The notes beneath the pieces are model-generated. The model was not told the DNA's origin. It ran no database searches and saw nothing but the letters and a program-made list of their open reading frames with translations. Of a stretch of 54,216 bases of DNA, positions 1 to 54,216 are shown piece after piece. The position numbers and the translations under genes are program-made. The first letter of the stretch is position 1. Every line of letters begins with the position of its first letter. Location of the stretch: the NCBI GenBank assembly GCA_029979005.1, contig JAPOIJ010000009.1:1-54216 (forward strand). Reading direction: 5' to 3'. Origin of the DNA: Planctomycetota bacterium (GTDB taxonomy: Bacteria; Planctomycetota; Planctomycetia; Pirellulales; Pirellulaceae).

Positions 1-170
1 CGCACCAAGTCGTCATGGGCCTCCGCGTAGCTGGCGACAGGGTGACGAGACAGAATTATCGCTTGTCTTGGTTTTTCAAAATAATTACGCGGTTTCCAAC
101 CTGCTGGCTTTTCAACAAGGGTTAAAATGTAGTCGGGACGACTGAGAGAAAAGCGATTCACAGAAGACAT
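1..170 (-). CDS. Hypothetical protein, N-terminal part, cut by the window edge
   Basis: An open frame runs from an ATG at 170 to the left edge without a stop, giving 56 residues (begins MSSVNRFSLSRPDY; contains VEKPAGWKP and AIILSRHPVASYAEAHDD). The mix of residues looks like a real soluble protein, and the next gene on the same strand follows a normal intergenic gap. No family or catalytic motif is recognised. The ribosome binding site is weak. The C-terminus lies outside the window, so length and function are unknown. Confidence 0.55.
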   Translation of the reverse strand, partial: MSSVNRFSLSRPDYILTLVEKPAGWKPRNYFEKPRQAIILSRHPVASYAEAHDDLV

Positions 171-325
171 GCTAATTCTTACCAATTCGGAGTTTCAGAA
201 GCAGAACACTACCAATTAGACTGAAATTCCAAGTCTAAATTAACTACGTTCTCAACCCGTCCGTTGGCGTGACCGATTTGCCGCGGATCAGGTTGTGATC
301 CTTGGGAGTTACTTGGCAACCGATA

Positions 326-490
326 CTACTCCGCCCCCTTGAGTGCCTCTAACTGGACGCGAATCTTTTCGGCTTCAGCGGTCTTTTCGTCGCTTTTTAT
401 GCGACTAGACTTCGAAAGCTGGAACGCTTCTTCCAGGAGTTGCTGATATCTCTTTTCGAGCTTCTTGGTTTTGTTACCTAATCCAAACAT
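326..490 (-). CDS. Small Lacal_2735-like (DUF6435-type) protein
   Basis: A 54-residue protein starting at ATG 490, preceded by AGGA eight bases upstream. It begins MFGLGNKTKKLEKRYQQLLE and continues as one charged helix with EEAFQLSKSSRIKSDEKTAEAE, which matches the short Lacal_2735-type family (MFG/MFxLF start, KLxxKYxxLLEEAxxLS, then KSDxxxAEAxxI). The family is found in many marine bacteria and its function is unknown; it is likely soluble and helical. There is no signal peptide or membrane segment. Recognition rests on the sequence pattern from memory. Confidence 0.8.
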   Translation of the reverse strand: MFGLGNKTKKLEKRYQQLLEEAFQLSKSSRIKSDEKTAEAEKIRVQLEALKGAE

Positions 491-551
491 GGGTTATTCC
501 TACGGGATCAAATTTCGGGTGAAATACGGTTGGGGGCGTCATTGCTGTACC

Positions 552-1148
552 TCACTTGAGGCGAATCAATGTCTCATTTTTCCGCAAAATATTTGGAGTC
601 CACGGAGGATCGTATCCAGCAAACTCCGTCTGGTCTTCTCTTTCCCAGCCGTTCTTCTCGATCCAGTTTATGAGCTTTGATTCACTCTCAGCTTGTGAGC
701 GTTCGTTCAGGCGGCCATTGAACTGCATCACAGCGTACTTGCCGGCAGGCCTCTTTTCGATATCAACTCCCGCCCCTGTTGGTTTGGGAATTGCTGATTC
801 TGCTACCTTTCTGGGAATGACAAAGCCCATCGTGCCGTTAGAACTGGCGGGGTTCGACTCCATAAAAACGGGAGTCGTCATTTTAACTTTTTGGCCAACG
901 TCGTTGCCGCCGCTGATGTACTGAAAGAGACGACCAAAGCTGCCATCATTTCCATTTGAATTTAACGCCATGTCAGTCGTAACGAGCATGATCTCTGGGT
1001 AATTTCGTAATTCGAATGGACCATCTGAATCGATTACTTGATAGGCAGCCGTCTCATAGTTTCCTCTTGCGGTCAGTTTCCATCCAACAAAAAGAAACAC
1101 AAAGATTGCGATTACTGTTAGCCAAATGGTCATTTTGGTGCCAGACAT
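552..1148 (-). CDS. SOUL-type haem-binding protein, membrane-anchored
   Basis: A 198-residue protein with an N-terminal hydrophobic segment (about residues 6-24) that is probably a membrane anchor or uncleaved signal. The remainder is a SOUL/HBP fold: YETAAYQVIDSDGPFELRNY at the start of the domain, KVKMTTPVFME in the middle, and YDPPWTPNILRKNE at the end, which are hallmarks of the family. SOUL proteins bind haem or porphyrins; in bacteria the physiological role is mostly unknown. Start ATG at 1148; no strong ribosome binding site. It appears to be a single-gene unit on the minus strand. Confidence 0.9.
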   Translation of the reverse strand: MSGTKMTIWLTVIAIFVFLFVGWKLTARGNYETAAYQVIDSDGPFELRNYPEIMLVTTDMALNSNGNDGSFGRLFQYISGGNDVGQKVKMTTPVFMESNPASSNGTMGFVIPRKVAESAIPKPTGAGVDIEKRPAGKYAVMQFNGRLNERSQAESESKLINWIEKNGWEREDQTEFAGYDPPWTPNILRKNETLIRLK

Positions 1149-1541
1149 AATGCTTATCTGAAAGTTATCTGAAGGCTAAATAAACTCAATAAGTAAACCG
1201 GTAACGCGGAGGCATTCGCGATAGTCTTGGACAAATCCATTAGTTGCTCGGGAAGAGCATGGCAACCCAATCTCCAAATCCTCCGGGGAGCGTGGGAATA
1301 ACTGCGAAAAAAACGCCTTAGCAACGTTTGATTTCGATTAGTCTCAGGGTAATCGTAGATTTTTGGACTTGCTATCGAGTTTTGGGATGCGTAGAGCCTG
1401 ACAAGATGTATTGTCAATTGACAACTTACAAACGAGAAAGGCGCACACGAGAGTTTCAGCCGAGCCATTCGAATTGTTCAACTCAAAAGGACGACTGAGT
1501 GATGTCGCGAAATCTGCCGACGGCAGATGGTTTGATTAGCG
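1149..1541. other. Intergenic region
   Basis: About 390 bases between two minus-strand genes. The only structure seen is the hairpin at 1512-1528. A 104-codon open frame on the minus strand (1154-1468) has a basic, low-quality composition and no family resemblance and is not called. The promoter of the SOUL gene should lie just upstream of 1148, but no clear -35/-10 pair was found. Confidence 0.5.
1512..1528 (-). terminator. Hairpin, possible terminator of the 1542-2222 gene
   Basis: Perfect inverted repeat ATCTGCCG-A-CGGCAGAT (six-base-pair stem with a CGACG loop if a realistic loop is required), lying 14-30 bases past the stop of the upstream minus-strand gene. Only a short T stretch (ATTT) follows on that strand, so it is a weak intrinsic terminator at best. 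Confidence 0.4.
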
Positions 1542-2222
1542 TCAGCCGCTTCCGGAAGAACAACGCCGGCGATAGGCGTTGGCCGCTGCCTGTTGTTGCG
1601 ATCGTATGATTGCATTCTGGCGATTGATTTGTACCTGCCGCCACTGTTGATACTCAGATTTTATTTTGGAAACGTTTTCTTGTGCGGAATATGCATCTGT
1701 TTCTCTCGAAAAGATTTTCCATTGGCAACGGTTGTCGGTTTGATCAAGAAACTCAACAACTCGCCGAGCCACATCTTCTTCGCCTTGAAAAGCATCAAAA
1801 TTTGCTTGGTTTCCAACGACGCCACCGACGACAAACCAGTCGTTGCTCGTACCCTCGTTTCCATCTCGCAGTTTAAGATTACGGATCCCGCTAAGGACAG
1901 ATTCGTACTTTTGCTGTTGTTTTGAATCTTCAAAAATGGGGGATGATGAATTGATTGATACCGAGGCCTGAAGGTTTGAAGAACTCAAACGGGGCGTTCG
2001 GAGAATAGCCGGATTTGAAAATTGTTGCGGTTGTTTTGCCGTGAAACCGATGTCGGGCGCCGTCAAGTTGCTTGACTGCTGGCGGGACACGTTGTCCGGT
2101 TTGGGAACTGAAACCGATGTTTTGGAATCGGTTTTACTGACTTCCACATCTGCAAAACTCTGGTTGCAGGCCATTGAAACTACCAGCAAACAGAATAAAC
2201 CAACTTTCGAATTGTAGAGCAT
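1542..2222 (-). CDS. Secreted hypothetical protein
   Basis: A 226-residue protein. The ATG at 2222 is chosen because GGGAG lies eight bases upstream; an in-frame TTG at 2237 overlaps that site. The N-terminus is a classical signal peptide (hydrophobic GLFCLLVVSMA, probable cleavage after SFA). The mature part is Ser/Gln/Asn-rich with low complexity, followed by a more ordered segment around DWFVVGGVVGNQANFDAFQG and ending in a Gln-rich helix and RRRCSSGSG. It has few cysteines and no catalytic motif. Role unknown; an exported or periplasmic location is inferred from the signal peptide. Confidence 0.75.
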   Translation of the reverse strand: MLYNSKVGLFCLLVVSMACNQSFADVEVSKTDSKTSVSVPKPDNVSRQQSSNLTAPDIGFTAKQPQQFSNPAILRTPRLSSSNLQASVSINSSSPIFEDSKQQQKYESVLSGIRNLKLRDGNEGTSNDWFVVGGVVGNQANFDAFQGEEDVARRVVEFLDQTDNRCQWKIFSRETDAYSAQENVSKIKSEYQQWRQVQINRQNAIIRSQQQAAANAYRRRCSSGSG

Positions 2223-2887
2223 GCCATTGTCTCCCAAGAAAGCTAATACGTGCCGCCTATGTTAGAGGAATATCGCCCTCAAAACAACAAAAATCAAACG
2301 AAAACAGCTTAAATGTCCGCTGTGATGCCACTGGGCGAAGTCATGGTGGTAATTTCAGGTTTGGGCAATTTTTTAGCGAGAAAAACCGATTGTCAATCAC
2401 ATCGGCGTTGTTGTGCTGGCACAATTAAGGAAGGAATTGCCCCCCGAGTCTCCCCCCATCAGGGGTGTGGATGAAGTGTGGGAATTTGAATTTCACTTGT
2501 TCCGGGTCTGGGTTAATTTGGGAAAGCAGTTGAATAGACTGGTAACGTGCGAGCATTTAATCGTTTCTTTTTGGGAAGCGATTGATACAGATACTTAGTG
2601 TTACAGAGTTAGTGTTACAGAGACAGGCTTCAAATTCGCAATCTAGCATTGTGGCTTTCAAACGGAAGTAAGTTGGCCGAGGGTATCTTATCGGTGGGAT
2701 GGAACCTCAGGAGAAAACCAGATTGCCAAAACAGAAAATGTTATTGGCAATCAAGTCCAGCTCGCGGTTGTTGGTTCGCTCTCAAGGTTTCGATGCCCCT
2801 AAAAATGTGATAGCCTGCAAACCCGGGGCGAGAATTAGCCAATGCGTTCTAATTTTCTAGGATGCAAGAAAATACATGGAGAGAATA
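2223..2887. other. Divergent intergenic region
   Basis: About 660 bases between the minus-strand secreted protein and the plus-strand HdeD-like gene, so it should carry both promoters. It holds the 14-base tandem duplication at 2595-2622. A 53-codon plus-strand frame at 2699-2860 and a 61-codon frame near 2413 have no ribosome binding site or family resemblance and are not called. No RNA gene was recognised. Confidence 0.5.
2595..2622. repeat. Perfect tandem duplication of a 14-base unit
   Basis: The unit TTAGTGTTACAGAG occurs twice in a row with no mismatch, in the gap upstream of the HdeD-like gene. It may be a recent slippage duplication or a two-copy protein binding site. Confidence 0.8.
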
Positions 2888-3490
2888 ATGTCAGAAGCCA
2901 ACAATCCTTTTCAAGAGTTTTGCACTAACGCTTGGTTCTTAATTTTATTGAGAGGGATCGGACTCGTTGTTTTAGGGGGCCTATTTATTTTTAAACCGGG
3001 TATTGTTGGCATTGTGTTGGTACAGTTCCTGGGAGCATATTTTATTGTTGATGGTCTGTTCAGTACGGCCAAAGCAGTTCTTGGCCGAAAGTACATGCCG
3101 GGATGGGGGTGTGGATTGATCATGGGCCTGTTGGAAATTGTTACTGGAGCCTTCGTTTTCGCTCACCCGCTTGCTGGTGCGGTGATTACAGTAAAGGTTT
3201 TGGCTTATCTTGTAGCCTTCATGGCCATTTCGTTTGGTGCCTTGGGGATTTACACCGGTTTGCAAGTTCGCAAAGAACTAAACGGAGAATGGGCGATGAT
3301 TGTCGGCGGATGTCTAGCCCTAATTGTTGGCCTGATTTTGATCATGGATCCACTGGGAACCGCGAAAGTGTATGTAATGGTGCTGGGCGGTTTATCTTTG
3401 TTGGGTGGAGTCATACAAATTTTTGCAGCCTTTCAAATTCGAAGGATTGGAAAGGTTGGGCTTGAAGCGGTCATCGACGAAAGTCGTTAA
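2888..3490 (+). CDS. HdeD-like (DUF308) multi-pass membrane protein
   Basis: A 200-residue, very hydrophobic protein with about six transmembrane helices arranged as repeated two-helix units, typical of the HdeD/DUF308 family: LLRGIGLVVLGGLFIFKPG, then FLGAYFIVDGL, WGLIMGLLEIVTGAFVFAHP and GGLSLLGGVIQIFAAFQIRR-type segments. In E. coli HdeD is linked to acid resistance at high density; elsewhere the role is unclear. The ATG at 2888 is chosen over the one at 2876 because GGAGAG sits four to six bases upstream of it. It starts a plus-strand run of envelope and stress genes (two phospholipase D family enzymes and a YflT-like protein). Confidence 0.88.
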   Translation: MSEANNPFQEFCTNAWFLILLRGIGLVVLGGLFIFKPGIVGIVLVQFLGAYFIVDGLFSTAKAVLGRKYMPGWGCGLIMGLLEIVTGAFVFAHPLAGAVITVKVLAYLVAFMAISFGALGIYTGLQVRKELNGEWAMIVGGCLALIVGLILIMDPLGTAKVYVMVLGGLSLLGGVIQIFAAFQIRRIGKVGLEAVIDESR

Positions 3491-3605
3491 CAACGACTCG
3501 GGTTAATCAAAATAGCTGATTCGCTGGCAAAGTTCTGCACGCAATTTGACGCAGAGCTTGGGTAAGTCTTAAGTGCAGAAATTTGATCAAGTACAGGATG
3601 TTGAA

Positions 3606-5210
3606 ATGCGACTGCCAAGATTAAGAATAGGTGGGTTTCAAGCAGCAATCTTGACTGCGTTTGGTCTTCTTTTGATCGTGAGTTGTCGCAAGACAATTGA
3701 GAATCGTTCTGTAGAGAAACCGGTGGTTGAATCTTTAAAGCCGGCGGCACAGTCTTTACTTTGGGCGACCGCCAATACGGCCTCAGAAGACCGATCGGGG
3801 GAGTCTGGTTTTCTATTACTAGACCGCGGTGATCAGGCACTTGCCTGGCGGACGCGGTTGGCTGATGCGGCGGAGTCAAGTATCGACGCCCAGTATTTTT
3901 TATGGAAAGACGATGACGCTGGGAAGGTAATGATGCAGCGGCTAATTGCGGCGGCGAACCGTGGCGTGCGTGTGAGAGTACTGGTTGATGATTCGATGAC
4001 GGAATCGAATCCACGTTATTTAGCGACGTTTGGAGCTCATCCCAATGTTGCGGTTCGTCTTTACAAGCCATTCGGCCCCAAAGGTAAGTCATTGGTGATG
4101 CGATGGCTGGACTACGCTTCAGATTTGAAGATTCTCAATCGCCGCATGCATAACAAGCTATTCGTCGTGGATGGAAGTTATGCGATTGTCGGTGGCCGAA
4201 ACATTGGCAATGAATACTTTGAGTACATCGGATCGTTTTGCTTTCGATGTCGGGACTTAATGGCGGTCGGTCCCGTGGTAGATTCTACCGCAGTCGGGTT
4301 TGATCAATATTGGAATAGTGAATGGACCGTTCCAATCGAGGATGTCATTTCATCGGTTCCAAATTCTGAAGAGTCTCGTGAGTCCTGGGACAATTTAGTA
4401 GAGTTTGCGGCGGAAGAAGATCACTATCCGACGGGTTTTTTTGATCTCCCTGCAGATTTTCAGACGGCGTGGAATTCAGTAAAAAAACAGTTGTATTGGG
4501 GAAATGCGAGATTACTGATTGACGCAGTTCCACCCAGCCAAGGGCAGCCAGAAGATCGACTGGGTTTCGATCAAACGGGAAAAACACTCTTGAAGATCAT
4601 GAGCCAATCGGCAAGCGAAGTTTATATTCAAAGCGCGTATTTGATTTTGCTTGAAGGCGGAATGGATGCATTGCGGTCTGCAGAACAGAGGGGGGTGAAG
4701 GTCGTGCTGTCGACCAATTCGATGGCATCTGATAATCATCTATCCGCGTTTGTCGGCTATCGAAAGCAGCGAAAAGAGATGATAGAAACCGGGGCTGCAC
4801 TTTTCGAGATGCGTCCCGACGATCGATCGGAAGAGTCGTTATTTAGTCCAGAGCTTTTGGAGAAATACGATACAAAATTTGGATTACACGCCAAAACGAT
4901 GGTGTTTGACGGCCGACATACGTTCGTTGGATCGTTTAATGTTGATCCTCGTTCGGTCAATTTAAATACGGAAATGGGGCTGCTGATTGACAGTCGTGAA
5001 CTGGCGGCAGCGGTCGCGGCGAGTATCAAGAACGATGTTGCCCCCGGCAACAGTTGGCAGTTGGAATTAACGGCCGATGGAGAGATCAACTGGGTGACTC
5101 GTCGAGACGGTAAGATAACAGAAGATTTAACAGTGGAACCAATGACGAGTGCGGCTCAACGAGCTGCCGCAGATTTATTGATGGTTGTTCCGGACAAGTC
5201 CCAGCTTTGA
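3606..5210 (+). CDS. Phospholipase D family lipoprotein (ClsC/YmdC-like)
   Basis: A 534-residue member of the phospholipase D superfamily with two intact HKD motifs: HNKLFVVD (H182, K184, D189) followed by GGRN, and HAKTMVFD (H428, K430, D435) followed by GSFN. The two halves would form one active site, with phosphatidyl transfer or phosphodiester cleavage of phospholipids as the likely reaction. The start at ATG 3606 gives a lipoprotein signal: hydrophobic stretch, then IVS-Cys27, so the enzyme is probably membrane-tethered outside the cytoplasm. Order of motifs and length resemble the ClsC/YmdC cardiolipin synthase group. It stands just upstream of a second PLD enzyme. Confidence 0.88.
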   Translation: MRLPRLRIGGFQAAILTAFGLLLIVSCRKTIENRSVEKPVVESLKPAAQSLLWATANTASEDRSGESGFLLLDRGDQALAWRTRLADAAESSIDAQYFLWKDDDAGKVMMQRLIAAANRGVRVRVLVDDSMTESNPRYLATFGAHPNVAVRLYKPFGPKGKSLVMRWLDYASDLKILNRRMHNKLFVVDGSYAIVGGRNIGNEYFEYIGSFCFRCRDLMAVGPVVDSTAVGFDQYWNSEWTVPIEDVISSVPNSEESRESWDNLVEFAAEEDHYPTGFFDLPADFQTAWNSVKKQLYWGNARLLIDAVPPSQGQPEDRLGFDQTGKTLLKIMSQSASEVYIQSAYLILLEGGMDALRSAEQRGVKVVLSTNSMASDNHLSAFVGYRKQRKEMIETGAALFEMRPDDRSEESLFSPELLEKYDTKFGLHAKTMVFDGRHTFVGSFNVDPRSVNLNTEMGLLIDSRELAAAVAASIKNDVAPGNSWQLELTADGEINWVTRRDGKITEDLTVEPMTSAAQRAAADLLMVVPDKSQL

Positions 5211-5289
5211 TTTTTATTAAATCGAAAGGGCATGGTTTAAGGCGTGGATTATTGATCGCCGCCTACGCACGAAAGAGGGTTGAATATCG

Positions 5290-6741
5290 ATGACAATAGC
5301 CCACCTGACGATGATTGGGATTGCTCTGCATTTGTTGGCAGAGGTGTGTTTGGTTCTTAGAGTCATGACGCGGGCTCATCGAGATCCGGCCTCGCGAATT
5401 GCCTGGGTGGCCGTCATCGTCTCGGTCCCCGGCTTGGGGATGGCTGCTTATCTTTTTTTTGGTGAAGTCAACATCGGTCATCGTCGGGTTGCTCGAATTC
5501 ATAAAATTCTCTCAAAGATTCCTCCGTTCGCGGAAGTGGTTGCGGCCGATTCTGAAAATGCAGTCCCGGTAATTCCTGATCAATATGAGCACCTTTTCCA
5601 TACTGGCGAGTCGATCAGCGGCTTTTCGCCTCTTGGTGGCAACACCGCTGAGTTGCTGAAAGATTCCAATGCTGTTATTGATGCAATGGTCGCCGATATC
5701 GATAAGGCGACCGACCATGTCCATGTCTTGTTTTATATCTGGCTTCCGGATAATAACGGTTTGCGAATGGTTGAAGCATTAATCCGCGCGGCGGAACGGG
5801 GAGTGACCTGTCGAGCGATCGTCGACGATCTTGGTTCCAGATCAATGATCCGCTCGGAGCATTGGGAGAGAATGGTTTCCGCTGGAGTGAATGTGGCAAC
5901 GGCGTTACCGATTGGCAGTTTGTTGATTCGTCCACTTGTCGGGCGTTTGGATTTACGCAACCACCGTAAGATTGTCGTCATTGATGGTGAGATTACTTAT
6001 TGTGGTAGTCAAAACTGCGCGGATGCCGAATTCTTGGTGAAAGCGAAATATGCGCCTTGGGTTGATGCGGTGCTCCGATTTGAAGGACCGATCGTGCGCC
6101 AAAACCAGCAGCTGTTTATTGGCGATTGGATGAGTAGCGTTGACGAAGATTTGACGCGATATTTGCGAGAGCCAGTGCCTGCTCCTAGCCCGGGTTTTTC
6201 AGCCCAGGTGATCGGCACAGGGCCAACCGCTCGCAACTCTGCGATGTCGGAAATGTTTGAGTCTTTGTTTTTCGCAGCTCGTCATGAACTGACAATAACC
6301 ACGCCGTATTATGTCCCTGATTCATCGATTCAGAATGCGCTTTGTGCCGCTGCATGGCGGGGAGTAAAAACGAAGATTATTTTTCCAGCGAGAAACGATT
6401 CATTTATCGTTGCTGCGGCGAGTCGAAGTTACTACCAAGAATTGCTCGACGCAGGAGTGGAGATTTATGAGTACCAGGATGGCGTACTACACACCAAGTC
6501 GTTAACTCTGGATGGCGAGATTACTTTGATTGGTTCCGCCAATATGGACCGTCGGAGTTTTGAGCTCAATTACGAAAATAATATTCTGTTCTACGATCAG
6601 GAATTGACGCGGTGTGTCCGGCAACGGCAGCAGCAGTACCTTGAGAATTCTCATCAGGTGACCAAGGAAATGGTTGACGAGTGGTCCTTTTTGATTCGAC
6701 TCTGGAATAATACCCTAGCGACCCTTGGGCCTATCCTCTAG
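5290..6741 (+). CDS. cls: Cardiolipin synthase
   Basis: A 483-residue protein with the standard bacterial cardiolipin synthase layout: two N-terminal membrane helices (about 5-25 and 36-57) separated by the conserved SRIAW, then two phospholipase D domains. HKD motifs are NHRKIVVID (H225, K227, D232) and LHTKSLTLD (H401, K403, D408), each followed by GSxN. It condenses two phosphatidylglycerol molecules, or uses PE, to make cardiolipin in the inner membrane. Length is normal for ClsA/Cls. The ATG at 5290 is preceded by GAGGG. It follows the PLD lipoprotein gene by 79 bases and is probably cotranscribed. Confidence 0.94.
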   Translation: MTIAHLTMIGIALHLLAEVCLVLRVMTRAHRDPASRIAWVAVIVSVPGLGMAAYLFFGEVNIGHRRVARIHKILSKIPPFAEVVAADSENAVPVIPDQYEHLFHTGESISGFSPLGGNTAELLKDSNAVIDAMVADIDKATDHVHVLFYIWLPDNNGLRMVEALIRAAERGVTCRAIVDDLGSRSMIRSEHWERMVSAGVNVATALPIGSLLIRPLVGRLDLRNHRKIVVIDGEITYCGSQNCADAEFLVKAKYAPWVDAVLRFEGPIVRQNQQLFIGDWMSSVDEDLTRYLREPVPAPSPGFSAQVIGTGPTARNSAMSEMFESLFFAARHELTITTPYYVPDSSIQNALCAAAWRGVKTKIIFPARNDSFIVAAASRSYYQELLDAGVEIYEYQDGVLHTKSLTLDGEITLIGSANMDRRSFELNYENNILFYDQELTRCVRQRQQQYLENSHQVTKEMVDEWSFLIRLWNNTLATLGPIL

Positions 6742-6953
6742 ATGTTTTTCAGCTCAAGGGATTTCGGTGGAGAATGAATTTTCCGATGCGTGACGATGAG
6801 AAGGGAATTCGTTACATTGGAGCGGCGGGCTTGCGAAGGCAGTCTTTATCGTGCGGCTGAAATTATCCTGCCACATGTTGAGTTTGCAAGGTGGAAGCCG
6901 TGCGTCACAAAACGTTTGTTAAATTGACTTTTTAGCTTTAAAGGAATTTCGCC

Positions 6954-7469
6954 ATGAGCGAGCCGGTAACCGTTGCTGCGTTTAATAAAATATCAGAGGC
7001 AGAGTCTGCAGTTGGTCAATTGGTTGAGGGTGGAGTTCCGGCCGATGTGATTTCCATTTTGGCCAAAGATCTACAGTGCGAAAAACAGATTCACGGTTTT
7101 GTTACTGCTTGTGATGTCGCAAAAAAAACTGCGACGGGGACAGCGTGGATGGGCGGTTTGTTTGGTGTACTTGCCGGGGCTGCGTTAGTTTGGATACCGG
7201 GGGCTGGCCCTTTAGTCGTCGCTGGTTCTTTGACGTCCACTCTACTAGGCGGGGTCGAAGGCGCGGTTGCCGGAGCAGCGGCAGGTGGTGTGCTGGGTTG
7301 GCTTAGTGCGTTAGGAATTGAGAAAAAGCACATTCTCAAATATGAGGAGCACCTCAAGGCGGGAAGGTATTTAGTTGTGATCAATGCTGGAGTTGAAGAA
7401 TTGAAAACAGCGGATTCAATCTTAAGCGAATCCGATCATGCTGAACTGCACTTGAGTAATGCGGCTTGA
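6954..7469 (+). CDS. YflT/general stress protein 17M-like glycine-rich protein
   Basis: A 171-residue protein. The N-terminus, VTVAAFNKISEAESAVGQL with PADVISILAKD, matches the heat-induced stress protein YflT / GsiB-like domain, which has a ferredoxin-like fold. The middle is a long glycine/alanine-rich hydrophobic stretch (about residues 65-120) resembling a glycine-zipper membrane hairpin, and the C-terminal part (YLVVINAGVEELKTADSIL) looks like the closing strand and helix of the fold. AAGGA lies eight bases before the ATG. Last gene of the plus-strand envelope/stress group; function in planctomycetes is unknown. Confidence 0.8.
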   Translation: MSEPVTVAAFNKISEAESAVGQLVEGGVPADVISILAKDLQCEKQIHGFVTACDVAKKTATGTAWMGGLFGVLAGAALVWIPGAGPLVVAGSLTSTLLGGVEGAVAGAAAGGVLGWLSALGIEKKHILKYEEHLKAGRYLVVINAGVEELKTADSILSESDHAELHLSNAA

Positions 7470-7513
7470 AACCTGGTTCCAGCTGGAAATTCACGGCGCG
7501 ATGCAAATGCCGA

Positions 7514-8008
7514 TTAACTGGTTCCTTGAAGAACTGAGGATTTAATGTTCATTAACTGAAATCCATTTTTCATAATCGTTTTTCCGTCTACCCGGACAAC
7601 CGCAGAAAAGTCAAACACCTGGCTAACTTGCTCGTTTAGGGAGACGGTGGTAGTTAATACATCCCCCGGCCTCGCGAATCCTTTGTATCTGGCGTGATTA
7701 GTTTTTACGAGAACACCTAGTGCATACTCGTTAAAAAATGGATCTTCGGTATTGAATTCTTCCATGGGATTGTAGTGCGAAGCTATTAAGATTCCGGCAG
7801 ATTGCGTCGCCAGTTCATGCATCATTGCGCCAGGAAAAATGGGGGCGCCCGGGAAGTGCCCTTTGATAAATCCTTCTTTACCCGTGACGGTTCTTTGGGT
7901 GACTACTTCGGTTGGAGAAACCGAAACGACCTCGTCGACCAGCAAATAAGGGGGACGATGATGAAGGTAGCTTTTAACGTCTTCGAAATGGTGTTGATAA
8001 TACTTCAT
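7514..8008 (-). CDS. 3-hydroxyacyl-ACP dehydratase, FabZ-like hot-dog protein
   Basis: A 164-residue single hot-dog domain protein. The FabZ/FabA active-site motif is present: GHFPGAPIFPGAMMHE with catalytic His51 and Glu65, preceded by HRPPYLLVDEV, which is characteristic of FabZ. It would dehydrate 3-hydroxyacyl-ACP in fatty acid or related lipid synthesis. It is longer than typical FabZ because of an insert after the active-site helix (NPMEEFNTEDPFFNEYALG). It stands alone and converges on the stress gene; no other fatty acid genes are nearby, so it may serve a specialised acyl substrate rather than the housekeeping pathway. Confidence 0.88.
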   Translation of the reverse strand: MKYYQHHFEDVKSYLHHRPPYLLVDEVVSVSPTEVVTQRTVTGKEGFIKGHFPGAPIFPGAMMHELATQSAGILIASHYNPMEEFNTEDPFFNEYALGVLVKTNHARYKGFARPGDVLTTTVSLNEQVSQVFDFSAVVRVDGKTIMKNGFQLMNIKSSVLQGTS

Positions 8009-8126
8009 GGATTTACCAATTGAATTTCCAAAATAATCACACTGACGGAACAGCCTGACGCATTTTTTGTGCAGAAGATTCGTCTAGAAAAAACTCAGAC
8101 CTCCCGGTGGTTACTGCAAAATAGAA

Positions 8127-9440
8127 CTAACGGATGCAGTAGAGTTTTTTCACACCGCGAATCAACAATGAACTTCCAGCCACCGCCGGTGTTGACCAGA
8201 ATAAATCGTCGGCGATTTGGTTAGTTGCGACAATTTTCATGTTATCAGTTGCCTCGAGAACAACCGTCTTTCCTGTTTCATCCATCATGAAGACTCGATC
8301 ACCAGCTGCCCACATGGAAGCAGCCATCGAGCCCAGGCTCGTTCTTTCTTTAAAGCTGACCGAACCGTCGTCCGTAGAATAGCAAGTCAGTTTTTGTCGG
8401 CTGGGGATATAGACGTTGCCATTGACTGCGACGGGTGAAGCGAGTCCCGGGCCAGCTTGCATCACCCTCCACTCCATTCCAGCCGTTTTTAGATCTGGAG
8501 AGAAAGCGTTGGTTCCCGACATTGAGTCATTGATGGCAACCAGAGGTCCGTTACTTCTTGGTCCGCTATTCCCAAAGTATATTTTTTGCTTATCCGCAGC
8601 AGGTGAGGCACTAAACGACATGCCAATGTCCGACATGCTCCAAAGTTCGTTGCCAGTTTTCGGGTCGTAAGATCGAACGAAGCCAGAGCCGCAGGCAATT
8701 AATTCATTTCGGTTTTTATTTTTCCAAAACAGTGGGGTGGACCAAGACGTTCGGCCCTCTCGCTCTTTTCGCCAGCGGATTTTCCCTGTGGCTCCGTCAA
8801 ATGCCGTAATGAAAGATTTTTCATCGTTATCGCACTGGACAAATACGTTGCCGTCTCCGAGTGTAAGTGAACTCCCAGTACCGAAGCCATTACCTGTTGG
8901 ATAAGCTCCAATCTCTTGACGCCAAACTTCGTTTCCGTCGAAATCAAAGGCAGTGATGATTCCTACGGCGGCGAAGTAAACGTAAACGCGTTTCCCATCA
9001 GTCGCGGGGGATTCCGTCGCGTAAGAGTTTGAACCGTGGATTGGAAACTCGGGTTGTTGTTCGACGATCGTCGATTCCCAAAGTTGTTTACCGTCCTCGA
9101 GGTTGAAAGACACAACTTTAAATTTAACTTTCGTGTCAGGTTTTTTAGGGCGCATGTCCCCTACCCCTTCCATAAAACTTACCGGAGGCTTTGCGCCAAC
9201 GGCGGTTGTCAGGAAAATCTGGCCATTCGAGACAATCGGCGACGAAAGACCGCCACCCGGTAGATCGACGCTCCAGGCGACGTTCTCGCTTTCACTCCAG
9301 GTTTCCGGGAAATTAAGTTCACTCACCACTCCGTTGCCATCCGGTCCTCGAAACTGAGGCCAATCAGTGCCCTGTCCATCGACGCTCGCGTTGAATCCCA
9401 AGCTGAGCATGCACAAAAAAGTGAAGAATTTAGTTTTCAT
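8127..9440 (-). CDS. Secreted PQQ-type beta-propeller protein
   Basis: A 437-residue protein with a signal peptide (probable cleavage after VDG or VDGQ) and a mature start DWPQFRGPDGNGV, the usual opening of planctomycete PQQ-like (BamB-like) propellers. Several blades end in the W-motif pattern (GKQLWE, GNEVWRQE, GKIRWRKE, GNELWSM), giving a seven- or eight-bladed propeller. There is no clear dehydrogenase active site, so it is probably a binding or scaffold protein in the periplasm rather than a quinoprotein enzyme. A second protein of the same type is encoded at 10685-11962 on the same strand. Confidence 0.88.
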   Translation of the reverse strand: MKTKFFTFLCMLSLGFNASVDGQGTDWPQFRGPDGNGVVSELNFPETWSESENVAWSVDLPGGGLSSPIVSNGQIFLTTAVGAKPPVSFMEGVGDMRPKKPDTKVKFKVVSFNLEDGKQLWESTIVEQQPEFPIHGSNSYATESPATDGKRVYVYFAAVGIITAFDFDGNEVWRQEIGAYPTGNGFGTGSSLTLGDGNVFVQCDNDEKSFITAFDGATGKIRWRKEREGRTSWSTPLFWKNKNRNELIACGSGFVRSYDPKTGNELWSMSDIGMSFSASPAADKQKIYFGNSGPRSNGPLVAINDSMSGTNAFSPDLKTAGMEWRVMQAGPGLASPVAVNGNVYIPSRQKLTCYSTDDGSVSFKERTSLGSMAASMWAAGDRVFMMDETGKTVVLEATDNMKIVATNQIADDLFWSTPAVAGSSLLIRGVKKLYCIR

Positions 9441-9650
9441 GAGGTTCTTTTCCGACAGAGTGAACGTTTTTATCTCGCTGATCCCGCAGAAATCTCTGGG
9501 AGATAACGTGTTAGCTAGGGGTTTTCAATTGAAGTCAGAAAACGTGAAAAAAACCGCCTGTTCATCGTTGCGATTTTGGGATTCCGGCTAGAGGATTAAT
9601 TGAAGCCGGTGAGCAGCGGTTGGCGGAGATTTCTAAGCGAGTCACCCAGC

Positions 9651-10232
9651 TTAGAGTTCCGCGCTTTTAATTTGTTCGAACTCAGCCTTTGATACAAATT
9701 TTCCCTGCCAACTGTTACTAATCCAGCGATACCAAATGTAGACGTCTCCGTCATCGTCTTGATTGGCAGATAACTGATCCTGGGTAATTTCGTTCCCGAC
9801 TTCCCATTGTAAGGTGTGGTAAGTTTTTTTCTTATGGAATTGGCTGAACTCGTCGTCTGATAAATGGGCTGGCTTTCCAATGCTGTGGACGGTCACAAAC
9901 TTTGGCCGCCCGTTTTCAGCGGCGTCGAATTCGAATTGAAAAAACGCAGATGATAAATCAATCGAGTCTGAGTTTCGGCCGTCATCGACTTCGATGTAGG
10001 ACTCCATCAATTGAGCTGCTTTAAGTGCAACCTTTTTGTGGAATTTTGGGAGCCGTTTTTTTTCTTTGATGTATTGGCTACCAAGTTTTAGATTTTTTTC
10101 ACTGAGACATTCATTTGAAAGCGCCATGGAGACAACGCGATCGCGATGATGTACTGGCTTCTTTTGACAAAATTCGCATTTAGTCATCGGGCCTGACTTA
10201 GGCGATCCACACTGGAAACAGACGGCAATCAC
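9651..10232 (-). CDS. Hypothetical protein with N-terminal zinc ribbon
   Basis: A 193-residue protein beginning with a compact zinc ribbon: CFQCGSPKSGPMTKCEFC (Cys pairs near residues 5/8 and 19/22). The rest is charged, with no signal peptide, and contains an ordered acidic C-terminal part (DDDGDVYIWYRWISNSWQG). The start is GTG at 10232, supported by GGAG six bases upstream; the overlapping ATG is followed directly by a stop. Probably cytosolic. Function unknown; the ribbon could bind nucleic acid or protein. It lies between the two propeller genes without clear coupling. Confidence 0.72.
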   Translation of the reverse strand: MIAVCFQCGSPKSGPMTKCEFCQKKPVHHRDRVVSMALSNECLSEKNLKLGSQYIKEKKRLPKFHKKVALKAAQLMESYIEVDDGRNSDSIDLSSAFFQFEFDAAENGRPKFVTVHSIGKPAHLSDDEFSQFHKKKTYHTLQWEVGNEITQDQLSANQDDDGDVYIWYRWISNSWQGKFVSKAEFEQIKSAEL

Positions 10233-10597
10233 ATAACTCTCCTGTTCACAGACAGTAAAATATTTTTTGCAAGATCGAGTCGATTATTTTATTTAGTAAG
10301 CGATTGGTTTGGCCAACGCTCGTGTGAGTTGGCTAAGCAAGTATTGGTAATCTAAATCAGCTCGTTGGCAGGGAATCCTGAACTGGTATCTATGTAGAGC
10401 TATAACTGTCCGGAAATACTGCAAAGGTTAGTCCGTGCCGTACACAAGACCTTAAAAGCTGAATTCTCATCATTCTCAGTATAGCGGTGATTTGAGACGA
10501 TTGCTGTCCGAGTTGCCAAACTAATGGTTGATTAGTTGCGGGGATCCTTCGGAGAAGCCAATTGAATTGGTGATTCTTTGTTGTTATCGCTGTTTCT
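10233..10597. other. Intergenic region
   Basis: Lies between the terminator of the upstream minus-strand gene and the GTG start at 10232, and should contain the promoter of the zinc-ribbon gene. A 95-codon minus-strand frame (10390-10677) runs straight through the terminator hairpin and is rejected. Nothing else recognised. Confidence 0.5.
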
Positions 10598-10643
10598 AAA
10601 AAATAAAACCCGAACCTCTGCATCGCCTGCTGAAGTTCGGGTT
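10598..10643 (-). terminator. Intrinsic terminator of the 10685-11962 gene
   Basis: On the minus strand AACCCGAAC (10643-10635) pairs perfectly with GTTCGGGTT (10615-10607) and is followed by TTATTTTTT. It begins about 40 bases after the stop codon of the PQQ propeller gene. A nine-base-pair GC-rich stem plus U tract is a standard factor-independent terminator; the loop (about 19 bases) is long. Confidence 0.8.
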
Positions 10644-10684
10644 CAAATTGTTTGAAAATAATTGTGCCGCTATTCAATTACGAA

Positions 10685-11962
10685 TTAACGTTCAATCGAG
10701 TAACAGAGGATCTTGTCATCTTCTCTCAAATAGAGCTGACCGCCAACGATGACCGGATGAGCCCAACTGGGGCGATCTCCGCTTCCAGGCACTTTGAAGT
10801 TTGCCACTTCTTGAAACGAGCTTGGATCCGCCTTGACCAGTGTCATGACGCCATTGCTATAGCGGACATAAACATGGCCATCCGCACCGACGACGCTTGC
10901 TGACTTTTTACCTGAGCCCCTTGATTTCCACTTGATTTCTCCAGTCATCAGATCGGCACAGAACGGAAGTCCTTTGTCGTCAGAATCACCATACAAATAA
11001 TCGCCCATGAGGATGATACCGCCGTGCTTATTTGCAAGATTTGGATTGAGACCGTAGATTTCTTCAATCTTTACTTTTCCACCTGAGCCAGATTGCTTTA
11101 AAAGTGCGCCACCTCGCTTGTAACCGGCTGAAAAGAAAACGAGGTCATCCCGGACAATGGGTGTCGGAATGACCGCTGTTGTTTTGTCGATTGGATAAGA
11201 CCAAAGCAGTTCACCATCCGAGGCACGAACACCGAGAGCGCCGCTGCCGGTGGTTTGGACATAGACCTTGGTTCCGCCAATATTTGCGATCACAACTGAA
11301 GCGTGCCCGGCGCCACGATCGCCATCGCGAACCGTAGACCATTTAAGCTTGCCCGTCTTTTTATCGAGTGCGACCATCGTATTTTCAGTGCCGCCAGGTG
11401 TGCAAATGAGGTGGTCGCCGTCGATCAGTACTGATTCGCTGTATCCCCAGCTATCCGCTTTTTTACCTTGAAACTCTTTCTTAAGGTCGATTTTCCAAAG
11501 TTCTTTACCATCGGTATGAAGGCAAATTAACTTTCCGAATGGCGTGATAACATAAACCCGATCACCGTCTACTGTTGGCGTGCTACGTGAACTCTGCCAA
11601 TTGTCTGGTCCTTGGTTCCATGCTGGTCCCGTCTTTGTTCTCCAGATCCTTTTTCCAGTTTCACGGTCGAAACAGGACATGTACTCGTCTTTGTTTGACT
11701 CGGACGATAAGCCATCGCCCAGAGTGTAGAGTCGGTTGTCATCTACAGCAACACTTGCGTACCCACGACCACAGCCTTCGGCTTCCCAGACTAATTTCGG
11801 GCCTTGCGATGGCCAGTCCGCGAGGAGTCCGGTCTCCGGCGATACTCCGGTCCTTTCGGCTCCACGAAACGTTGGCCAGTTTGCCTGTTGTCCCGATGCT
11901 TGAGCCGAAACAAGTAAACACAGGATAGCTACTGGATACGATAGAAAAAAGCGAGTCTTCAT
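10685..11962 (-). CDS. Secreted PQQ-type beta-propeller protein
   Basis: A 425-residue protein with a clear signal peptide (LSYPVAILCLLVSAQASG, cleavage near QASG) and the planctomycete propeller opening NWPTFRGAERTGV. Repeated blades end with the W motif (GKRIWRT, GKELWKI, GKLKWST, GELLWSY, GEIKWKS). The protein is related in type, but not close in sequence, to the one at 8127-9440. It is presumably periplasmic; these proteins are abundant in planctomycetes and often expanded without known substrate. Transcription ends at the strong terminator at 10598-10643. Confidence 0.88.
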   Translation of the reverse strand: MKTRFFLSYPVAILCLLVSAQASGQQANWPTFRGAERTGVSPETGLLADWPSQGPKLVWEAEGCGRGYASVAVDDNRLYTLGDGLSSESNKDEYMSCFDRETGKRIWRTKTGPAWNQGPDNWQSSRSTPTVDGDRVYVITPFGKLICLHTDGKELWKIDLKKEFQGKKADSWGYSESVLIDGDHLICTPGGTENTMVALDKKTGKLKWSTVRDGDRGAGHASVVIANIGGTKVYVQTTGSGALGVRASDGELLWSYPIDKTTAVIPTPIVRDDLVFFSAGYKRGGALLKQSGSGGKVKIEEIYGLNPNLANKHGGIILMGDYLYGDSDDKGLPFCADLMTGEIKWKSRGSGKKSASVVGADGHVYVRYSNGVMTLVKADPSSFQEVANFKVPGSGDRPSWAHPVIVGGQLYLREDDKILCYSIER

Positions 11963-12271
11963 CGGTTGGTTCCACGAAAAAGGTTAATGTGAATTCGAGA
12001 ATTCAAACGGTTAAAAATTGGGTGTTTGTCTTGAGGCTAGTTAGTTTAGCAAATGGTAACGGGTGTGCGTTATACATACTTCAAAATCTTTTTCTCAGTA
12101 CGGTAACGCCCTTAGACTTTCCGATTGCTCGTTAAGCCGCGTGCTGCGAAGAAAATGCGACGCAAACCCGCCGTTTTTAGAAAAACTGGGCCCAGACAGT
12201 TCTCGTTTAGTGGGATAACGCACCCAATCAGTGGTTAGAGCTTGGTTCTCAGAGTTTGGTTCTAAGACGCG
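11963..12271. other. Intergenic region
   Basis: Just over 300 bases between two minus-strand genes. It contains an imperfect short direct repeat (AGCTTGGTTCT / AGTTTGGTTCT near 12240-12263) close to the end of the kinase gene. No RNA gene or convincing terminator was recognised; the promoter for the propeller gene should lie just above 11962. Confidence 0.45.
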
Positions 12272-14359
12272 TTAATCATGGCTTAACAAAAACATGATCC
12301 CGTGGGGGTTGGCATTAAGCCAAAGACGCGCGCCGTAAACTTGTTGATTCGTTTTATCGATGTACTCCATTTTTTCCTGAAGGTGCGCAATTGCCTCTGT
12401 CAATTCAGGACGCGTTGCGTGGAGTGGTTTCCCGACACTGTCATCAACGATTCCATCCTTTCCGTTGGAATGTAGAATGGTCTGGTACGTGTCGCAGGCA
12501 ACGATAATATCGGTAGCGACAAAGCGTCGATTGAGCTGTTGTTTTAAAATGTGATCAAGATCGCATTCGATAATTACCACGCCGTAAAGATCTTCTTCTT
12601 GAGCGTCGAAAACGGGAACCCCAGCAAAGAGAGTCACATCTTTCTGCTCGCAAGTCGCTGCATCGTGCAAGGCACCACAGGCGAGGGAAGTGTAAACTTC
12701 GTCGGGGTCATTTTGCCCAACCCGCTGAATAAACTCACTCGCTGTACCCGCCCGTAAACGGCTTCTCGGAATTGAACGAATGTTAGAGTGGACGGTGCTA
12801 TGCCTTTCTACGCGAACAAGTTCAGTGAATTCTTTACCGTCGATTCGACTGTAGACGATGCTGCGATAATCAGACTTTGCTCGTAATAACCCAGAAAAAA
12901 TTGTGATCAATCGGTCTCGCCAAGCAATGGTGTCTTCCGGTGAATTGGCGCGAATCAATTCCTGGATCGGTGGCAGGTCTGCCATGAACCGGACGTTTGT
13001 TTCCAGATCCCTGACGGATGCTTGTGTGTTGGTTCTTAACTCTCGACCTTCCATCCGTATCGTCTCATATTCGGATTGGCGCTGCCCCTGATTGACCATC
13101 CAGCGTTCGACATCATTGGCTAGTTCAGAAGCGGTTTCGTGCCTAGCGAACCTCTTTAAGGCCATCGCTTTCATGCAGATTGCCTCCAGTTCCATTGGGA
13201 TGTCTGGGCGAAGATCTCTTGGACGCGGCGACTCACTGTTTTGGATATCCTTTAAGACATCTTTAATTTTGAGCGGCGCTGAGGTTTTAGATTTTTTGGG
13301 TTCGTGGGGAGCGTAGCCAGTTAAGATCGCAAACAGAATAGCTCCGAGTCCGTAAATGTCTGCTTGATGCGAAACACTCTCGCCTGCTGCCTGCTCCGGC
13401 GACATGAAGAGTGGAGTTCCAATCACTTCGCCGGCTAAAGTCTCGGCCAAGGCTTCTCCTGAGAGTTCAACATCCCCCGATAATTCGCTGCTAAGATCAC
13501 TGTCGTCCGCTACTTTGGCGAGTCCCCAATCGAGTACCATGACCTGCCCAAAATTATCAAGTCCGATGTTTTCCGGTTTTAGGTCGCGGTGGATAACGCC
13601 TCTCGAGTGTGCGTAGGCAATTGCCTGGCAGACTCCAAGAAATGCGGTCAGTAGTCGATGGAGAATTAGAGGGTCACACTTGCCCGCTTGGCAGCGATCG
13701 TGATATTCGGTGATCGCGTCGGCGAGCGTCCTTTTTCCAACAAATCGCATGGAATAAAAGGGCTCGCCAGTTTTCCGGTCGGTTCCATATTGATAAAGAG
13801 AGACGACGTTGGGATGCTCAAGTTGGCCCGTAATTTCAGCTTCCCGCTCGAATCGCTGCCACGCTTTGGGGGATTCCAAAGCATGCCTATTCATTTCTTT
13901 AATCGCGACGTTGCGATTTAGTTTTTCATCTCTTGCCAGCCAAACATTCCCGAGGCCGCCCTCGCCTAGTTTGCGAACGATTGTGTAGGGCGAAGAAGCC
14001 TCGCGTATATCCGGTAACTGATCTTCTGTTGGATTGGGCATATCGAACTGCTGCTCGGAGGTAGAGTCTTTACTATCGAGCAGTGTGGCGGCGAGATTAG
14101 AGTCTTGTTCCATGGCTCGTAAAATCGAATCGGACATCCTTTTTTTTGCATCCTGGCTTAATCCGGATTCACCATGACTTGAGTCCGTAGCCCCGCTATT
14201 TTCGGCAATGGACTTGTCGATGGTTTTTGCAAGTTCAGCGAATGCCTTGGCCGCTTCACTGTTGGAGAGATGGGATTCCAGTTGCGCGGACTCTGCTTCG
14301 CTGAGTTCGCCATCCATAGATTTGGAAAAAAGTTCGGTTGCTTTTTTATCATTCAGCAT
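12272..14359 (-). CDS. Serine/threonine protein kinase with Cache-like sensor domain
   Basis: A 695-residue protein in three parts. Residues 1-50 (FSKSMDGELSEAESAQLESH) resemble the helical N-terminus of anti-sigma factors but lack the zinc cysteines. Residues about 125-420 are an intact Hanks-type kinase: glycine loop LGEGGLGNV, Lys154, HRDLKPEN (257-264), DWG (277-279), SPEQ (320-323). Residues about 445-695 resemble a double-Cache sensor (NVRFMADLPPIQELIRA, DYRSIVYSRIDG, GVPVFDAQEEDLYGVVIIE). No transmembrane segment is visible, although such domains are normally outside the membrane. The ATG at 14359 overlaps the sigma factor gene by 11 bases, so translation is probably coupled, and the kinase likely controls that sigma factor. 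Confidence 0.9.
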   Translation of the reverse strand: MLNDKKATELFSKSMDGELSEAESAQLESHLSNSEAAKAFAELAKTIDKSIAENSGATDSSHGESGLSQDAKKRMSDSILRAMEQDSNLAATLLDSKDSTSEQQFDMPNPTEDQLPDIREASSPYTIVRKLGEGGLGNVWLARDEKLNRNVAIKEMNRHALESPKAWQRFEREAEITGQLEHPNVVSLYQYGTDRKTGEPFYSMRFVGKRTLADAITEYHDRCQAGKCDPLILHRLLTAFLGVCQAIAYAHSRGVIHRDLKPENIGLDNFGQVMVLDWGLAKVADDSDLSSELSGDVELSGEALAETLAGEVIGTPLFMSPEQAAGESVSHQADIYGLGAILFAILTGYAPHEPKKSKTSAPLKIKDVLKDIQNSESPRPRDLRPDIPMELEAICMKAMALKRFARHETASELANDVERWMVNQGQRQSEYETIRMEGRELRTNTQASVRDLETNVRFMADLPPIQELIRANSPEDTIAWRDRLITIFSGLLRAKSDYRSIVYSRIDGKEFTELVRVERHSTVHSNIRSIPRSRLRAGTASEFIQRVGQNDPDEVYTSLACGALHDAATCEQKDVTLFAGVPVFDAQEEDLYGVVIIECDLDHILKQQLNRRFVATDIIVACDTYQTILHSNGKDGIVDDSVGKPLHATRPELTEAIAHLQEKMEYIDKTNQQVYGARLWLNANPHGIMFLLSHD

Positions 14360-14933
14360 GGGTTGCTGCCTCTTTATTGCTATTCCATTGACGACCCACG
14401 CAATTGGCAAGCCCCAGTCTCGCTCGGTGCATACGTACCCAATAATTTGACGGAGTAATAGCAAGTTCCTTACAGATTTGATCTGAATTAAGTTCTTCCA
14501 TTACGCTTAAAGTAAACACATCTGCCTGGCTTTGTGGCAAGTGAGTCAAGCATCCTCTTACGATGGCCCAAAGTTCGGTCGATTGAAGGTTGCGGTCGGG
14601 GCTGGTTGACCAGCTGGATGCACCTTTGTGGTAATTTCCATGTTGGTCAAACAAGTAATTGGAAGGATCGTGTTCTTCTGACTGGTCGTGTTGATGTTTG
14701 TTTCGTTTGCGGATGAAATCGATGATTTTTCGTTTAAGAATGCCTGTTAACCAAGCTTGCTGAGAGCCCTTTCCAGAATACTGTGAATAGTATTTGATTC
14801 CATTTAGGAAGGTCTCCTGCACGACCTCTTCTGCCGCACTTTCGTCGCGCAGCCGTTTAATCGCATAATTGAATAAAAAGTCGCCGTATTGCTCCACCCA
14901 AAATTCGGGGGTACTTTGTTCCGTGGGCACCAA
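14349..14933 (-). CDS. ECF-type RNA polymerase sigma factor
   Basis: A 194-residue sigma-70 family protein with region 2 (FLFNYAIKRLRDESAAEEVVQE, TGILKRKIIDFIRKR) and region 4 (LPQSQADVFTLSVMEELNSD, then the helix-turn-helix ITPSNYWVRMHRARLGL). It lacks regions 1 and 3, as expected for ECF factors. The start is uncertain: TTG 14933 lies seven bases after AGGA, and an in-frame GTG follows at 14930. The gene overlaps the kinase gene by 11 bases (ATGCTGAATGA). Planctomycetes have several ECF groups genetically linked to serine/threonine kinases, and this pair fits that pattern. Confidence 0.93.
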   Translation of the reverse strand: MVPTEQSTPEFWVEQYGDFLFNYAIKRLRDESAAEEVVQETFLNGIKYYSQYSGKGSQQAWLTGILKRKIIDFIRKRNKHQHDQSEEHDPSNYLFDQHGNYHKGASSWSTSPDRNLQSTELWAIVRGCLTHLPQSQADVFTLSVMEELNSDQICKELAITPSNYWVRMHRARLGLANCVGRQWNSNKEAATHAE

Positions 14934-15291
14934 GAATGTATCCTTTTTTTATTCGACCGAACTGGCTTAGTGATGTATCGAAGAGCAGTAAGCTAAGTCG
15001 AATGAGTTTTGACCTAAAGATGAGTGAGGTCGAATTTTATTTTTTGGGAACGACTTGATCCCCTTTTGGTTATAGCCGTGGTTTCAAGTTGAATCAACTG
15101 AGACGAGAGAATTGGAATGCCGCGCGAAGTGAAAGGTGTGCTGTAGCGGTGGGCATTCCGGCATTTTAAACACGATAAAAAATCGGCTGTGGTAATTGTA
15201 TTCGAGCGAGTGAGACCTGACCCACGATTTGCCAGCGAAGTTGACGAGCCGCGTCAGAAAATTTACTGGCGAAGGGAATGTTTGGAGAGGG
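14934..15291. other. Intergenic region
   Basis: About 360 bases between two minus-strand signalling genes. It should carry the promoter of the sigma factor gene (AAAAAAAGGATA just upstream of the start is its ribosome binding site). No hairpin followed by a T tract and no small gene were recognised. Confidence 0.45.
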
Positions 15292-16878
15292 TTAACCTAG
15301 TTCAACGTCGGTGTCTTGGACGTTGTCATCAACTGGAACGGCTGGTTCCGCACCGTAGGTTTCAGTGATTTTTGCCGACAGCGCATCCATGTCGATGTTC
15401 AATAAATTTCTAAGCGTTTTTTGAATATGTTTAAATTTAACGGGCAGGTTTAGCATTGCGCGTTTTTCATTAAACCACTCTTGTCGCACAAGTTTATCGA
15501 GTTTTCCGGTCACGACCAGGATGGCGGGTACCTGAGCGGTGTAGCTTCCGCTAAGAAATTTTTCGAACCAACTGATTGCTTCCTTACCGAGTCCAGCGCT
15601 GCTGAAGATTACGCAATCGACCGGAGAGTCTTCTAAAGGATCGAGATCATTGAAGCGTTCGAGACCTCGCTCAGGGTTACCGGTGATTAATACCCGATAG
15701 CCAAGATCTTTCAGGCGATCCCGCAAGTTGTCTTGGACTTTGATATTTGATTCGATCAGTAAAACTGTTTTCCCACGTCCCTCTAAATTCTTGGTCATCA
15801 GTGAGGAGTAGGCTTGTGCTTCTTTTTCAGACAGTTCTTCGTCGTATCGTTTTAAATCTCCCGATTCAATTGCGGTGAGTACGGCTTCGATTTCACTGTG
15901 GGCAAGTGCGGCCGTTTGGACTCGTTTTTTGGGATCGAGATCCATCAGGCGGTTAATGAGGATTACGATTCGGTGAGGCAGGTTTGGCTCGTGCAAGGTT
16001 ACCGGGGCAACTTCCTGAAAACGTCGGGGAGAAAGACGCTTCATCCGTTCCCGTGTTTCGAAAAGAGGGGGAACTCCGGTCACCATTTGGTAGAGCATGC
16101 AACCTAGAAAGTAGATGTCACTTTTAGGGTCGTCGCGAAGAACTGCTGTGCATCGCTCGAGTCCTGCGTAGTCGATACTGCGAGGCCCTCCTTTTCCGTC
16201 ATCCTCCCGGTCGCTGCTTACGGTTGCGAGACCAAAATCAACAAGTTTCGCTTGCCCCTTCGCTGAGAGAAGAACGTTGGAGAGTTTCATGTCTCGGTGG
16301 TAGATGCCTTGTGCTGCTGCATAGGCAAGCCCTCCCGCGATGTCCCGGCAGATTCGCAAGGCGGTGAGGTTCGGAATTCGCTTGTGTGCTTTTACGTATT
16401 CCCGAAGATTTTGACCTTCGACAAAGTCCATAACCATGTAAATCCGGCCACGGTCTTCCCCCACCTCGCTAATCGGAACGATATTGGGGTGCCGCAATCG
16501 CATTACCATTTTCGCTTCCCGCATGAACTGCTCGCGGGTGTCGTTGTCAGTACTGTATCTTTGCCGGAGCACCTTGATTGCTTTGATGTCGCCGGTTTTG
16601 CGATGGAGCGCACGATAGACTCGCGCAAACGTTCCCGCTCCAATCAGGTAAAGAACTTGCCATTGCCCGTAAAAATAGCCGCGTCTTTGGCCGTCCGCGA
16701 TTCTAGAAATCTGCCAGTTAGTCAGTTGCTCTTTCTCGAGCAGCTTCATAATGAAGTCGTTAAAACTTGCGCGACCTCTTCCCCCGGCTTCACTGAGGGT
16801 GACCTCAAGGTCTTTCGTGCTCATCAGTCCACAGTCGTGGATACGTTGAGCAAATTGTTCGGCCGTTAAATCGTTCAT
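15292..16878 (-). CDS. Serine/threonine kinase with C-terminal degenerate receiver domain
   Basis: A 528-residue protein. Residues 1-70 form a helical N-terminal module (LTAEQFAQRI, LEKEQLTNWQISRI) common in planctomycete kinases. The kinase domain (about 74-335) has IGAGTFARV, Lys102, HRDMKLSN (194-201) and DFG (214-216), so it should be active; the usual APE is replaced by AGLE within SIDYAGLER. Residues about 370-490 have the receiver fold (KTVLLIESN, LKDLGYRVLITGN, VDCVIFSS, VPAILVVTG) but the acidic pocket reads IES and the phosphoacceptor position is Ser426 rather than Asp, so phosphotransfer is unlikely. Probably a signalling scaffold. Monocistronic by position. Confidence 0.9.
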   Translation of the reverse strand: MNDLTAEQFAQRIHDCGLMSTKDLEVTLSEAGGRGRASFNDFIMKLLEKEQLTNWQISRIADGQRRGYFYGQWQVLYLIGAGTFARVYRALHRKTGDIKAIKVLRQRYSTDNDTREQFMREAKMVMRLRHPNIVPISEVGEDRGRIYMVMDFVEGQNLREYVKAHKRIPNLTALRICRDIAGGLAYAAAQGIYHRDMKLSNVLLSAKGQAKLVDFGLATVSSDREDDGKGGPRSIDYAGLERCTAVLRDDPKSDIYFLGCMLYQMVTGVPPLFETRERMKRLSPRRFQEVAPVTLHEPNLPHRIVILINRLMDLDPKKRVQTAALAHSEIEAVLTAIESGDLKRYDEELSEKEAQAYSSLMTKNLEGRGKTVLLIESNIKVQDNLRDRLKDLGYRVLITGNPERGLERFNDLDPLEDSPVDCVIFSSAGLGKEAISWFEKFLSGSYTAQVPAILVVTGKLDKLVRQEWFNEKRAMLNLPVKFKHIQKTLRNLLNIDMDALSAKITETYGAEPAVPVDDNVQDTDVELG

Positions 16879-17291
16879 ACTGAATTAGAACTTTGGCTCA
16901 GTTTGAATCTTCACGGTCAGTTGAACGTGAGGATTCGTTGCTGAAGGGATAAATGAGATAGATTGCGTTTCGTACTTAGAGTATTGCACAATAATATTGA
17001 AATGAACGGCTTGGGACAACTTTTACCGACTATTTAACGGTTTGGGCTGCGACAAAGGATGTTTTTTTGCATTGTTCCCCTTCTGCCTTTGCTTCATTCA
17101 ACTCTTCATCTCCATTTTCTGGGGATTTGGTCGCTATATCTCCTTCAACCTGAATTATTAGCATCGAGCGATTGAGGCTGCTGCCGAGTGTGTTTGTGAT
17201 GTGCGCTGAGCCCGGTATGCGAATTCATCTCGGGCGGAAGTCCAGCGTTTTAACGAGTCGGTGTGCCTAAATCGCTTTGGTCTTCAATCGT
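16879..17291. other. Intergenic region with a weak small-ORF candidate
   Basis: About 410 bases. A 44-codon minus-strand frame (17030-17164; starts MLIIQVEGDIATKSPENGDE) has plausible acidic composition but no ribosome binding site, and is left uncalled. The remaining sequence should hold the promoter of the kinase gene. No stable terminator was seen for the coiled-coil gene that ends at 17292. Confidence 0.4.
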
Positions 17292-17567
17292 TTAGTCTTC
17301 TAACGCATTCTTATAGGAGTCACGTTCTCGTCGGGTCGCTTCTAAATCGAACATAAGATATTTCATGTCCATTCGAAGTTGGCTCAGAGCTTCCTGGATT
17401 AGATTGAGAATTCTTCGCCGCCGACGGGTGTAGTCAACCACTCGGTTTAGGGGGCGCTCTAATTCCTGACGATATTGCTCTGGAAGTGTTTGAACTGCTG
17501 AGAGCAAGTCGTTGAGGTCCATTGGAAGTTGGTCGTTGTTTGTGTTGCGATCGGTTTTAGTTTTCAT
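17292..17567 (-). CDS. Small conserved coiled-coil protein
   Basis: A 91-residue, all-helical protein: an acidic helix (LNDLLSAVQTLPEQYRQELE), a strikingly basic patch RRRRRIL, and a final helix LRMDMKYLMFDLEATRRERD with heptad spacing. I recall near-identical patterns in other planctomycetes (TRRRRRILNLIQEALSQLR), which suggests a conserved lineage-specific family, but no function is known. Soluble, probably oligomeric. ATG at 17567; only a weak ribosome binding site. The arginine cluster could contact nucleic acid or phospholipid. Confidence 0.78.
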   Translation of the reverse strand: MKTKTDRNTNNDQLPMDLNDLLSAVQTLPEQYRQELERPLNRVVDYTRRRRRILNLIQEALSQLRMDMKYLMFDLEATRRERDSYKNALED

Positions 17568-17908
17568 TTTGGTAACGCCTTGTGAGAGTTTGTTTCTGTT
17601 GAAGGCGGTTTATTGCGAACCCAGTGCCAAAGCGGGGCTGATTTCGGGGATTGAGCCGAAAACCTCGGGAAAAACCGTGCTAGCGGGCCAAAGAAAAAAA
17701 ATTCAGCTTGAATCGAATCAAGGTGGGTGATGTGTAAACGCAACATCTTTGCTGTAGCGATTAGGCCAAAATCTTGCTAAAAGTTCGGAAACCTCGGGGT
17801 TTCCAGCAAAACACCAGCGTTGGCCCCCGAAAACAGGCGATTTTCGCGATCGTTGGCTTTGTGAATCGCCAATCCGCGTATGTTGTTTTTTTGCGACAGT
17901 AAGTAAGC
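17568..17908. other. Divergent intergenic region with nested hairpin
   Basis: About 340 bases between a minus-strand and a plus-strand gene, expected to carry both promoters. It contains the nested inverted repeat at 17774-17809 and a looser pair GGCGATT / AATCGCC near 17837-17874. No small gene is supported. Confidence 0.5.
17774..17809. promoter_or_regulatory. Nested inverted repeat upstream of the 898-residue protein gene
   Basis: Perfect inner stem GGAAACC-TCGG-GGTTTCC (17787-17804), flanked by an outer pair TTGCT (17774-17778) and AGCAA (17805-17809). It lies about 100 bases upstream of the plus-strand start and 207 bases from the divergent start. There is no T tract on either side, so it is not an obvious terminator; an operator or leader structure is possible. 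Confidence 0.45.
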
Positions 17909-20605
17909 ATGAATTCTCGACTTACCAATTGGATTATCTTCGTTTGTGCAGGGCTGGTGCCTGTAGGAGCGGTCCACGGACAATTCCACGAGGAATTTGA
18001 ATCCGGGCAATCGTCCTGGCAGCGACACGAAACCGACTGCTCGATTACTCAAGCGAGTTGGATTCAAAGACGATTTCGTGACCCTGATTCTAATGATGGC
18101 TGTGAAAGCATTCGTTGCACCAACGGTCCGGGAACCAAAATTTACTTGTCTCACAAGGTTTCTCCCGCGTTCGTGATTTCTGAACTCAACCCATCGGTGA
18201 GGATTAAGGCGAGCCGCCCCGGAGTTCAATTAATGGCGCGAGTTGTACTTCCTCATTCCCCTTCCCCATCGGGGGAAGGACCGCTGACGACCATGTTGGC
18301 GGGACCCAAGTACGAAGGGAGAGGACGGTGGGAGACACTTTCGTTTGAAAAGAAGTCCATTGATTTGCAGCGTCAACTCACTGAGCGTGTATGGCTTTTA
18401 CGACGCAAGTATGGATCGAGTGTGGATCAACGTGATGCCTATGTCGATAAGTTGGTGCTGAACCTGTATTCAGGGCCTGGAAAAACGGCGGTTCAGATTG
18501 ACGATCTCAAGTTAAATGGAATTGTGGCGGCAGACGCGGTCAAAGCTGAAGTTGCTGCGAGTGATTCGATGGTGGTGAAGGACGCTAATTTTGGGCTGGC
18601 AAGTTTTGAGGCGATTGACGAAAAACACAAATCGCTCGTGACCAGAGAGGGATCGGTGCTTCTGGTCAAAAAAAAGCCTTTCTTCCCTAAGATTATTCAA
18701 CACAACGGCGAGTCGTTTGACTTTTTAAAAGCACTTGGATTTAACACGATCGAGTTAAAATCGACTGCAACTGAAGCTCAACTCCAACTCGCCCAATCTC
18801 TTGATCTGTGGTTGATCTGCCCTCCCCCTTCGTCCGTTGGTGTGCAGGAGATCGGCCTCAAATTTGACCGGGTTCTGGTTTGGCAGGTGGGTGAAAATTT
18901 GACCGCTGCTGATCTTTCAAGTCTCAGTCGCGAGGTACGAGAAATTCGTGATGCCGATCGTCGCGACGGTCGACCGATTATGGCAGAAGTTGATTCAGAC
19001 TGGTCTCGGTTGTCACAAGCGGTCGACGTCGTCTCGCTGGGACTCAGTCCGGTAGGCACTAGTTTCATTGCAAGTCAATACGGCGATTGGATTGCCGCTC
19101 GACGGTTATTGGTTGGTGAAACCAAACCGGTTTGGGCGAATATTCAAACCGAGTTGCCAGAATCGCTGCTTACTCAAATAGCAACACTGGCTCGAAAAAC
19201 ACCCCCGTTACCCATCGAGCCTCAGCAGGTGAAATTCCTGATTTATGAAGCTGTCTCGGCGGGAGCCCGCGGGCTGCGGTTTGGCTCTCGATCGCGATTG
19301 GACGATCCGAGCCCAGGGACGCGTTTAAGATCTCAAACGATTCAATGGGCATTAGCGCATGTGGATCAAATTGAACCATGGGCGGTTGGCGGAGCCCTGA
19401 TGGGATCGTTGGCCAGCGGAAACGATGAACTTGAGATCTCTGTTATCAAAACTAATCGTTCGCGTTTATTGTTGATTGAGCGACCGACCCACCACGAACA
19501 ATATTTGGCCGGTGATCTAGCTGTGCAGCCGTTGGCGATTAAAGATCCAACTGCCGGTGCGACAGAGTTGGCGTATTTGATCGGTGATACTGGCCTGCAA
19601 CCGTTGTCCAAAACGCGGGATATCTCAGGATCTGTGATCCGAATCAATAATTGTCCATCGATGATGGCAGTTGTCCTGACGCAGGATCCATTGGTGTTAA
19701 AAAAATTAAATAGTAGCTATGAACGGGTTGGAAAGCAGTCAATCCTTCAAATGCATGTTGATTTGACCCGTCAATGGTTGGCGATCATGCAATTGATTGA
19801 CAAACAGATGGGACGAATGGGCCGCAGTTCATCCGCCGGCAGCACTGCACTTAATGATGCCGTGAATTCATTTAAGAATGCTCAACGGTTTATTGCGAGT
19901 AATAATGCCGTGATGGGTGTGCCATATCTTGATCGCGCGGATGAACGACTCGCCTTTGTGCGGCGCGACATGATCATTGAGCCACTGGGAAAGTTTCAAT
20001 CAAAAACTTCGACTCCCTTTACCGTTCATTCGAGTTTGATCCCCCTTCATTGGGAGCTCACCGAGCGATTAAGCCGGGGGAATTGGCAGCCTAACGGATT
20101 GGCAGGCGGAGATTTTGAAGATTTGGACCACATGCTTGCCAATGGCTGGGAAAACCATCGTGAAGAGAGTGAACTCGTCAGTACCCGAGTGGAATTATCG
20201 GCGGGTGCTGCCGTCGATGGCCGTTATGGATTGAAGATGTCAGTGTTAGAAAAACAGCCCAATCGAGGTGTAATTGAATCCACTCCGCTATGGATTACTT
20301 CGCCGGAGATTTTGGTAAAGGCGGGGCAGCTAGTACGGATTCACGGGTGGGTCAATATTCCCAAAGTTATTCGTGGCACCCATGACGGTTTGACCATTAC
20401 CGATTCTCTTGGCGGGTCAGAGATGATGGAACGTATCCCAATTACCGCTGGCTGGCAGGAGTTTACCCTTTATCGAGCAGCTCCAGAGAACGGTCGCGTC
20501 CAGGTTACGTTTGCGATGAATGGCACGGGAACCGCCATGCTGGATAAGGTAACTGTGAGAGCGATTGATCTTCCCGCCGAGACTGTTCGACAAGCAAAAA
20601 ATTAA
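17909..20605 (+). CDS. Large secreted protein, carbohydrate-binding and TIM-barrel-like
   Basis: An 898-residue protein with a signal peptide (WIIFVCAGLVPVGAVHG, cleavage before QFHEEFES). After it comes a jelly-roll-like region (about 25-205) with a probable disulphide set (DCSI, GCESIRC). Residues about 240-500 look like a glycosidase-type TIM barrel: PFFPKIIQHNGESFDFLKAL, LGFNTIELKS, MAEVDSDWSRLSQAVDVVSL, PVWANIQTELPESL, KFLIYEAVSAGARGLRFGSR. The C-terminal part (about 720-890) is another beta-sandwich (DGRYGLKMSV, RIHGWVNIPK). I cannot place catalytic acids with certainty. Probably an extracytoplasmic polysaccharide-related protein of planctomycetes. Confidence 0.75.
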   Translation: MNSRLTNWIIFVCAGLVPVGAVHGQFHEEFESGQSSWQRHETDCSITQASWIQRRFRDPDSNDGCESIRCTNGPGTKIYLSHKVSPAFVISELNPSVRIKASRPGVQLMARVVLPHSPSPSGEGPLTTMLAGPKYEGRGRWETLSFEKKSIDLQRQLTERVWLLRRKYGSSVDQRDAYVDKLVLNLYSGPGKTAVQIDDLKLNGIVAADAVKAEVAASDSMVVKDANFGLASFEAIDEKHKSLVTREGSVLLVKKKPFFPKIIQHNGESFDFLKALGFNTIELKSTATEAQLQLAQSLDLWLICPPPSSVGVQEIGLKFDRVLVWQVGENLTAADLSSLSREVREIRDADRRDGRPIMAEVDSDWSRLSQAVDVVSLGLSPVGTSFIASQYGDWIAARRLLVGETKPVWANIQTELPESLLTQIATLARKTPPLPIEPQQVKFLIYEAVSAGARGLRFGSRSRLDDPSPGTRLRSQTIQWALAHVDQIEPWAVGGALMGSLASGNDELEISVIKTNRSRLLLIERPTHHEQYLAGDLAVQPLAIKDPTAGATELAYLIGDTGLQPLSKTRDISGSVIRINNCPSMMAVVLTQDPLVLKKLNSSYERVGKQSILQMHVDLTRQWLAIMQLIDKQMGRMGRSSSAGSTALNDAVNSFKNAQRFIASNNAVMGVPYLDRADERLAFVRRDMIIEPLGKFQSKTSTPFTVHSSLIPLHWELTERLSRGNWQPNGLAGGDFEDLDHMLANGWENHREESELVSTRVELSAGAAVDGRYGLKMSVLEKQPNRGVIESTPLWITSPEILVKAGQLVRIHGWVNIPKVIRGTHDGLTITDSLGGSEMMERIPITAGWQEFTLYRAAPENGRVQVTFAMNGTGTAMLDKVTVRAIDLPAETVRQAKN

Positions 20606-20665
20606 AGTCCAGCGAAGATTTTTTTTTAAGCGAGCAGTTTTTTAGAATGTTAGCTCCTGTGCGAA

Positions 20666-21613
20666 CTAACTTCCGTTAAAAACCTTGCGCATCTGAGTTA
20701 GGACATTGGGAATATTCTCGAGCGGATTTTCCTCTTCATATTCAAGGACAATGTGCCCTTTATACTTGGACTCGGTTAGCAACTGGCTGACGCTCGTCAT
20801 ATCAACAGCTATCTTCTCTCCTGATGGCTGTTTCATTTTTACTTTGTATTGAACATTAACTGCCAGAGGCGCGCATTGTTTCAGGTCTTGATAAGGTGTA
20901 TCCGAGATGAAGTTTCCCGTGTCCAGATTGACACCTAGCCAAGGGCTATCGACCCCTTCAACGATCTCAACAACCTGATTGGCCGTTAACTGGCCGTGAT
21001 TTTCAACTCCGATGAAAACCCCGAGCTTAGAGGCATGTTCGGCACAGCGTTTTAGTGAGGTGATGGCCGAAGTGAGCGCATTAGGATTGGCTTCGATCTG
21101 TTTTTTTGTACCCGCGAAGAATCGAATATGGTTTGCCCCCATTATCGAAGCGCGGTCAATCCACTGGTTAGCCAGTCGGATCTCTTTTTCTAATTTAGTT
21201 TTATCAGGGAGCGTGAAATTGTTTCCAATGGCCGTTCCAACGATTGGTACTCCTGATAAAAACGCATGACGCTTGAGTTTTAAGAAATACTCCCGGTCAG
21301 CATTCGGGGGGAAGAAATAGCTGGTCAATTCAGCGGCGCATTGATGTGCTGCGCAGTAGTCAATGAACGAAAACATGTCAAATTCTTGGAGTCCGTTGGT
21401 GGGCTGAGGTTTACCCTTAAAAAATTTAAAGTGTTTTCGTAATGAGTAGGCTGCAAGACCAAGGCGATAATTGCCCGATGAATTCATATTTCGTTTTAAA
21501 TTTGTTTGTTCGGAAGCTTCGCTTCCCTCGGCGAGCCAGGCAACATTGGCCGAGGCAAGGCTAAGTGAGGAGCAGGCGGACAGTTGAAAAAATGTTCTTC
21601 GATTTAACGGCAT
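20666..21613 (-). CDS. Tat-exported sugar phosphate isomerase/epimerase-like TIM barrel
   Basis: A 315-residue protein with a twin-arginine signal (NRRTFFQLSACSSLSLASA). The mature part is a xylose-isomerase-like TIM barrel (AP endonuclease family 2): AAYSLRKHF, FIDYCAAHQCAAELTSYFFP, GVFIGVENHGQLTANQ with the metal-binding Glu and His, WLGVNLDTGNF with Asp, and GHIVLEYEEENP with the final Glu. It probably isomerises or epimerises a sugar, or a derivative, outside the cytoplasm. Many planctomycete genomes carry dozens of such proteins. It converges with the large secreted protein gene. Confidence 0.88.
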   Translation of the reverse strand: MPLNRRTFFQLSACSSLSLASANVAWLAEGSEASEQTNLKRNMNSSGNYRLGLAAYSLRKHFKFFKGKPQPTNGLQEFDMFSFIDYCAAHQCAAELTSYFFPPNADREYFLKLKRHAFLSGVPIVGTAIGNNFTLPDKTKLEKEIRLANQWIDRASIMGANHIRFFAGTKKQIEANPNALTSAITSLKRCAEHASKLGVFIGVENHGQLTANQVVEIVEGVDSPWLGVNLDTGNFISDTPYQDLKQCAPLAVNVQYKVKMKQPSGEKIAVDMTSVSQLLTESKYKGHIVLEYEEENPLENIPNVLTQMRKVFNGS

Positions 21614-21754
21614 GGCATTTCTGTAATTGCTAGGGAGTTCTTAAAGTAACCCAAGATCAATAGCGGCAGTGGAAGCTGAGAAACGGATCTGCTTCCATTC
21701 GAATCGCGCTTAGAAGTCAGAGACGAGTTTAATCCATTGGGTAAACCGGCGCAT

Positions 21755-21785
21755 AAAAAAAGCGTTCCAGAATGGAACGCTTTTT
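21755..21785 (-). terminator. Intrinsic terminator of rplX (bidirectional shape)
   Basis: GCGTTCCA-GAA-TGGAACGC (21762-21780) is a perfect eight-base-pair stem flanked by seven A on the left and five T on the right, so it can terminate transcription on either strand. It follows the rplX stop by 26 bases. The 16 bases at 21748-21763 are identical to those at the tRNA-Asp terminator (30130-30145). Confidence 0.88.
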
Positions 21786-21810
21786 GAAATTTATTGTCGA
21801 CTTTGGGGAC

Positions 21811-22158
21811 CTACTTTTTCGCGTAGGAAGCCTTGGCTGGAGAGATCACGCCCAGCGACGCACCGCTCACACGTGCAAATCGCTCTTTCGTTCCGTCATC
21901 TAAATAACGGTATCCAACTCGTGTTGGTTTGTTCGTTTTGGGGCATACCACCATGACCTTGCTGGCACGAATTGGGGTTTCCTTATGAAGACGTCCGCCC
22001 TGAGGGTTCTTTTGACTTGGCTTAACGTGTTTGTAAGCCAGGTTTACGCCTTCCACGACCAACATCTGGTTTTTGTGGTCGACTGAAATGACTTTACCTG
22101 TCACGGATTTGTCTTTACCACTGATGACTGTGACTGTATCGCCGTTGTGAATCTTCAT
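21811..22158 (-). CDS. rplX: 50S ribosomal protein L24
   Basis: A 115-residue protein that matches bacterial L24: KOW motif at the start (KIHNGDTVTVISGKDKSVTG, then KVISVDHKNQMLVVEGVNL), followed by KHVKPSQKNPQGGRLHKETP, IRASKVMVVCPKTNKPTRVGY and RYLDDGTKERFARVSG. L24 nucleates assembly of the large subunit by binding the 5' end of 23S rRNA. In most bacteria it lies in the spc operon between rplN and rplE; here it is alone, downstream of cutC, with its own terminator, so its location is unusual although the sequence is normal. Confidence 0.96.
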   Translation of the reverse strand: MKIHNGDTVTVISGKDKSVTGKVISVDHKNQMLVVEGVNLAYKHVKPSQKNPQGGRLHKETPIRASKVMVVCPKTNKPTRVGYRYLDDGTKERFARVSGASLGVISPAKASYAKK

Positions 22159-22225
22159 TTTTCTCGCCGCTTTCTCGAATTAGTGAATCGAGGAGTTTCC
22201 GTCATTTTCCACCAATTGTCAAGGC

Positions 22226-22936
22226 TTAATGGTGAAATGATAGGTTCGTCAACTCGGAGATGGTTTGTTCAATCTCAAGTCGTAAATTAGCACATTTACC
22301 CGATGAAAAGCTTCCGTGAACCTGCCGGCATCCGGAAGTTTGAGTGATTTTTTTGGCGTTTTGGGCGTTAATTCCCCCAGCCGGTAGGATTTCGATCCTC
22401 TGTTGGGCTTGTTCAAAAGCTGAGGTGATGTTGGAAAGGCCGGCCAGTGCGGTTGGCTGGTGGCCGCTGGTCATGACGCGGTCGATTCCGACCTCAATCA
22501 GTTGCTCTAGGCTATTCCGCGGGTCTCGAACATCATCAAAAGCTTTGTGAAAAACAAGTTTTTTGCCCTTGGTAAGTGAACGCATTTCAGTGCATCGGTC
22601 CAGGGCGATGGCATTGTTTTCGTCGAGACAGCCGAATGCGATCCCAGCGACACCCTGCTCGAGCAGCCATTTTGCGTCATGAATGAGAGTGTTCCACTCG
22701 GAATCAGAATAATTGAAGTTTCCTGCCCTCGGCCGAGCCATCGCAATAATTGGAATTTGAATTGCGTTCATCACCAATTCAAGCAGGCCCGCTGAGGGTG
22801 TTAGGCCATCGAGTTCCAATGCAGAATTCAGCTCAATTCGATCCGCACCGGCGATTTGAGCAGTTTTGGCAGCCTCGAGTGATCCACAGCAGACTTCAAC
22901 CTTAAACCCTCGAGCGTTTTTGGAAGGATCACTCAT
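22226..22936 (-). CDS. cutC: Copper homeostasis protein CutC
   Basis: A 236-residue CutC family TIM barrel: KVEVCCGSLEAAKTAQIAGA, DRIELNSALELDGLTPSAG, IIAMARPRAGNFNYSD, GVAGIAFGCLDENNAI, LVFHKAFDDVRDP, VMTSGHQPTALAG and ILPAGGINAQNAKK, all family signatures. It is implicated in copper handling, with the mechanism still debated; cytosolic. The ATG at 22936 overlaps the stop of the upstream cyclase-repeat protein by eight bases (ATGAGTGA), indicating translational coupling. The alternative TTG at 22948 would only add four residues inside the upstream gene. Confidence 0.94.
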   Translation of the reverse strand: MSDPSKNARGFKVEVCCGSLEAAKTAQIAGADRIELNSALELDGLTPSAGLLELVMNAIQIPIIAMARPRAGNFNYSDSEWNTLIHDAKWLLEQGVAGIAFGCLDENNAIALDRCTEMRSLTKGKKLVFHKAFDDVRDPRNSLEQLIEVGIDRVMTSGHQPTALAGLSNITSAFEQAQQRIEILPAGGINAQNAKKITQTSGCRQVHGSFSSGKCANLRLEIEQTISELTNLSFHH

Positions 22937-24329
22937 TTTCAGTTTCAACGCGAGATTTGGGATCGCAGTATTTGAGTGCCAGCATTGCGTAGGCCGTTAC
23001 GAGGTTGGGATCTCCTTCAAACCAGCGATCAGCGGGGTTGGTCCATGACCCGTCGTCGCGTTGTAGTTCAGCCAGTCGGCGCGTGAGGTCTGCTCGCCAA
23101 TCTTGTTTTTCTTGATCTTGGGTTAACACAAATGGATCGCCGGTCGCTGCGAGTGTTTTTGCAAAGATATGGTAGTAATAGAACAGGCCTTGCTGACCCA
23201 TGCCGGGATTGGTGGTTAGGTCGTAGTGTCTTCCAATCCAGTCCTTCGCTGCTTGAACTCGGATGTCATTTTCATCGACACCGGAATAGAGGAGGCTTTT
23301 TAAACCGGCGTAGGTCATTGAAGCATAGCTGCGTAAACCACCTTCGGGCGTTTCGCCAGCCTTTGACTCACCTTTTCCGACAGCGGTGTAAATGAATCCG
23401 CCTTCGTCATCAATAGAAGCTTTGCCAACCCACTCAGCGGTGTTGTGGGGTGTTGATAAATTTTGACACCGTGACATAAAAGTCGCTGCTTTTTGGAATG
23501 CTTCGCTTTGCGGATCCTCTGCGACGGCTTTCAGTGCATCGAGGAAATAAGACGTATTGGATGCGTCTGGTCGTTTATGCGTTCCGTATCCCTGTCCACC
23601 ATAAAATGTACTGTTTAGTTCATATCCTTCAGACTCATCCCATTGCAGACCTTTGAGGAACGCGATTGCTTTTTGAATGGTCACGTCGTAACTTCCATTT
23701 TGGTTGACGCGATTGAAGCACATCAATGAAACACTTGTTTCATAGTTCCGGAGGTTGCTCCCCTCTCCATAAATGCCTCCATCGGAGCGGATTTGTGTTT
23801 TAAGGAACGCGAGTGCTTTTTGAATCTTGGGGTCGGTTTGAGGCACTCCATGGTCAAGGAGGGCACTGGTGCAAAGTGCGGTGACGGCGGGGCTGAGTTG
23901 TTTGCTAAAAGAACCGTCGGAAGCTTGGCCTTTTTCCAGCAAAAAGGTGGCTCCCGCCTTTGATGTTTTTTGAAAAAGTAATTCAACGGTTTCATCTTGA
24001 GCGGGGGCGGTACCCTGCGGTGACGGGGCGGCTTGGTTGTTCGTTGGTTTCTCAACGGCGATTTTTTTAGGTGTCGTTGCTAGTTTGGGAGATTGAGTCT
24101 CTTCTGCCGGCGGCGTCACGGATGAGGCGGAATCATCCGTCTTCGATGGGACAGTTGCAGCAGTGTCTTGGCTCGCGGAAGTCTGTGTCGAGTTTTGAGG
24201 AGCTGGGGCCTCGGAGACTTGAAGCGGCGCCTCCTGATCAGCTTGTGAGCAGCCTAAATTAAGGCAAAGCAGCGCTAGAGTGCAGGTCTTAACGAGGAGC
24301 ATGGGTGAAAATTTGACGCGTCGCGACAT
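22929..24329 (-). CDS. Prenyltransferase/squalene cyclase-repeat protein, exported
   Basis: A 466-residue protein. The ATG at 24329 is preceded by GAGGT with seven-base spacing. A signal segment ends in LLCLNLGC, a possible (non-ideal) lipobox, followed by a Pro/Thr/Ser/Ala-rich linker to about residue 125. The rest is an alpha/alpha toroid with cyclase-type repeats: ATFLLEKGQASDGSF, ALAFLKTQIRSDGGIYGEG, AIAFLKGLQWDESEGY, LRSYASMTYAGLKSLLYSG and LAELQRDDGSWTNP. The DxDD catalytic motif of squalene-hopene cyclases is not visible, so it is probably a non-enzymatic or unknown-substrate relative, likely lipid-anchored. It is translationally coupled to cutC. Confidence 0.82.
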   Translation of the reverse strand: MSRRVKFSPMLLVKTCTLALLCLNLGCSQADQEAPLQVSEAPAPQNSTQTSASQDTAATVPSKTDDSASSVTPPAEETQSPKLATTPKKIAVEKPTNNQAAPSPQGTAPAQDETVELLFQKTSKAGATFLLEKGQASDGSFSKQLSPAVTALCTSALLDHGVPQTDPKIQKALAFLKTQIRSDGGIYGEGSNLRNYETSVSLMCFNRVNQNGSYDVTIQKAIAFLKGLQWDESEGYELNSTFYGGQGYGTHKRPDASNTSYFLDALKAVAEDPQSEAFQKAATFMSRCQNLSTPHNTAEWVGKASIDDEGGFIYTAVGKGESKAGETPEGGLRSYASMTYAGLKSLLYSGVDENDIRVQAAKDWIGRHYDLTTNPGMGQQGLFYYYHIFAKTLAATGDPFVLTQDQEKQDWRADLTRRLAELQRDDGSWTNPADRWFEGDPNLVTAYAMLALKYCDPKSRVETENE

Positions 24330-24512
24330 GGTTCGTACCTCACGGGATTTGCACGGCAAGACAGACCATGCCTGTCGATGCATTGTGCGGGGTAGTTCTA
24401 GGCACAAGCCGGCAATAAAGCTGGTGCCTGGTCGAAATTTGAGAACTTTCGTTCGCCTTTAACGGTGCCGCGGAAAAGCAATTACACGGCAAGTCAAAGA
24501 TATCATTTCTGA

Positions 24513-24800
24513 TTACTCTAAAACGGCAAGGATATCGTTTTCATTCATGATCAGTAGCTGTCCGCCATCTACCTCGATTTCGGTACCCGCGTAGCTTGAA
24601 AAGAGAACGCGATCCCCTTCGCTAACCTGAAGGTCTGAGCGGGTTCCGTCGACCATCAGTTTTCCGTTTCCAACGGATAAAATACGACCTTCTTGTGGTT
24701 TTTCACGGGCGGCATCTGGTAAGACAATTCCACCGGCGGTTGTTTCATCAGCTTCAGTACGTTTAACAACCACTTTGTCGTCTAGAGGTTCAATTCTCAT
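24513..24800 (-). CDS. groES: Co-chaperonin GroES
   Basis: A 95-residue protein of standard GroES length: MRIEPLDDKVVVKRTEADE, then the mobile loop TTAGGIVLPDAAREKPQEG, GRILSVGNGKL, VSEGDRVLFSSYAGTEIEVD and ENDILAVLE. It caps the GroEL folding chamber. The ATG at 24800 is at the family's normal start; the frame extends further upstream through a non-conserved leader. No groEL is next to it in this window, so it is an orphan copy. A strong nested inverted repeat in its leader (24818-24871) suggests regulation, and a run of nine T lies just before the ATG. Confidence 0.96.
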   Translation of the reverse strand: MRIEPLDDKVVVKRTEADETTAGGIVLPDAAREKPQEGRILSVGNGKLMVDGTRSDLQVSEGDRVLFSSYAGTEIEVDGGQLLIMNENDILAVLE

Positions 24801-24817
24801 AAAAAAAAATCCACGAG

Positions 24818-24871
24818 TGTCGAGCAATAATGTGACACCTGTCAAAAGTTGGATGTCACCCAAGCTCGACA
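24818..24871 (-). promoter_or_regulatory. Nested inverted repeat in the groES leader
   Basis: Outer arms TGTCGAGC (24818-24825) and GCTCGACA (24864-24871) are perfect inverted repeats. Inside them GTGACA (24832-24837) and TGTCAC (24854-24859) are also perfect, with CC/GG extending that stem past a bulge. The element ends 17 bases before the groES start codon. It is not the CIRCE sequence (TTAGCACTC-N9-GAGTGCTAA). It could be an operator for another heat-shock repressor or, in the transcript, an RNA thermometer; the sequence alone cannot decide. Confidence 0.6.
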
Positions 24872-25106
24872 TTGTTCCATGAGCGGTTCTGGGGTTCAAG
24901 CCGATATCTTGAAATCGCGAACAGAGAGATCTTGCCAAATTGGGGCAATTAGCGTTTTTCATTGAGTTTTTGGAGTTTTCGAGGCCGTAAAGTCTGCACA
25001 ATCGTTGGAAGCCACTTCGGGCGTTGTTTCCACCGTTTTACCGCGAAAATGCCGAAAACTGAGATAGAAGCTTTTTTGTTCCTCTTTGAACAGCGGTGTG
25101 AAATCG

Positions 25107-25802
25107 ATGAATTCAGCCCAAAATGCACCTCAACCCGAAACGAATCCGCAAACCATCTTGCAAGCTATTTGTGCGCGACATGGTTTTGACCTCGCTCAAA
25201 GCAATTTTAAAAAAGAGATTCCCGAGGCCATTAAGGAAACTGAGTTAGGCGATTGGGAGCGTGAGGGTGGTGAGGAGCTGATCTCAATTCGGATCGATCC
25301 CAGCACTAATCCCCAGTATTCTCCGAACGACGCAAGTATTCTTGAGTCGGTGGTTGAGTCCGCAAGTCAGATTCAACAGCTCGCTGAAAGGCTCGCGATA
25401 AAGGAAGAGGAACTATATCGGAACGAAGAATTGCTCGAACTTAGGATTAGCGAGTGGGAAGCGGCGACTGAGGTCCACGAAAAAGATTACGAGTTGAGAA
25501 TCCAGCATCTTTCTCAGCAAACTTCGCAGGTTAGCACTCAGCAGTTGCACTTGATGAAGCTGCAATCGGATATCGTGAAAAGTTACGATGCTGTGCGAGC
25601 CGCGATTGAGACATTGCTTGGAAATCCCGAAAACGAAGATGATGTATCGGCTGCATGTAAAACTCTGAAATTCGAATTGTCAGGGCGTTTTGACTACATC
25701 GCTCATCGTTGGGAACATCTCTCCGAGTTGATGAAAAAATCGCGGCTGACCCAACAGGCAGAGCGAAGCGAAATCGACTGGTCGAATTGGCTTGCGGGTT
25801 GA
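25107..25802 (+). CDS. Coiled-coil hypothetical protein
   Basis: A 231-residue acidic protein, no signal or membrane segment. The first part contains the compact phrase ILQAICARHGFDLAQSNF, and residues about 85-165 form a long coiled coil (ESASQIQQLAERLAIKEEEL, VHEKDYELRIQHLSQQTSQV). The last 60 residues are helical, ending WSNWLAG. The ATG at 25107 is chosen over an upstream TTG (25086), although neither has a good ribosome binding site. Divergent from groES, with about 300 bases between. Function unknown. Confidence 0.7.
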   Translation: MNSAQNAPQPETNPQTILQAICARHGFDLAQSNFKKEIPEAIKETELGDWEREGGEELISIRIDPSTNPQYSPNDASILESVVESASQIQQLAERLAIKEEELYRNEELLELRISEWEAATEVHEKDYELRIQHLSQQTSQVSTQQLHLMKLQSDIVKSYDAVRAAIETLLGNPENEDDVSAACKTLKFELSGRFDYIAHRWEHLSELMKKSRLTQQAERSEIDWSNWLAG

Positions 25803-25889
25803 TTGGACAGTTCGCTCACCGGATTGGTCGGTGCGGGAGAGGCGTGCGAACTAAGAGTGTCTTTCCAGGTGAGTTTGACACGTACATGA

Positions 25890-26696
25890 TTAGCGAGTTT
25901 TCTTGGCTGGATGGGTCTCTGCCCATTTCATCAGTGAAATCACGAATCTCTCAATGACGGGAATGACATCAACCGATTTGTCAAAATCCCATTCGAGCGT
26001 TTCTTCATCCATGTATGTCGAGCGATTTAATTCTAGTTGGACTGCGTGTACGTTTTCCATGGCACCGTAATGCCGTGTGATGTAACCGCCAACAAAGCGT
26101 TCGTTAATGACGTGTGTGTAGTCGTTAATCGTGCCGGCGAATTCTTCGATTAATTCCTGAAACGCGGCTCCGCACGATTTTCCATGATTCGTTCCAAAAT
26201 TAAAATCAGGCAAATCCCCTTCGAATAACCTTGGTACTTGCTGTTTAATTGAATGGACATCGAGAAGGACCACGAAGCCGAACTTTTCGATCAAACGCTT
26301 CAGTTCGGCCTCTAGTTGGACGTGGTAGGGTTTCCAGTAGTGTTCAATTCGGTTGTTTTTCTCGATCTCATCCGGCTCCTTTCCAGCCTGATAGATCGCA
26401 TCGCCTCGAAAAGTAAAGCTGGGGCAAATCCCTGTCGAAACCTGTCCGGGGTAGAGAGCCAGATCATCTGCAGGTCGGTTTAGATCCGCGACGTAGCGGG
26501 AAGTATTGGCAGATATCATCGCCCCACTTTCGATTGCGGGAAGGTCGTAAAGTCGCGTTAGATGCCAATCCGTATCCGTTTTCCTGAGTCCTTCGTCGGT
26601 CATTTTCTCAGCAATTTCCGGCGGAATGAACACGCCGCTGTGTGGATTGCTGATCATGAAAGGAGAATACCCTTTTTGAAATCGAAAAAGTTTCAT
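25890..26696 (-). CDS. N-formylglutamate amidohydrolase family protein
   Basis: A 268-residue protein of the HutG-type N-formylglutamate amidohydrolase family: MISNPHSGVFIPPEI, TDTDWHLTRLYDL, ISANTSRYVADLNRPADD, GFVVLLDVHSIKQQVPRLFE, ITRHYGAMENVHAVQLELNR with the zinc and substrate residues expected. Length is normal. In histidine degradation this enzyme releases formate and glutamate, but no other hut genes lie nearby, so the physiological substrate is not certain. It is divergent from the ParA gene. Confidence 0.92.
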   Translation of the reverse strand: MKLFRFQKGYSPFMISNPHSGVFIPPEIAEKMTDEGLRKTDTDWHLTRLYDLPAIESGAMISANTSRYVADLNRPADDLALYPGQVSTGICPSFTFRGDAIYQAGKEPDEIEKNNRIEHYWKPYHVQLEAELKRLIEKFGFVVLLDVHSIKQQVPRLFEGDLPDFNFGTNHGKSCGAAFQELIEEFAGTINDYTHVINERFVGGYITRHYGAMENVHAVQLELNRSTYMDEETLEWDFDKSVDVIPVIERFVISLMKWAETHPAKKTR

Positions 26697-26856
26697 GAGA
26701 ATTAGGTTTGTTAGCTGGAATTGTTGGGAGGATAAAGCAGCGAGTACTAACCGCTAGCATAACTGAAACCGGATTCGACTTGGAGCAGGCAACCGTTTCG
26801 CCGTATACTTTCGAACTCTTGCCGAGCAAAAGCCCGAGGAAAAAGGAGTTTCCACG

Positions 26857-27738
26857 ATGCGAAGTATTGCGGTCATCAATCAAAAGGGTGGTGTTGGAAA
26901 AACAACGACCGCCGTCAATTTAAGTGCTGCGCTGGCGGAAGCGGGCAGTCGAGTCTGGCTGATTGATTTGGATCCGCAAGCTCATGCCTCGCTTCATCTC
27001 GGTTTCGGCATGGAGGAGGACTATCTTTCGGTATACGACGTTCTGACTGCGGACGTTGGATTAGATGAAGTTCGGCATTTGGTAGACGATAATCTTTGGC
27101 TCAGTCCGGCGCATATTGATTTAGCCGCTGCTGAGATGGAGTTGGCCGGTGCGGTTGGCCGTGAAATCATTTTGCGTGACCGAATGGCAGAGGTGAGCGA
27201 GAGGTTCGATTACATTATTTTTGATTGTCCTCCCTCACTGGGAATTTTGACGCTAAACGCGTTAACCACCGTGGATGAAGTATTCCTTCCGCTGCAGCCT
27301 CATTTTCTCGCGCTCCATGGACTAAGTAAATTGTTGCGAACGATCGAACTGGTTGGACGTCGCTTAAATCCTGTGTTGCAGTTGACGAGCGTTGTCTACT
27401 GTATGTTTGATTCTGGAACGAGATTGGCCAATGAAGTTGTAGAGGATGTCGAGCTGTTTTTTGAAGATCAGCGGCTGACGGATTCAATTTGGTCCAATGC
27501 TTATAGTTTTGATACGAGAATCAGGCGAAACATTCGATTAGCTGAAGCGCCCAGTTATGGCCAATCAATCTTTCAGTACTCAAACGATTCCAATGGTGCC
27601 CAAGATTATCGAAGTTTGGCTCAGGAAGTAATTCAGCAGACGGCCGCGATGCAAGCGGTCACCTCCACAGCACCGCTGGACGATTCCGCGATGTCTCCAG
27701 ATCCTTTCTACGCTCCTGAGAATCACCTCCATTATTGA
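26857..27738 (+). CDS. ParA/Soj family partition ATPase
   Basis: A 293-residue ATPase with the deviant Walker A motif KGGVGKTT (residues 10-17, signature Lys10), LIDLDPQAH (switch/Walker A'), FDCPPSLGILTLNAL (Walker B) and a C-terminal ParA signature (SFDTRIRRNIRLAEAPSYGQ). AAGGAG lies nine bases before the ATG. It would position a cargo such as the chromosome origin or a protein cluster. No parB follows, and the neighbours (sufE, hutG-like) are unrelated, so this is an orphan ParA whose cargo is unknown. The last 40 residues are a variable tail. Confidence 0.93.
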   Translation: MRSIAVINQKGGVGKTTTAVNLSAALAEAGSRVWLIDLDPQAHASLHLGFGMEEDYLSVYDVLTADVGLDEVRHLVDDNLWLSPAHIDLAAAEMELAGAVGREIILRDRMAEVSERFDYIIFDCPPSLGILTLNALTTVDEVFLPLQPHFLALHGLSKLLRTIELVGRRLNPVLQLTSVVYCMFDSGTRLANEVVEDVELFFEDQRLTDSIWSNAYSFDTRIRRNIRLAEAPSYGQSIFQYSNDSNGAQDYRSLAQEVIQQTAAMQAVTSTAPLDDSAMSPDPFYAPENHLHY

Positions 27739-27968
27739 TTTCTATTCTCCTTTCTCCTGCGATTACCAATTGATTGTGGTGGAGCTGGAGAGTGGCTGAA
27801 ATGGCCGGAGTCTGAGAGCTGGAGACGTGGAAATGTCAGTAGACATCGTGTTGCCAGGCAGTTAACGCTTGGCAAAAAAACGCGGTTTTAGCCCAACAAG
27901 GGTCGCCATTTTGGAAATGCTTGTTAGCATAATTCCGAGTTTTACAGGCCTACTTTTGGAACGTTGAT

Positions 27969-28409
27969 ATGTCGGATTTCCCGCCCAGCCTAGAAGAATT
28001 AATTGAGACTTTCGAAGATCTTCCGGAATGGGATGAACGCTACGATTTTATGATCGACTTGGGGCGAGAGCTTCCTCCGCTGCCAACCGATTTGCAAACG
28101 GAAGAAAACATCGTAGAAGGCTGTATGAGCACGGTTTGGCTGGTCACTGATCTCCCAGGTGGAATCGATCAGCCGATGGCGATTCAGGCGGACAGTGACT
28201 CAATCATCGTAAAAGGTCTGATCGTCATTTTACTGGCTTTTTATTCGCGGCAGACGGCCGCTGAAATTATTGACTCCAATGTCGGTGAGTTTTTAAAACA
28301 ACTGGGGCTGGATCAGCACCTCAGTCCTCAGCGACGCAATGGTCTATTTTCAATGATCAAGCGATTGAAGGGTTTGGCTGCAGCTTATGCCAACGCCCCG
28401 CCAAGCTAG
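27969..28409 (+). CDS. sufE: SufE family cysteine desulfuration protein
   Basis: A 146-residue protein matching SufE: LEELIETFEDLPEWDERYDF, MIDLGRELPPLP, the sulphur-accepting Cys52 in IVEGCMSTVWLV, DSIIVKGLIVILLAFYSRQT and LSPQRRNGLFSMIKRLKG. It takes persulphide sulphur from the SufS desulfurase for iron-sulphur cluster assembly in the cytosol. It is isolated here from sufS and sufBCD. It ends 39 bases from the convergent floA gene. Confidence 0.95.
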   Translation: MSDFPPSLEELIETFEDLPEWDERYDFMIDLGRELPPLPTDLQTEENIVEGCMSTVWLVTDLPGGIDQPMAIQADSDSIIVKGLIVILLAFYSRQTAAEIIDSNVGEFLKQLGLDQHLSPQRRNGLFSMIKRLKGLAAAYANAPPS

Positions 28410-28448
28410 TGCTCGCAAATGTTCCTTGAAAATCAAAAGCAGGGCCGA

Positions 28449-29426
28449 TTACTCGCGGTAATCTTCTGATTCTGGATCAAGGCTGGCAATATTCCCTTGC
28501 TTGAAAGCTTCTGCCATCGCCAAGGGCACGGTTGCTTCTGCTGCCACAAGAATCGCCCGGTTGGCGACTACTTTTGCCTTGTTCTCCTGTTCGACTGCGA
28601 CCGCTTCGGCCCGTCGTTTTTCGGCGAGTGCTTGAGCAACACGTGTATCGGCTTCGGCCTGGTCAGCCTGGAGTCGGGCGCCAATGTTGTCTCCAATGTC
28701 GATGTCTGCGATGTCGATGGAGACAATTTCAAATGCAGTGTTACTGTCGAGAGCGCGATCGAGTACGGCTTTGGAGATGCGGTCGGGCGTTTCCATGACC
28801 TCTAAATAATCAGTCGAGGAACCAATGGAGGTAATGATCCCTTCTCCTACTCTGGCAATGATGGTTTCTTCGGTCGCGCCTCCGATTAACTGATCAAGAT
28901 TGGTTCGAACTGTGACTCTTGCTCGAACGCGGAGTTCAATTCCATCTTTTGAGATTGCACTTAGCGTGGTCTTGTCGGTGAAACTTCGGTCGGGGCATTC
29001 GATGACCCGTGGGTAAACACTGGTTTTGACAGCTTCGAGCACATCGCGTCCCGCCAAGTCAATGGCTGCGGCGCGATCGAAATCGAGATCAATATTTGCA
29101 CGTTCAGCTGCGATGATCGCTTGCGTGACCCGGTCGATGTCGCCCCCTGCGAGATAATGAGCTTCGAGATTTTGGGTCTCGATTCCCGACTTTTCATTTG
29201 ACTGAATACCTGCTTGGTGTGCCATGATTTTTGCATTAACCACTCTCGACGCATCAACGCGGCGAAAATTCATTGCAATGAGTTGAACCATTTTTACAGG
29301 TGCACCGGAAGTGAGTGCTCGAAACCAGAGGGCTCCGAAATTTAAAAACGCAAAGAAAGTGATGAGCAAAAATAAGCCGCCGATGGCGGTTCCAGCCCAA
29401 AACAAAATGGTCAAAATCGGTGGCAC
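28449..29426 (-). CDS. floA: Flotillin-like protein FloA
   Basis: A 325-residue flotillin of the YqfA/FloA type: one N-terminal membrane hairpin ([20 protein letters not shown]), then a PHB/SPFH domain ([62 protein letters not shown]) and an Ala/Glu-rich coiled coil ([20 protein letters not shown]). It would organise ordered membrane domains. The GTG start has AAGGG six bases upstream, inside the last codons of the zinc-ribbon gene, so the two are cotranscribed and probably coupled. Bacillus pairs floA with an NfeD gene; here a zinc ribbon takes that place. Confidence 0.95.
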
Positions 29427-29429
29427 GCT

Positions 29430-29726
29430 TTACCCTTTCGATGGACTCTTCGTTTGGCGGAAAACGTGCCCACAGTCACATTCTTTTCTTCTTACGTGTA
29501 ATTGTGATTTGCATTGCGGGCACTGCTTATTCCAAGATTTTTGCTTGGGCTCGCCGGCTTGGCTTGCTTTTCGTGCTGCATGCAACTGCTCTTTGCGAGA
29601 CTCATCGGCTAACTGGACAGCGCATTGAGGGTGAATCCCATCCTTGGAGTAAGATGATTCTCCGCAGACGGGACACGATTTCGATTTTCGAATCGCGTAT
29701 TCAAAGGTCCGAGTTCCATTCGTCAT
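29430..29726 (-). CDS. Double zinc-ribbon protein preceding floA
   Basis: A 98-residue soluble basic protein with two zinc-binding clusters: CPVCG near residues 18-22 with a further C at 35, and CPQCKSQLHVRRKECDCG near 69-86. The linker is Lys/Gln-rich. The stop codon is three bases before the floA GTG and its last codons (SPSKG) contain the floA ribosome binding site, so it forms an operon with floA. No known family; possibly a regulator or an adaptor for the flotillin, which is inference from position only. Confidence 0.78.
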   Translation of the reverse strand: MTNGTRTFEYAIRKSKSCPVCGESSYSKDGIHPQCAVQLADESRKEQLHAARKASQAGEPKQKSWNKQCPQCKSQLHVRRKECDCGHVFRQTKSPSKG

Positions 29727-29815
29727 CTTGCCGCCTTTTCGTTAAACGAGTTCGGGCGTTTGCCATGCCGATTCCCTGACAAACTGGAAAGTTGTTTCGG
29801 TTTCGCAAAGTGTTC

Positions 29816-29839
29816 ACTGGAACTGGAGGAAGTTCCAGT
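29816..29839. promoter_or_regulatory. Perfect inverted repeat upstream of the zinc-ribbon/floA operon
   Basis: ACTGGAACT-GGAGGA-AGTTCCAGT, nine-base-pair arms with a six-base spacer, about 90 bases upstream of the zinc-ribbon start. It has no T tract on either side and could be an operator. No known regulator recognised. Confidence 0.45.
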
Positions 29840-30136
29840 TCATACGAACAAGCAAGCGAAAGTTTCGGCCGTGATCGTCAGTCGCTGATTATGTAATCGG
29901 GGGGATGTCTAAGACATCTCTCACTGGCGCAATCGTATCCAGCCTCCTGAGATTTGATTGCAACCTGTAACGAAGGCGACGCCGGATTGTAAGGCACGCC
30001 AGTGGCTGCGTCCATCATGCAAAATGAGATCGGCAGGTTATTAGATTAAATACATGATCAAGTTTGTGTCGCTTGGTGAAAGCTTCTTCCCCGATGAGGT
30101 TCCGATTGCGATTGGGAGGATGCTCCGTTGGCGCAT

Positions 30137-30166
30137 AAAAAAAGCCTCGGCAAAATTTACCAAGGC
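30137..30166 (-). terminator. Intrinsic terminator of tRNA-Asp
   Basis: On the minus strand GCCTTGG pairs with CCGAGGC (one G-T pair), loop of nine bases, followed by seven T. It begins eight bases after the tRNA 3' end. The 16 bases at 30130-30145 recur at the rplX terminator. Confidence 0.85.
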
Positions 30167-30173
30167 AGTTTAG

Positions 30174-30247
30174 CGACGCTGACGGGACTCGAACCCGCAA
30201 CCTCCGGATCGACAGTCCGGGACTCTAACCAATTGAGCTACAGCGCC
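30174..30247 (-). tRNA. tRNA-Asp (anticodon GTC)
   Basis: Full cloverleaf on the minus strand, 74 nucleotides. Acceptor GGCGCTG pairs with CAGCGTC (one G-T pair); D arm GCTC/GAGT; anticodon stem CCGGA/TCCGG with loop CTGTCGA, giving anticodon GTC; T arm GCGGG/CCCGT with TTCGAGT loop. The discriminator is G. The CCA end is not encoded (CTA follows), so it must be added after transcription. It is the only tRNA seen in the window and is followed by its own terminator. Confidence 0.97.
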
Positions 30248-30281
30248 TGAAACACTCTTGCGAGCACTTGTGGAATAGAAA

Positions 30282-30308
30282 ATTATCCTGAATCCACGTC
30301 GTTTGCAA
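30282..30308 (-). promoter_or_regulatory. Candidate promoter of tRNA-Asp
   Basis: On the minus strand TTGCAA (30308-30303), then 15 bases, then GATAAT (30287-30282), about 35 bases upstream of the tRNA 5' end. The -10 box matches five of six consensus bases; spacing is short. Confidence 0.4.
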
Positions 30309-30661
30309 GTCGTAATGTAAATTTCGGTGAAATCCATTTGGAACTGTAGGAAATGCTGGGTTTCCTGCAATAGTTTTTACGAATCTCTGTGTTTTTTTTG
30401 ATTGGAAAGGGCATTGGCAGAATGAAAGAAGATTGCTTAGGTTTTCAAGGCGGAAAAAGTCACTTTGTTTGGCTATTCACTCTCTCGCAAAACTAGCATT
30501 TTCCACCTGAAATATCCCTACAATCGGATTGAAAGTGGGGACGCACCTAAAACTTGCTCCATTGATTTCTATGGTCAATCCCCCCGTCAGTCTGAAAACC
30601 TAGAATAAAGTCGGAAACTGGATTGCTTTTTCAAAAGATTCCGGATTGAAATGGAGAGATT
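30309..30661. other. Intergenic region upstream of the 54-residue membrane protein
   Basis: About 350 bases between the divergent tRNA-Asp promoter and the small plus-strand gene. No RNA gene or clear hairpin was recognised; a promoter for the small gene should lie here. Confidence 0.45.
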
Positions 30662-30826
30662 ATGAATTCTTTTACAGACTCAATTGGCGACCTTGCCCAG
30701 CAAGTTTCAAAGGAAATGGGTGGTATAACGCAAAATCTAACCGGGACCGGATGGGCAACCTTATCCCTTGCTTTGCTTATTACTGGCTGGTACTTCTTGA
30801 GCGGTAATTCCATCAAGACGTCGTGA
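30662..30826 (+). CDS. Small single-pass membrane protein
   Basis: A 54-residue protein. The ATG at 30662 has an excellent ribosome binding site (GGAGAG, three to five bases upstream). The first 28 residues are amphipathic and soluble (SFTDSIGDLAQQVSKEMGG), followed by one hydrophobic helix (WATLSLALLITGWYFL) and a short polar tail with Lys (SGNSIKTS). This fits a tail-anchored or single-span peptide. No family recognised. Support is the ribosome binding site, the amino-acid pattern and a dedicated intergenic location; the next gene is convergent. Confidence 0.72.
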   Translation: MNSFTDSIGDLAQQVSKEMGGITQNLTGTGWATLSLALLITGWYFLSGNSIKTS

Positions 30827-30909
30827 ACGACGGTGTTTTCAGTAACCGAACCGTCGGCCAAGGCCCTGGAAGCATTCAACGGATTGCCAGTAAAGCGAGG
30901 AGCCAGCGG

Positions 30910-32310
30910 TTAGAAAAGGCTTCCATTGGCTTCAAAGCCAAGATTCTCGATTGTCGTTCTGTCTTGAGCGGCCGCCTTTTTTTTGCCGGCACGCCGGTGG
31001 ATTTCCATTCGGTGGTAGATCAAAACGGCAGTCATTCGCCTGGCCATCTTCTTCCGTCGAGCGATTTGTTGTGCGGAAAAATCCGGGGTGTTGTAGAGTG
31101 AACTATTGAGCGCAAGTTCCATGAATTCGGAAGCCAGAATTGCACAATCTAGATCTTCGAGTGCATTTTCATAGCTGCTTGGTGCATTTAAGTTGGGATT
31201 TAAAACTTGGAATTCGCTGATGGTGACCGGCTCGGATCCCTGGGCAGTCGGGGACAGATTCATGGATTGCCATTTTCGTCGGCCCGATACGAAACCACGT
31301 GTGTCGAGATACATGCTGGCTTTTTGTAGCTGTGTCAGGCATGCCTCCGAGTTTGGAAGGCTGGTCGCGAGAGTTGTGAAACTTAGCCCCAGTTCTTGTA
31401 ATCTTTGTCGATCGCGATCAGCGAGTTCGTGCGCTTCAAGGTCTTCGTTAATCAAAGCTCGTGCAGCAAGCATTACCCCCAAGCTATTTTTATCGATTTG
31501 TTTCAGCGCCCTCGCGTTAGATATTCCTTTTTCTAGTTTTTCACCAAATGCGAAGCTCGTTTTTGAATCCGCGGTTTCAACCGGAGGGTTTTCCTGCATC
31601 AATTCGGTAACGATGCCTTGAATAAAAGAGACTTGGGTTTTCAATTTACCTTCGTAATTTACAATCTTTCGATCGAGCTCTGCTAATGCCCGATCGCGCT
31701 GATTTAGTGTGCGCGACAGTAGGCCAATGGCGACGGCAGTTCGCACGTCCAGCGGAACGATGTAGTTACAGCCCCAGTATTCTAGTTCTTCGGATTCAAT
31801 GGCCTTGTTGATGTCTCGGTTCGCACGCGACAATTCTTTTCGGGCCAGGGCTCGAAAATATGCGAGGTTGTTTAATTCGATGGGGGTGCGCGATATTTTG
31901 CCTGAGAGTTGGCGCTTGTAATTTTCCAGTGCTAAATCAAATTCCCCTAGATACTGGAGGCAGGTAGAGCGAATTTGATGAGCCATCGCGTCGTCAGGAG
32001 TCAGTTCAAGGATTTCATCGCAAAGCGTGATTCCTAATTCCCCCTGATCATTTTCGGCTAGTAGGTTTGCATAGGCTAATTTAATTTGCCTGTTTTCAGG
32101 TGCTTCTCGAAACGCACTTTCCATGATTTTCATGGCTTCTTCGGAGTGCCCTGCCTCAGCAAGATTCATGGCTTTTGCAAAGTTCCATTTTGCCGATTCT
32201 TCGCGGCAACCAACGAGGCTGGTCAGAACGATCAACAAGGCAGCCAAGCTAACTTGGTGTTTCCGCGAGAAACGGAAAAATTCATTTGTGCAAGGTGATT
32301 TTAAAGTCAA
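30910..32310 (-). CDS. TPR-repeat lipoprotein
   Basis: A 466-residue protein with a lipoprotein signal (SLAALLIVLTSLVGC; lipobox LVGC) and tetratricopeptide-like repeats in the first half: NFAKAMNLAEAGHSEEAMKI, AFREAPENRQIKLAYANLLA and QYLGEFDLALENYKRQLSG. The second half is helical but no repeats are clear. It is probably an envelope protein that binds partners. The only in-frame start near the signal peptide is TTG 32310, with a weak ribosome binding site; a TTG near the hydrophobic core is an alternative. It follows glnD on the same strand by 57 bases and may be cotranscribed. Confidence 0.85.
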   Translation of the reverse strand: MTLKSPCTNEFFRFSRKHQVSLAALLIVLTSLVGCREESAKWNFAKAMNLAEAGHSEEAMKIMESAFREAPENRQIKLAYANLLAENDQGELGITLCDEILELTPDDAMAHQIRSTCLQYLGEFDLALENYKRQLSGKISRTPIELNNLAYFRALARKELSRANRDINKAIESEELEYWGCNYIVPLDVRTAVAIGLLSRTLNQRDRALAELDRKIVNYEGKLKTQVSFIQGIVTELMQENPPVETADSKTSFAFGEKLEKGISNARALKQIDKNSLGVMLAARALINEDLEAHELADRDRQRLQELGLSFTTLATSLPNSEACLTQLQKASMYLDTRGFVSGRRKWQSMNLSPTAQGSEPVTISEFQVLNPNLNAPSSYENALEDLDCAILASEFMELALNSSLYNTPDFSAQQIARRKKMARRMTAVLIYHRMEIHRRAGKKKAAAQDRTTIENLGFEANGSLF

Positions 32311-32367
32311 TGAATTCTTAGAATTTAGAAAGACGGAATTGAAAAGCGGGACTAAATTATAGTTGTT

Positions 32368-35037
32368 CTACGTGTCAGACGATTCAGGGGGTTCAAGAAA
32401 AGTTCGCGTCGCCTGGAGCAGTTCATTTTTGATGAGTTGGAGTTGATTTCGATTGCGAATCTTGTTTCCCTGTTCATCGGTCACATAAAAGACATCAATG
32501 ACTTGATGGGCGTAAGTCGAGATTCTCGCGTAGGTCACATCAAGGCCGAGTCGATGTAACTTCTTGGTTAACTTATACAATAAACCTGACTTGTCGTAAG
32601 CAAAAACATCGATAATGGTAGCCGAGCTAACGGTTTCATTGTCAATTTTTACACGAATTTCGGGCCGCGAAAGCTTGAGTGCGGGGCTTTCTTCCTTTTC
32701 CCATTTTGCAGGAAATTTTGGTGGGTCTTCATCGACTTCTAATACCAAATCGAGTGCCCGTCGTTTGATATCGGCATAGCGGGCTGGATTGGGTTTAGAG
32801 AATTGCTTGTCTTCAAATTGAATCCAGTAGAAGACTAAGGAATCTCCCATGGGTTTGATGTCTGCCGCGCGAATCTGCAATCCTAGGCTGCTGAGCATTC
32901 CTGTTATTTTGTAAAAGATTCCAGTCCTTCGGCTCGAAACTTTGCCAATGCAAATTTCATAGAGTTTAGATTTTTCGAGGCGGCTAATTTCGCAGATCGC
33001 TTCGCGAGGATTGACGCGTCGAATCTCATTTAGCCGAGTTGCGATTGTCTCAGGAGAGTGAGATTCACAGTAGCTACACGGGAGCGTTTCAACTTTATTT
33101 CTAAGCCAAATTTTCTCGTCGTCTGTATCAGCTTGTTCGGCGACTAAATTGTAAACTCCATCGAATCGCTCTTTCTCAAGATTATCATTTTCGCCCGACA
33201 AGATGCTCTTCGCACGTTTGTATAAGCCCGTCAGTAAACCTTGCTTCCACGGGTTTAAAACTCCAGGGCCAACGGCAGAGATATCAGCGCAGGTAAGAAC
33301 ATAGAGCATTGAGAGCATCTGGACAGAGCCGACATTGGAAGCAAATTCGGCGACCATTTCGTCGTCATTAATGTCCCGATGAAGTGCCAGATGTGACATG
33401 ACGAGATGGTTATGGACGAGAAATTTGATCGTCTCTGTTTCGTCTTCGGTTAAGTCAAAACGCTCGCCAGTGGAAGCCGCAATTCGCCTGCCAACCTCAC
33501 TGTGATCCTCGTGAAATCCCTTGCCCAGGTCATGCAGGAGGATTGCTAAGTGCAGAATGTTTTTGTCTCGAATGTTGCGATAGGTAGCGCCTACAGTATT
33601 TTGAGCATCGGCAAATTTGGTCAAATTTTCCAGCGCCTGCATTGAATGTTCATCGACGGTGAATTTGTGATATTCATTGAATTGCAATAAACCGCGGGCA
33701 TGTTCAAATTCCGGAATGATTTTCCAGAGAACTTTCATTTCATGGAGGCGCCGTAATTGAGAAGCGAGTCCGTGGGTATTTGAAAGCAATGCCATGAATC
33801 GGCGGGCGCTTTCGCGAGTAAATTTAATGTCAGGGTTTTTCAGCATTTCGTGTCGAATTGCGATCCACGTATCGTGTTCAATGGTTTTGTCATGAAGGCA
33901 AGCCAGTTGCATTAACCTCAGTACTTGCTCGAGGTTTTTCTTGACCGACTCAAGGTGGGGTTTCGTGACGCCGATTTGGGTGGCACCCATGCGGAAATGG
34001 TCGTCAATTTGCCTCGTCACTAAAGGCTCTAGCATTGTTACTGCTTGAGCCTTTTTGCGGCTGGTGCTTTTGGCAACAAAATGTTCGCAGACATAGTGAA
34101 TTCGGCTGGTGTAACGAAAGTACTGCCGCATGAATTCTTCGACAGAAAGTAACGCGTCATCTCCCGAAAAGCCAAATCGCTCAGCCAGGCGTACTTGCTC
34201 GTTACGCCCAAGTCCATCATTGGCGCGATTCGCATGAAAGTGCATTTCATTGCGCACTCTGAGAAGAAATTCGCTGGAATTCTTGAGTTGTGTCGAGTCT
34301 GCCGTTGATAAAGCGCCCTTAGCGAGCAGGCGGTCGATATCTGTTTCGCCAAATTGGACATAACCGAGCCAGCGGATGAGGTGAATGTCTCTCAGTCCAC
34401 CACGGGATTTTTTAACATTGGGACGAAGAAGGTAGACGGTCTCACCAAACTCGACGCGTTCTTTTTCCCGGGCTGCAATAATCGCTTTAATAATGTTAAA
34501 CGTTTTTCGATTGGTGATCCGTTTAAATCGCCCGGTAAAGTAACGGAACAGTTCTTCATTGCCTGCCAGTAAGCGAGCTTCAGTTAGTGAGGAAAAGATA
34601 TAGGCATCTTTGAGCGACATGCTACAAGCATCGCGGGGAGTACGTAGGCTGTAACCCAATTGAAAGCCAGAATCGGTTATGTCTTGAGAGATTCGGCGAG
34701 AAAATTCAACGATATCGTCAGTTAAACTTCCTTGATAAAGCACCATCAGGTCGACGTCGGAAAATGGTGCGACGTCTCTTCGACCGCAACCGCCCAAGAG
34801 AACCAGACTGATTCGAGAAACCAGACCCGGCGAAATTTCCGAAAGTGCTTTTTCGTAAATCTTAATTAAGATCGAGTCGAGCAGGTCGGAGATGAGGTGG
34901 CAAGTTTCCTTGCCGGAAGCGCCTTCGTCATGTAACTTTCGAATCTCGACAAGGCTCGATTTCCACCGTTCGCGGGATTCGAGAACGTTAGGGCGAATGC
35001 CGATTCCATTGGTCATGGTGGGATTAGCTCTTTCCAT
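32368..35037 (-). CDS. glnD: [Protein-PII] uridylyltransferase GlnD
   Basis: An 889-residue bifunctional nitrogen sensor. The nucleotidyltransferase site LGGCGRRDVAPFSDVDLMVL (about residues 81-100, Asp94 and Asp96) adds UMP to PII. The HD domain near residue 500 (LAILLHDLGKGFHEDHSEVG) removes it. Two C-terminal ACT domains (GIFYKITGMLSSLGLQIRAA, SGLLYKLTKKLHRLGLDVTY) sense glutamine. Length and order match the family. Its substrate gene glnB lies directly upstream, so the pair forms a small nitrogen-control unit. The start ATG 35037 lies within a perfect palindrome; an alternative start is ATG 35016. Confidence 0.96.
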   Translation of the reverse strand: MERANPTMTNGIGIRPNVLESRERWKSSLVEIRKLHDEGASGKETCHLISDLLDSILIKIYEKALSEISPGLVSRISLVLLGGCGRRDVAPFSDVDLMVLYQGSLTDDIVEFSRRISQDITDSGFQLGYSLRTPRDACSMSLKDAYIFSSLTEARLLAGNEELFRYFTGRFKRITNRKTFNIIKAIIAAREKERVEFGETVYLLRPNVKKSRGGLRDIHLIRWLGYVQFGETDIDRLLAKGALSTADSTQLKNSSEFLLRVRNEMHFHANRANDGLGRNEQVRLAERFGFSGDDALLSVEEFMRQYFRYTSRIHYVCEHFVAKSTSRKKAQAVTMLEPLVTRQIDDHFRMGATQIGVTKPHLESVKKNLEQVLRLMQLACLHDKTIEHDTWIAIRHEMLKNPDIKFTRESARRFMALLSNTHGLASQLRRLHEMKVLWKIIPEFEHARGLLQFNEYHKFTVDEHSMQALENLTKFADAQNTVGATYRNIRDKNILHLAILLHDLGKGFHEDHSEVGRRIAASTGERFDLTEDETETIKFLVHNHLVMSHLALHRDINDDEMVAEFASNVGSVQMLSMLYVLTCADISAVGPGVLNPWKQGLLTGLYKRAKSILSGENDNLEKERFDGVYNLVAEQADTDDEKIWLRNKVETLPCSYCESHSPETIATRLNEIRRVNPREAICEISRLEKSKLYEICIGKVSSRRTGIFYKITGMLSSLGLQIRAADIKPMGDSLVFYWIQFEDKQFSKPNPARYADIKRRALDLVLEVDEDPPKFPAKWEKEESPALKLSRPEIRVKIDNETVSSATIIDVFAYDKSGLLYKLTKKLHRLGLDVTYARISTYAHQVIDVFYVTDEQGNKIRNRNQLQLIKNELLQATRTFLEPPESSDT

Positions 35038-35049
35038 CCCGTGGGATGG
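35034..35049 (-). promoter_or_regulatory. Palindrome over the glnD start codon
   Basis: CCATCCC-GT-GGGATGG is a perfect seven-base-pair palindrome that includes the ATG at 35037. In the transcript it would fold over the start codon and any ribosome binding site, giving either translational control or an argument for using ATG 35016. Confidence 0.45.
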
Positions 35050-35189
35050 TTAATTCATCGATGATTACAGTCTGGGGTAGGTTGCTTCGATAGTTAATAA
35101 ACAGGCGGGGTCAGGCAGAGGGCAACGCGTGTGGTCGGTCGCGAAGCCCTGTTGCTTTTTCCGTCCTATCTATTTGTTTGGCGGGGATT

Positions 35190-35636
<447 letters not shown>

Positions 35637-35824
35637 TCCTCAATTGTAACGCATTGTCGCTAAATTCTAATCCTGCTGGCAAGATTGTTTTTTCTGCTGA
35701 ATTCGGGAGGCCGAAATCTTCAGACAATCGATTTATCCATGAGAAATCAGCCATTGCAACGCCGGCAAGGATGGAATCTTAGCCAACGAATACAGGATTG
35801 TAGATTTAGAGGGTGAAATTTTTA

Positions 35825-36388
35825 TCAGGATTTGTCTTGCCGGCCTACATTCCATTCCGTTTCCGGGCATCGGTCGAGCTGGTTCGTGTATCTCGCCAAT
35901 ACAAAAAGTAAGTCGCCGAGGCGATTAAGATAGATAAGCTCAAGTGATAAATCAGTTTTTGTTTCCGAGTTTATTAGCTCTACCAGTTGTCGTTCGGCGC
36001 GACGGCAAACGGATCTGGCAAGATGTAACGTACCACCGGTACGCCCGCCCCCAGGGAGGATAAACGCTTTGAGCGGAGCGAGCTCTTCATCGTATTGATC
36101 GATTGCTCTCTCTAATTCAGCCACTCTTTCCGGCGGGAAGTCTGGAATGCGGTCTGAACTGCTCAAACAGGCTGCGACTCGACTACCGAGGTCAAATAGG
36201 TCATGCTGGATCTGAGTCAGAAGCGCGTTGAGCGATACCGACTGATTTTCAACACGCGATAAACCAATAAAAGAGTTAACTTCGTCTATTGAACCACAGA
36301 CTTTGATCGCTGAATGAGACTTTGAAACACGCACTCCGCCGAGTAAGCCGGTTTCGCCTTGATCACCGGTTTTGGTATATATTTTCAT
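35825..36388 (-). CDS. pduO: Cob(I)yrinic acid a,c-diamide/cobalamin adenosyltransferase, PduO type
   Basis: A 187-residue PduO-type ATP:cob(I)alamin adenosyltransferase: KIYTKTGDQGETGLLGGVRV with the ATP-binding TKTGDxGxT motif, GSIDEVNSFIGLSR, FILPGGGRTGGTLHLARSVC with RRAERQ, and YLNRLGDLLFVLAR near the end. It converts cob(I)alamin to adenosylcobalamin in the cytosol. Length is normal. It is divergent from the Nudix gene, with only 63 bases between. No cobalamin riboswitch was recognised and no B12-dependent gene is adjacent. Confidence 0.95.
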   Translation of the reverse strand: MKIYTKTGDQGETGLLGGVRVSKSHSAIKVCGSIDEVNSFIGLSRVENQSVSLNALLTQIQHDLFDLGSRVAACLSSSDRIPDFPPERVAELERAIDQYDEELAPLKAFILPGGGRTGGTLHLARSVCRRAERQLVELINSETKTDLSLELIYLNRLGDLLFVLARYTNQLDRCPETEWNVGRQDKS

Positions 36389-36451
36389 TGAATTCCTAAA
36401 TGACTTTAAGGGTCATTTATTTTATGGGTTGGATATTAAAAGGATCTTACC

Positions 36452-36898
36452 GTGGCTAAAGTAAAATCTTGCGGATTTCTAATTTATCGAGATGATCCTA
36501 GCCCATCCTTCCTCTTAATGCGACATGCTGACCGCTGGGATCTGCCAAAGGGGCATGTGGACGAAGGAGAATCTAACCTTGAGTGTGCTTATCGTGAACT
36601 CGAAGAGGAAACCGGGATTCGGGCCGAACATGTTTTGATGGATGAGCACTTTAAGTTCAAGAACAAGTATGTCGTGAAATATGATGAAGCTGGTGAGGTG
36701 GTCAAAAAGAAGAAGTTGATTATCTACCTTGCGAAACTGTTGGTGCCGGTAGAAATTAATCCTACTGAGCATGAAGGATTTGAGTGGTTCTCTTGGTCGC
36801 CACCGCATCAAATTCAGAAAAAGACGATTGACCCATTGCTGCAGCAATTAGAGGACTACTGGAGCGAGGTCGACAGTAGAGTCCGCGGCAATATTTAA
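36452..36898 (+). CDS. Nudix hydrolase, diadenosine tetraphosphatase-like
   Basis: A 148-residue Nudix protein. The Nudix box is complete: GHVDEGESNLECAYRELEEE followed by TGI. The start MAKVKSCGFLIYRDDPSPSFLL and the WDLPKGHV phrase are typical of bis(5'-nucleosyl)-tetraphosphatases of the Ap4A type. It would clear dinucleoside polyphosphates or another nucleoside diphosphate derivative. The start codon is GTG 36452, with AAGGA about eight bases upstream. Substrate is inferred from family resemblance only. Confidence 0.9.
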   Translation: MAKVKSCGFLIYRDDPSPSFLLMRHADRWDLPKGHVDEGESNLECAYRELEEETGIRAEHVLMDEHFKFKNKYVVKYDEAGEVVKKKKLIIYLAKLLVPVEINPTEHEGFEWFSWSPPHQIQKKTIDPLLQQLEDYWSEVDSRVRGNI

Positions 36899-37308
36899 TG
36901 TTCCGATAGGCGGCGTGCTTTTTTGCCCTCTTTATCAACAGTACCACCCCGTAAGTTTGTCCGACGCCGAGATCATTCCGATTAAGTTTTGCTTTATCGG
37001 ACTTGTTGTGCGTTAGTGAAATGGTTGAAGTCCGTGAGGTGAAACGGGGTGTTTTTCATGGGCGGGTGCGATATCGCTAATCATGTGTGGTACTCAAGAA
37101 ATGAGGTGCCTGAGAATTACGGCGCGATGGAAAGTTGGTACTTGAGCGAGCGTGCTTGCTCTTTTGGTTGACGTGAAATAAAGAGCAGCGAACGTAGGTT
37201 GTTCGGTATTAGCAGTTTTAGTCTTGGTTCGTGAGCTGTTGATGGGAAACGAATTTGTGCCTGTTGGTGGATCGGTCAGACAAAAAGTGTTTATTACCGC
37301 GGATTCGC
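36899..37308. other. Intergenic region between converging genes
   Basis: About 410 bases between the Nudix gene and the 3' end of the ubiquitin-like operon. No clear intrinsic terminator was found on either strand. A 96-codon minus-strand frame (37094-37384) overlaps the RING gene and lacks protein-like composition, so it is rejected. Confidence 0.45.
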
Positions 37309-38064
37309 TTAGATCTCGGGGGTCGCGAAATACGACGTTCCTTGGCAGGCAAAGGTTGCGCATTGGCGGTTGTACTCCCAGCAATCTCGACAGTGCGGAG
37401 TTTTACATCGCTCACACAGCACCATTTGCTCATTAATCGCGCCGCTGCAGATTGGACACGTAATCGATTCCAGGACGGTTGCATTGTTTTCGTTTAGGAA
37501 ATCTAGCCCTTCAGCTGAAACTAGCATTAATTGATCAAAAAAATCGAGTGAATACCGGATGAAGTCATGCAGTGTGCCAACATCTTTGAGAAAACCGGGT
37601 TTTTGAATCAGCAACTTGCCTCGTTTGATTGAGATGTTGAGTTGATTGGGTTGAGATAATTTAAGAAGTCGAATTAAGAGAGTTTGGACATTGTAATTCA
37701 GTACCTTGTTTACTTGCTCGAATTGATTAGTGTGGACGGCGAATTGGGAGTTAAAGGCTACCTGTTTGAATTCGACAGGAAGAATCTTCTTGGTGCCTCG
37801 TTCTATTTTGGCGTTAAGCAGAGTTGTAATTTGAAGTTTTAGGTTGGGGTGGGGCCAATGCATGGCCAACTCGGTAATTTTTCCGTTGCTGAAGATCGAA
37901 TTCGTTTGGTTTTGAAGAAGGCAACTTGTCCGTCCGTAGTCAAACGCGAGCGTTGGTTTAATAAAACCAAAGCCGTAAGTCGCCCCGCCCGTTTTGCTTT
38001 TACCGACAAAATGCCCCTCAAGTTGAGAGTAGGCGCGATTCCATTTTCCAAATTGTTTTAACAT
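37309..38064 (-). CDS. RING-finger protein, candidate E3 ligase of the ubiquitin-like operon
   Basis: A 251-residue protein. Residues 1-195 form a beta-rich domain without recognised family (GKSKTGGATYGFGFIKPTLA, MHWPHPNLKLQITTLL). Residues 203-240 are a binuclear treble-clef/RING finger of the prokaryotic RING type: C203-x2-C206-x10-C217-x2-C220-x3-H224-C225-x2-C228-x6-C235-x4-C240, with the typical phrase CKTPHCRDCWEYNRQC. In eukaryotes RING domains bring charged E2 to substrate. It is the last gene of the five-gene operon, 70 bases after the JAMM gene. The N-terminal domain would be the substrate- or partner-binding part (inference). No transmembrane segment. Confidence 0.86.
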   Translation of the reverse strand: MLKQFGKWNRAYSQLEGHFVGKSKTGGATYGFGFIKPTLAFDYGRTSCLLQNQTNSIFSNGKITELAMHWPHPNLKLQITTLLNAKIERGTKKILPVEFKQVAFNSQFAVHTNQFEQVNKVLNYNVQTLLIRLLKLSQPNQLNISIKRGKLLIQKPGFLKDVGTLHDFIRYSLDFFDQLMLVSAEGLDFLNENNATVLESITCPICSGAINEQMVLCERCKTPHCRDCWEYNRQCATFACQGTSYFATPEI

Positions 38065-38134
38065 TGAGTTCTTTTTTCTTTGCCAGTCGGCACAGGCGAA
38101 AGGCTCGTCTTTGTTTCAACCTGTTGCAGGGAAA

Positions 38135-39607
38135 TTAAGGTTGCAGTTCTCGCTCGTTTTTTTCACCTGAGGGAATTTGCGAATGATCCACAAAAAACAT
38201 TTGGCTTGCATCGGAGGGCGAATTGGGAGTGTTAGGCCCATGAGAGGAGCGGTTAAGGTCCGCTGGTTTTTCAGAACCTTCACTTAGTTGAGGCGAAGCG
38301 ATTGATTTCGAGACTTCTTTTTTTCGGCTCGCCTGATTCAATAAGAGACCGGTTGCCAAAATTGCAAGGCCGCCTCCTCCAAAAATCGCCCAATACCATC
38401 CTGGGGGTATTTGATTTACCGGTGAATCTGAGAGCTCTGAATCATCACTCAGGTTGGATGATTGTTGAAACCTTTCTTTCAGTTCTGCTCTCGCTTTTTC
38501 GTGCGTTTCTAGCATTTCATTTATTTTTTGGGCATGGGCTTGTTGCTGTTGCTCAAGCGCGGCTTGGAAGGCTGAATTCTTGTTGGTTAAGTTTTCGATT
38601 AGCAACTGTTGGTTTTGATAACTCGATTGAAGTTGGTTTCGGGATATCTGAAGTTCGGTGTACTGGTCGACTAGTTGCGGGTAGCCGGTTTCATGGGTGA
38701 CGATTGCGGTAAGAATTTCGCGGTAAGCTTCTTCTTTTGGTGTCAATTCTACATTGGCATCGAGTTGAGGGTTGGCGTCTAATGTTTGAGTTAAGGTCCG
38801 TTGTTTATCGCTGTTTGATTTGCTTCCGAACCATTGGGTGTAGCTGAAAAAGCAGAGGAAGATAAACTGTACGACCAGTATGCCTGCGATGCAGATTTCA
38901 GAAATTGTCCTGCGGTTTTCCATCACGACGACGGGGGCGGAGTTTGTGCTGGGGAGTGTATATCGAGGATCTTGATTCAAGACAGGCTCCTTGTTGTAGA
39001 AATTTGCGTATTGCTCCAGTTCAGCACATCTCAAACGATTCGTGGTTAAGATGAAGCCTTGTGTTTGGCGTTTTGCTCTCGGGGAATCTCCTGTCCAATG
39101 AAACCAACCTCGGTCCTGTTTGCATGGATCGATCACCAAGGCAACATCGAGTGGCCGATTGAAAAAGTTATTGCAAATAAATAGGTCCATGCCGGATAGA
39201 AAGACACCCCAGTCGGGGTGAGTGTGATACCAGCCAACCATTTCTAAGTCCGGTCGATACCCTTCTCGCTGCCGTGTAATTTCTCGCCACGTTTCGTGTG
39301 TAAATTTAAACGTCCCTTTGGTGGCTTCGAAGTGAGTTGCTCTCAGACAGTCAGAAATGACGACAAATGGTTTACCAGTGTGATCGATGAACTGACGTCC
39401 GAGTAACACTCCGCCTAGTTCGACATTTGTATTGCTTAGAGCGTGAGCTTCCATGTCACGCTGGACATCGAGATCGACAAAAATAGCCAGGTCATCTGAA
39501 TCGATTTGGCCAACGGTCTTCGTTGAGAAATGAGCGTCCTCATCGGGCCGAATTGAGGTCTCGGGTTGGGCCTGTGTCATTTCTCCTAATTGAATCTCGT
39601 CATCCAT
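38135..39607 (-). CDS. Membrane-anchored JAMM/JAB deconjugating isopeptidase
   Basis: A 490-residue protein in three parts. Residues about 35-195 are a JAB/MPN domain with a complete JAMM zinc site: Glu63 (VELGGVLLG), His128 and His130 (GWYHTHPDWG), Ser138 and Asp141 (SGMD). A transmembrane helix (about 235-257) follows, then a coiled coil (about 290-385), then a second transmembrane helix (about 403-424) and a Ser/Asn-rich cytosolic tail. The catalytic domain would be cytosolic and the coiled coil outside the membrane. The ATG at 39607 is two bases after the E1 stop, so the two are coupled. It should cleave the ubiquitin-like protein from targets. Confidence 0.93.
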   Translation of the reverse strand: MDDEIQLGEMTQAQPETSIRPDEDAHFSTKTVGQIDSDDLAIFVDLDVQRDMEAHALSNTNVELGGVLLGRQFIDHTGKPFVVISDCLRATHFEATKGTFKFTHETWREITRQREGYRPDLEMVGWYHTHPDWGVFLSGMDLFICNNFFNRPLDVALVIDPCKQDRGWFHWTGDSPRAKRQTQGFILTTNRLRCAELEQYANFYNKEPVLNQDPRYTLPSTNSAPVVVMENRRTISEICIAGILVVQFIFLCFFSYTQWFGSKSNSDKQRTLTQTLDANPQLDANVELTPKEEAYREILTAIVTHETGYPQLVDQYTELQISRNQLQSSYQNQQLLIENLTNKNSAFQAALEQQQQAHAQKINEMLETHEKARAELKERFQQSSNLSDDSELSDSPVNQIPPGWYWAIFGGGGLAILATGLLLNQASRKKEVSKSIASPQLSEGSEKPADLNRSSHGPNTPNSPSDASQMFFVDHSQIPSGEKNERELQP

Positions 39608-39609
39608 GC

Positions 39610-40893
39610 CTAGCCGTCCTTGCGATGGGCTGGAGCATCAGTTGAGACCGTGCAATCGGATTGCTGGTTGCCTGCGTTTGCTGCAGAACGGTTCCGATCA
39701 GGTGAGTCGTTTTGTAATTTTACAAAGATCGTTTCCCTGCCGTCTGAGATTTTTATGATGTCGTATTCGGGGATTCCCAATTCGAAAAGAGTCTTGGTCG
39801 CCAAGTTGGAGTTGCACCCAATTTCACCAGTTGTGAGCGGGTGGCAAAGTTCTCTACATTGATGACAAAATCCATTTTCGGCGGTCACCCGGCTCAAAGG
39901 GATTTCTTCCAGCCGCTCGATGCCACAGGTGCGGCAATTAAGCGAAATAAGAAAATCTCGATCCAGTAAAATTTGCCAGGATTCGCTGTTCGGATCCAAG
40001 CTGCTTGTTATCCCCTGCAGTTGAAGAAACAATTCTTCAGCAGTTGCCGTTTTTGACATCAAGGGTAGATCAATAACTTCGTTATATGTCTCATGCGATA
40101 AGCAGTTTGGACGTCGGGGATATCGGGTTTGATAGAAATTATTGGCAAGTCCGTTAAAGACTAAAGCGGAACCTTCAGCGGATGGTAGTTCGTGAATTAA
40201 CTTAAGTGCTTCCTGGACTTGAAGTCCTCCAATAATTGAAGCGATTGTCGGCGCGGTTGGGACTTTGCCCTGTTGAATATCCTCTTTGCGTAAAAGTGGG
40301 CAGCTATATCGCAGCGAAATCAGGCGATAGTCATTCTCAGTCATCGCACACTCGTAACAGGCTCCTATTGGTGGACAGAAGACTTTGGCAACCCCGTTGA
40401 TTTCCTGGATTCCACCGTCAATCCAAGGGCGATTTGTTTTCCAGCACATTCGATTGATCCACAGTCGTGCCTCGCGGTTGTCGACGCAGCAAATAATGAG
40501 GCTCATGTCGGCAACGAACCCCAGCCCAATATCAGTGAGAACGTCACCAATGATCGGGTTGATCTTACAGTCTGGGTTTAACTCGCGGGCCATCTCTGCA
40601 GCAACCTGGGCCTTCGCGTGTCCTTCGTGAGATGAACGAAAAAGAACGGAACGTGAAAGGTTGGATCCTTGAACTTCATCGAAATCGATGATGTTAATTT
40701 CACCAATCCCCATCAAAGCGAGGTTCTTAATCACCTCATTTCCCAGCGCTCCTGCGCCAACCACCAGAATTCGAGCTGAAGCGATTTTCTCCTGCTCCCA
40801 CCAGGTGATCAATTTCAACCGTGAATACCTATCCGAATCGTCGATTACCATCGGTTCATCGGAATCAGAGGCGGATTTCAGGCTGGTTATCAT
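39610..40893 (-). CDS. E1-like ubiquitin-activating enzyme (ThiF/MoeB fold)
   Basis: A 427-residue E1-like enzyme. The adenylation domain (about 20-250) has VVGAGALGNEVIKNL (nucleotide loop), IIDFDEVQGSNLSR with Asn78 and Arg81, Lys94 (GHAKAQ), and Asp138 (CCVDNREAR), the residues that bind ATP and catalyse adenylation. Cys198 (RYSCPLL) is the best candidate for the thioester cysteine. A CxxC pair (C179, C182) is present. The C-terminal part (about 315-395) has a second zinc ribbon (C320, C323, C343, C346) and a beta-rich end (TLFELGIPEYDIIKISDGRE) that may recruit the E2. Single ThiF domain, so it probably works as a homodimer. Two bases separate it from the JAMM gene. Confidence 0.94.
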   Translation of the reverse strand: MITSLKSASDSDEPMVIDDSDRYSRLKLITWWEQEKIASARILVVGAGALGNEVIKNLALMGIGEINIIDFDEVQGSNLSRSVLFRSSHEGHAKAQVAAEMARELNPDCKINPIIGDVLTDIGLGFVADMSLIICCVDNREARLWINRMCWKTNRPWIDGGIQEINGVAKVFCPPIGACYECAMTENDYRLISLRYSCPLLRKEDIQQGKVPTAPTIASIIGGLQVQEALKLIHELPSAEGSALVFNGLANNFYQTRYPRRPNCLSHETYNEVIDLPLMSKTATAEELFLQLQGITSSLDPNSESWQILLDRDFLISLNCRTCGIERLEEIPLSRVTAENGFCHQCRELCHPLTTGEIGCNSNLATKTLFELGIPEYDIIKISDGRETIFVKLQNDSPDRNRSAANAGNQQSDCTVSTDAPAHRKDG

Positions 40894-40956
40894 TTTCTGT
40901 TGCCTAGTTTTGTGGATGAAGACGGTAAGCTTGTTGAAATTCTAGGAACTGGCTTT

Positions 40957-41655
40957 TCAGTCCAGGAACATGATTTCTGCGGTTCGAGCGTGGGATGGGT
41001 CGGCGACTAATTTTGCGTCGATGATTTCTATCCCAGATTCCAGAATTTCGATTCCGTCGTCTGTGATTTCCACAACTCGCATTTGTTCAAGATGATCGTT
41101 GGGAGCGATTGCACGTCGCGATGGAGTGGGTTGAGAGGACTTATTGGGAGGGGGATTGGAACCCCCAATGAGATTGCGAATGGGACGGTGGTCGATTGGG
41201 AATCTGGTCTCAGGTTGCGAGCGAGCCCAAAGAGCTGCTTCGCGGTTGTATGGGCTTTCCGAATCAAAGTTCTTATAGCGGATCATATCCCAAAGCATCG
41301 TGCTCATTTCGCACAGAGTTAAGCTTGGAACCCAGTGTGTCCCGTAGCCGCCAAGGCAAACGACGCCGTTGTTTGAAATGTTGGGATGAAAAATATTGGT
41401 TTCCCAAAGCAGCCCTGGCGCTAAACGCGGATATGCGGATCCAAGGTCGACGCTGACAACGTGCTTCGCAGTTAAATTGATTCCGGAAAAGGAAGATTTT
41501 TTAAGGCCGTTTCCGCGAAACGTTAAGCGGTATTTAGTCGGTAGAGAACGAGAAGAACCAACGGTATCAAATGAAAAAATAGAACTCTCTTTTTGGAGTA
41601 GTTGTAGCGATTCGAAATCAGATTGAAGGCGTCGTTCGCGAGGAGATTTTCGCAT
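40957..41655 (-). CDS. E2-like ubiquitin-conjugating enzyme
   Basis: A 232-residue protein with an E2 fold. The core (about 40-150) reads like eukaryotic E2s: AYPRLAPGLLWETNIFHPNI, HPN motif at 90-92, catalytic Cys100 in NGVVCLGGYGTHWVP, the Trp-x-Pro after it, LTLCEMSTMLWDMI and SPYNREAALWARSQ. Residues 150-232 are an extension with a Ser/Pro-rich linker and an acidic end (VVEITDDGIEILESGIEIID), which could bind E1, RING or target. The enzyme would receive the ubiquitin-like protein from the E1 as a thioester and pass it to lysine. It sits between the Ubl gene (49 bases) and the E1 gene (63 bases). Confidence 0.93.
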   Translation of the reverse strand: MRKSPRERRLQSDFESLQLLQKESSIFSFDTVGSSRSLPTKYRLTFRGNGLKKSSFSGINLTAKHVVSVDLGSAYPRLAPGLLWETNIFHPNISNNGVVCLGGYGTHWVPSLTLCEMSTMLWDMIRYKNFDSESPYNREAALWARSQPETRFPIDHRPIRNLIGGSNPPPNKSSQPTPSRRAIAPNDHLEQMRVVEITDDGIEILESGIEIIDAKLVADPSHARTAEIMFLD

Positions 41656-41704
41656 TTTGTTTTCTCAAAAAAAACTTTTGAAAGGCGGGGCGAATCCGGG
41701 TTGA

Positions 41705-41992
41705 TTATCCGGCAACAATCTCGGGATAAATGATGAGATGATCGCCTTTGGAAACATTGGCGTTGACGAGCGTTTCAGTTTCGTGGAGTCGCCGCCCACC
41801 TTCTTTGTGATCGAGGCTGTAGCTCATCGGCTGCCCATCCGGTCCGATGGTTGGCAAGTTCATTTTGGTGATGATGTTGGGAAGAATACGCTGAACCGTA
41901 ATCGAATCCGAAACGATCGCCTCTACGCTTTTCGAACCGGTCTGATCTAAAAACGTTACCTGTGTCCCCTGTTTTTCCGAGGTTTGCGTCAT
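41705..41992 (-). CDS. Ubiquitin-like modifier protein (YukD-like)
   Basis: A 95-residue beta-grasp protein, first gene of the operon. The pattern VTFLDQTGSKSVEAIV, ITVQRILPNIITKMN, SYSLDHKEGGRRLHE, TLVNANVSKGDHLIIYPE follows the YukD/EsaB-like ubiquitin fold. It ends ...IVAG with Gly95 as the final residue, so the C-terminal carboxylate for activation is exposed without processing. Lysines at 7, 21, 43, 63 and 82 could in principle accept further copies. The start ATG 41992 has AGGAA about 12 bases upstream; an in-frame TTG at 42094 would add 34 unlikely residues. Its neighbours are E2, E1, JAMM and RING, which is the main support for a modifier role. Confidence 0.88.
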   Translation of the reverse strand: MTQTSEKQGTQVTFLDQTGSKSVEAIVSDSITVQRILPNIITKMNLPTIGPDGQPMSYSLDHKEGGRRLHETETLVNANVSKGDHLIIYPEIVAG

Positions 41993-42165
41993 TGTTTGCA
42001 CTTTCCTAAATGATGGTAGACCGCGGGGGAGAATTTGTTTCCCACAGGCGCGGTACGTCCGTTGCGCACGAAGCGAATAACCGTTTTTCGACAAGCGTCG
42101 TGTTATCTTGGCGAAAAATTAGAAAAAAGAGAGATCTCGCTGGATTGCGGCGATTTTCAGTGCGG

Positions 42166-42723
42166 TTAACGCGAGGTTTTTGCTCGATAATTACAGGCGA
42201 GCATTCCGTAGATATTCACATCTTCAAATTGATTCCACTTGCGAATGTGGCCTTTTCGAGTGCCTTCGAATCTCATCCCAATTTTCTCGAGAACTCGTCC
42301 AGAAGCCGGGTTTCTGGTGAAATGTTGAGACGTAATTCGTGCGAATCCAAGCTCTGTGAATCCAAAGTTGACAATGGCGTTGGCTGCTTCGGTTGCGAAT
42401 CCCTGATTCCAGAAATTGCGTCCAATCCAATAGCTCAATTCCGCTCTGTGATTTTGCTTGTTGGCGAGCAGCTCAATTGTACCGATCAGACGCCCGGTTT
42501 CCTTCTGGCAAATGGTCAGCACATAGGCTTCTCCTACCATCCAGCGATCTTGGTTTCGGTCAATCCAGTGAGCTGCAACTCCCTGAGGGTAGGGGAAATC
42601 GATCGACTCAGTATTGGAGGCGAGCTCTCTGTCGTTTAGCAACTGCTCAATTTCCACCGCATCACGAGCGCGAAGTGGCCTTAATTCGAGTCGTCCTGTT
42701 TCTAAAGGAGTGAAGTCTTGCAT
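42166..42723 (-). CDS. GNAT N-acetyltransferase, RimJ/RimL-like
   Basis: A 185-residue GNAT protein of the RimJ/RimL group: LETGRLELRPLRARDAVEIE, GRLIGTIELLANKQNHRAEL, SYWIGRNFWNQGFATEAANA (acetyl-CoA binding loop), FGFTELGFARITSQHFTRNP, ASGRVLEKIGMRFEGTRKGH. It would acetylate an N-terminal amine of a protein or a small substrate. Located 173 bases upstream of the ubiquitin-like operon on the same strand; the gap is long enough for an independent promoter, so involvement in that system is uncertain. Confidence 0.93.
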   Translation of the reverse strand: MQDFTPLETGRLELRPLRARDAVEIEQLLNDRELASNTESIDFPYPQGVAAHWIDRNQDRWMVGEAYVLTICQKETGRLIGTIELLANKQNHRAELSYWIGRNFWNQGFATEAANAIVNFGFTELGFARITSQHFTRNPASGRVLEKIGMRFEGTRKGHIRKWNQFEDVNIYGMLACNYRAKTSR

Positions 42724-43109
42724 AACCCGAATTCTGAATGAACGGTTTTCAGTTAAAACCCAACGCGAGATTTAAACTAGAACGCTTGTCCCTCTAGCGG
42801 AAGCCTACTGTTGCCGCATTTCTCTCCCATCGGCCGGTTTTTAGGCAATCCAAGCCGTACTTTGGAGAAAATCAGCTTGACGAAATCGATTGGGCTGGAG
42901 GGAGATCCGACGTGAATTCCCCTTGTTTCGGCTTTGGGTCGTAAACCGATTATGCGGGTTGTATGGGTCGCTTTGGACAAAAAAGGAGCTTTGAATTGGT
43001 GGTGATCAGCGATTAGGTAAATCTTGACCTAGGTTTTCATATCGGGCCAGGAAGCCTTCAGCGAACTTTGCTGCCCCCCAAATTTTGGCAATTACGACTG
43101 AGATACACA
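42724..43109. other. Divergent intergenic region
   Basis: About 390 bases between the GNAT gene and the plus-strand hypothetical, expected to hold two promoters. A 67-codon minus-strand frame (42777-42980) has no ribosome binding site or resemblance and is rejected. No RNA gene seen. Confidence 0.45.
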
Positions 43110-43856
43110 ATGAGTTATTTAAATCGCTTCTTTCAAGAAGTATTCGACAATAATCCGCTCCCTTCGACTGGAAGCAGTTTCGATCAAGCGACGGATGCGG
43201 AAATGGCCGCTCATCTGCAAATGGATCAATACGATTCATTCCAGTTAACCGATGCAATTCGCCCAGCGATGGATTTGAAAATCAAGCCAAGTCAGGGCTA
43301 TCGGCACGATACCTATGTCGATCAGGAAACAAAAGCAAAGGTGCCAGTCATCATGGCTGCTGCATCGAGGGAGCAGTTATTCCCGCTGTTCATTCGTCTA
43401 ATTCAACGTCTCGGCCCTGTTGTTGATGTTGTTCTTGAGTCTAGCCACACCCAGGGTGAGGGTGGACATGTAGATCTCTACCGAGAACACATCGACATGC
43501 CGGTGCTGACCAGTATCTTGTGGGATTATGAAGACTTACTGCTCAACGATGGATGCACAGGCATTGCAGTCTTAAACCCAAACACTCCTCAAGAAATTCA
43601 ATTTGAAGAGCACAAGTTACTTATCATTTACGGCAGCCCGTTGGAGCCATTTGAGTTTACCCTCGAGTCACATGGAGTTGGCGAGAACGAGGGGATTAAA
43701 TTTATAACGGAAGCGGAACATATCCATTCCTCCTCGGATGAGTTCGCCGAACAATTTTCTCAGTTGAAGACCGCGTTGGGTTTGGATGGCGAGCATGGGA
43801 CGCCAAAGCAGACTCGCGGCGGAGACAACGGAGAAGAATACGGCGAGACTTTTTAA
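43110..43856 (+). CDS. Conserved hypothetical protein
   Basis: A 248-residue soluble, acidic protein, start ATG 43110 (MSYLNRFFQEVFDNNPLP). The central part (PVIMAAASREQLFPLFIRLI, PVVDVVLESSH, DMPVLTSILWDYEDLLLNDG, GIAVLNPNTPQEIQFEEHKL) looks like an alpha/beta fold. The last 40 residues are charged and Gly-rich. I do not recognise the family; the sequence quality suggests lineage conservation in planctomycetes. Nothing links it to the neighbouring ubiquitin-like operon except position. Confidence 0.75.
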   Translation: MSYLNRFFQEVFDNNPLPSTGSSFDQATDAEMAAHLQMDQYDSFQLTDAIRPAMDLKIKPSQGYRHDTYVDQETKAKVPVIMAAASREQLFPLFIRLIQRLGPVVDVVLESSHTQGEGGHVDLYREHIDMPVLTSILWDYEDLLLNDGCTGIAVLNPNTPQEIQFEEHKLLIIYGSPLEPFEFTLESHGVGENEGIKFITEAEHIHSSSDEFAEQFSQLKTALGLDGEHGTPKQTRGGDNGEEYGETF

Positions 43857-43994
43857 TCCTATCTCTTTTTTGAACATCGCATTTGTCTTTTCGCGATTCC
43901 GTCTGCTGCAGCCTCTTTTCTTGAGTTGGGCTTCAGCAGATTTTTATTTTAACGGCAGTCTCGGTAGGGGGATGGGAATCCTAACAACATTGCC

Positions 43995-45089
43995 TTAAGC
44001 GCGAGTGAGTTTGGTAATCCTGCCAGTCTCAACCCATTCTGCGACAAAGATGTTTCCCTCGCTGTCAAAACAGGCATCATGCGGATGGACAAATTGTCCA
44101 TCAATCCAAAGCTCGGGCTTGCGACGGAGGTCTTTTACTGAATTGACACGTGCAACGGCTTCTCCCAGACGTCCGACAACTTTGTTGTTTTCGTCGAGAA
44201 GTGTAATGCGCGCTTTCAGTTCAGGAATCATCATGATGTTTTTGTAAATATCGATATTTGCAGGAAGGCCATAGCCCGTCAAAGTTTCAATGTACTCACC
44301 GTCCATCGTCAGGTATTGAAGCGTGTTGTGACTGCGGTCGGTGACGATAATCGAGGGCTCTCTGCCTTTCCTTTGGTCAACCCATAAGCCGTGGCATAGA
44401 TTGAATTTCCCCTCCCCCTTCCCTGTTCCGCCGAAGAGTCGTATCCACTTTCCGTCTTTATCGAAGTGGTGAATGCAATGGGCACCATAGCCATCAGCGA
44501 GCAGGAATCCCCCATCGTTAAGAAACGCAAAATTAGTAGGCAGGAATCCATTGCGGGTCCAGTTGGCCTTCGTTGAAGTGTTTTCTCCAGCTTGGTAGAT
44601 CCCCGATTCCATGGGAGCTTTCTGGTACCAAACGGTCTCGCCGGTGAGGGTCATTTTTGAAAAACACTTGACCTGTTGATAAGCGGCAACGTAGAGAAAT
44701 TCCTCATTTCCCTCTTTGCGGATTTCAATTCCATGTCCCCCTCCCTGAAACTGGCAGCCAAATGCACGGATAAATTTTCCTTGTGGATCGAATACAAAAA
44801 TAGAAGGGTGATCTTTTAGGTTTGCTCGGCCTTCGTGGATGACATACAGATTATTGGAGGAGTCGACGGCGACGTTATGGGTAGTTTGCCAGTGGTATTT
44901 TTCGGGTAGCTTGGCAAATTGATGGTCGACCTTGTATTGAAACTCCCCTTCACCAGTCACAACATCTTTCACGCGATTCTTTCCAATGGCTGCGGAGGCA
45001 GACCTGCTGAATGGGGTTAGCGAAGCGGCCGTCGCAACAGAAGCGAGTGACGATGATAAAAAATTGCGGCGGTTGTGATTGGTCTTCAA
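43995..45089 (-). CDS. Tat-exported NHL/SMP30-type six-bladed propeller
   Basis: A 364-residue protein with a twin-arginine signal (NHNRRNFLSSSLASVATAAS). The mature part is a six-bladed propeller of the NHL type: HNVAVDSSNNLYVIHEG, IFVFDPQGKFIRAFG, FAFLNDGGFLLADGYGAHCI, FDKDGKWIRLFGG, KFNLCHGLWVDQR, PHDACFDSEGNIFVAEW. It is exported folded, probably with a bound metal or cofactor, or binds a ligand. The start codon is TTG 45089 with a strong GGGGAG eight bases upstream. It lies 231 bases downstream of the transporter permease gene. Confidence 0.88.
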   Translation of the reverse strand: MKTNHNRRNFLSSSLASVATAASLTPFSRSASAAIGKNRVKDVVTGEGEFQYKVDHQFAKLPEKYHWQTTHNVAVDSSNNLYVIHEGRANLKDHPSIFVFDPQGKFIRAFGCQFQGGGHGIEIRKEGNEEFLYVAAYQQVKCFSKMTLTGETVWYQKAPMESGIYQAGENTSTKANWTRNGFLPTNFAFLNDGGFLLADGYGAHCIHHFDKDGKWIRLFGGTGKGEGKFNLCHGLWVDQRKGREPSIIVTDRSHNTLQYLTMDGEYIETLTGYGLPANIDIYKNIMMIPELKARITLLDENNKVVGRLGEAVARVNSVKDLRRKPELWIDGQFVHPHDACFDSEGNIFVAEWVETGRITKLTRA

Positions 45090-45320
45090 TTGAGTCGCTC
45101 CCCAAAATATTGCCGAGTGTTAGATTCAGAATTCACTTGAAGTGATTGTGACCGCTGAGGAGCGGCCGTGCAATGAAAATAAAAAATGCAGCCTCAAGAA
45201 TAAATGAGAATGGGATGCTGAATAGCATTAGGTTTCGGGGCGTTTGTCTCAGTCTCTGAGGTAATCGCTCTAGAAGTCTGGTCATTTCCAGCAGAGCCTT
45301 AACCTAAGTCGGATGTAGGG

Positions 45321-46643
45321 CTACTCATGCCGTAGGGCTTCGATCGGATCGAGTTTCGCTGCACGAATTGCTGGGTAGGTTCCAAAAATCAATCCGACCA
45401 CCAAGGCGATCAAAAAGGCCAAGGGGATTGAGGGGAGCACGATAATCGGAGTCATTTCGCGAACAGAATCGGGTAGGCTTTGAATCGTGGTTGGGAACCA
45501 GAGAATTAAAAACTCCCGCACCCAGATTACAATCCAGGGACAGGCGAGGCCGCCAAGAATGCCCGTCAAGCCTCCCACGGTTGAAAGGACGACAGTTTCC
45601 ACCAGGAACTGGAGGATGATGTCCGCTTGATTCGCTCCTAAGGCTCGCCGGATACCAATTTCCCGAGTACGTTCGGTAACGGTGGCCAACATGATGTTCA
45701 TGATTCCAATGCCGCCCACTACTAATGAAATTGCGGCGATCAGTCCCATAAAAGCCATGAACATTAGTCGCGTAGAACGGGCCTGTTCAAGTAATTCCAG
45801 CGGGGTGACGATGGCAAAATCTACCTCGTCGTGTCGACTCCTCATGATCGAATCAATGGCTATTGAAGTTTCAAGTACATCTTCAATATTTTTTACGCGA
45901 AAAGTAACCTGGCTGATCTGAACGACTTCGTTCACCCGCGAGCCAGCGCTTCGTTCCATAGTCCAATCGCCGATGCGACGCCAGAAAGTAGTTAACGGGG
46001 CGTAGACATCGTCGGTGAAATCTTGAGCTTCCAATGAGCTGCCAACCGCAGCCATTAGGCCTCGCGGTTTGGTTACCCCAACGACACGATAAGGCATGTT
46101 GCGAATAAGGATGACAATTCCGATACAGGACTTCAGAGGCCTCAGGGATTTAGCTACCTCGTAGGAAAGTACGCAAACGTTGTCGTCATTGGCAATATCC
46201 GGCGCTTCAATAAATCTTCCTTCATGAAGCTCGAGTTTTAATACGTCGTCATATTCGGGCGTGCAGCCAATGAAGTGAACCGCCCTGTCCGTCTCTCCAT
46301 AATAGAGTTCTCGCTTGGCGTCCCGGATTTGGAGGGCTTGATCGATCGAAGGGATGGTGCTTGAGAGAACGTCAAAGTCATCACGGGTAATCCCATAAAC
46401 TGCCATGGACTCTTGTGACAGCTCCTCGGTGACAGGTTTTACGCTGCGGAGGATGATGTTATTGGTCCCTAATTCTTCAATTTGCTGTTGAACCTTTTCG
46501 CTAATTCCTTCGCCGATTGCGAGCAGCCAGATAACGCTTGCAATCCCAATGAAAATTCCCAGTACTGTCAGGCCGCTTCGCATGGGATGCAAGGCGAGGC
46601 TCTTGGTGCCGATCTTCCAGATTGTTGGCCGCAGTAGTTTCAT
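45321..46643 (-). CDS. MacB/FtsX-type ABC transporter permease
   Basis: A 440-residue permease. One N-terminal transmembrane helix (RSGLTVLGIFIGIASVIWLL), a large extracytoplasmic domain (GEGISEKVQQQIEELGTNNI, RFIEAPDIANDDNVCVLSYE), then three C-terminal helices ending in the MacB/FtsX motif GTYPAIRAAKLDPIEALRHE. Also visible is AAISLVVGGIGIMNIMLATV-TERTREIGIRRALGA, the coupling region. The ATPase partner is not adjacent: the MacA-like adaptor lies directly upstream and the next gene downstream is unrelated. It presumably uses an ATPase encoded elsewhere, or forms an atypical export complex. Confidence 0.92.
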   Translation of the reverse strand: MKLLRPTIWKIGTKSLALHPMRSGLTVLGIFIGIASVIWLLAIGEGISEKVQQQIEELGTNNIILRSVKPVTEELSQESMAVYGITRDDFDVLSSTIPSIDQALQIRDAKRELYYGETDRAVHFIGCTPEYDDVLKLELHEGRFIEAPDIANDDNVCVLSYEVAKSLRPLKSCIGIVILIRNMPYRVVGVTKPRGLMAAVGSSLEAQDFTDDVYAPLTTFWRRIGDWTMERSAGSRVNEVVQISQVTFRVKNIEDVLETSIAIDSIMRSRHDEVDFAIVTPLELLEQARSTRLMFMAFMGLIAAISLVVGGIGIMNIMLATVTERTREIGIRRALGANQADIILQFLVETVVLSTVGGLTGILGGLACPWIVIWVREFLILWFPTTIQSLPDSVREMTPIIVLPSIPLAFLIALVVGLIFGTYPAIRAAKLDPIEALRHE

Positions 46644-46724
46644 AACGCAAACAATCGGCAGTTGAACAATTGGGAATCAAGGAGAGGGAACGCGTTTGGG
46701 AATTCGATGCCCCAACGGACGCAA

Positions 46725-48134
46725 TTACGGAGTTGAAGGGAATTCAATTGAATCACGGTACGTATCGGCATCGACGAGGACTTCTTCTCCGGGGCTGAGG
46801 CCCTTGGTAATGACTGCAAACTTTTCATTGTTTGAACCGATGCTAACTGATCGAGGTTCGATTTTGCCCGCCGGCGTTTTGACAATAACGAAATAAGTTT
46901 CCTGCCCCTTTAGTACAAGGCTGGAAACGGGAGCCATCACGACATCGTCTAGTTGTTCAACAAAAATCTCGACCTTTCCTCGCAAGCCCTCGCGAATTAG
47001 AGGACTTGATTCTGTAATATCAACAAACACCTCATACTCAATGGGAGCTTGGTAATATCGTCTGGGTAACGGGAAAGCGCTTACTCTTCGGACGACACCG
47101 GCGATTGGAGTTTCCGGAGCGGTGTCAACCCGGACTTCCACTCGCTGTCCAGCCTTGACCTTGTTAATTTTGGAGTCGTTGACTTTCGCGTTAACTTGCA
47201 TTTTCGATGGATCCGGCAAGTAGAAGATCTCCTGTCCATCGCGAATCAATGCTCCCTCTTCAATCACAATAGAAGAGTCTCGCCGATCCGAATCATTGGC
47301 GTAAACTACGGTTCCTGCTTGAGGAGCAGTGATGCGGCAACTTTCGACTTGGCGAAGGTACTCAGCTTCCCGTTGTTGGCTGAGTTCAAGACGATACTGA
47401 GAGGCCTCGAGTTGTGCTTCTTGCTGTTTGATTTCTGAATTCAGTTCGGCTTCTTCTCGTTCGCGACTGTGATTTTCGTAAATTCGAAGCTCGCCTTTAG
47501 CCAAGGTAAGGTTTTCTTTGGCAATGTCTAATGCGGACTTATCCGATTCCTTTTGAGATTCCGTCGCGTAACCTTTGCGGTTCAGACTCACAGTGTGTTG
47601 ATACTTTTCTATCGCTCGATTTAGTTTCTCTTCGGCAACAAAAATATCTGCTTTCAGTTTTGCAACTTGTTGGAGAAACCGACCCTCAGAAAATTCAGCA
47701 AGTTTGCTTTTGGCCGCGTCCAGCTGACTTTCCGCCTTAATTACGTCAGATTTGTCTTTGGCGACGATAATCTTTCTTTCGGTTAATTCTTCTCTCAAAA
47801 GCGAGTCGTCCAACTGGCAAAGAAAGTCACCTTTTTCAACCTTGGTGCCTTCGGAGACGAGGTCAAGGATGGCTACGCCCTCTCTACCCCGGGATTTGAC
47901 ACGGCAGCGAATTTCAATATTGCTCGAGCTTTCGATATCGCCAACTTCGTTAACGGACGAAATGAATTTGCCCTTAAATGCGGTGAACGTAATTGCATCA
48001 GCACCGATATTCGCTTGGTTGTCGCCATAATTTCGCACCAGGATCGAACCAGCGAAAACCGTGCTGCAAAGTAGCAGAGCGACCAAAATGATAAGTTTTA
48101 CAATTCCTGTTCGATGGTTCATGGAGTTATTCAT
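46725..48134 (-). CDS. MacA/HlyD-like periplasmic adaptor protein
   Basis: A 469-residue membrane fusion protein. An N-terminal membrane anchor (VKLIILVALLLCSTVFAGSI) is followed by a split lipoyl domain (GVAILDLVSEGTKVEKGDFL and ITAPQAGTVVYANDSD), a long alpha-hairpin (about 120-265; AESQLDAAKSKLAEFSEG, LNSEIKQQEAQLEASQYRLE), then beta-barrel and membrane-proximal parts (VNAKVNDSKINKVKAGQRVE, APVSSLVLKGQETYFVIVKT). Of three in-frame ATGs, 48134 is used; a TTG lies upstream. It precedes the permease gene by 81 bases and should work with it as an efflux or export system of the MacAB type. Confidence 0.9.
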   Translation of the reverse strand: MNNSMNHRTGIVKLIILVALLLCSTVFAGSILVRNYGDNQANIGADAITFTAFKGKFISSVNEVGDIESSSNIEIRCRVKSRGREGVAILDLVSEGTKVEKGDFLCQLDDSLLREELTERKIIVAKDKSDVIKAESQLDAAKSKLAEFSEGRFLQQVAKLKADIFVAEEKLNRAIEKYQHTVSLNRKGYATESQKESDKSALDIAKENLTLAKGELRIYENHSREREEAELNSEIKQQEAQLEASQYRLELSQQREAEYLRQVESCRITAPQAGTVVYANDSDRRDSSIVIEEGALIRDGQEIFYLPDPSKMQVNAKVNDSKINKVKAGQRVEVRVDTAPETPIAGVVRRVSAFPLPRRYYQAPIEYEVFVDITESSPLIREGLRGKVEIFVEQLDDVVMAPVSSLVLKGQETYFVIVKTPAGKIEPRSVSIGSNNEKFAVITKGLSPGEEVLVDADTYRDSIEFPSTP

Positions 48135-48526
48135 TACTTGCGGAATCAAATTGCTTGCTGCGGTGATTACCGAATTTACGAGTCAATCATTTTAAATTTT
48201 TTCAAATTTCATGATGTACGGGGGCGTCCGTTTATTTATCGACGATTCCAGTAAATCACTTTATTTGTTGAAAGCTTGAGTGTTTCGCTGGTCACTTGGT
48301 TCGGATTTTACTTGGTTGTTGGGATCGACTGATTCTACTCGAAAAAAAACGCAATTTATCCCTCCCTTTGCTGAATTCGTCGCCGGATTGTCGGTTTTTG
48401 GGTGCTCGACTTGCCTAATCCGGTTTTTCCGAATCTCCCTTGGTTTGTGGAGCCACGGTATCCAGCCAAATTAGGTTGAAATCGGGGCGGCTACTCGGAC
48501 GAGGTTGCATTTTGTATGATGACAGA
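48135..48526. other. Divergent intergenic region
   Basis: About 390 bases between the MacA-like gene and the plus-strand response regulator gene, expected to carry both promoters. No small gene, RNA or clear hairpin was seen. Confidence 0.45.
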
Positions 48527-50032
48527 ATGTCAGAAGAAAATGAAAAAAATCTCGCGATTCCGGTCCGTGTGTTGTTGGTCGATAACGACAAAGACCATGC
48601 TAAAGCGATGCATGAGAGTCTTGAGCGAATCGGATTGGAATGTAGCTACGCGACATCCGGCCCTGAGGGAGCGCGGATGCTTGACGAGAATACGTATGAA
48701 GTCGTGGTCACCGATCTGATGATGAACGATGTGGATGGGATGGCGATACTGAAAAAAGCCAAAGACATCCAACCAGACTGCGAAGTTATCTTGGTAACTG
48801 GGCATGCGACGGTCTCACGGGCGGTCGAGGCGATGCGTGAACGGGCGTTTAACTTTCTCGAAAAGCCCATTACTCCTAAACGTCTTCAAGCGGTAGCTTC
48901 GAAGGCTGCTGAGTCGGTCCGAATTAGATTACAGAATACACATCTGCAATCCCGTCTGGACGAACGTTATGGGTTCGAGAATCTAATATTTGCCAGTGAG
49001 AGTATGAAGAATGTGGTGGAGCGACTGAAGCGAATTGCCCCCACTGATGTTGGAGTACTGATTACCGGTGAAACTGGAACGGGTAAGGATGTCGTCGCAC
49101 AAGCAATTCATCAAAACAGTCCTCGCAAGAAAAAACCGTTCGTAGCCATCAATACGGCTGCTGTCGCAGAGCATCTGGTCGAGAGTGAGTTGTTCGGTCA
49201 CGTCAAAGGTGCCTTCACCGATGCAATTTCCGATCGCCAAGGTAAATTTGAATATGCCAACGGCGGGACGTTGTTTCTCGACGAAGTGGGCGATATGCCA
49301 ATGCCGACTCAGATTAAGTTGCTAAGAGTTTTGGAGGAACGGGAAATCACCCGTGTCGGTGATAACAAATCAATTCCAGTCAATGTTCGTGTTTTGGCCG
49401 CGACGAATAAGGATCTTGAGAAAGAAATAGAGGAAGGTCGTTTTCGGAGTGATCTTTATTTTCGTCTCAAAATTGTATCGGTTCATCTGGATCCGCTGAA
49501 TGAACGGCGAGAAGACATCCTGCCTTTGGCTGATTTTTTTCGTCGTCAGGCAAATAAAAAGAACGGCCGAAAAACAAAGGGCTTTTCGCCAGCCTTGCGT
49601 CGCTGGATGGTGGGTTACAGCTGGAAAGGTAATGTCCGGCAACTAAAAAATGTCGTGGAAAGTCTAGTAGTGATGGACCTCGATGACATGCTTGATATGG
49701 ATGACTTGTCCCCTGACTTAGTCGGCGATGTCGATAAGATCATTCCTTCGACATCGGGCCCTGAACCCGCTGTTAGTTTTCTGGATGAGGGCTCGTCCGA
49801 ATTGATTGGTAAGTCAATGAAGGAAATTGAACGTTGGGCGACCGAACAGACGCTGAAATTGGCCAACCAGAATAGAAAAGAGACAGCCCGCATTTTGGGA
49901 ATCAGCGAACGCAATCTTTATCGCTTGATCCAAAAGTACGGTCTAAAGCAGAGTGATGATAAGAGTTCCGAAGCAAGTGCGGATTCTACAGTGACAGATG
50001 GAACAGAAGAGAATCCGATCGAGCCTTCGTAG
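48527..50032 (+). CDS. NtrC-type sigma-54 response regulator with altered GAFTDA loop
   Basis: A 501-residue protein with an intact receiver domain (LLVDNDKDH, phosphoacceptor Asp63 in VVTDLMMND, FLEKP), an AAA+ domain (Walker A GETGTGKD at 181-188, Walker B GGTLFLDEVGDM near 246) and a Fis-type helix-turn-helix (KETARILGISERNLYRLIQK). The sigma-54 contact loop reads GAFTDA (228-233) rather than GAFTGA, so contact with sigma-54 may be altered or supported by a different geometry. Start ATG 48527; weak ribosome binding site. No sensor kinase is adjacent. About 105 bases separate it from mutL. Confidence 0.93.
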   Translation: MSEENEKNLAIPVRVLLVDNDKDHAKAMHESLERIGLECSYATSGPEGARMLDENTYEVVVTDLMMNDVDGMAILKKAKDIQPDCEVILVTGHATVSRAVEAMRERAFNFLEKPITPKRLQAVASKAAESVRIRLQNTHLQSRLDERYGFENLIFASESMKNVVERLKRIAPTDVGVLITGETGTGKDVVAQAIHQNSPRKKKPFVAINTAAVAEHLVESELFGHVKGAFTDAISDRQGKFEYANGGTLFLDEVGDMPMPTQIKLLRVLEEREITRVGDNKSIPVNVRVLAATNKDLEKEIEEGRFRSDLYFRLKIVSVHLDPLNERREDILPLADFFRRQANKKNGRKTKGFSPALRRWMVGYSWKGNVRQLKNVVESLVVMDLDDMLDMDDLSPDLVGDVDKIIPSTSGPEPAVSFLDEGSSELIGKSMKEIERWATEQTLKLANQNRKETARILGISERNLYRLIQKYGLKQSDDKSSEASADSTVTDGTEENPIEPS

Positions 50033-50137
50033 TCGTAAGCCTATTTTTCACTAAAAATTGTTGCCCAGCAAAACATCGCAGGAAGTGCTTTTGAGGGGGC
50101 CGTTATCCACTTACATCTCGCTTAAGTCGAGTAAATC

Positions 50138-52030
50138 ATGAGTCAATTGCAAGTGAATCCCATCCGTCAACTTTCAGCGAGCGTGATCAACAAGATCGCG
50201 GCCGGAGAAGTTATTGAACGCCCGGCAAGTGTTGTGAAGGAACTGCTGGAAAACTCAGTGGATGCTGGTGCTACTCGAATCGAGCTGACGATCGAGCAAG
50301 GTGGAACAGAATTGATTCGAGTGACCGACAACGGATCAGGAATCCCGCATGAACAGTTGCCGTTGGCGGTTACGAGCCACGCGACTAGTAAAATTGTTGA
50401 TGCCGACGATCTGTTTCAGGTAGCCACGATGGGATTTCGCGGAGAGGCGCTGGCTTCGATTGCCGAAGTCAGTCAGACCACAATTCGATCGCGGACCGCG
50501 TTACAGGATTGTGGTTTTGAAATGCTAATTAATGGTGGGCATCGCGAACCAGCACAGCCGTGCGGGTGTCCACAAGGAACCACGATTGAAGTGCGTCAGT
50601 TGTTTTACAACACGCCGGTTCGTCAAAAATTCATGAAGACTGCGCAAACTGAGCGTGGGCATATTATGGAAGCATTCACACGAGTAGCTTTGGCGCACCC
50701 GGAAATCCAAATGACTTGTGTTAATGGCAGTAAAACAACCTACAACTTGCCTGCGACCGAAGTGTGGTCTGACCGGATTGGCGCATTTTTCGGTCCTGAA
50801 ATTGCAGGTAACCTAATTGCGCTTGATAATGCTCATGGTGAGATTCGGATCCGCGGGTTTGTCGTTGACCCAGCCGTCAGTCGTGCGAATAACCGCATGC
50901 AATATTTATTTTTAAACGGTCGATATATTCGGGATCGGTCGTTGCAGCACGCCTTAAGTGAGGCCTATCGTGGATTGCTGATGACCGGGCGTTATCCAGC
51001 CTGTTTTTTGACACTGGAGATTCCTTTCGAGTTGGTGGATGTAAATGTTCACCCAGCCAAATTAGAAGTTCGTTTTCAAAATGGCGGACAAATTTACAGC
51101 CAGTTACTAAGCACGGTGCGGGATCGTTTTCTTGCAACCGATCTAACTGCTCACGCTCAGTTATCAAAAAAAACGGTCGAGCCATTTCGTCCATTCCCCC
51201 AAAGCGATTCGGGCGGAACCACAGTCAGACCCGGGGTGTCCGGTCAGCATAACCAGGAAACGATTTCGTTCACCAATGCGGCTCCTGCTTTTGATTGGAC
51301 TCAGGCACCTCGACAACCCCAGTTGGCTGGTAATGAGTACGCATCCAGCGGGAACGCTATGGATTCGTCCGTAGGTCATGGGGGATTTTCGGGTATAGCG
51401 CAGGGTGATCAGGAACAGGCTAATCCGAATCCGGCAGCAATGGGTGTTGCCCCCTCGCAGACGCCCACCGCCCTACAGGTGCACAACACTTACCTGGTTT
51501 CGGAAACCCCGGAAGGGATGATCGTCATTGATCAGCATGCGCTGCATGAGCGGGTTATTTATGAGCAGATTCGAGGCAAGGTCGTCGATGGGAAATTAGA
51601 GTCTCAACGTTTGTTGGTTCCGGAGCCCGTATCGCTTCCACCTGCGGAAGCTGCTGCAGTATTGGAACAAACCGAATTATTAGAACAGCTGGGAATATCG
51701 ATAAGCCCTTTTGGGGGAGGGACTGTTTTGGTATCTGCTTATCCGGCCATGTTAAACAACCAGAATCCAGCTGAGATGCTTCGAAGTGTGGCAGATCAGA
51801 TCGTCGAGGGCGGTAAAACCCTTGATCAGCGGGATTTAGTGGATGAATTGCTTCATATGATTTCTTGCAAAGCGGCGGTGAAAGCGGGGGATCGGCTTTC
51901 TCCGGAAGAGATAACCGCGCTTCTGGAGCACCGGGAATTGTGTCAGGATGCTCATCATTGTCCGCATGGTCGGCCTACATCGCTAGTTTTTTCCCGAGAT
52001 GAGCTCGATCGCAGATTTAAACGTATCTAA
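50138..52030 (+). CDS. mutL: DNA mismatch repair protein MutL
   Basis: A 630-residue MutL. The GHKL ATPase is intact: AAGEVIERPASVVKELLENS, VDAGATRIELTIEQGG, VTDNGSGIP, GFRGEALASIAEV, LFYNTPVRQKF. A Gly/Pro/Asn-rich linker (about 340-440) leads to a C-terminal dimerisation domain with the endonuclease motif DQHA-x2-E-x4-E at Asp465 and the zinc-site motifs SCKAAVKAG and CPHGRP. It is therefore the nicking-competent MutL type, as expected for bacteria lacking MutH. ATG 50138; strong conservation gives high confidence. Confidence 0.97.
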   Translation: MSQLQVNPIRQLSASVINKIAAGEVIERPASVVKELLENSVDAGATRIELTIEQGGTELIRVTDNGSGIPHEQLPLAVTSHATSKIVDADDLFQVATMGFRGEALASIAEVSQTTIRSRTALQDCGFEMLINGGHREPAQPCGCPQGTTIEVRQLFYNTPVRQKFMKTAQTERGHIMEAFTRVALAHPEIQMTCVNGSKTTYNLPATEVWSDRIGAFFGPEIAGNLIALDNAHGEIRIRGFVVDPAVSRANNRMQYLFLNGRYIRDRSLQHALSEAYRGLLMTGRYPACFLTLEIPFELVDVNVHPAKLEVRFQNGGQIYSQLLSTVRDRFLATDLTAHAQLSKKTVEPFRPFPQSDSGGTTVRPGVSGQHNQETISFTNAAPAFDWTQAPRQPQLAGNEYASSGNAMDSSVGHGGFSGIAQGDQEQANPNPAAMGVAPSQTPTALQVHNTYLVSETPEGMIVIDQHALHERVIYEQIRGKVVDGKLESQRLLVPEPVSLPPAEAAAVLEQTELLEQLGISISPFGGGTVLVSAYPAMLNNQNPAEMLRSVADQIVEGGKTLDQRDLVDELLHMISCKAAVKAGDRLSPEEITALLEHRELCQDAHHCPHGRPTSLVFSRDELDRRFKRI

Positions 52031-52070
52031 TCGTGGATTCTGTGCCAAAATTGTAAGATAACTTTAACAG

Positions 52071-52105
52071 GGAGCGTCTTGGCGGCGGGCCGCCGATTGG
52101 GCTCC
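52071..52105 (+). terminator. Nested GC-rich hairpin between mutL and aroDE
   Basis: Inner GGCGGC-GG-GCCGCC (52081-52094; about five base pairs with a four-base loop when folded realistically) inside outer GGAGC (52071-52075) and GCTCC (52101-52105). Only GTTTATT follows, so it is a weak terminator for mutL or a leader structure for aroDE. Confidence 0.45.
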
Positions 52106-52143
52106 GTTTATTAGGTCTGGAAGACGAAGGTGTTTGTTTTCAA

Positions 52144-53631
52144 ATGATTTGTGTAAGCGTTGGACGAGGTCGACACCGAATGATGATGGCCGAACATCGG
52201 CACCTTGCAGAGCAAGGAGTTGAGTTGGTCGAATTGCGTCTGGATTACATTCGGAGAGCGGTCAACTTAAAACGGCTCTTGAAGGATCGCCAGTGTCCTG
52301 TGATTGCGACGTGTCGTCGCAAGACCGAAGGTGGGCGTTGGGAAGGATCTGAGAGCGATCGTCAAATGCTGCTGCGGGCAGCAATTGCGGACGGTGCAGA
52401 CTATGTCGATTTAGAAATGGACATTGCTCACAAAATACCACGGTACGGGAATACGCAACGGATCATCAGTTATCACAATTTTGATGAAACGCCCAAAAAT
52501 CTGGAAGAGATTCACCATCGAATTTCGCAACTCGATCCGGACATCATCAAAATCGCAACGATGGCCAATAATCCGATCGACAACATTAAAGCGTTGCGTC
52601 TTTGTCGAGATTCCGATATTCCAACCGCGGCATTTTGCATGGGTGAGATGGGGCTTCCGTCGAGAATTCTTTGTGGCCGCGCGGGTGCTCCGTTAACTTA
52701 TGCCACGTTTAGCGAAGATCGAAAAATGGCACCGGGCCAATTGACCTACAAGGAAATGCAGGAAGACTTTGGCTATAACGAAATCACTGAGCAGACTCAG
52801 ATTCTGGGGGTTATCGCCGACCCTGTCGCCCACAGTTTGAGCCCTGTGGTTCATAACGCTTGTTTGCGTGAGCAAAAATTGGATATGCTCTATTTGCCAT
52901 TTCGGGTACCTAAAGAATATCTTGCCGAGTTCATTGAGATTTGTCCAGAGATGGGTGTGAGTGGCTTAAGTGTTACCATTCCGCATAAAGAAAAATGCTT
53001 GAAGTGCATCAATGTACTTGATGATAACGTGGCGGGAATTCGCGCTGCTAATACGATTGTGTTTCGTGACATCAACGCTTACGGATATAACACGGACTGT
53101 ACTGCCGCGATGACAAGTCTGCGAAAGACGATCGAAATCAAATTTCCAGAAGAAGATGTTTTCAAGGATCGGAAATTCCTGATTCTTGGTGCCGGTGGAG
53201 TTGCCCGGGCGATTGCTTTTGGATTGGTTCGCCGTGAAGCGGATGTTCATATCTGCGCACGGGATTATCGAAAGTCAGATACTTTGGCTCGAAGCCTCGA
53301 TTGTAAATCACTGGATTGGGCCGCCCGGGCTAACTTCGAAACGTCCGTCTTGGTGAACTGTACGCCTGTCGGCATGCATCCTCATATGGATGAGACGCCT
53401 TTTGAGCCCGACTGGTACGATCGCAAGATGATTGTCTTTGATACCGTTTATAACCCCGAGCAAACATTGTTAATTAAACAGGCTCGAGAGGCGGGGTGTA
53501 CGTCGATCACAGGCGTGGACATGTTTGTGCGTCAGGCGGCGGAGCAGGTTAAGCTATTTACCGGCAAGTCGCCAAAAATGGAGACGATTCGGTATGAATT
53601 GAAACGAGCCACCAGTGCGGCTCGATACTAA
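52144..53631 (+). CDS. aroDE: Bifunctional 3-dehydroquinate dehydratase/shikimate dehydrogenase
   Basis: A 495-residue fusion of two consecutive shikimate-pathway enzymes. Residues 1-215 are type I dehydroquinase (VELVELRLDYI, His111 in ISYHNF, Schiff-base Lys136 in DIIKIATMA, PLTYATF). Residues about 218-490 are shikimate dehydrogenase (GVIADPVAHSLSPVVHN, GLSVTIPHK with Lys282, GYNTDC, nucleotide loop ILGAGGVARAIAFG, VNCTPVGMHP). The enzyme converts 3-dehydroquinate to shikimate through dehydroshikimate in one polypeptide, an arrangement familiar from plants and some bacteria. It is followed by shikimate kinase after 78 bases, giving three successive pathway steps in one operon. Confidence 0.97.
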   Translation: MICVSVGRGRHRMMMAEHRHLAEQGVELVELRLDYIRRAVNLKRLLKDRQCPVIATCRRKTEGGRWEGSESDRQMLLRAAIADGADYVDLEMDIAHKIPRYGNTQRIISYHNFDETPKNLEEIHHRISQLDPDIIKIATMANNPIDNIKALRLCRDSDIPTAAFCMGEMGLPSRILCGRAGAPLTYATFSEDRKMAPGQLTYKEMQEDFGYNEITEQTQILGVIADPVAHSLSPVVHNACLREQKLDMLYLPFRVPKEYLAEFIEICPEMGVSGLSVTIPHKEKCLKCINVLDDNVAGIRAANTIVFRDINAYGYNTDCTAAMTSLRKTIEIKFPEEDVFKDRKFLILGAGGVARAIAFGLVRREADVHICARDYRKSDTLARSLDCKSLDWAARANFETSVLVNCTPVGMHPHMDETPFEPDWYDRKMIVFDTVYNPEQTLLIKQAREAGCTSITGVDMFVRQAAEQVKLFTGKSPKMETIRYELKRATSAARY

Positions 53632-53709
53632 CGTTGAGTTAGGGAGTAAAGCAGCTGGTGCGAAGGTCTCTCTCATTGAATTGGTCGGGTTAAGCCGTGA
53701 GGTGATTTA

Positions 53710-54216
53710 ATGAATCTCTATCTGATCGGCTATCGAGGTTGTGGTAAATCCACGCTTGCTCCGCTCGTGGCAAAAGCTCTTTCAGACGCCGGAGCATTAT
53801 GGGAGGCGGTAGATGCGGACGACGCTGTTGAAGAAATTGCCGGAATATCGATTGCTGAAATTTTCTCAAAGTTCGGTGAAACGAAATTTAGAGAACTGGA
53901 GTCAAGAGTTATCCAGTCGTTGTCTAAACAGAGTCGCCTTGTTGTGTCGCTGGGCGGGGGAGCTCCGATAATTGAAACGAACCGTCGCCGAATCGGTGAG
54001 ACTGGGAAATCGATTTGGCTGCGAGCTGAAGCGGATTTGCTTTGGAGTCGCATTTCGGTGGATCACGAAAGTGGCCAGCAACGTCCAAATTTAACCTCTT
54101 TCGGAGGCTTCGAGGAAGTCGTTCAGCTTCTGGAGCATCGGAATCCCATTTACGCCCAGTGCGCAGATTTTACGATCGACATCGATCAGCAAAGCCCCGC
54201 TGAGATCGCTGGGCAG
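53710..54216 (+). CDS. aroK: Shikimate kinase, C-terminal end cut by the window edge
   Basis: The visible 169 residues are the bulk of a shikimate kinase: MNLYLIGYRGCGKSTLAPLV with Walker A GYRGCGKST, VDADDAVEEIAGISIAEIFS, GETKFRELESRVI, VVSLGGGAPI (the GGG substrate loop), LWLRAE-type strand and RPNL near the LID. It phosphorylates shikimate with ATP, the next step after the aroDE gene directly upstream. The ATG at 53710 has a strong GAGGTGAT ribosome binding site. The stop lies beyond position 54216; at this point the protein has nearly its usual length (about 170-180 residues). Confidence 0.95.
   Translation, partial: MNLYLIGYRGCGKSTLAPLVAKALSDAGALWEAVDADDAVEEIAGISIAEIFSKFGETKFRELESRVIQSLSKQSRLVVSLGGGAPIIETNRRRIGETGKSIWLRAEADLLWSRISVDHESGQQRPNLTSFGGFEEVVQLLEHRNPIYAQCADFTIDIDQQSPAEIAGQ

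Follow-up and report, generated by a model that had tools for sequence, protein, structure and literature searches.

The gene set described here raises the question of whether a bacterium can hold a whole cascade for attaching and removing a ubiquitin-like protein (Ubl) as part of its resident chromosome, and what such a cascade would serve. The window, that is, the whole DNA stretch analysed, consists of 54,216 nt of contig JAPOIJ010000009.1 (assembly GCA_029979005.1) from a Planctomycetota bacterium of the Pirellulaceae. Five adjacent minus-strand open reading frames (ORFs) at 37309-41992 are arranged in the order Ubl, E2, E1, JAMM and RING, with intergenic gaps of 49, 63, 2 and 70 bases in the direction of transcription.

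The five proteins and their catalytic residues

The genes of the system, and the neighbours outside it that mark the locus, are the following.

41705..41992, minus strand: Ubl, YukD-type beta-grasp ubiquitin-like protein, 95 aa (YukD, PF08817, 2.9e-13)
40957..41655, minus strand: E2, UBC-fold conjugating enzyme, 232 aa (UQ_con, PF00179, 3.2e-12)
39610..40893, minus strand: E1, single ThiF/MoeB-type adenylation domain, 427 aa (ThiF, PF00899, 8e-55)
38135..39607, minus strand: JAMM peptidase, 490 aa (JAB, PF01398, 1.1e-8; Prok-JAB, PF14464, 1.4e-6)
37309..38064, minus strand: Prok-RING_1 protein, 251 aa (PF14446, 1.3e-8)
36452..36898, plus strand: NUDIX hydrolase, neighbour (PF00293, 2.8e-19; matched in 15/31 loci)
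35825..36388, minus strand: cobalamin adenosyltransferase, neighbour (PF01923, 2.2e-54; 16/31 loci)
43068..43856, plus strand: protein without a Pfam match at 0.01, neighbour on the Ubl side (20/31 loci)

The Pfam matches of all five proteins exceed the curated cut-off of each family. A first-pass annotation had described a one-strand cascade operon with these gaps and had placed the catalytic residues of E2, E1 and JAMM; ORFs, families, gaps and residues are all found as it described them. The window's own genome contains one E2, one RING match and, at E <= 1e-40, one E1; elsewhere in it there is another Prok-JAB match, which falls below the cut-off.

The Ubl ends in ..PEIVAG with the stop codon directly after AG (Gly95, codon 41710-41708), and it would therefore need no trimming. 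Its alignment shows 76% mean column identity (15 rows). Among 24 family homologues AG is the terminus in 20 and a tail of 1-7 residues follows it in 4; the AG anchor is found in all 43 Ubls recovered, being terminal in 25 and followed by 1-51 further residues in 18. The tailed family Ubls occur in 4 of 7 operons with an extra short JAMM versus 0 of 17 without it (Fisher p 0.003, uncorrected for kinship), a distribution that fits trimming of a pro-Ubl. Each of the 10 genomes searched has a single YukD-type Ubl, which adjoins E1. A search of the Ubl profile against solved structures found no relative, the single match (E 0.14) being to a protein other than a Ubl.

The E2 carries Cys100 after HPN (codon 41358-41356), and both HPN and the catalytic Cys are kept in 24/24 E2s of the relatives examined. 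The tail of the protein is diverged and closes with IMFLD (40974-40960); a C-terminal motif I-x-F-[LIV]-[DEN] is present on the active E2 in 24/24 and is enriched in comparison with shuffled tails. In the E1, the candidate catalytic residue is Cys198 (codon 40302-40300), the C-terminal domain contains two invariant CxxC pairs, and the motifs GAGALGNE, DNREARLW and LRYSCP occur in 24/24 homologues, a count that leaves out one 105-aa fragment. Its AF2 model has a pLDDT of 83.5, with the Cys198 loop at low confidence, and the best PDB matches are the NEDD8 E1 (UBA3) and ThiF.

The JAMM protein contains E63, H128-THP (H130), S138 and D141, and the catalytic pattern is kept in 25/25 long homologues and in 7/7 short JAMMs. 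Hydropathy predicts a transmembrane (TM) segment at 233-258 and, less strongly, another at 405-423; a TM segment is likewise predicted in 25/25 long JAMMs, in agreement with the membrane anchor that had been proposed for this protein.

The RING protein consists of an N-terminal alpha/beta domain followed by a C-terminal zinc finger at residues 203-240 (37458-37345). The ligands C203, C206, C217, C220, H224, C228, C235 and C240 are invariant (25 rows), and all eight are present in 35/35 RING ORFs longer than 200 aa, 34 by pattern and one by eye, two truncated ORFs being left out. The textbook RING finger has the pattern C3HC4. The spacing found here, Cx2C-x10-Cx2C-x4-[H/C]x2C-x6-C-x4-C, is nearer to C4HC3, which qualifies the earlier description as a RING finger. 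In the AF2 model (pLDDT 82.1) the N-terminal domain matches TtfA (6t84, E 1.4e-5), whereas the zinc finger finds only weak structural matches to the p62 ZZ domain (E 0.2 and up) and has the RING of cellulose synthase as its best sequence match; binding of the RING to E2 is thus not assured. Pfam describes PF14446 as a bacterial RING protein with a TM helix, a trait that is not central to the operon type. An N-terminal TM segment is predicted in 29/35 RING proteins of relatives, and by hydropathy none is predicted in the window's RING protein or in its clade, which can be read as loss of the membrane anchor there.

Longer operons in relatives have in addition a second, cysteine-less E2 and a second JAMM. 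The relatives thus offer useful variation: Ubl with or without a tail, one or two JAMMs, E2 active or cysteine-less, and RING anchored or free.

Selection, co-occurrence and chromosomal place

All five genes are under purifying selection. Compared with L006 and L009, Ubl has an omega of about 0.02 and the other four genes lie at 0.06-0.15, values that are rough given a dS near or above 1 for several genes; against L003, omega is 0.00-0.25 for the genes other than RING. The genes are also linked in their occurrence. In 149 family genomes E1 and RING are both present in 60, E1 only in 3, RING only in 5 and neither in 81 (Fisher p 1e-31; 8e-24 in 392 phylum genomes). In 46 of the genomes with both, RING and E1 are no more than 10 kb apart. 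Lack of co-occurrence in relatives had been named beforehand as the result that would speak against a cascade; these counts are the opposite of it, and the same five-gene order, for which a search had been proposed, recurs in relatives. Three genomes, G039, G051 and G133, have an E1 and give no RING match, in three more (G053, G097 and G019) the two genes are far apart, and in other families RING is near E1 in only 10/20 stretches. Given that 86/149 family genomes are without an E1 match, the pathway is dispensable.

The location of the operon is largely constant. The same flanking genes surround it in several genera (31 loci compared), the exceptions being L012 and L053, where the operon is present and the usual neighbours are absent. 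Of the flanking genes, the six that were scanned have housekeeping functions or belong to no known family. The family's E1s fall together in the E1 tree, to one side of a single branch. The suggestion of the first-pass annotation that this is a resident pathway and not a defence island is supported by recurrent neighbours, tree and flanks, the two loci just named apart; a defence island is disfavoured on the same grounds. Carriage on mobile elements was also considered and set aside: E1 finds 343 plasmid records, all below 60% identity, of which one covers at least 80% of the query and the best-ranked, from Crinalium, has 35.6% identity; in phage records it has 22 matches, all below 60% and none covering 80%, and the search of viral contigs for close relatives of Ubl found none.

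The proposed pathway and its alternatives

The reading of the five genes as a cascade is supported, as far as sequence can support it, by their families, by the conservation of the catalytic residues and by their linkage. The operon probably encodes a resident chromosomal pathway of Ubl conjugation and deconjugation, acting on the cytoplasmic side of the inner membrane. In such a pathway, the C-terminal Gly95 of Ubl would be adenylated by E1, transferred to Cys198 as a thioester and passed on to Cys100 of E2, whose C-terminal IMFLD-type motif may hold E2 to E1, to Ubl or to the ligase. The RING zinc finger would then bind the loaded E2 and the TtfA-like domain the substrate, Ubl would be attached to a lysine of a membrane-associated target, and the membrane-anchored JAMM would take it off again. 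We infer a regulatory rather than a destructive outcome.

Two other functions are each unlikely, and about equally so. Conjugation of Ubl to phage or signalling proteins as an anti-phage defence, after the manner of Bil and CBASS Cap2, would agree with the patchy presence of the operon (E1 in 63/149 family genomes), with the printed view of such systems as mainly phage defence (PMC12687455) and with the PADLOC matches of E1 to E1-E2 models (best 4e-19) and BilD (9e-9) and of JAMM to JAB models (6e-6), which are given by E-value alone as PADLOC prints no cut-offs. Against it are the same neighbours in several genera, the single-branch position of the family's E1s, an E1 that is neither double nor fused to E2, viral contigs without a close Ubl relative, and flanks in which the Pfam scan finds NUDIX, cobalamin adenosyltransferase, P-II, GlnD and GNAT genes. 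A degradation tag, by which Ubl would direct proteins to an ATP-dependent protease as Pup does, or as ubiquitin does with the proteasome, is suggested by the likeness of the Ubl, E3-like and deconjugase parts to the eukaryotic degradation cascade. However, the window's genome (92.5% complete) has one PF00227 match of HslV size, which counts against a 20S proteasome because a two-subunit 20S would give two; G053 and G097, both with E1, have no PF00227 match, and JAMM is the sole protease among the five genes.

Far less probable still are two readings that start from the families of E1 and Ubl. Were Ubl a sulfur carrier, the MoeB/ThiF-like E1 would load it with sulfur in the form of a thiocarboxylate, and JAMM would serve as a CysO-type peptidase; ThiF and MoeB are indeed the best NCBIfam models for E1, but they are missed widely (136 bits vs a cut-off of 275), and an E2 with intact HPN and Cys and a RING in the same operon have no known role there. 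Among the NCBIfam models listed, for E1 25 of 30, none is over its cut-off. If Ubl were instead, as a YukD-like protein, a structural component of a type VII secretion system, E1 and E2 would be passengers. The YukD family membership and the report that B. subtilis YukD is not conjugated (PMC1779556) agree with this, as does one WXG100 match in 5 of 10 genomes searched (G048, G001, G097, G053 and G204), the one in G048 lying about 34 kb from the operon on the same contig. The AG terminus of Ubl is conserved, however, and the window's genome, G100, G119, G529 and G325 have no WXG100 match, all with Ubl beside E1. The resident pathway is the preferred reading.

Apparent RING expansion, significance and comparison with known systems

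In family f23 the core operon, at three loci, is E1-Ubl-E2-JAMM without a RING beside it. Whole-genome searches gave 74, 49 and 24 Prok-RING_1 matches in three f23 genomes and 37 in one f56 genome. For the f23 genome with 74 matches (G325), about 29 are over the Pfam cut-off and the zinc-ligand pattern is present in 40/40 sampled. It is possible, though the balance leans slightly against it, that some planctomycetes have a eukaryote-like hierarchy, in which a single Ubl, a single E1 and a single active E2 would work with dozens of distinct, dispersed putative RING ligases. If so, the f23 RINGs and, in the window's family, the cysteine-less second E2s and the hydrophobic-acidic E2 tails would represent an independent bacterial elaboration of E3 diversity.

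According to a 2025 review, the role of the bacterial Ubl systems examined to date seems to be mainly phage defence (PMC12687455); elsewhere it has been stated that the complete toolkit is present in none of the bacterial genomes analysed (PMC4327156). The five-gene operon bears on the latter statement. A vertically kept cascade that includes a RING protein and a membrane JAMM, at a largely fixed locus, would, if the preferred reading is correct, be to our knowledge the first case of bacterial Ubl tagging as cell regulation. The small gene set and the useful differences among relatives make it a directly testable system, whose RING component has apparently been multiplied in another lineage.

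Ubl, E1, E2, JAB and a PF14446 RING, adjacent and on one strand, make this an operon of the Prok-RING_1 type. Related five-gene operons in Planctomycetes are attributed by a review to Burroughs et al. 2011 (PMC4197634); for this phylum the arrangement has been predicted in print before, and hence it is not new. As far as the citing passage allows comparison, the RING family, PF14446, is the same; the form in the window is compact, having a single E2, a single JAMM and a RING protein for which no TM is predicted. In literature searches no experimental paper on this operon type was recognised. The second cysteine-less E2 with the second JAMM, the E2 tail motif, the loss of the RING anchor and the 24-74 dispersed RING matches per f23 genome are offered as additions, without a claim of priority in print.

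The likeness to a eukaryotic cascade, as first annotated, lies more in which parts are present than in their sequences, since E1 is a single-domain MoeB/ThiF-like protein and Ubl is YukD-like and ends in AG. CBASS Cap2/Cap3 is characterised by an E2-E1 fusion and a neighbouring CD-NTase; in the window E2 and E1 are separate genes, and the six flanking genes scanned belong to families other than CD-NTase or to none. In Bub operons the chemistry is diverged, with an E1 and E2 that are not known to carry the usual catalytic Cys and with a different protease, whereas here the protease is a JAMM and Cys198 and Cys100 are both conserved, in 24/24 each. Bub operons are described as a bacterial set of Ubl, E1, E2 and protease (PMC12687455). 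Bil (BilABCD) likewise joins Ubl, E1, E2 and JAB in one operon, with Cys thioesters on E1 and E2; its E1 combines an active adenylation domain with an inactive one and also has a Cys domain, and BilA has two Ub-like domains (PMC11354881). The window has one ThiF adenylation domain in an E1 of 427 aa, one beta-grasp and a RING, which the passages cited for Bil do not name. YukD of type VII secretion (PMC1779556) shares the Ubl family PF08817; the partners of the window's Ubl are E1, E2, JAMM and RING, in a genome without a WXG100 match. The operon of Caldiarchaeum subterraneum, with ubiquitin, E1, E2 and a small RING beside an Rpn11/JAMM gene, works in vitro (PMC5654768). Its ubiquitin shares 31% identity with the human protein and, once trimmed, has GG at its end, whereas the window's YukD-like Ubl ends in AG and has no tail; in the window, moreover, the RING protein carries a further large domain and the JAMM is predicted to be membrane-anchored.

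Architecture and conservation of the operon

The open reading frames of the window, on the minus strand, agree with the five-gene operon described in the first-pass annotation, including its gaps of 49, 63, 2 and 70 bases. All five proteins exceed their own Pfam cut-off (YukD, UQ_con, ThiF, JAB/Prok-JAB and Prok-RING_1), which bears out the families named earlier, and the catalytic residues of E1, E2 and JAMM are found where that annotation had placed them.

37309-41992, minus strand: operon of a ubiquitin-like protein (Ubl), E2, E1, JAMM peptidase and Prok-RING_1 protein
43068-43856: 262-aa protein without a Pfam family, accompanying the operon's locus in 20 of the 31 loci searched

E1 consists of a single adenylation domain and a C-terminal domain, in which C320/C323/C343/C346 are invariant. 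Its predicted model (pLDDT 83.5) is best matched in the PDB by UBA3 of the NEDD8 E1 and by ThiF, and Cys198 falls within a poorly modelled loop (195-199). The named relatives of this E1 belong to Mariniblastus and to Pirellulaceae and Planctomycetaceae MAGs, the nearest being 96% identical; on this basis the family considered here (f1) is taken to be Pirellulaceae. The assembly (5.06 Mb, 322 contigs) also contains a second Prok-JAB match, below the family cut-off, in a 343-aa frame (G000:C55:15640-15861).

Gene order was compared in 31 distinct loci. Besides the window, these comprise 13 named contigs and 17 stretches from another 20 taken in the family around RING matches; L046, L047 and L049 were left out as they lie on the same contigs as L006, L009 and L012. 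E1 is present in 25 loci, once as a fragment, and was not found in six stretches (L051, L055-L058, L064). The compact order Ubl-E2-E1-JAMM-RING, for which the first-pass annotation had proposed a search of planctomycete genomes, recurs in 14 loci besides the window (L003, L006-L015, L048, L059, L065; RING is cut by the contig end in L003 and L013), and contig ends truncate L004, L005 and L054. A longer arrangement, Ubl-E2a-short JAMM-E1-long JAMM-E2b-RING, occurs in seven loci (L050, L052, L053, L060-L063), where the number of RINGs varies from one to three. The catalytic residues are preserved in E1 (24/24, the fragment left out), E2a, the E2 of the window type (24/24), long JAMM (25/25) and short JAMM (7/7). 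Pairwise omega over three relatives (two for RING) is 0.00-0.02 for Ubl and 0.06-0.25 for the other genes, with several dS values near or above 1.

After removal of duplicates, the Ubls found number 43, and every one bears the ..AG anchor; 25 end there and 18 continue for 1-51 residues. The four tailed Ubls of the family all come from operons that have the additional short JAMM (4/7 vs 0/17; p 0.003), an association that is only suggestive, as the rows are related. Short JAMM would trim pro-Ubl wherever a tail exists, and the JAMM of the window would serve deconjugation.

Distribution and inheritance in the family

Among 149 family genomes, Prok-RING_1 matches occur in 65 (61 over the cut-off) and E1 matches at E <= 1e-40 in 63. 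The genes do co-occur in relatives, the point on which the earlier reading could have failed: 60 genomes hold both, three E1 only (G039, G051, G133) and five RING only, four of these belonging to genus g19. RING lies within 10 kb of E1 in 46 of the 60; among the remaining 14 are fragmented assemblies as well as separations (e.g., G053, G097, G019). In G067, of the window's genus, searches for RING, E1 and E2 gave no match. Across the phylum set of 392 genomes, RING matches were found in 64 (44 over the cut-off) and E1, scored on the four best first-look candidates of each genome, in 31; comparison of the lists by hand places RING in 29 of these 31.

The window's genes were also searched against 31 loci (L003-L015, L048-L065; L012 and L049 are the same locus). 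Of the four neighbours considered (the 262-aa protein, NUDIX, cobalamin adenosyltransferase, P-II), 24 loci from eleven genera have one or more, and 12 combine the 262-aa protein with NUDIX or the adenosyltransferase. None of the four was found at L012/L049 and L053, where the operon is present, and L051 and L056-L058 are RING stretches at other places; not all misses are real, because flank lengths differ. In the E1 tree (44 rows), a single branch sets the 24 family rows apart (support 91/91; recovered in 92% of 200 bootstrap trees). Among the other families, the rows of f56 and of f67 do not stay together, and each of these two has a genome with two E1s. Since the locus neighbours recur and the tree groups the family rows, the operon's history in the family is read as largely vertical, with repeated losses.

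At L055 and L064 (G018 and G124, genus g19; genomes without an E1 match), the operon's place among the neighbours is occupied by a single diverged RING gene, which may be a remnant or a repurposed gene. G019 (L057 and G019:C1:1534428-1535567) has two E1s, and a RING gene and an E2 of other-family type at a separate place; perhaps it holds a second system.

E2 variants and RING expansion

The E2a tail is free to diverge (35-116 residues), and I-x-F-[LIV]-[DEN] stands at its end, or one residue short of it, in 24/24. A stricter form of the motif occurs 24 times in the tails against 0.16 expected, with a maximum of 3 in 500 shuffles. Outside the family, four E2s of f80 and f5 end in ILIIE, ILFIE or LLIIE, and the other E2s show no such end. 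The motif resembles SUMO-interacting motifs and is taken as a putative docking peptide. The longer operons' second E2, E2b, has lost its cysteine in 8/9 rows and keeps HPN in seven of those eight; the ninth (L057), of another E2 type, has both. E2b is UEV-like in make-up. The rows without the catalytic cysteine (L050, L052, L053, L056, L060-L063) often bear a hydrophobic-acidic tail motif of their own (VFFIGE, VLYIGDE).

In other families, 20 stretches chosen by E1 matches, several ending at contig ends, gave in profile searches Ubl in 19, E2 in 17, JAMM in 18 and full RING in 10 (L067, L070, L072-L076, L079, L080, L085); the iterated RING profile also caught eight ORFs in which a double CxxC is all that is present, and these were left out of the count. 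One order, Ubl-E1-JAMM-[membrane protein with C-terminal FHA]-RINGs-E2, is seen repeatedly in varying forms. The membrane protein is multi-pass and lies between the JAMM and RING genes in L070, L072-L076, L079, L080 and L085; its FHA was tested in L074 (PF00498, 5.8e-12) and recognized by eye in eight others. This order suggests a tie with protein phosphorylation. In L074, L075, L079, L080 and L085 the E2 ORFs have cysteine-rich C-terminal ends resembling zinc fingers. No RING was found in stretches L081-L083, which carry the f23 operon E1-Ubl-E2-JAMM.

Prok-RING_1 matches at E <= 1e-3 number at least 74 in G325 (150 of 157 candidates scored), 49 in G338 and 24 in G166, all of f23, and 37 in G213 (f56), dispersed over contigs of assemblies with estimated contamination of 2-7%. 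About 29 of the 74 in G325 exceed the curated cut-off by manual count. The sample from this genome (L086-L125) took 20 from among the best matches and 20 from the weaker ones, 12 of the latter below the cut-off: the best have the first six ligands in 20/20, and Pfam also matches all of them to Prok-RING_1, and the weaker have seven ligands in 20/20. A Pfam scan of 20 proteins gave little besides Prok-RING_1 and other zinc-finger models. Hydropathy indicates a transmembrane helix (TM) in 18 of the first 20 ORFs, whose lengths may be too long because starts are unrefined. E2 is single in 4/5 genomes searched.

Putative function and relation to known systems

By hydropathy, a TM is predicted for long JAMM in 25/25 rows (usually around residue 235-260) and a further one in 19/25, one of the six misses being cut by a contig end. 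Among 35 RING ORFs longer than 200 aa, the TM is N-terminal in 29, C-terminal in one (L057) and absent from five (window, L006-L009); therefore, the anchor was probably lost in the window's clade. Structures matching the predicted model of the RING protein (pLDDT 82) are TtfA of mycobacteria (6t84, E 1.4e-5) and chain 7 of 6w6l, a human ribosome-TMCO1 translocon (E 9.6e-4), judging from alignment lengths mainly through the N-terminal domain. The zinc finger matches p62 ZZ weakly in structure, and in sequence the RING of cellulose synthase comes closest to it (1weo, E 6e-5).

It is fairly probable that the operon conjugates Ubl; that the pathway is located at the inner membrane and that it is regulatory are parts of the reading given roughly even chances. 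A proteasomal fate of Ubl is unlikely, because the window's genome has one PF00227 match, of HslV size, which we infer to be HslV, and none was found in G053 and G097. The usual YukD role would accord with the Ubl type, and a WXG100 match is present in five of ten genomes searched; against it speak the single YukD-type Ubl, beside E1, in 10/10 genomes and the lack of a WXG100 match in the window's own genome. The preferred reading is a regulatory Ubl pathway at the inner membrane.

In the portions of the literature consulted, a 2014 review citing Burroughs 2011 reports operons of Actinobacteria, Planctomycetes and Acidobacteria related to the archaeal five-gene cluster (PMC4197634), a survey dated December 2014 states that none of the bacterial genomes it analysed possessed a complete toolkit (PMC4327156), and Iyer 2006 names YukD only alongside secretion genes (PMC1779556). 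On this basis, the operon is of a kind already predicted in print and the window is a fresh example of it, while E2b, the E2a tail motif and the RING numbers may be new.
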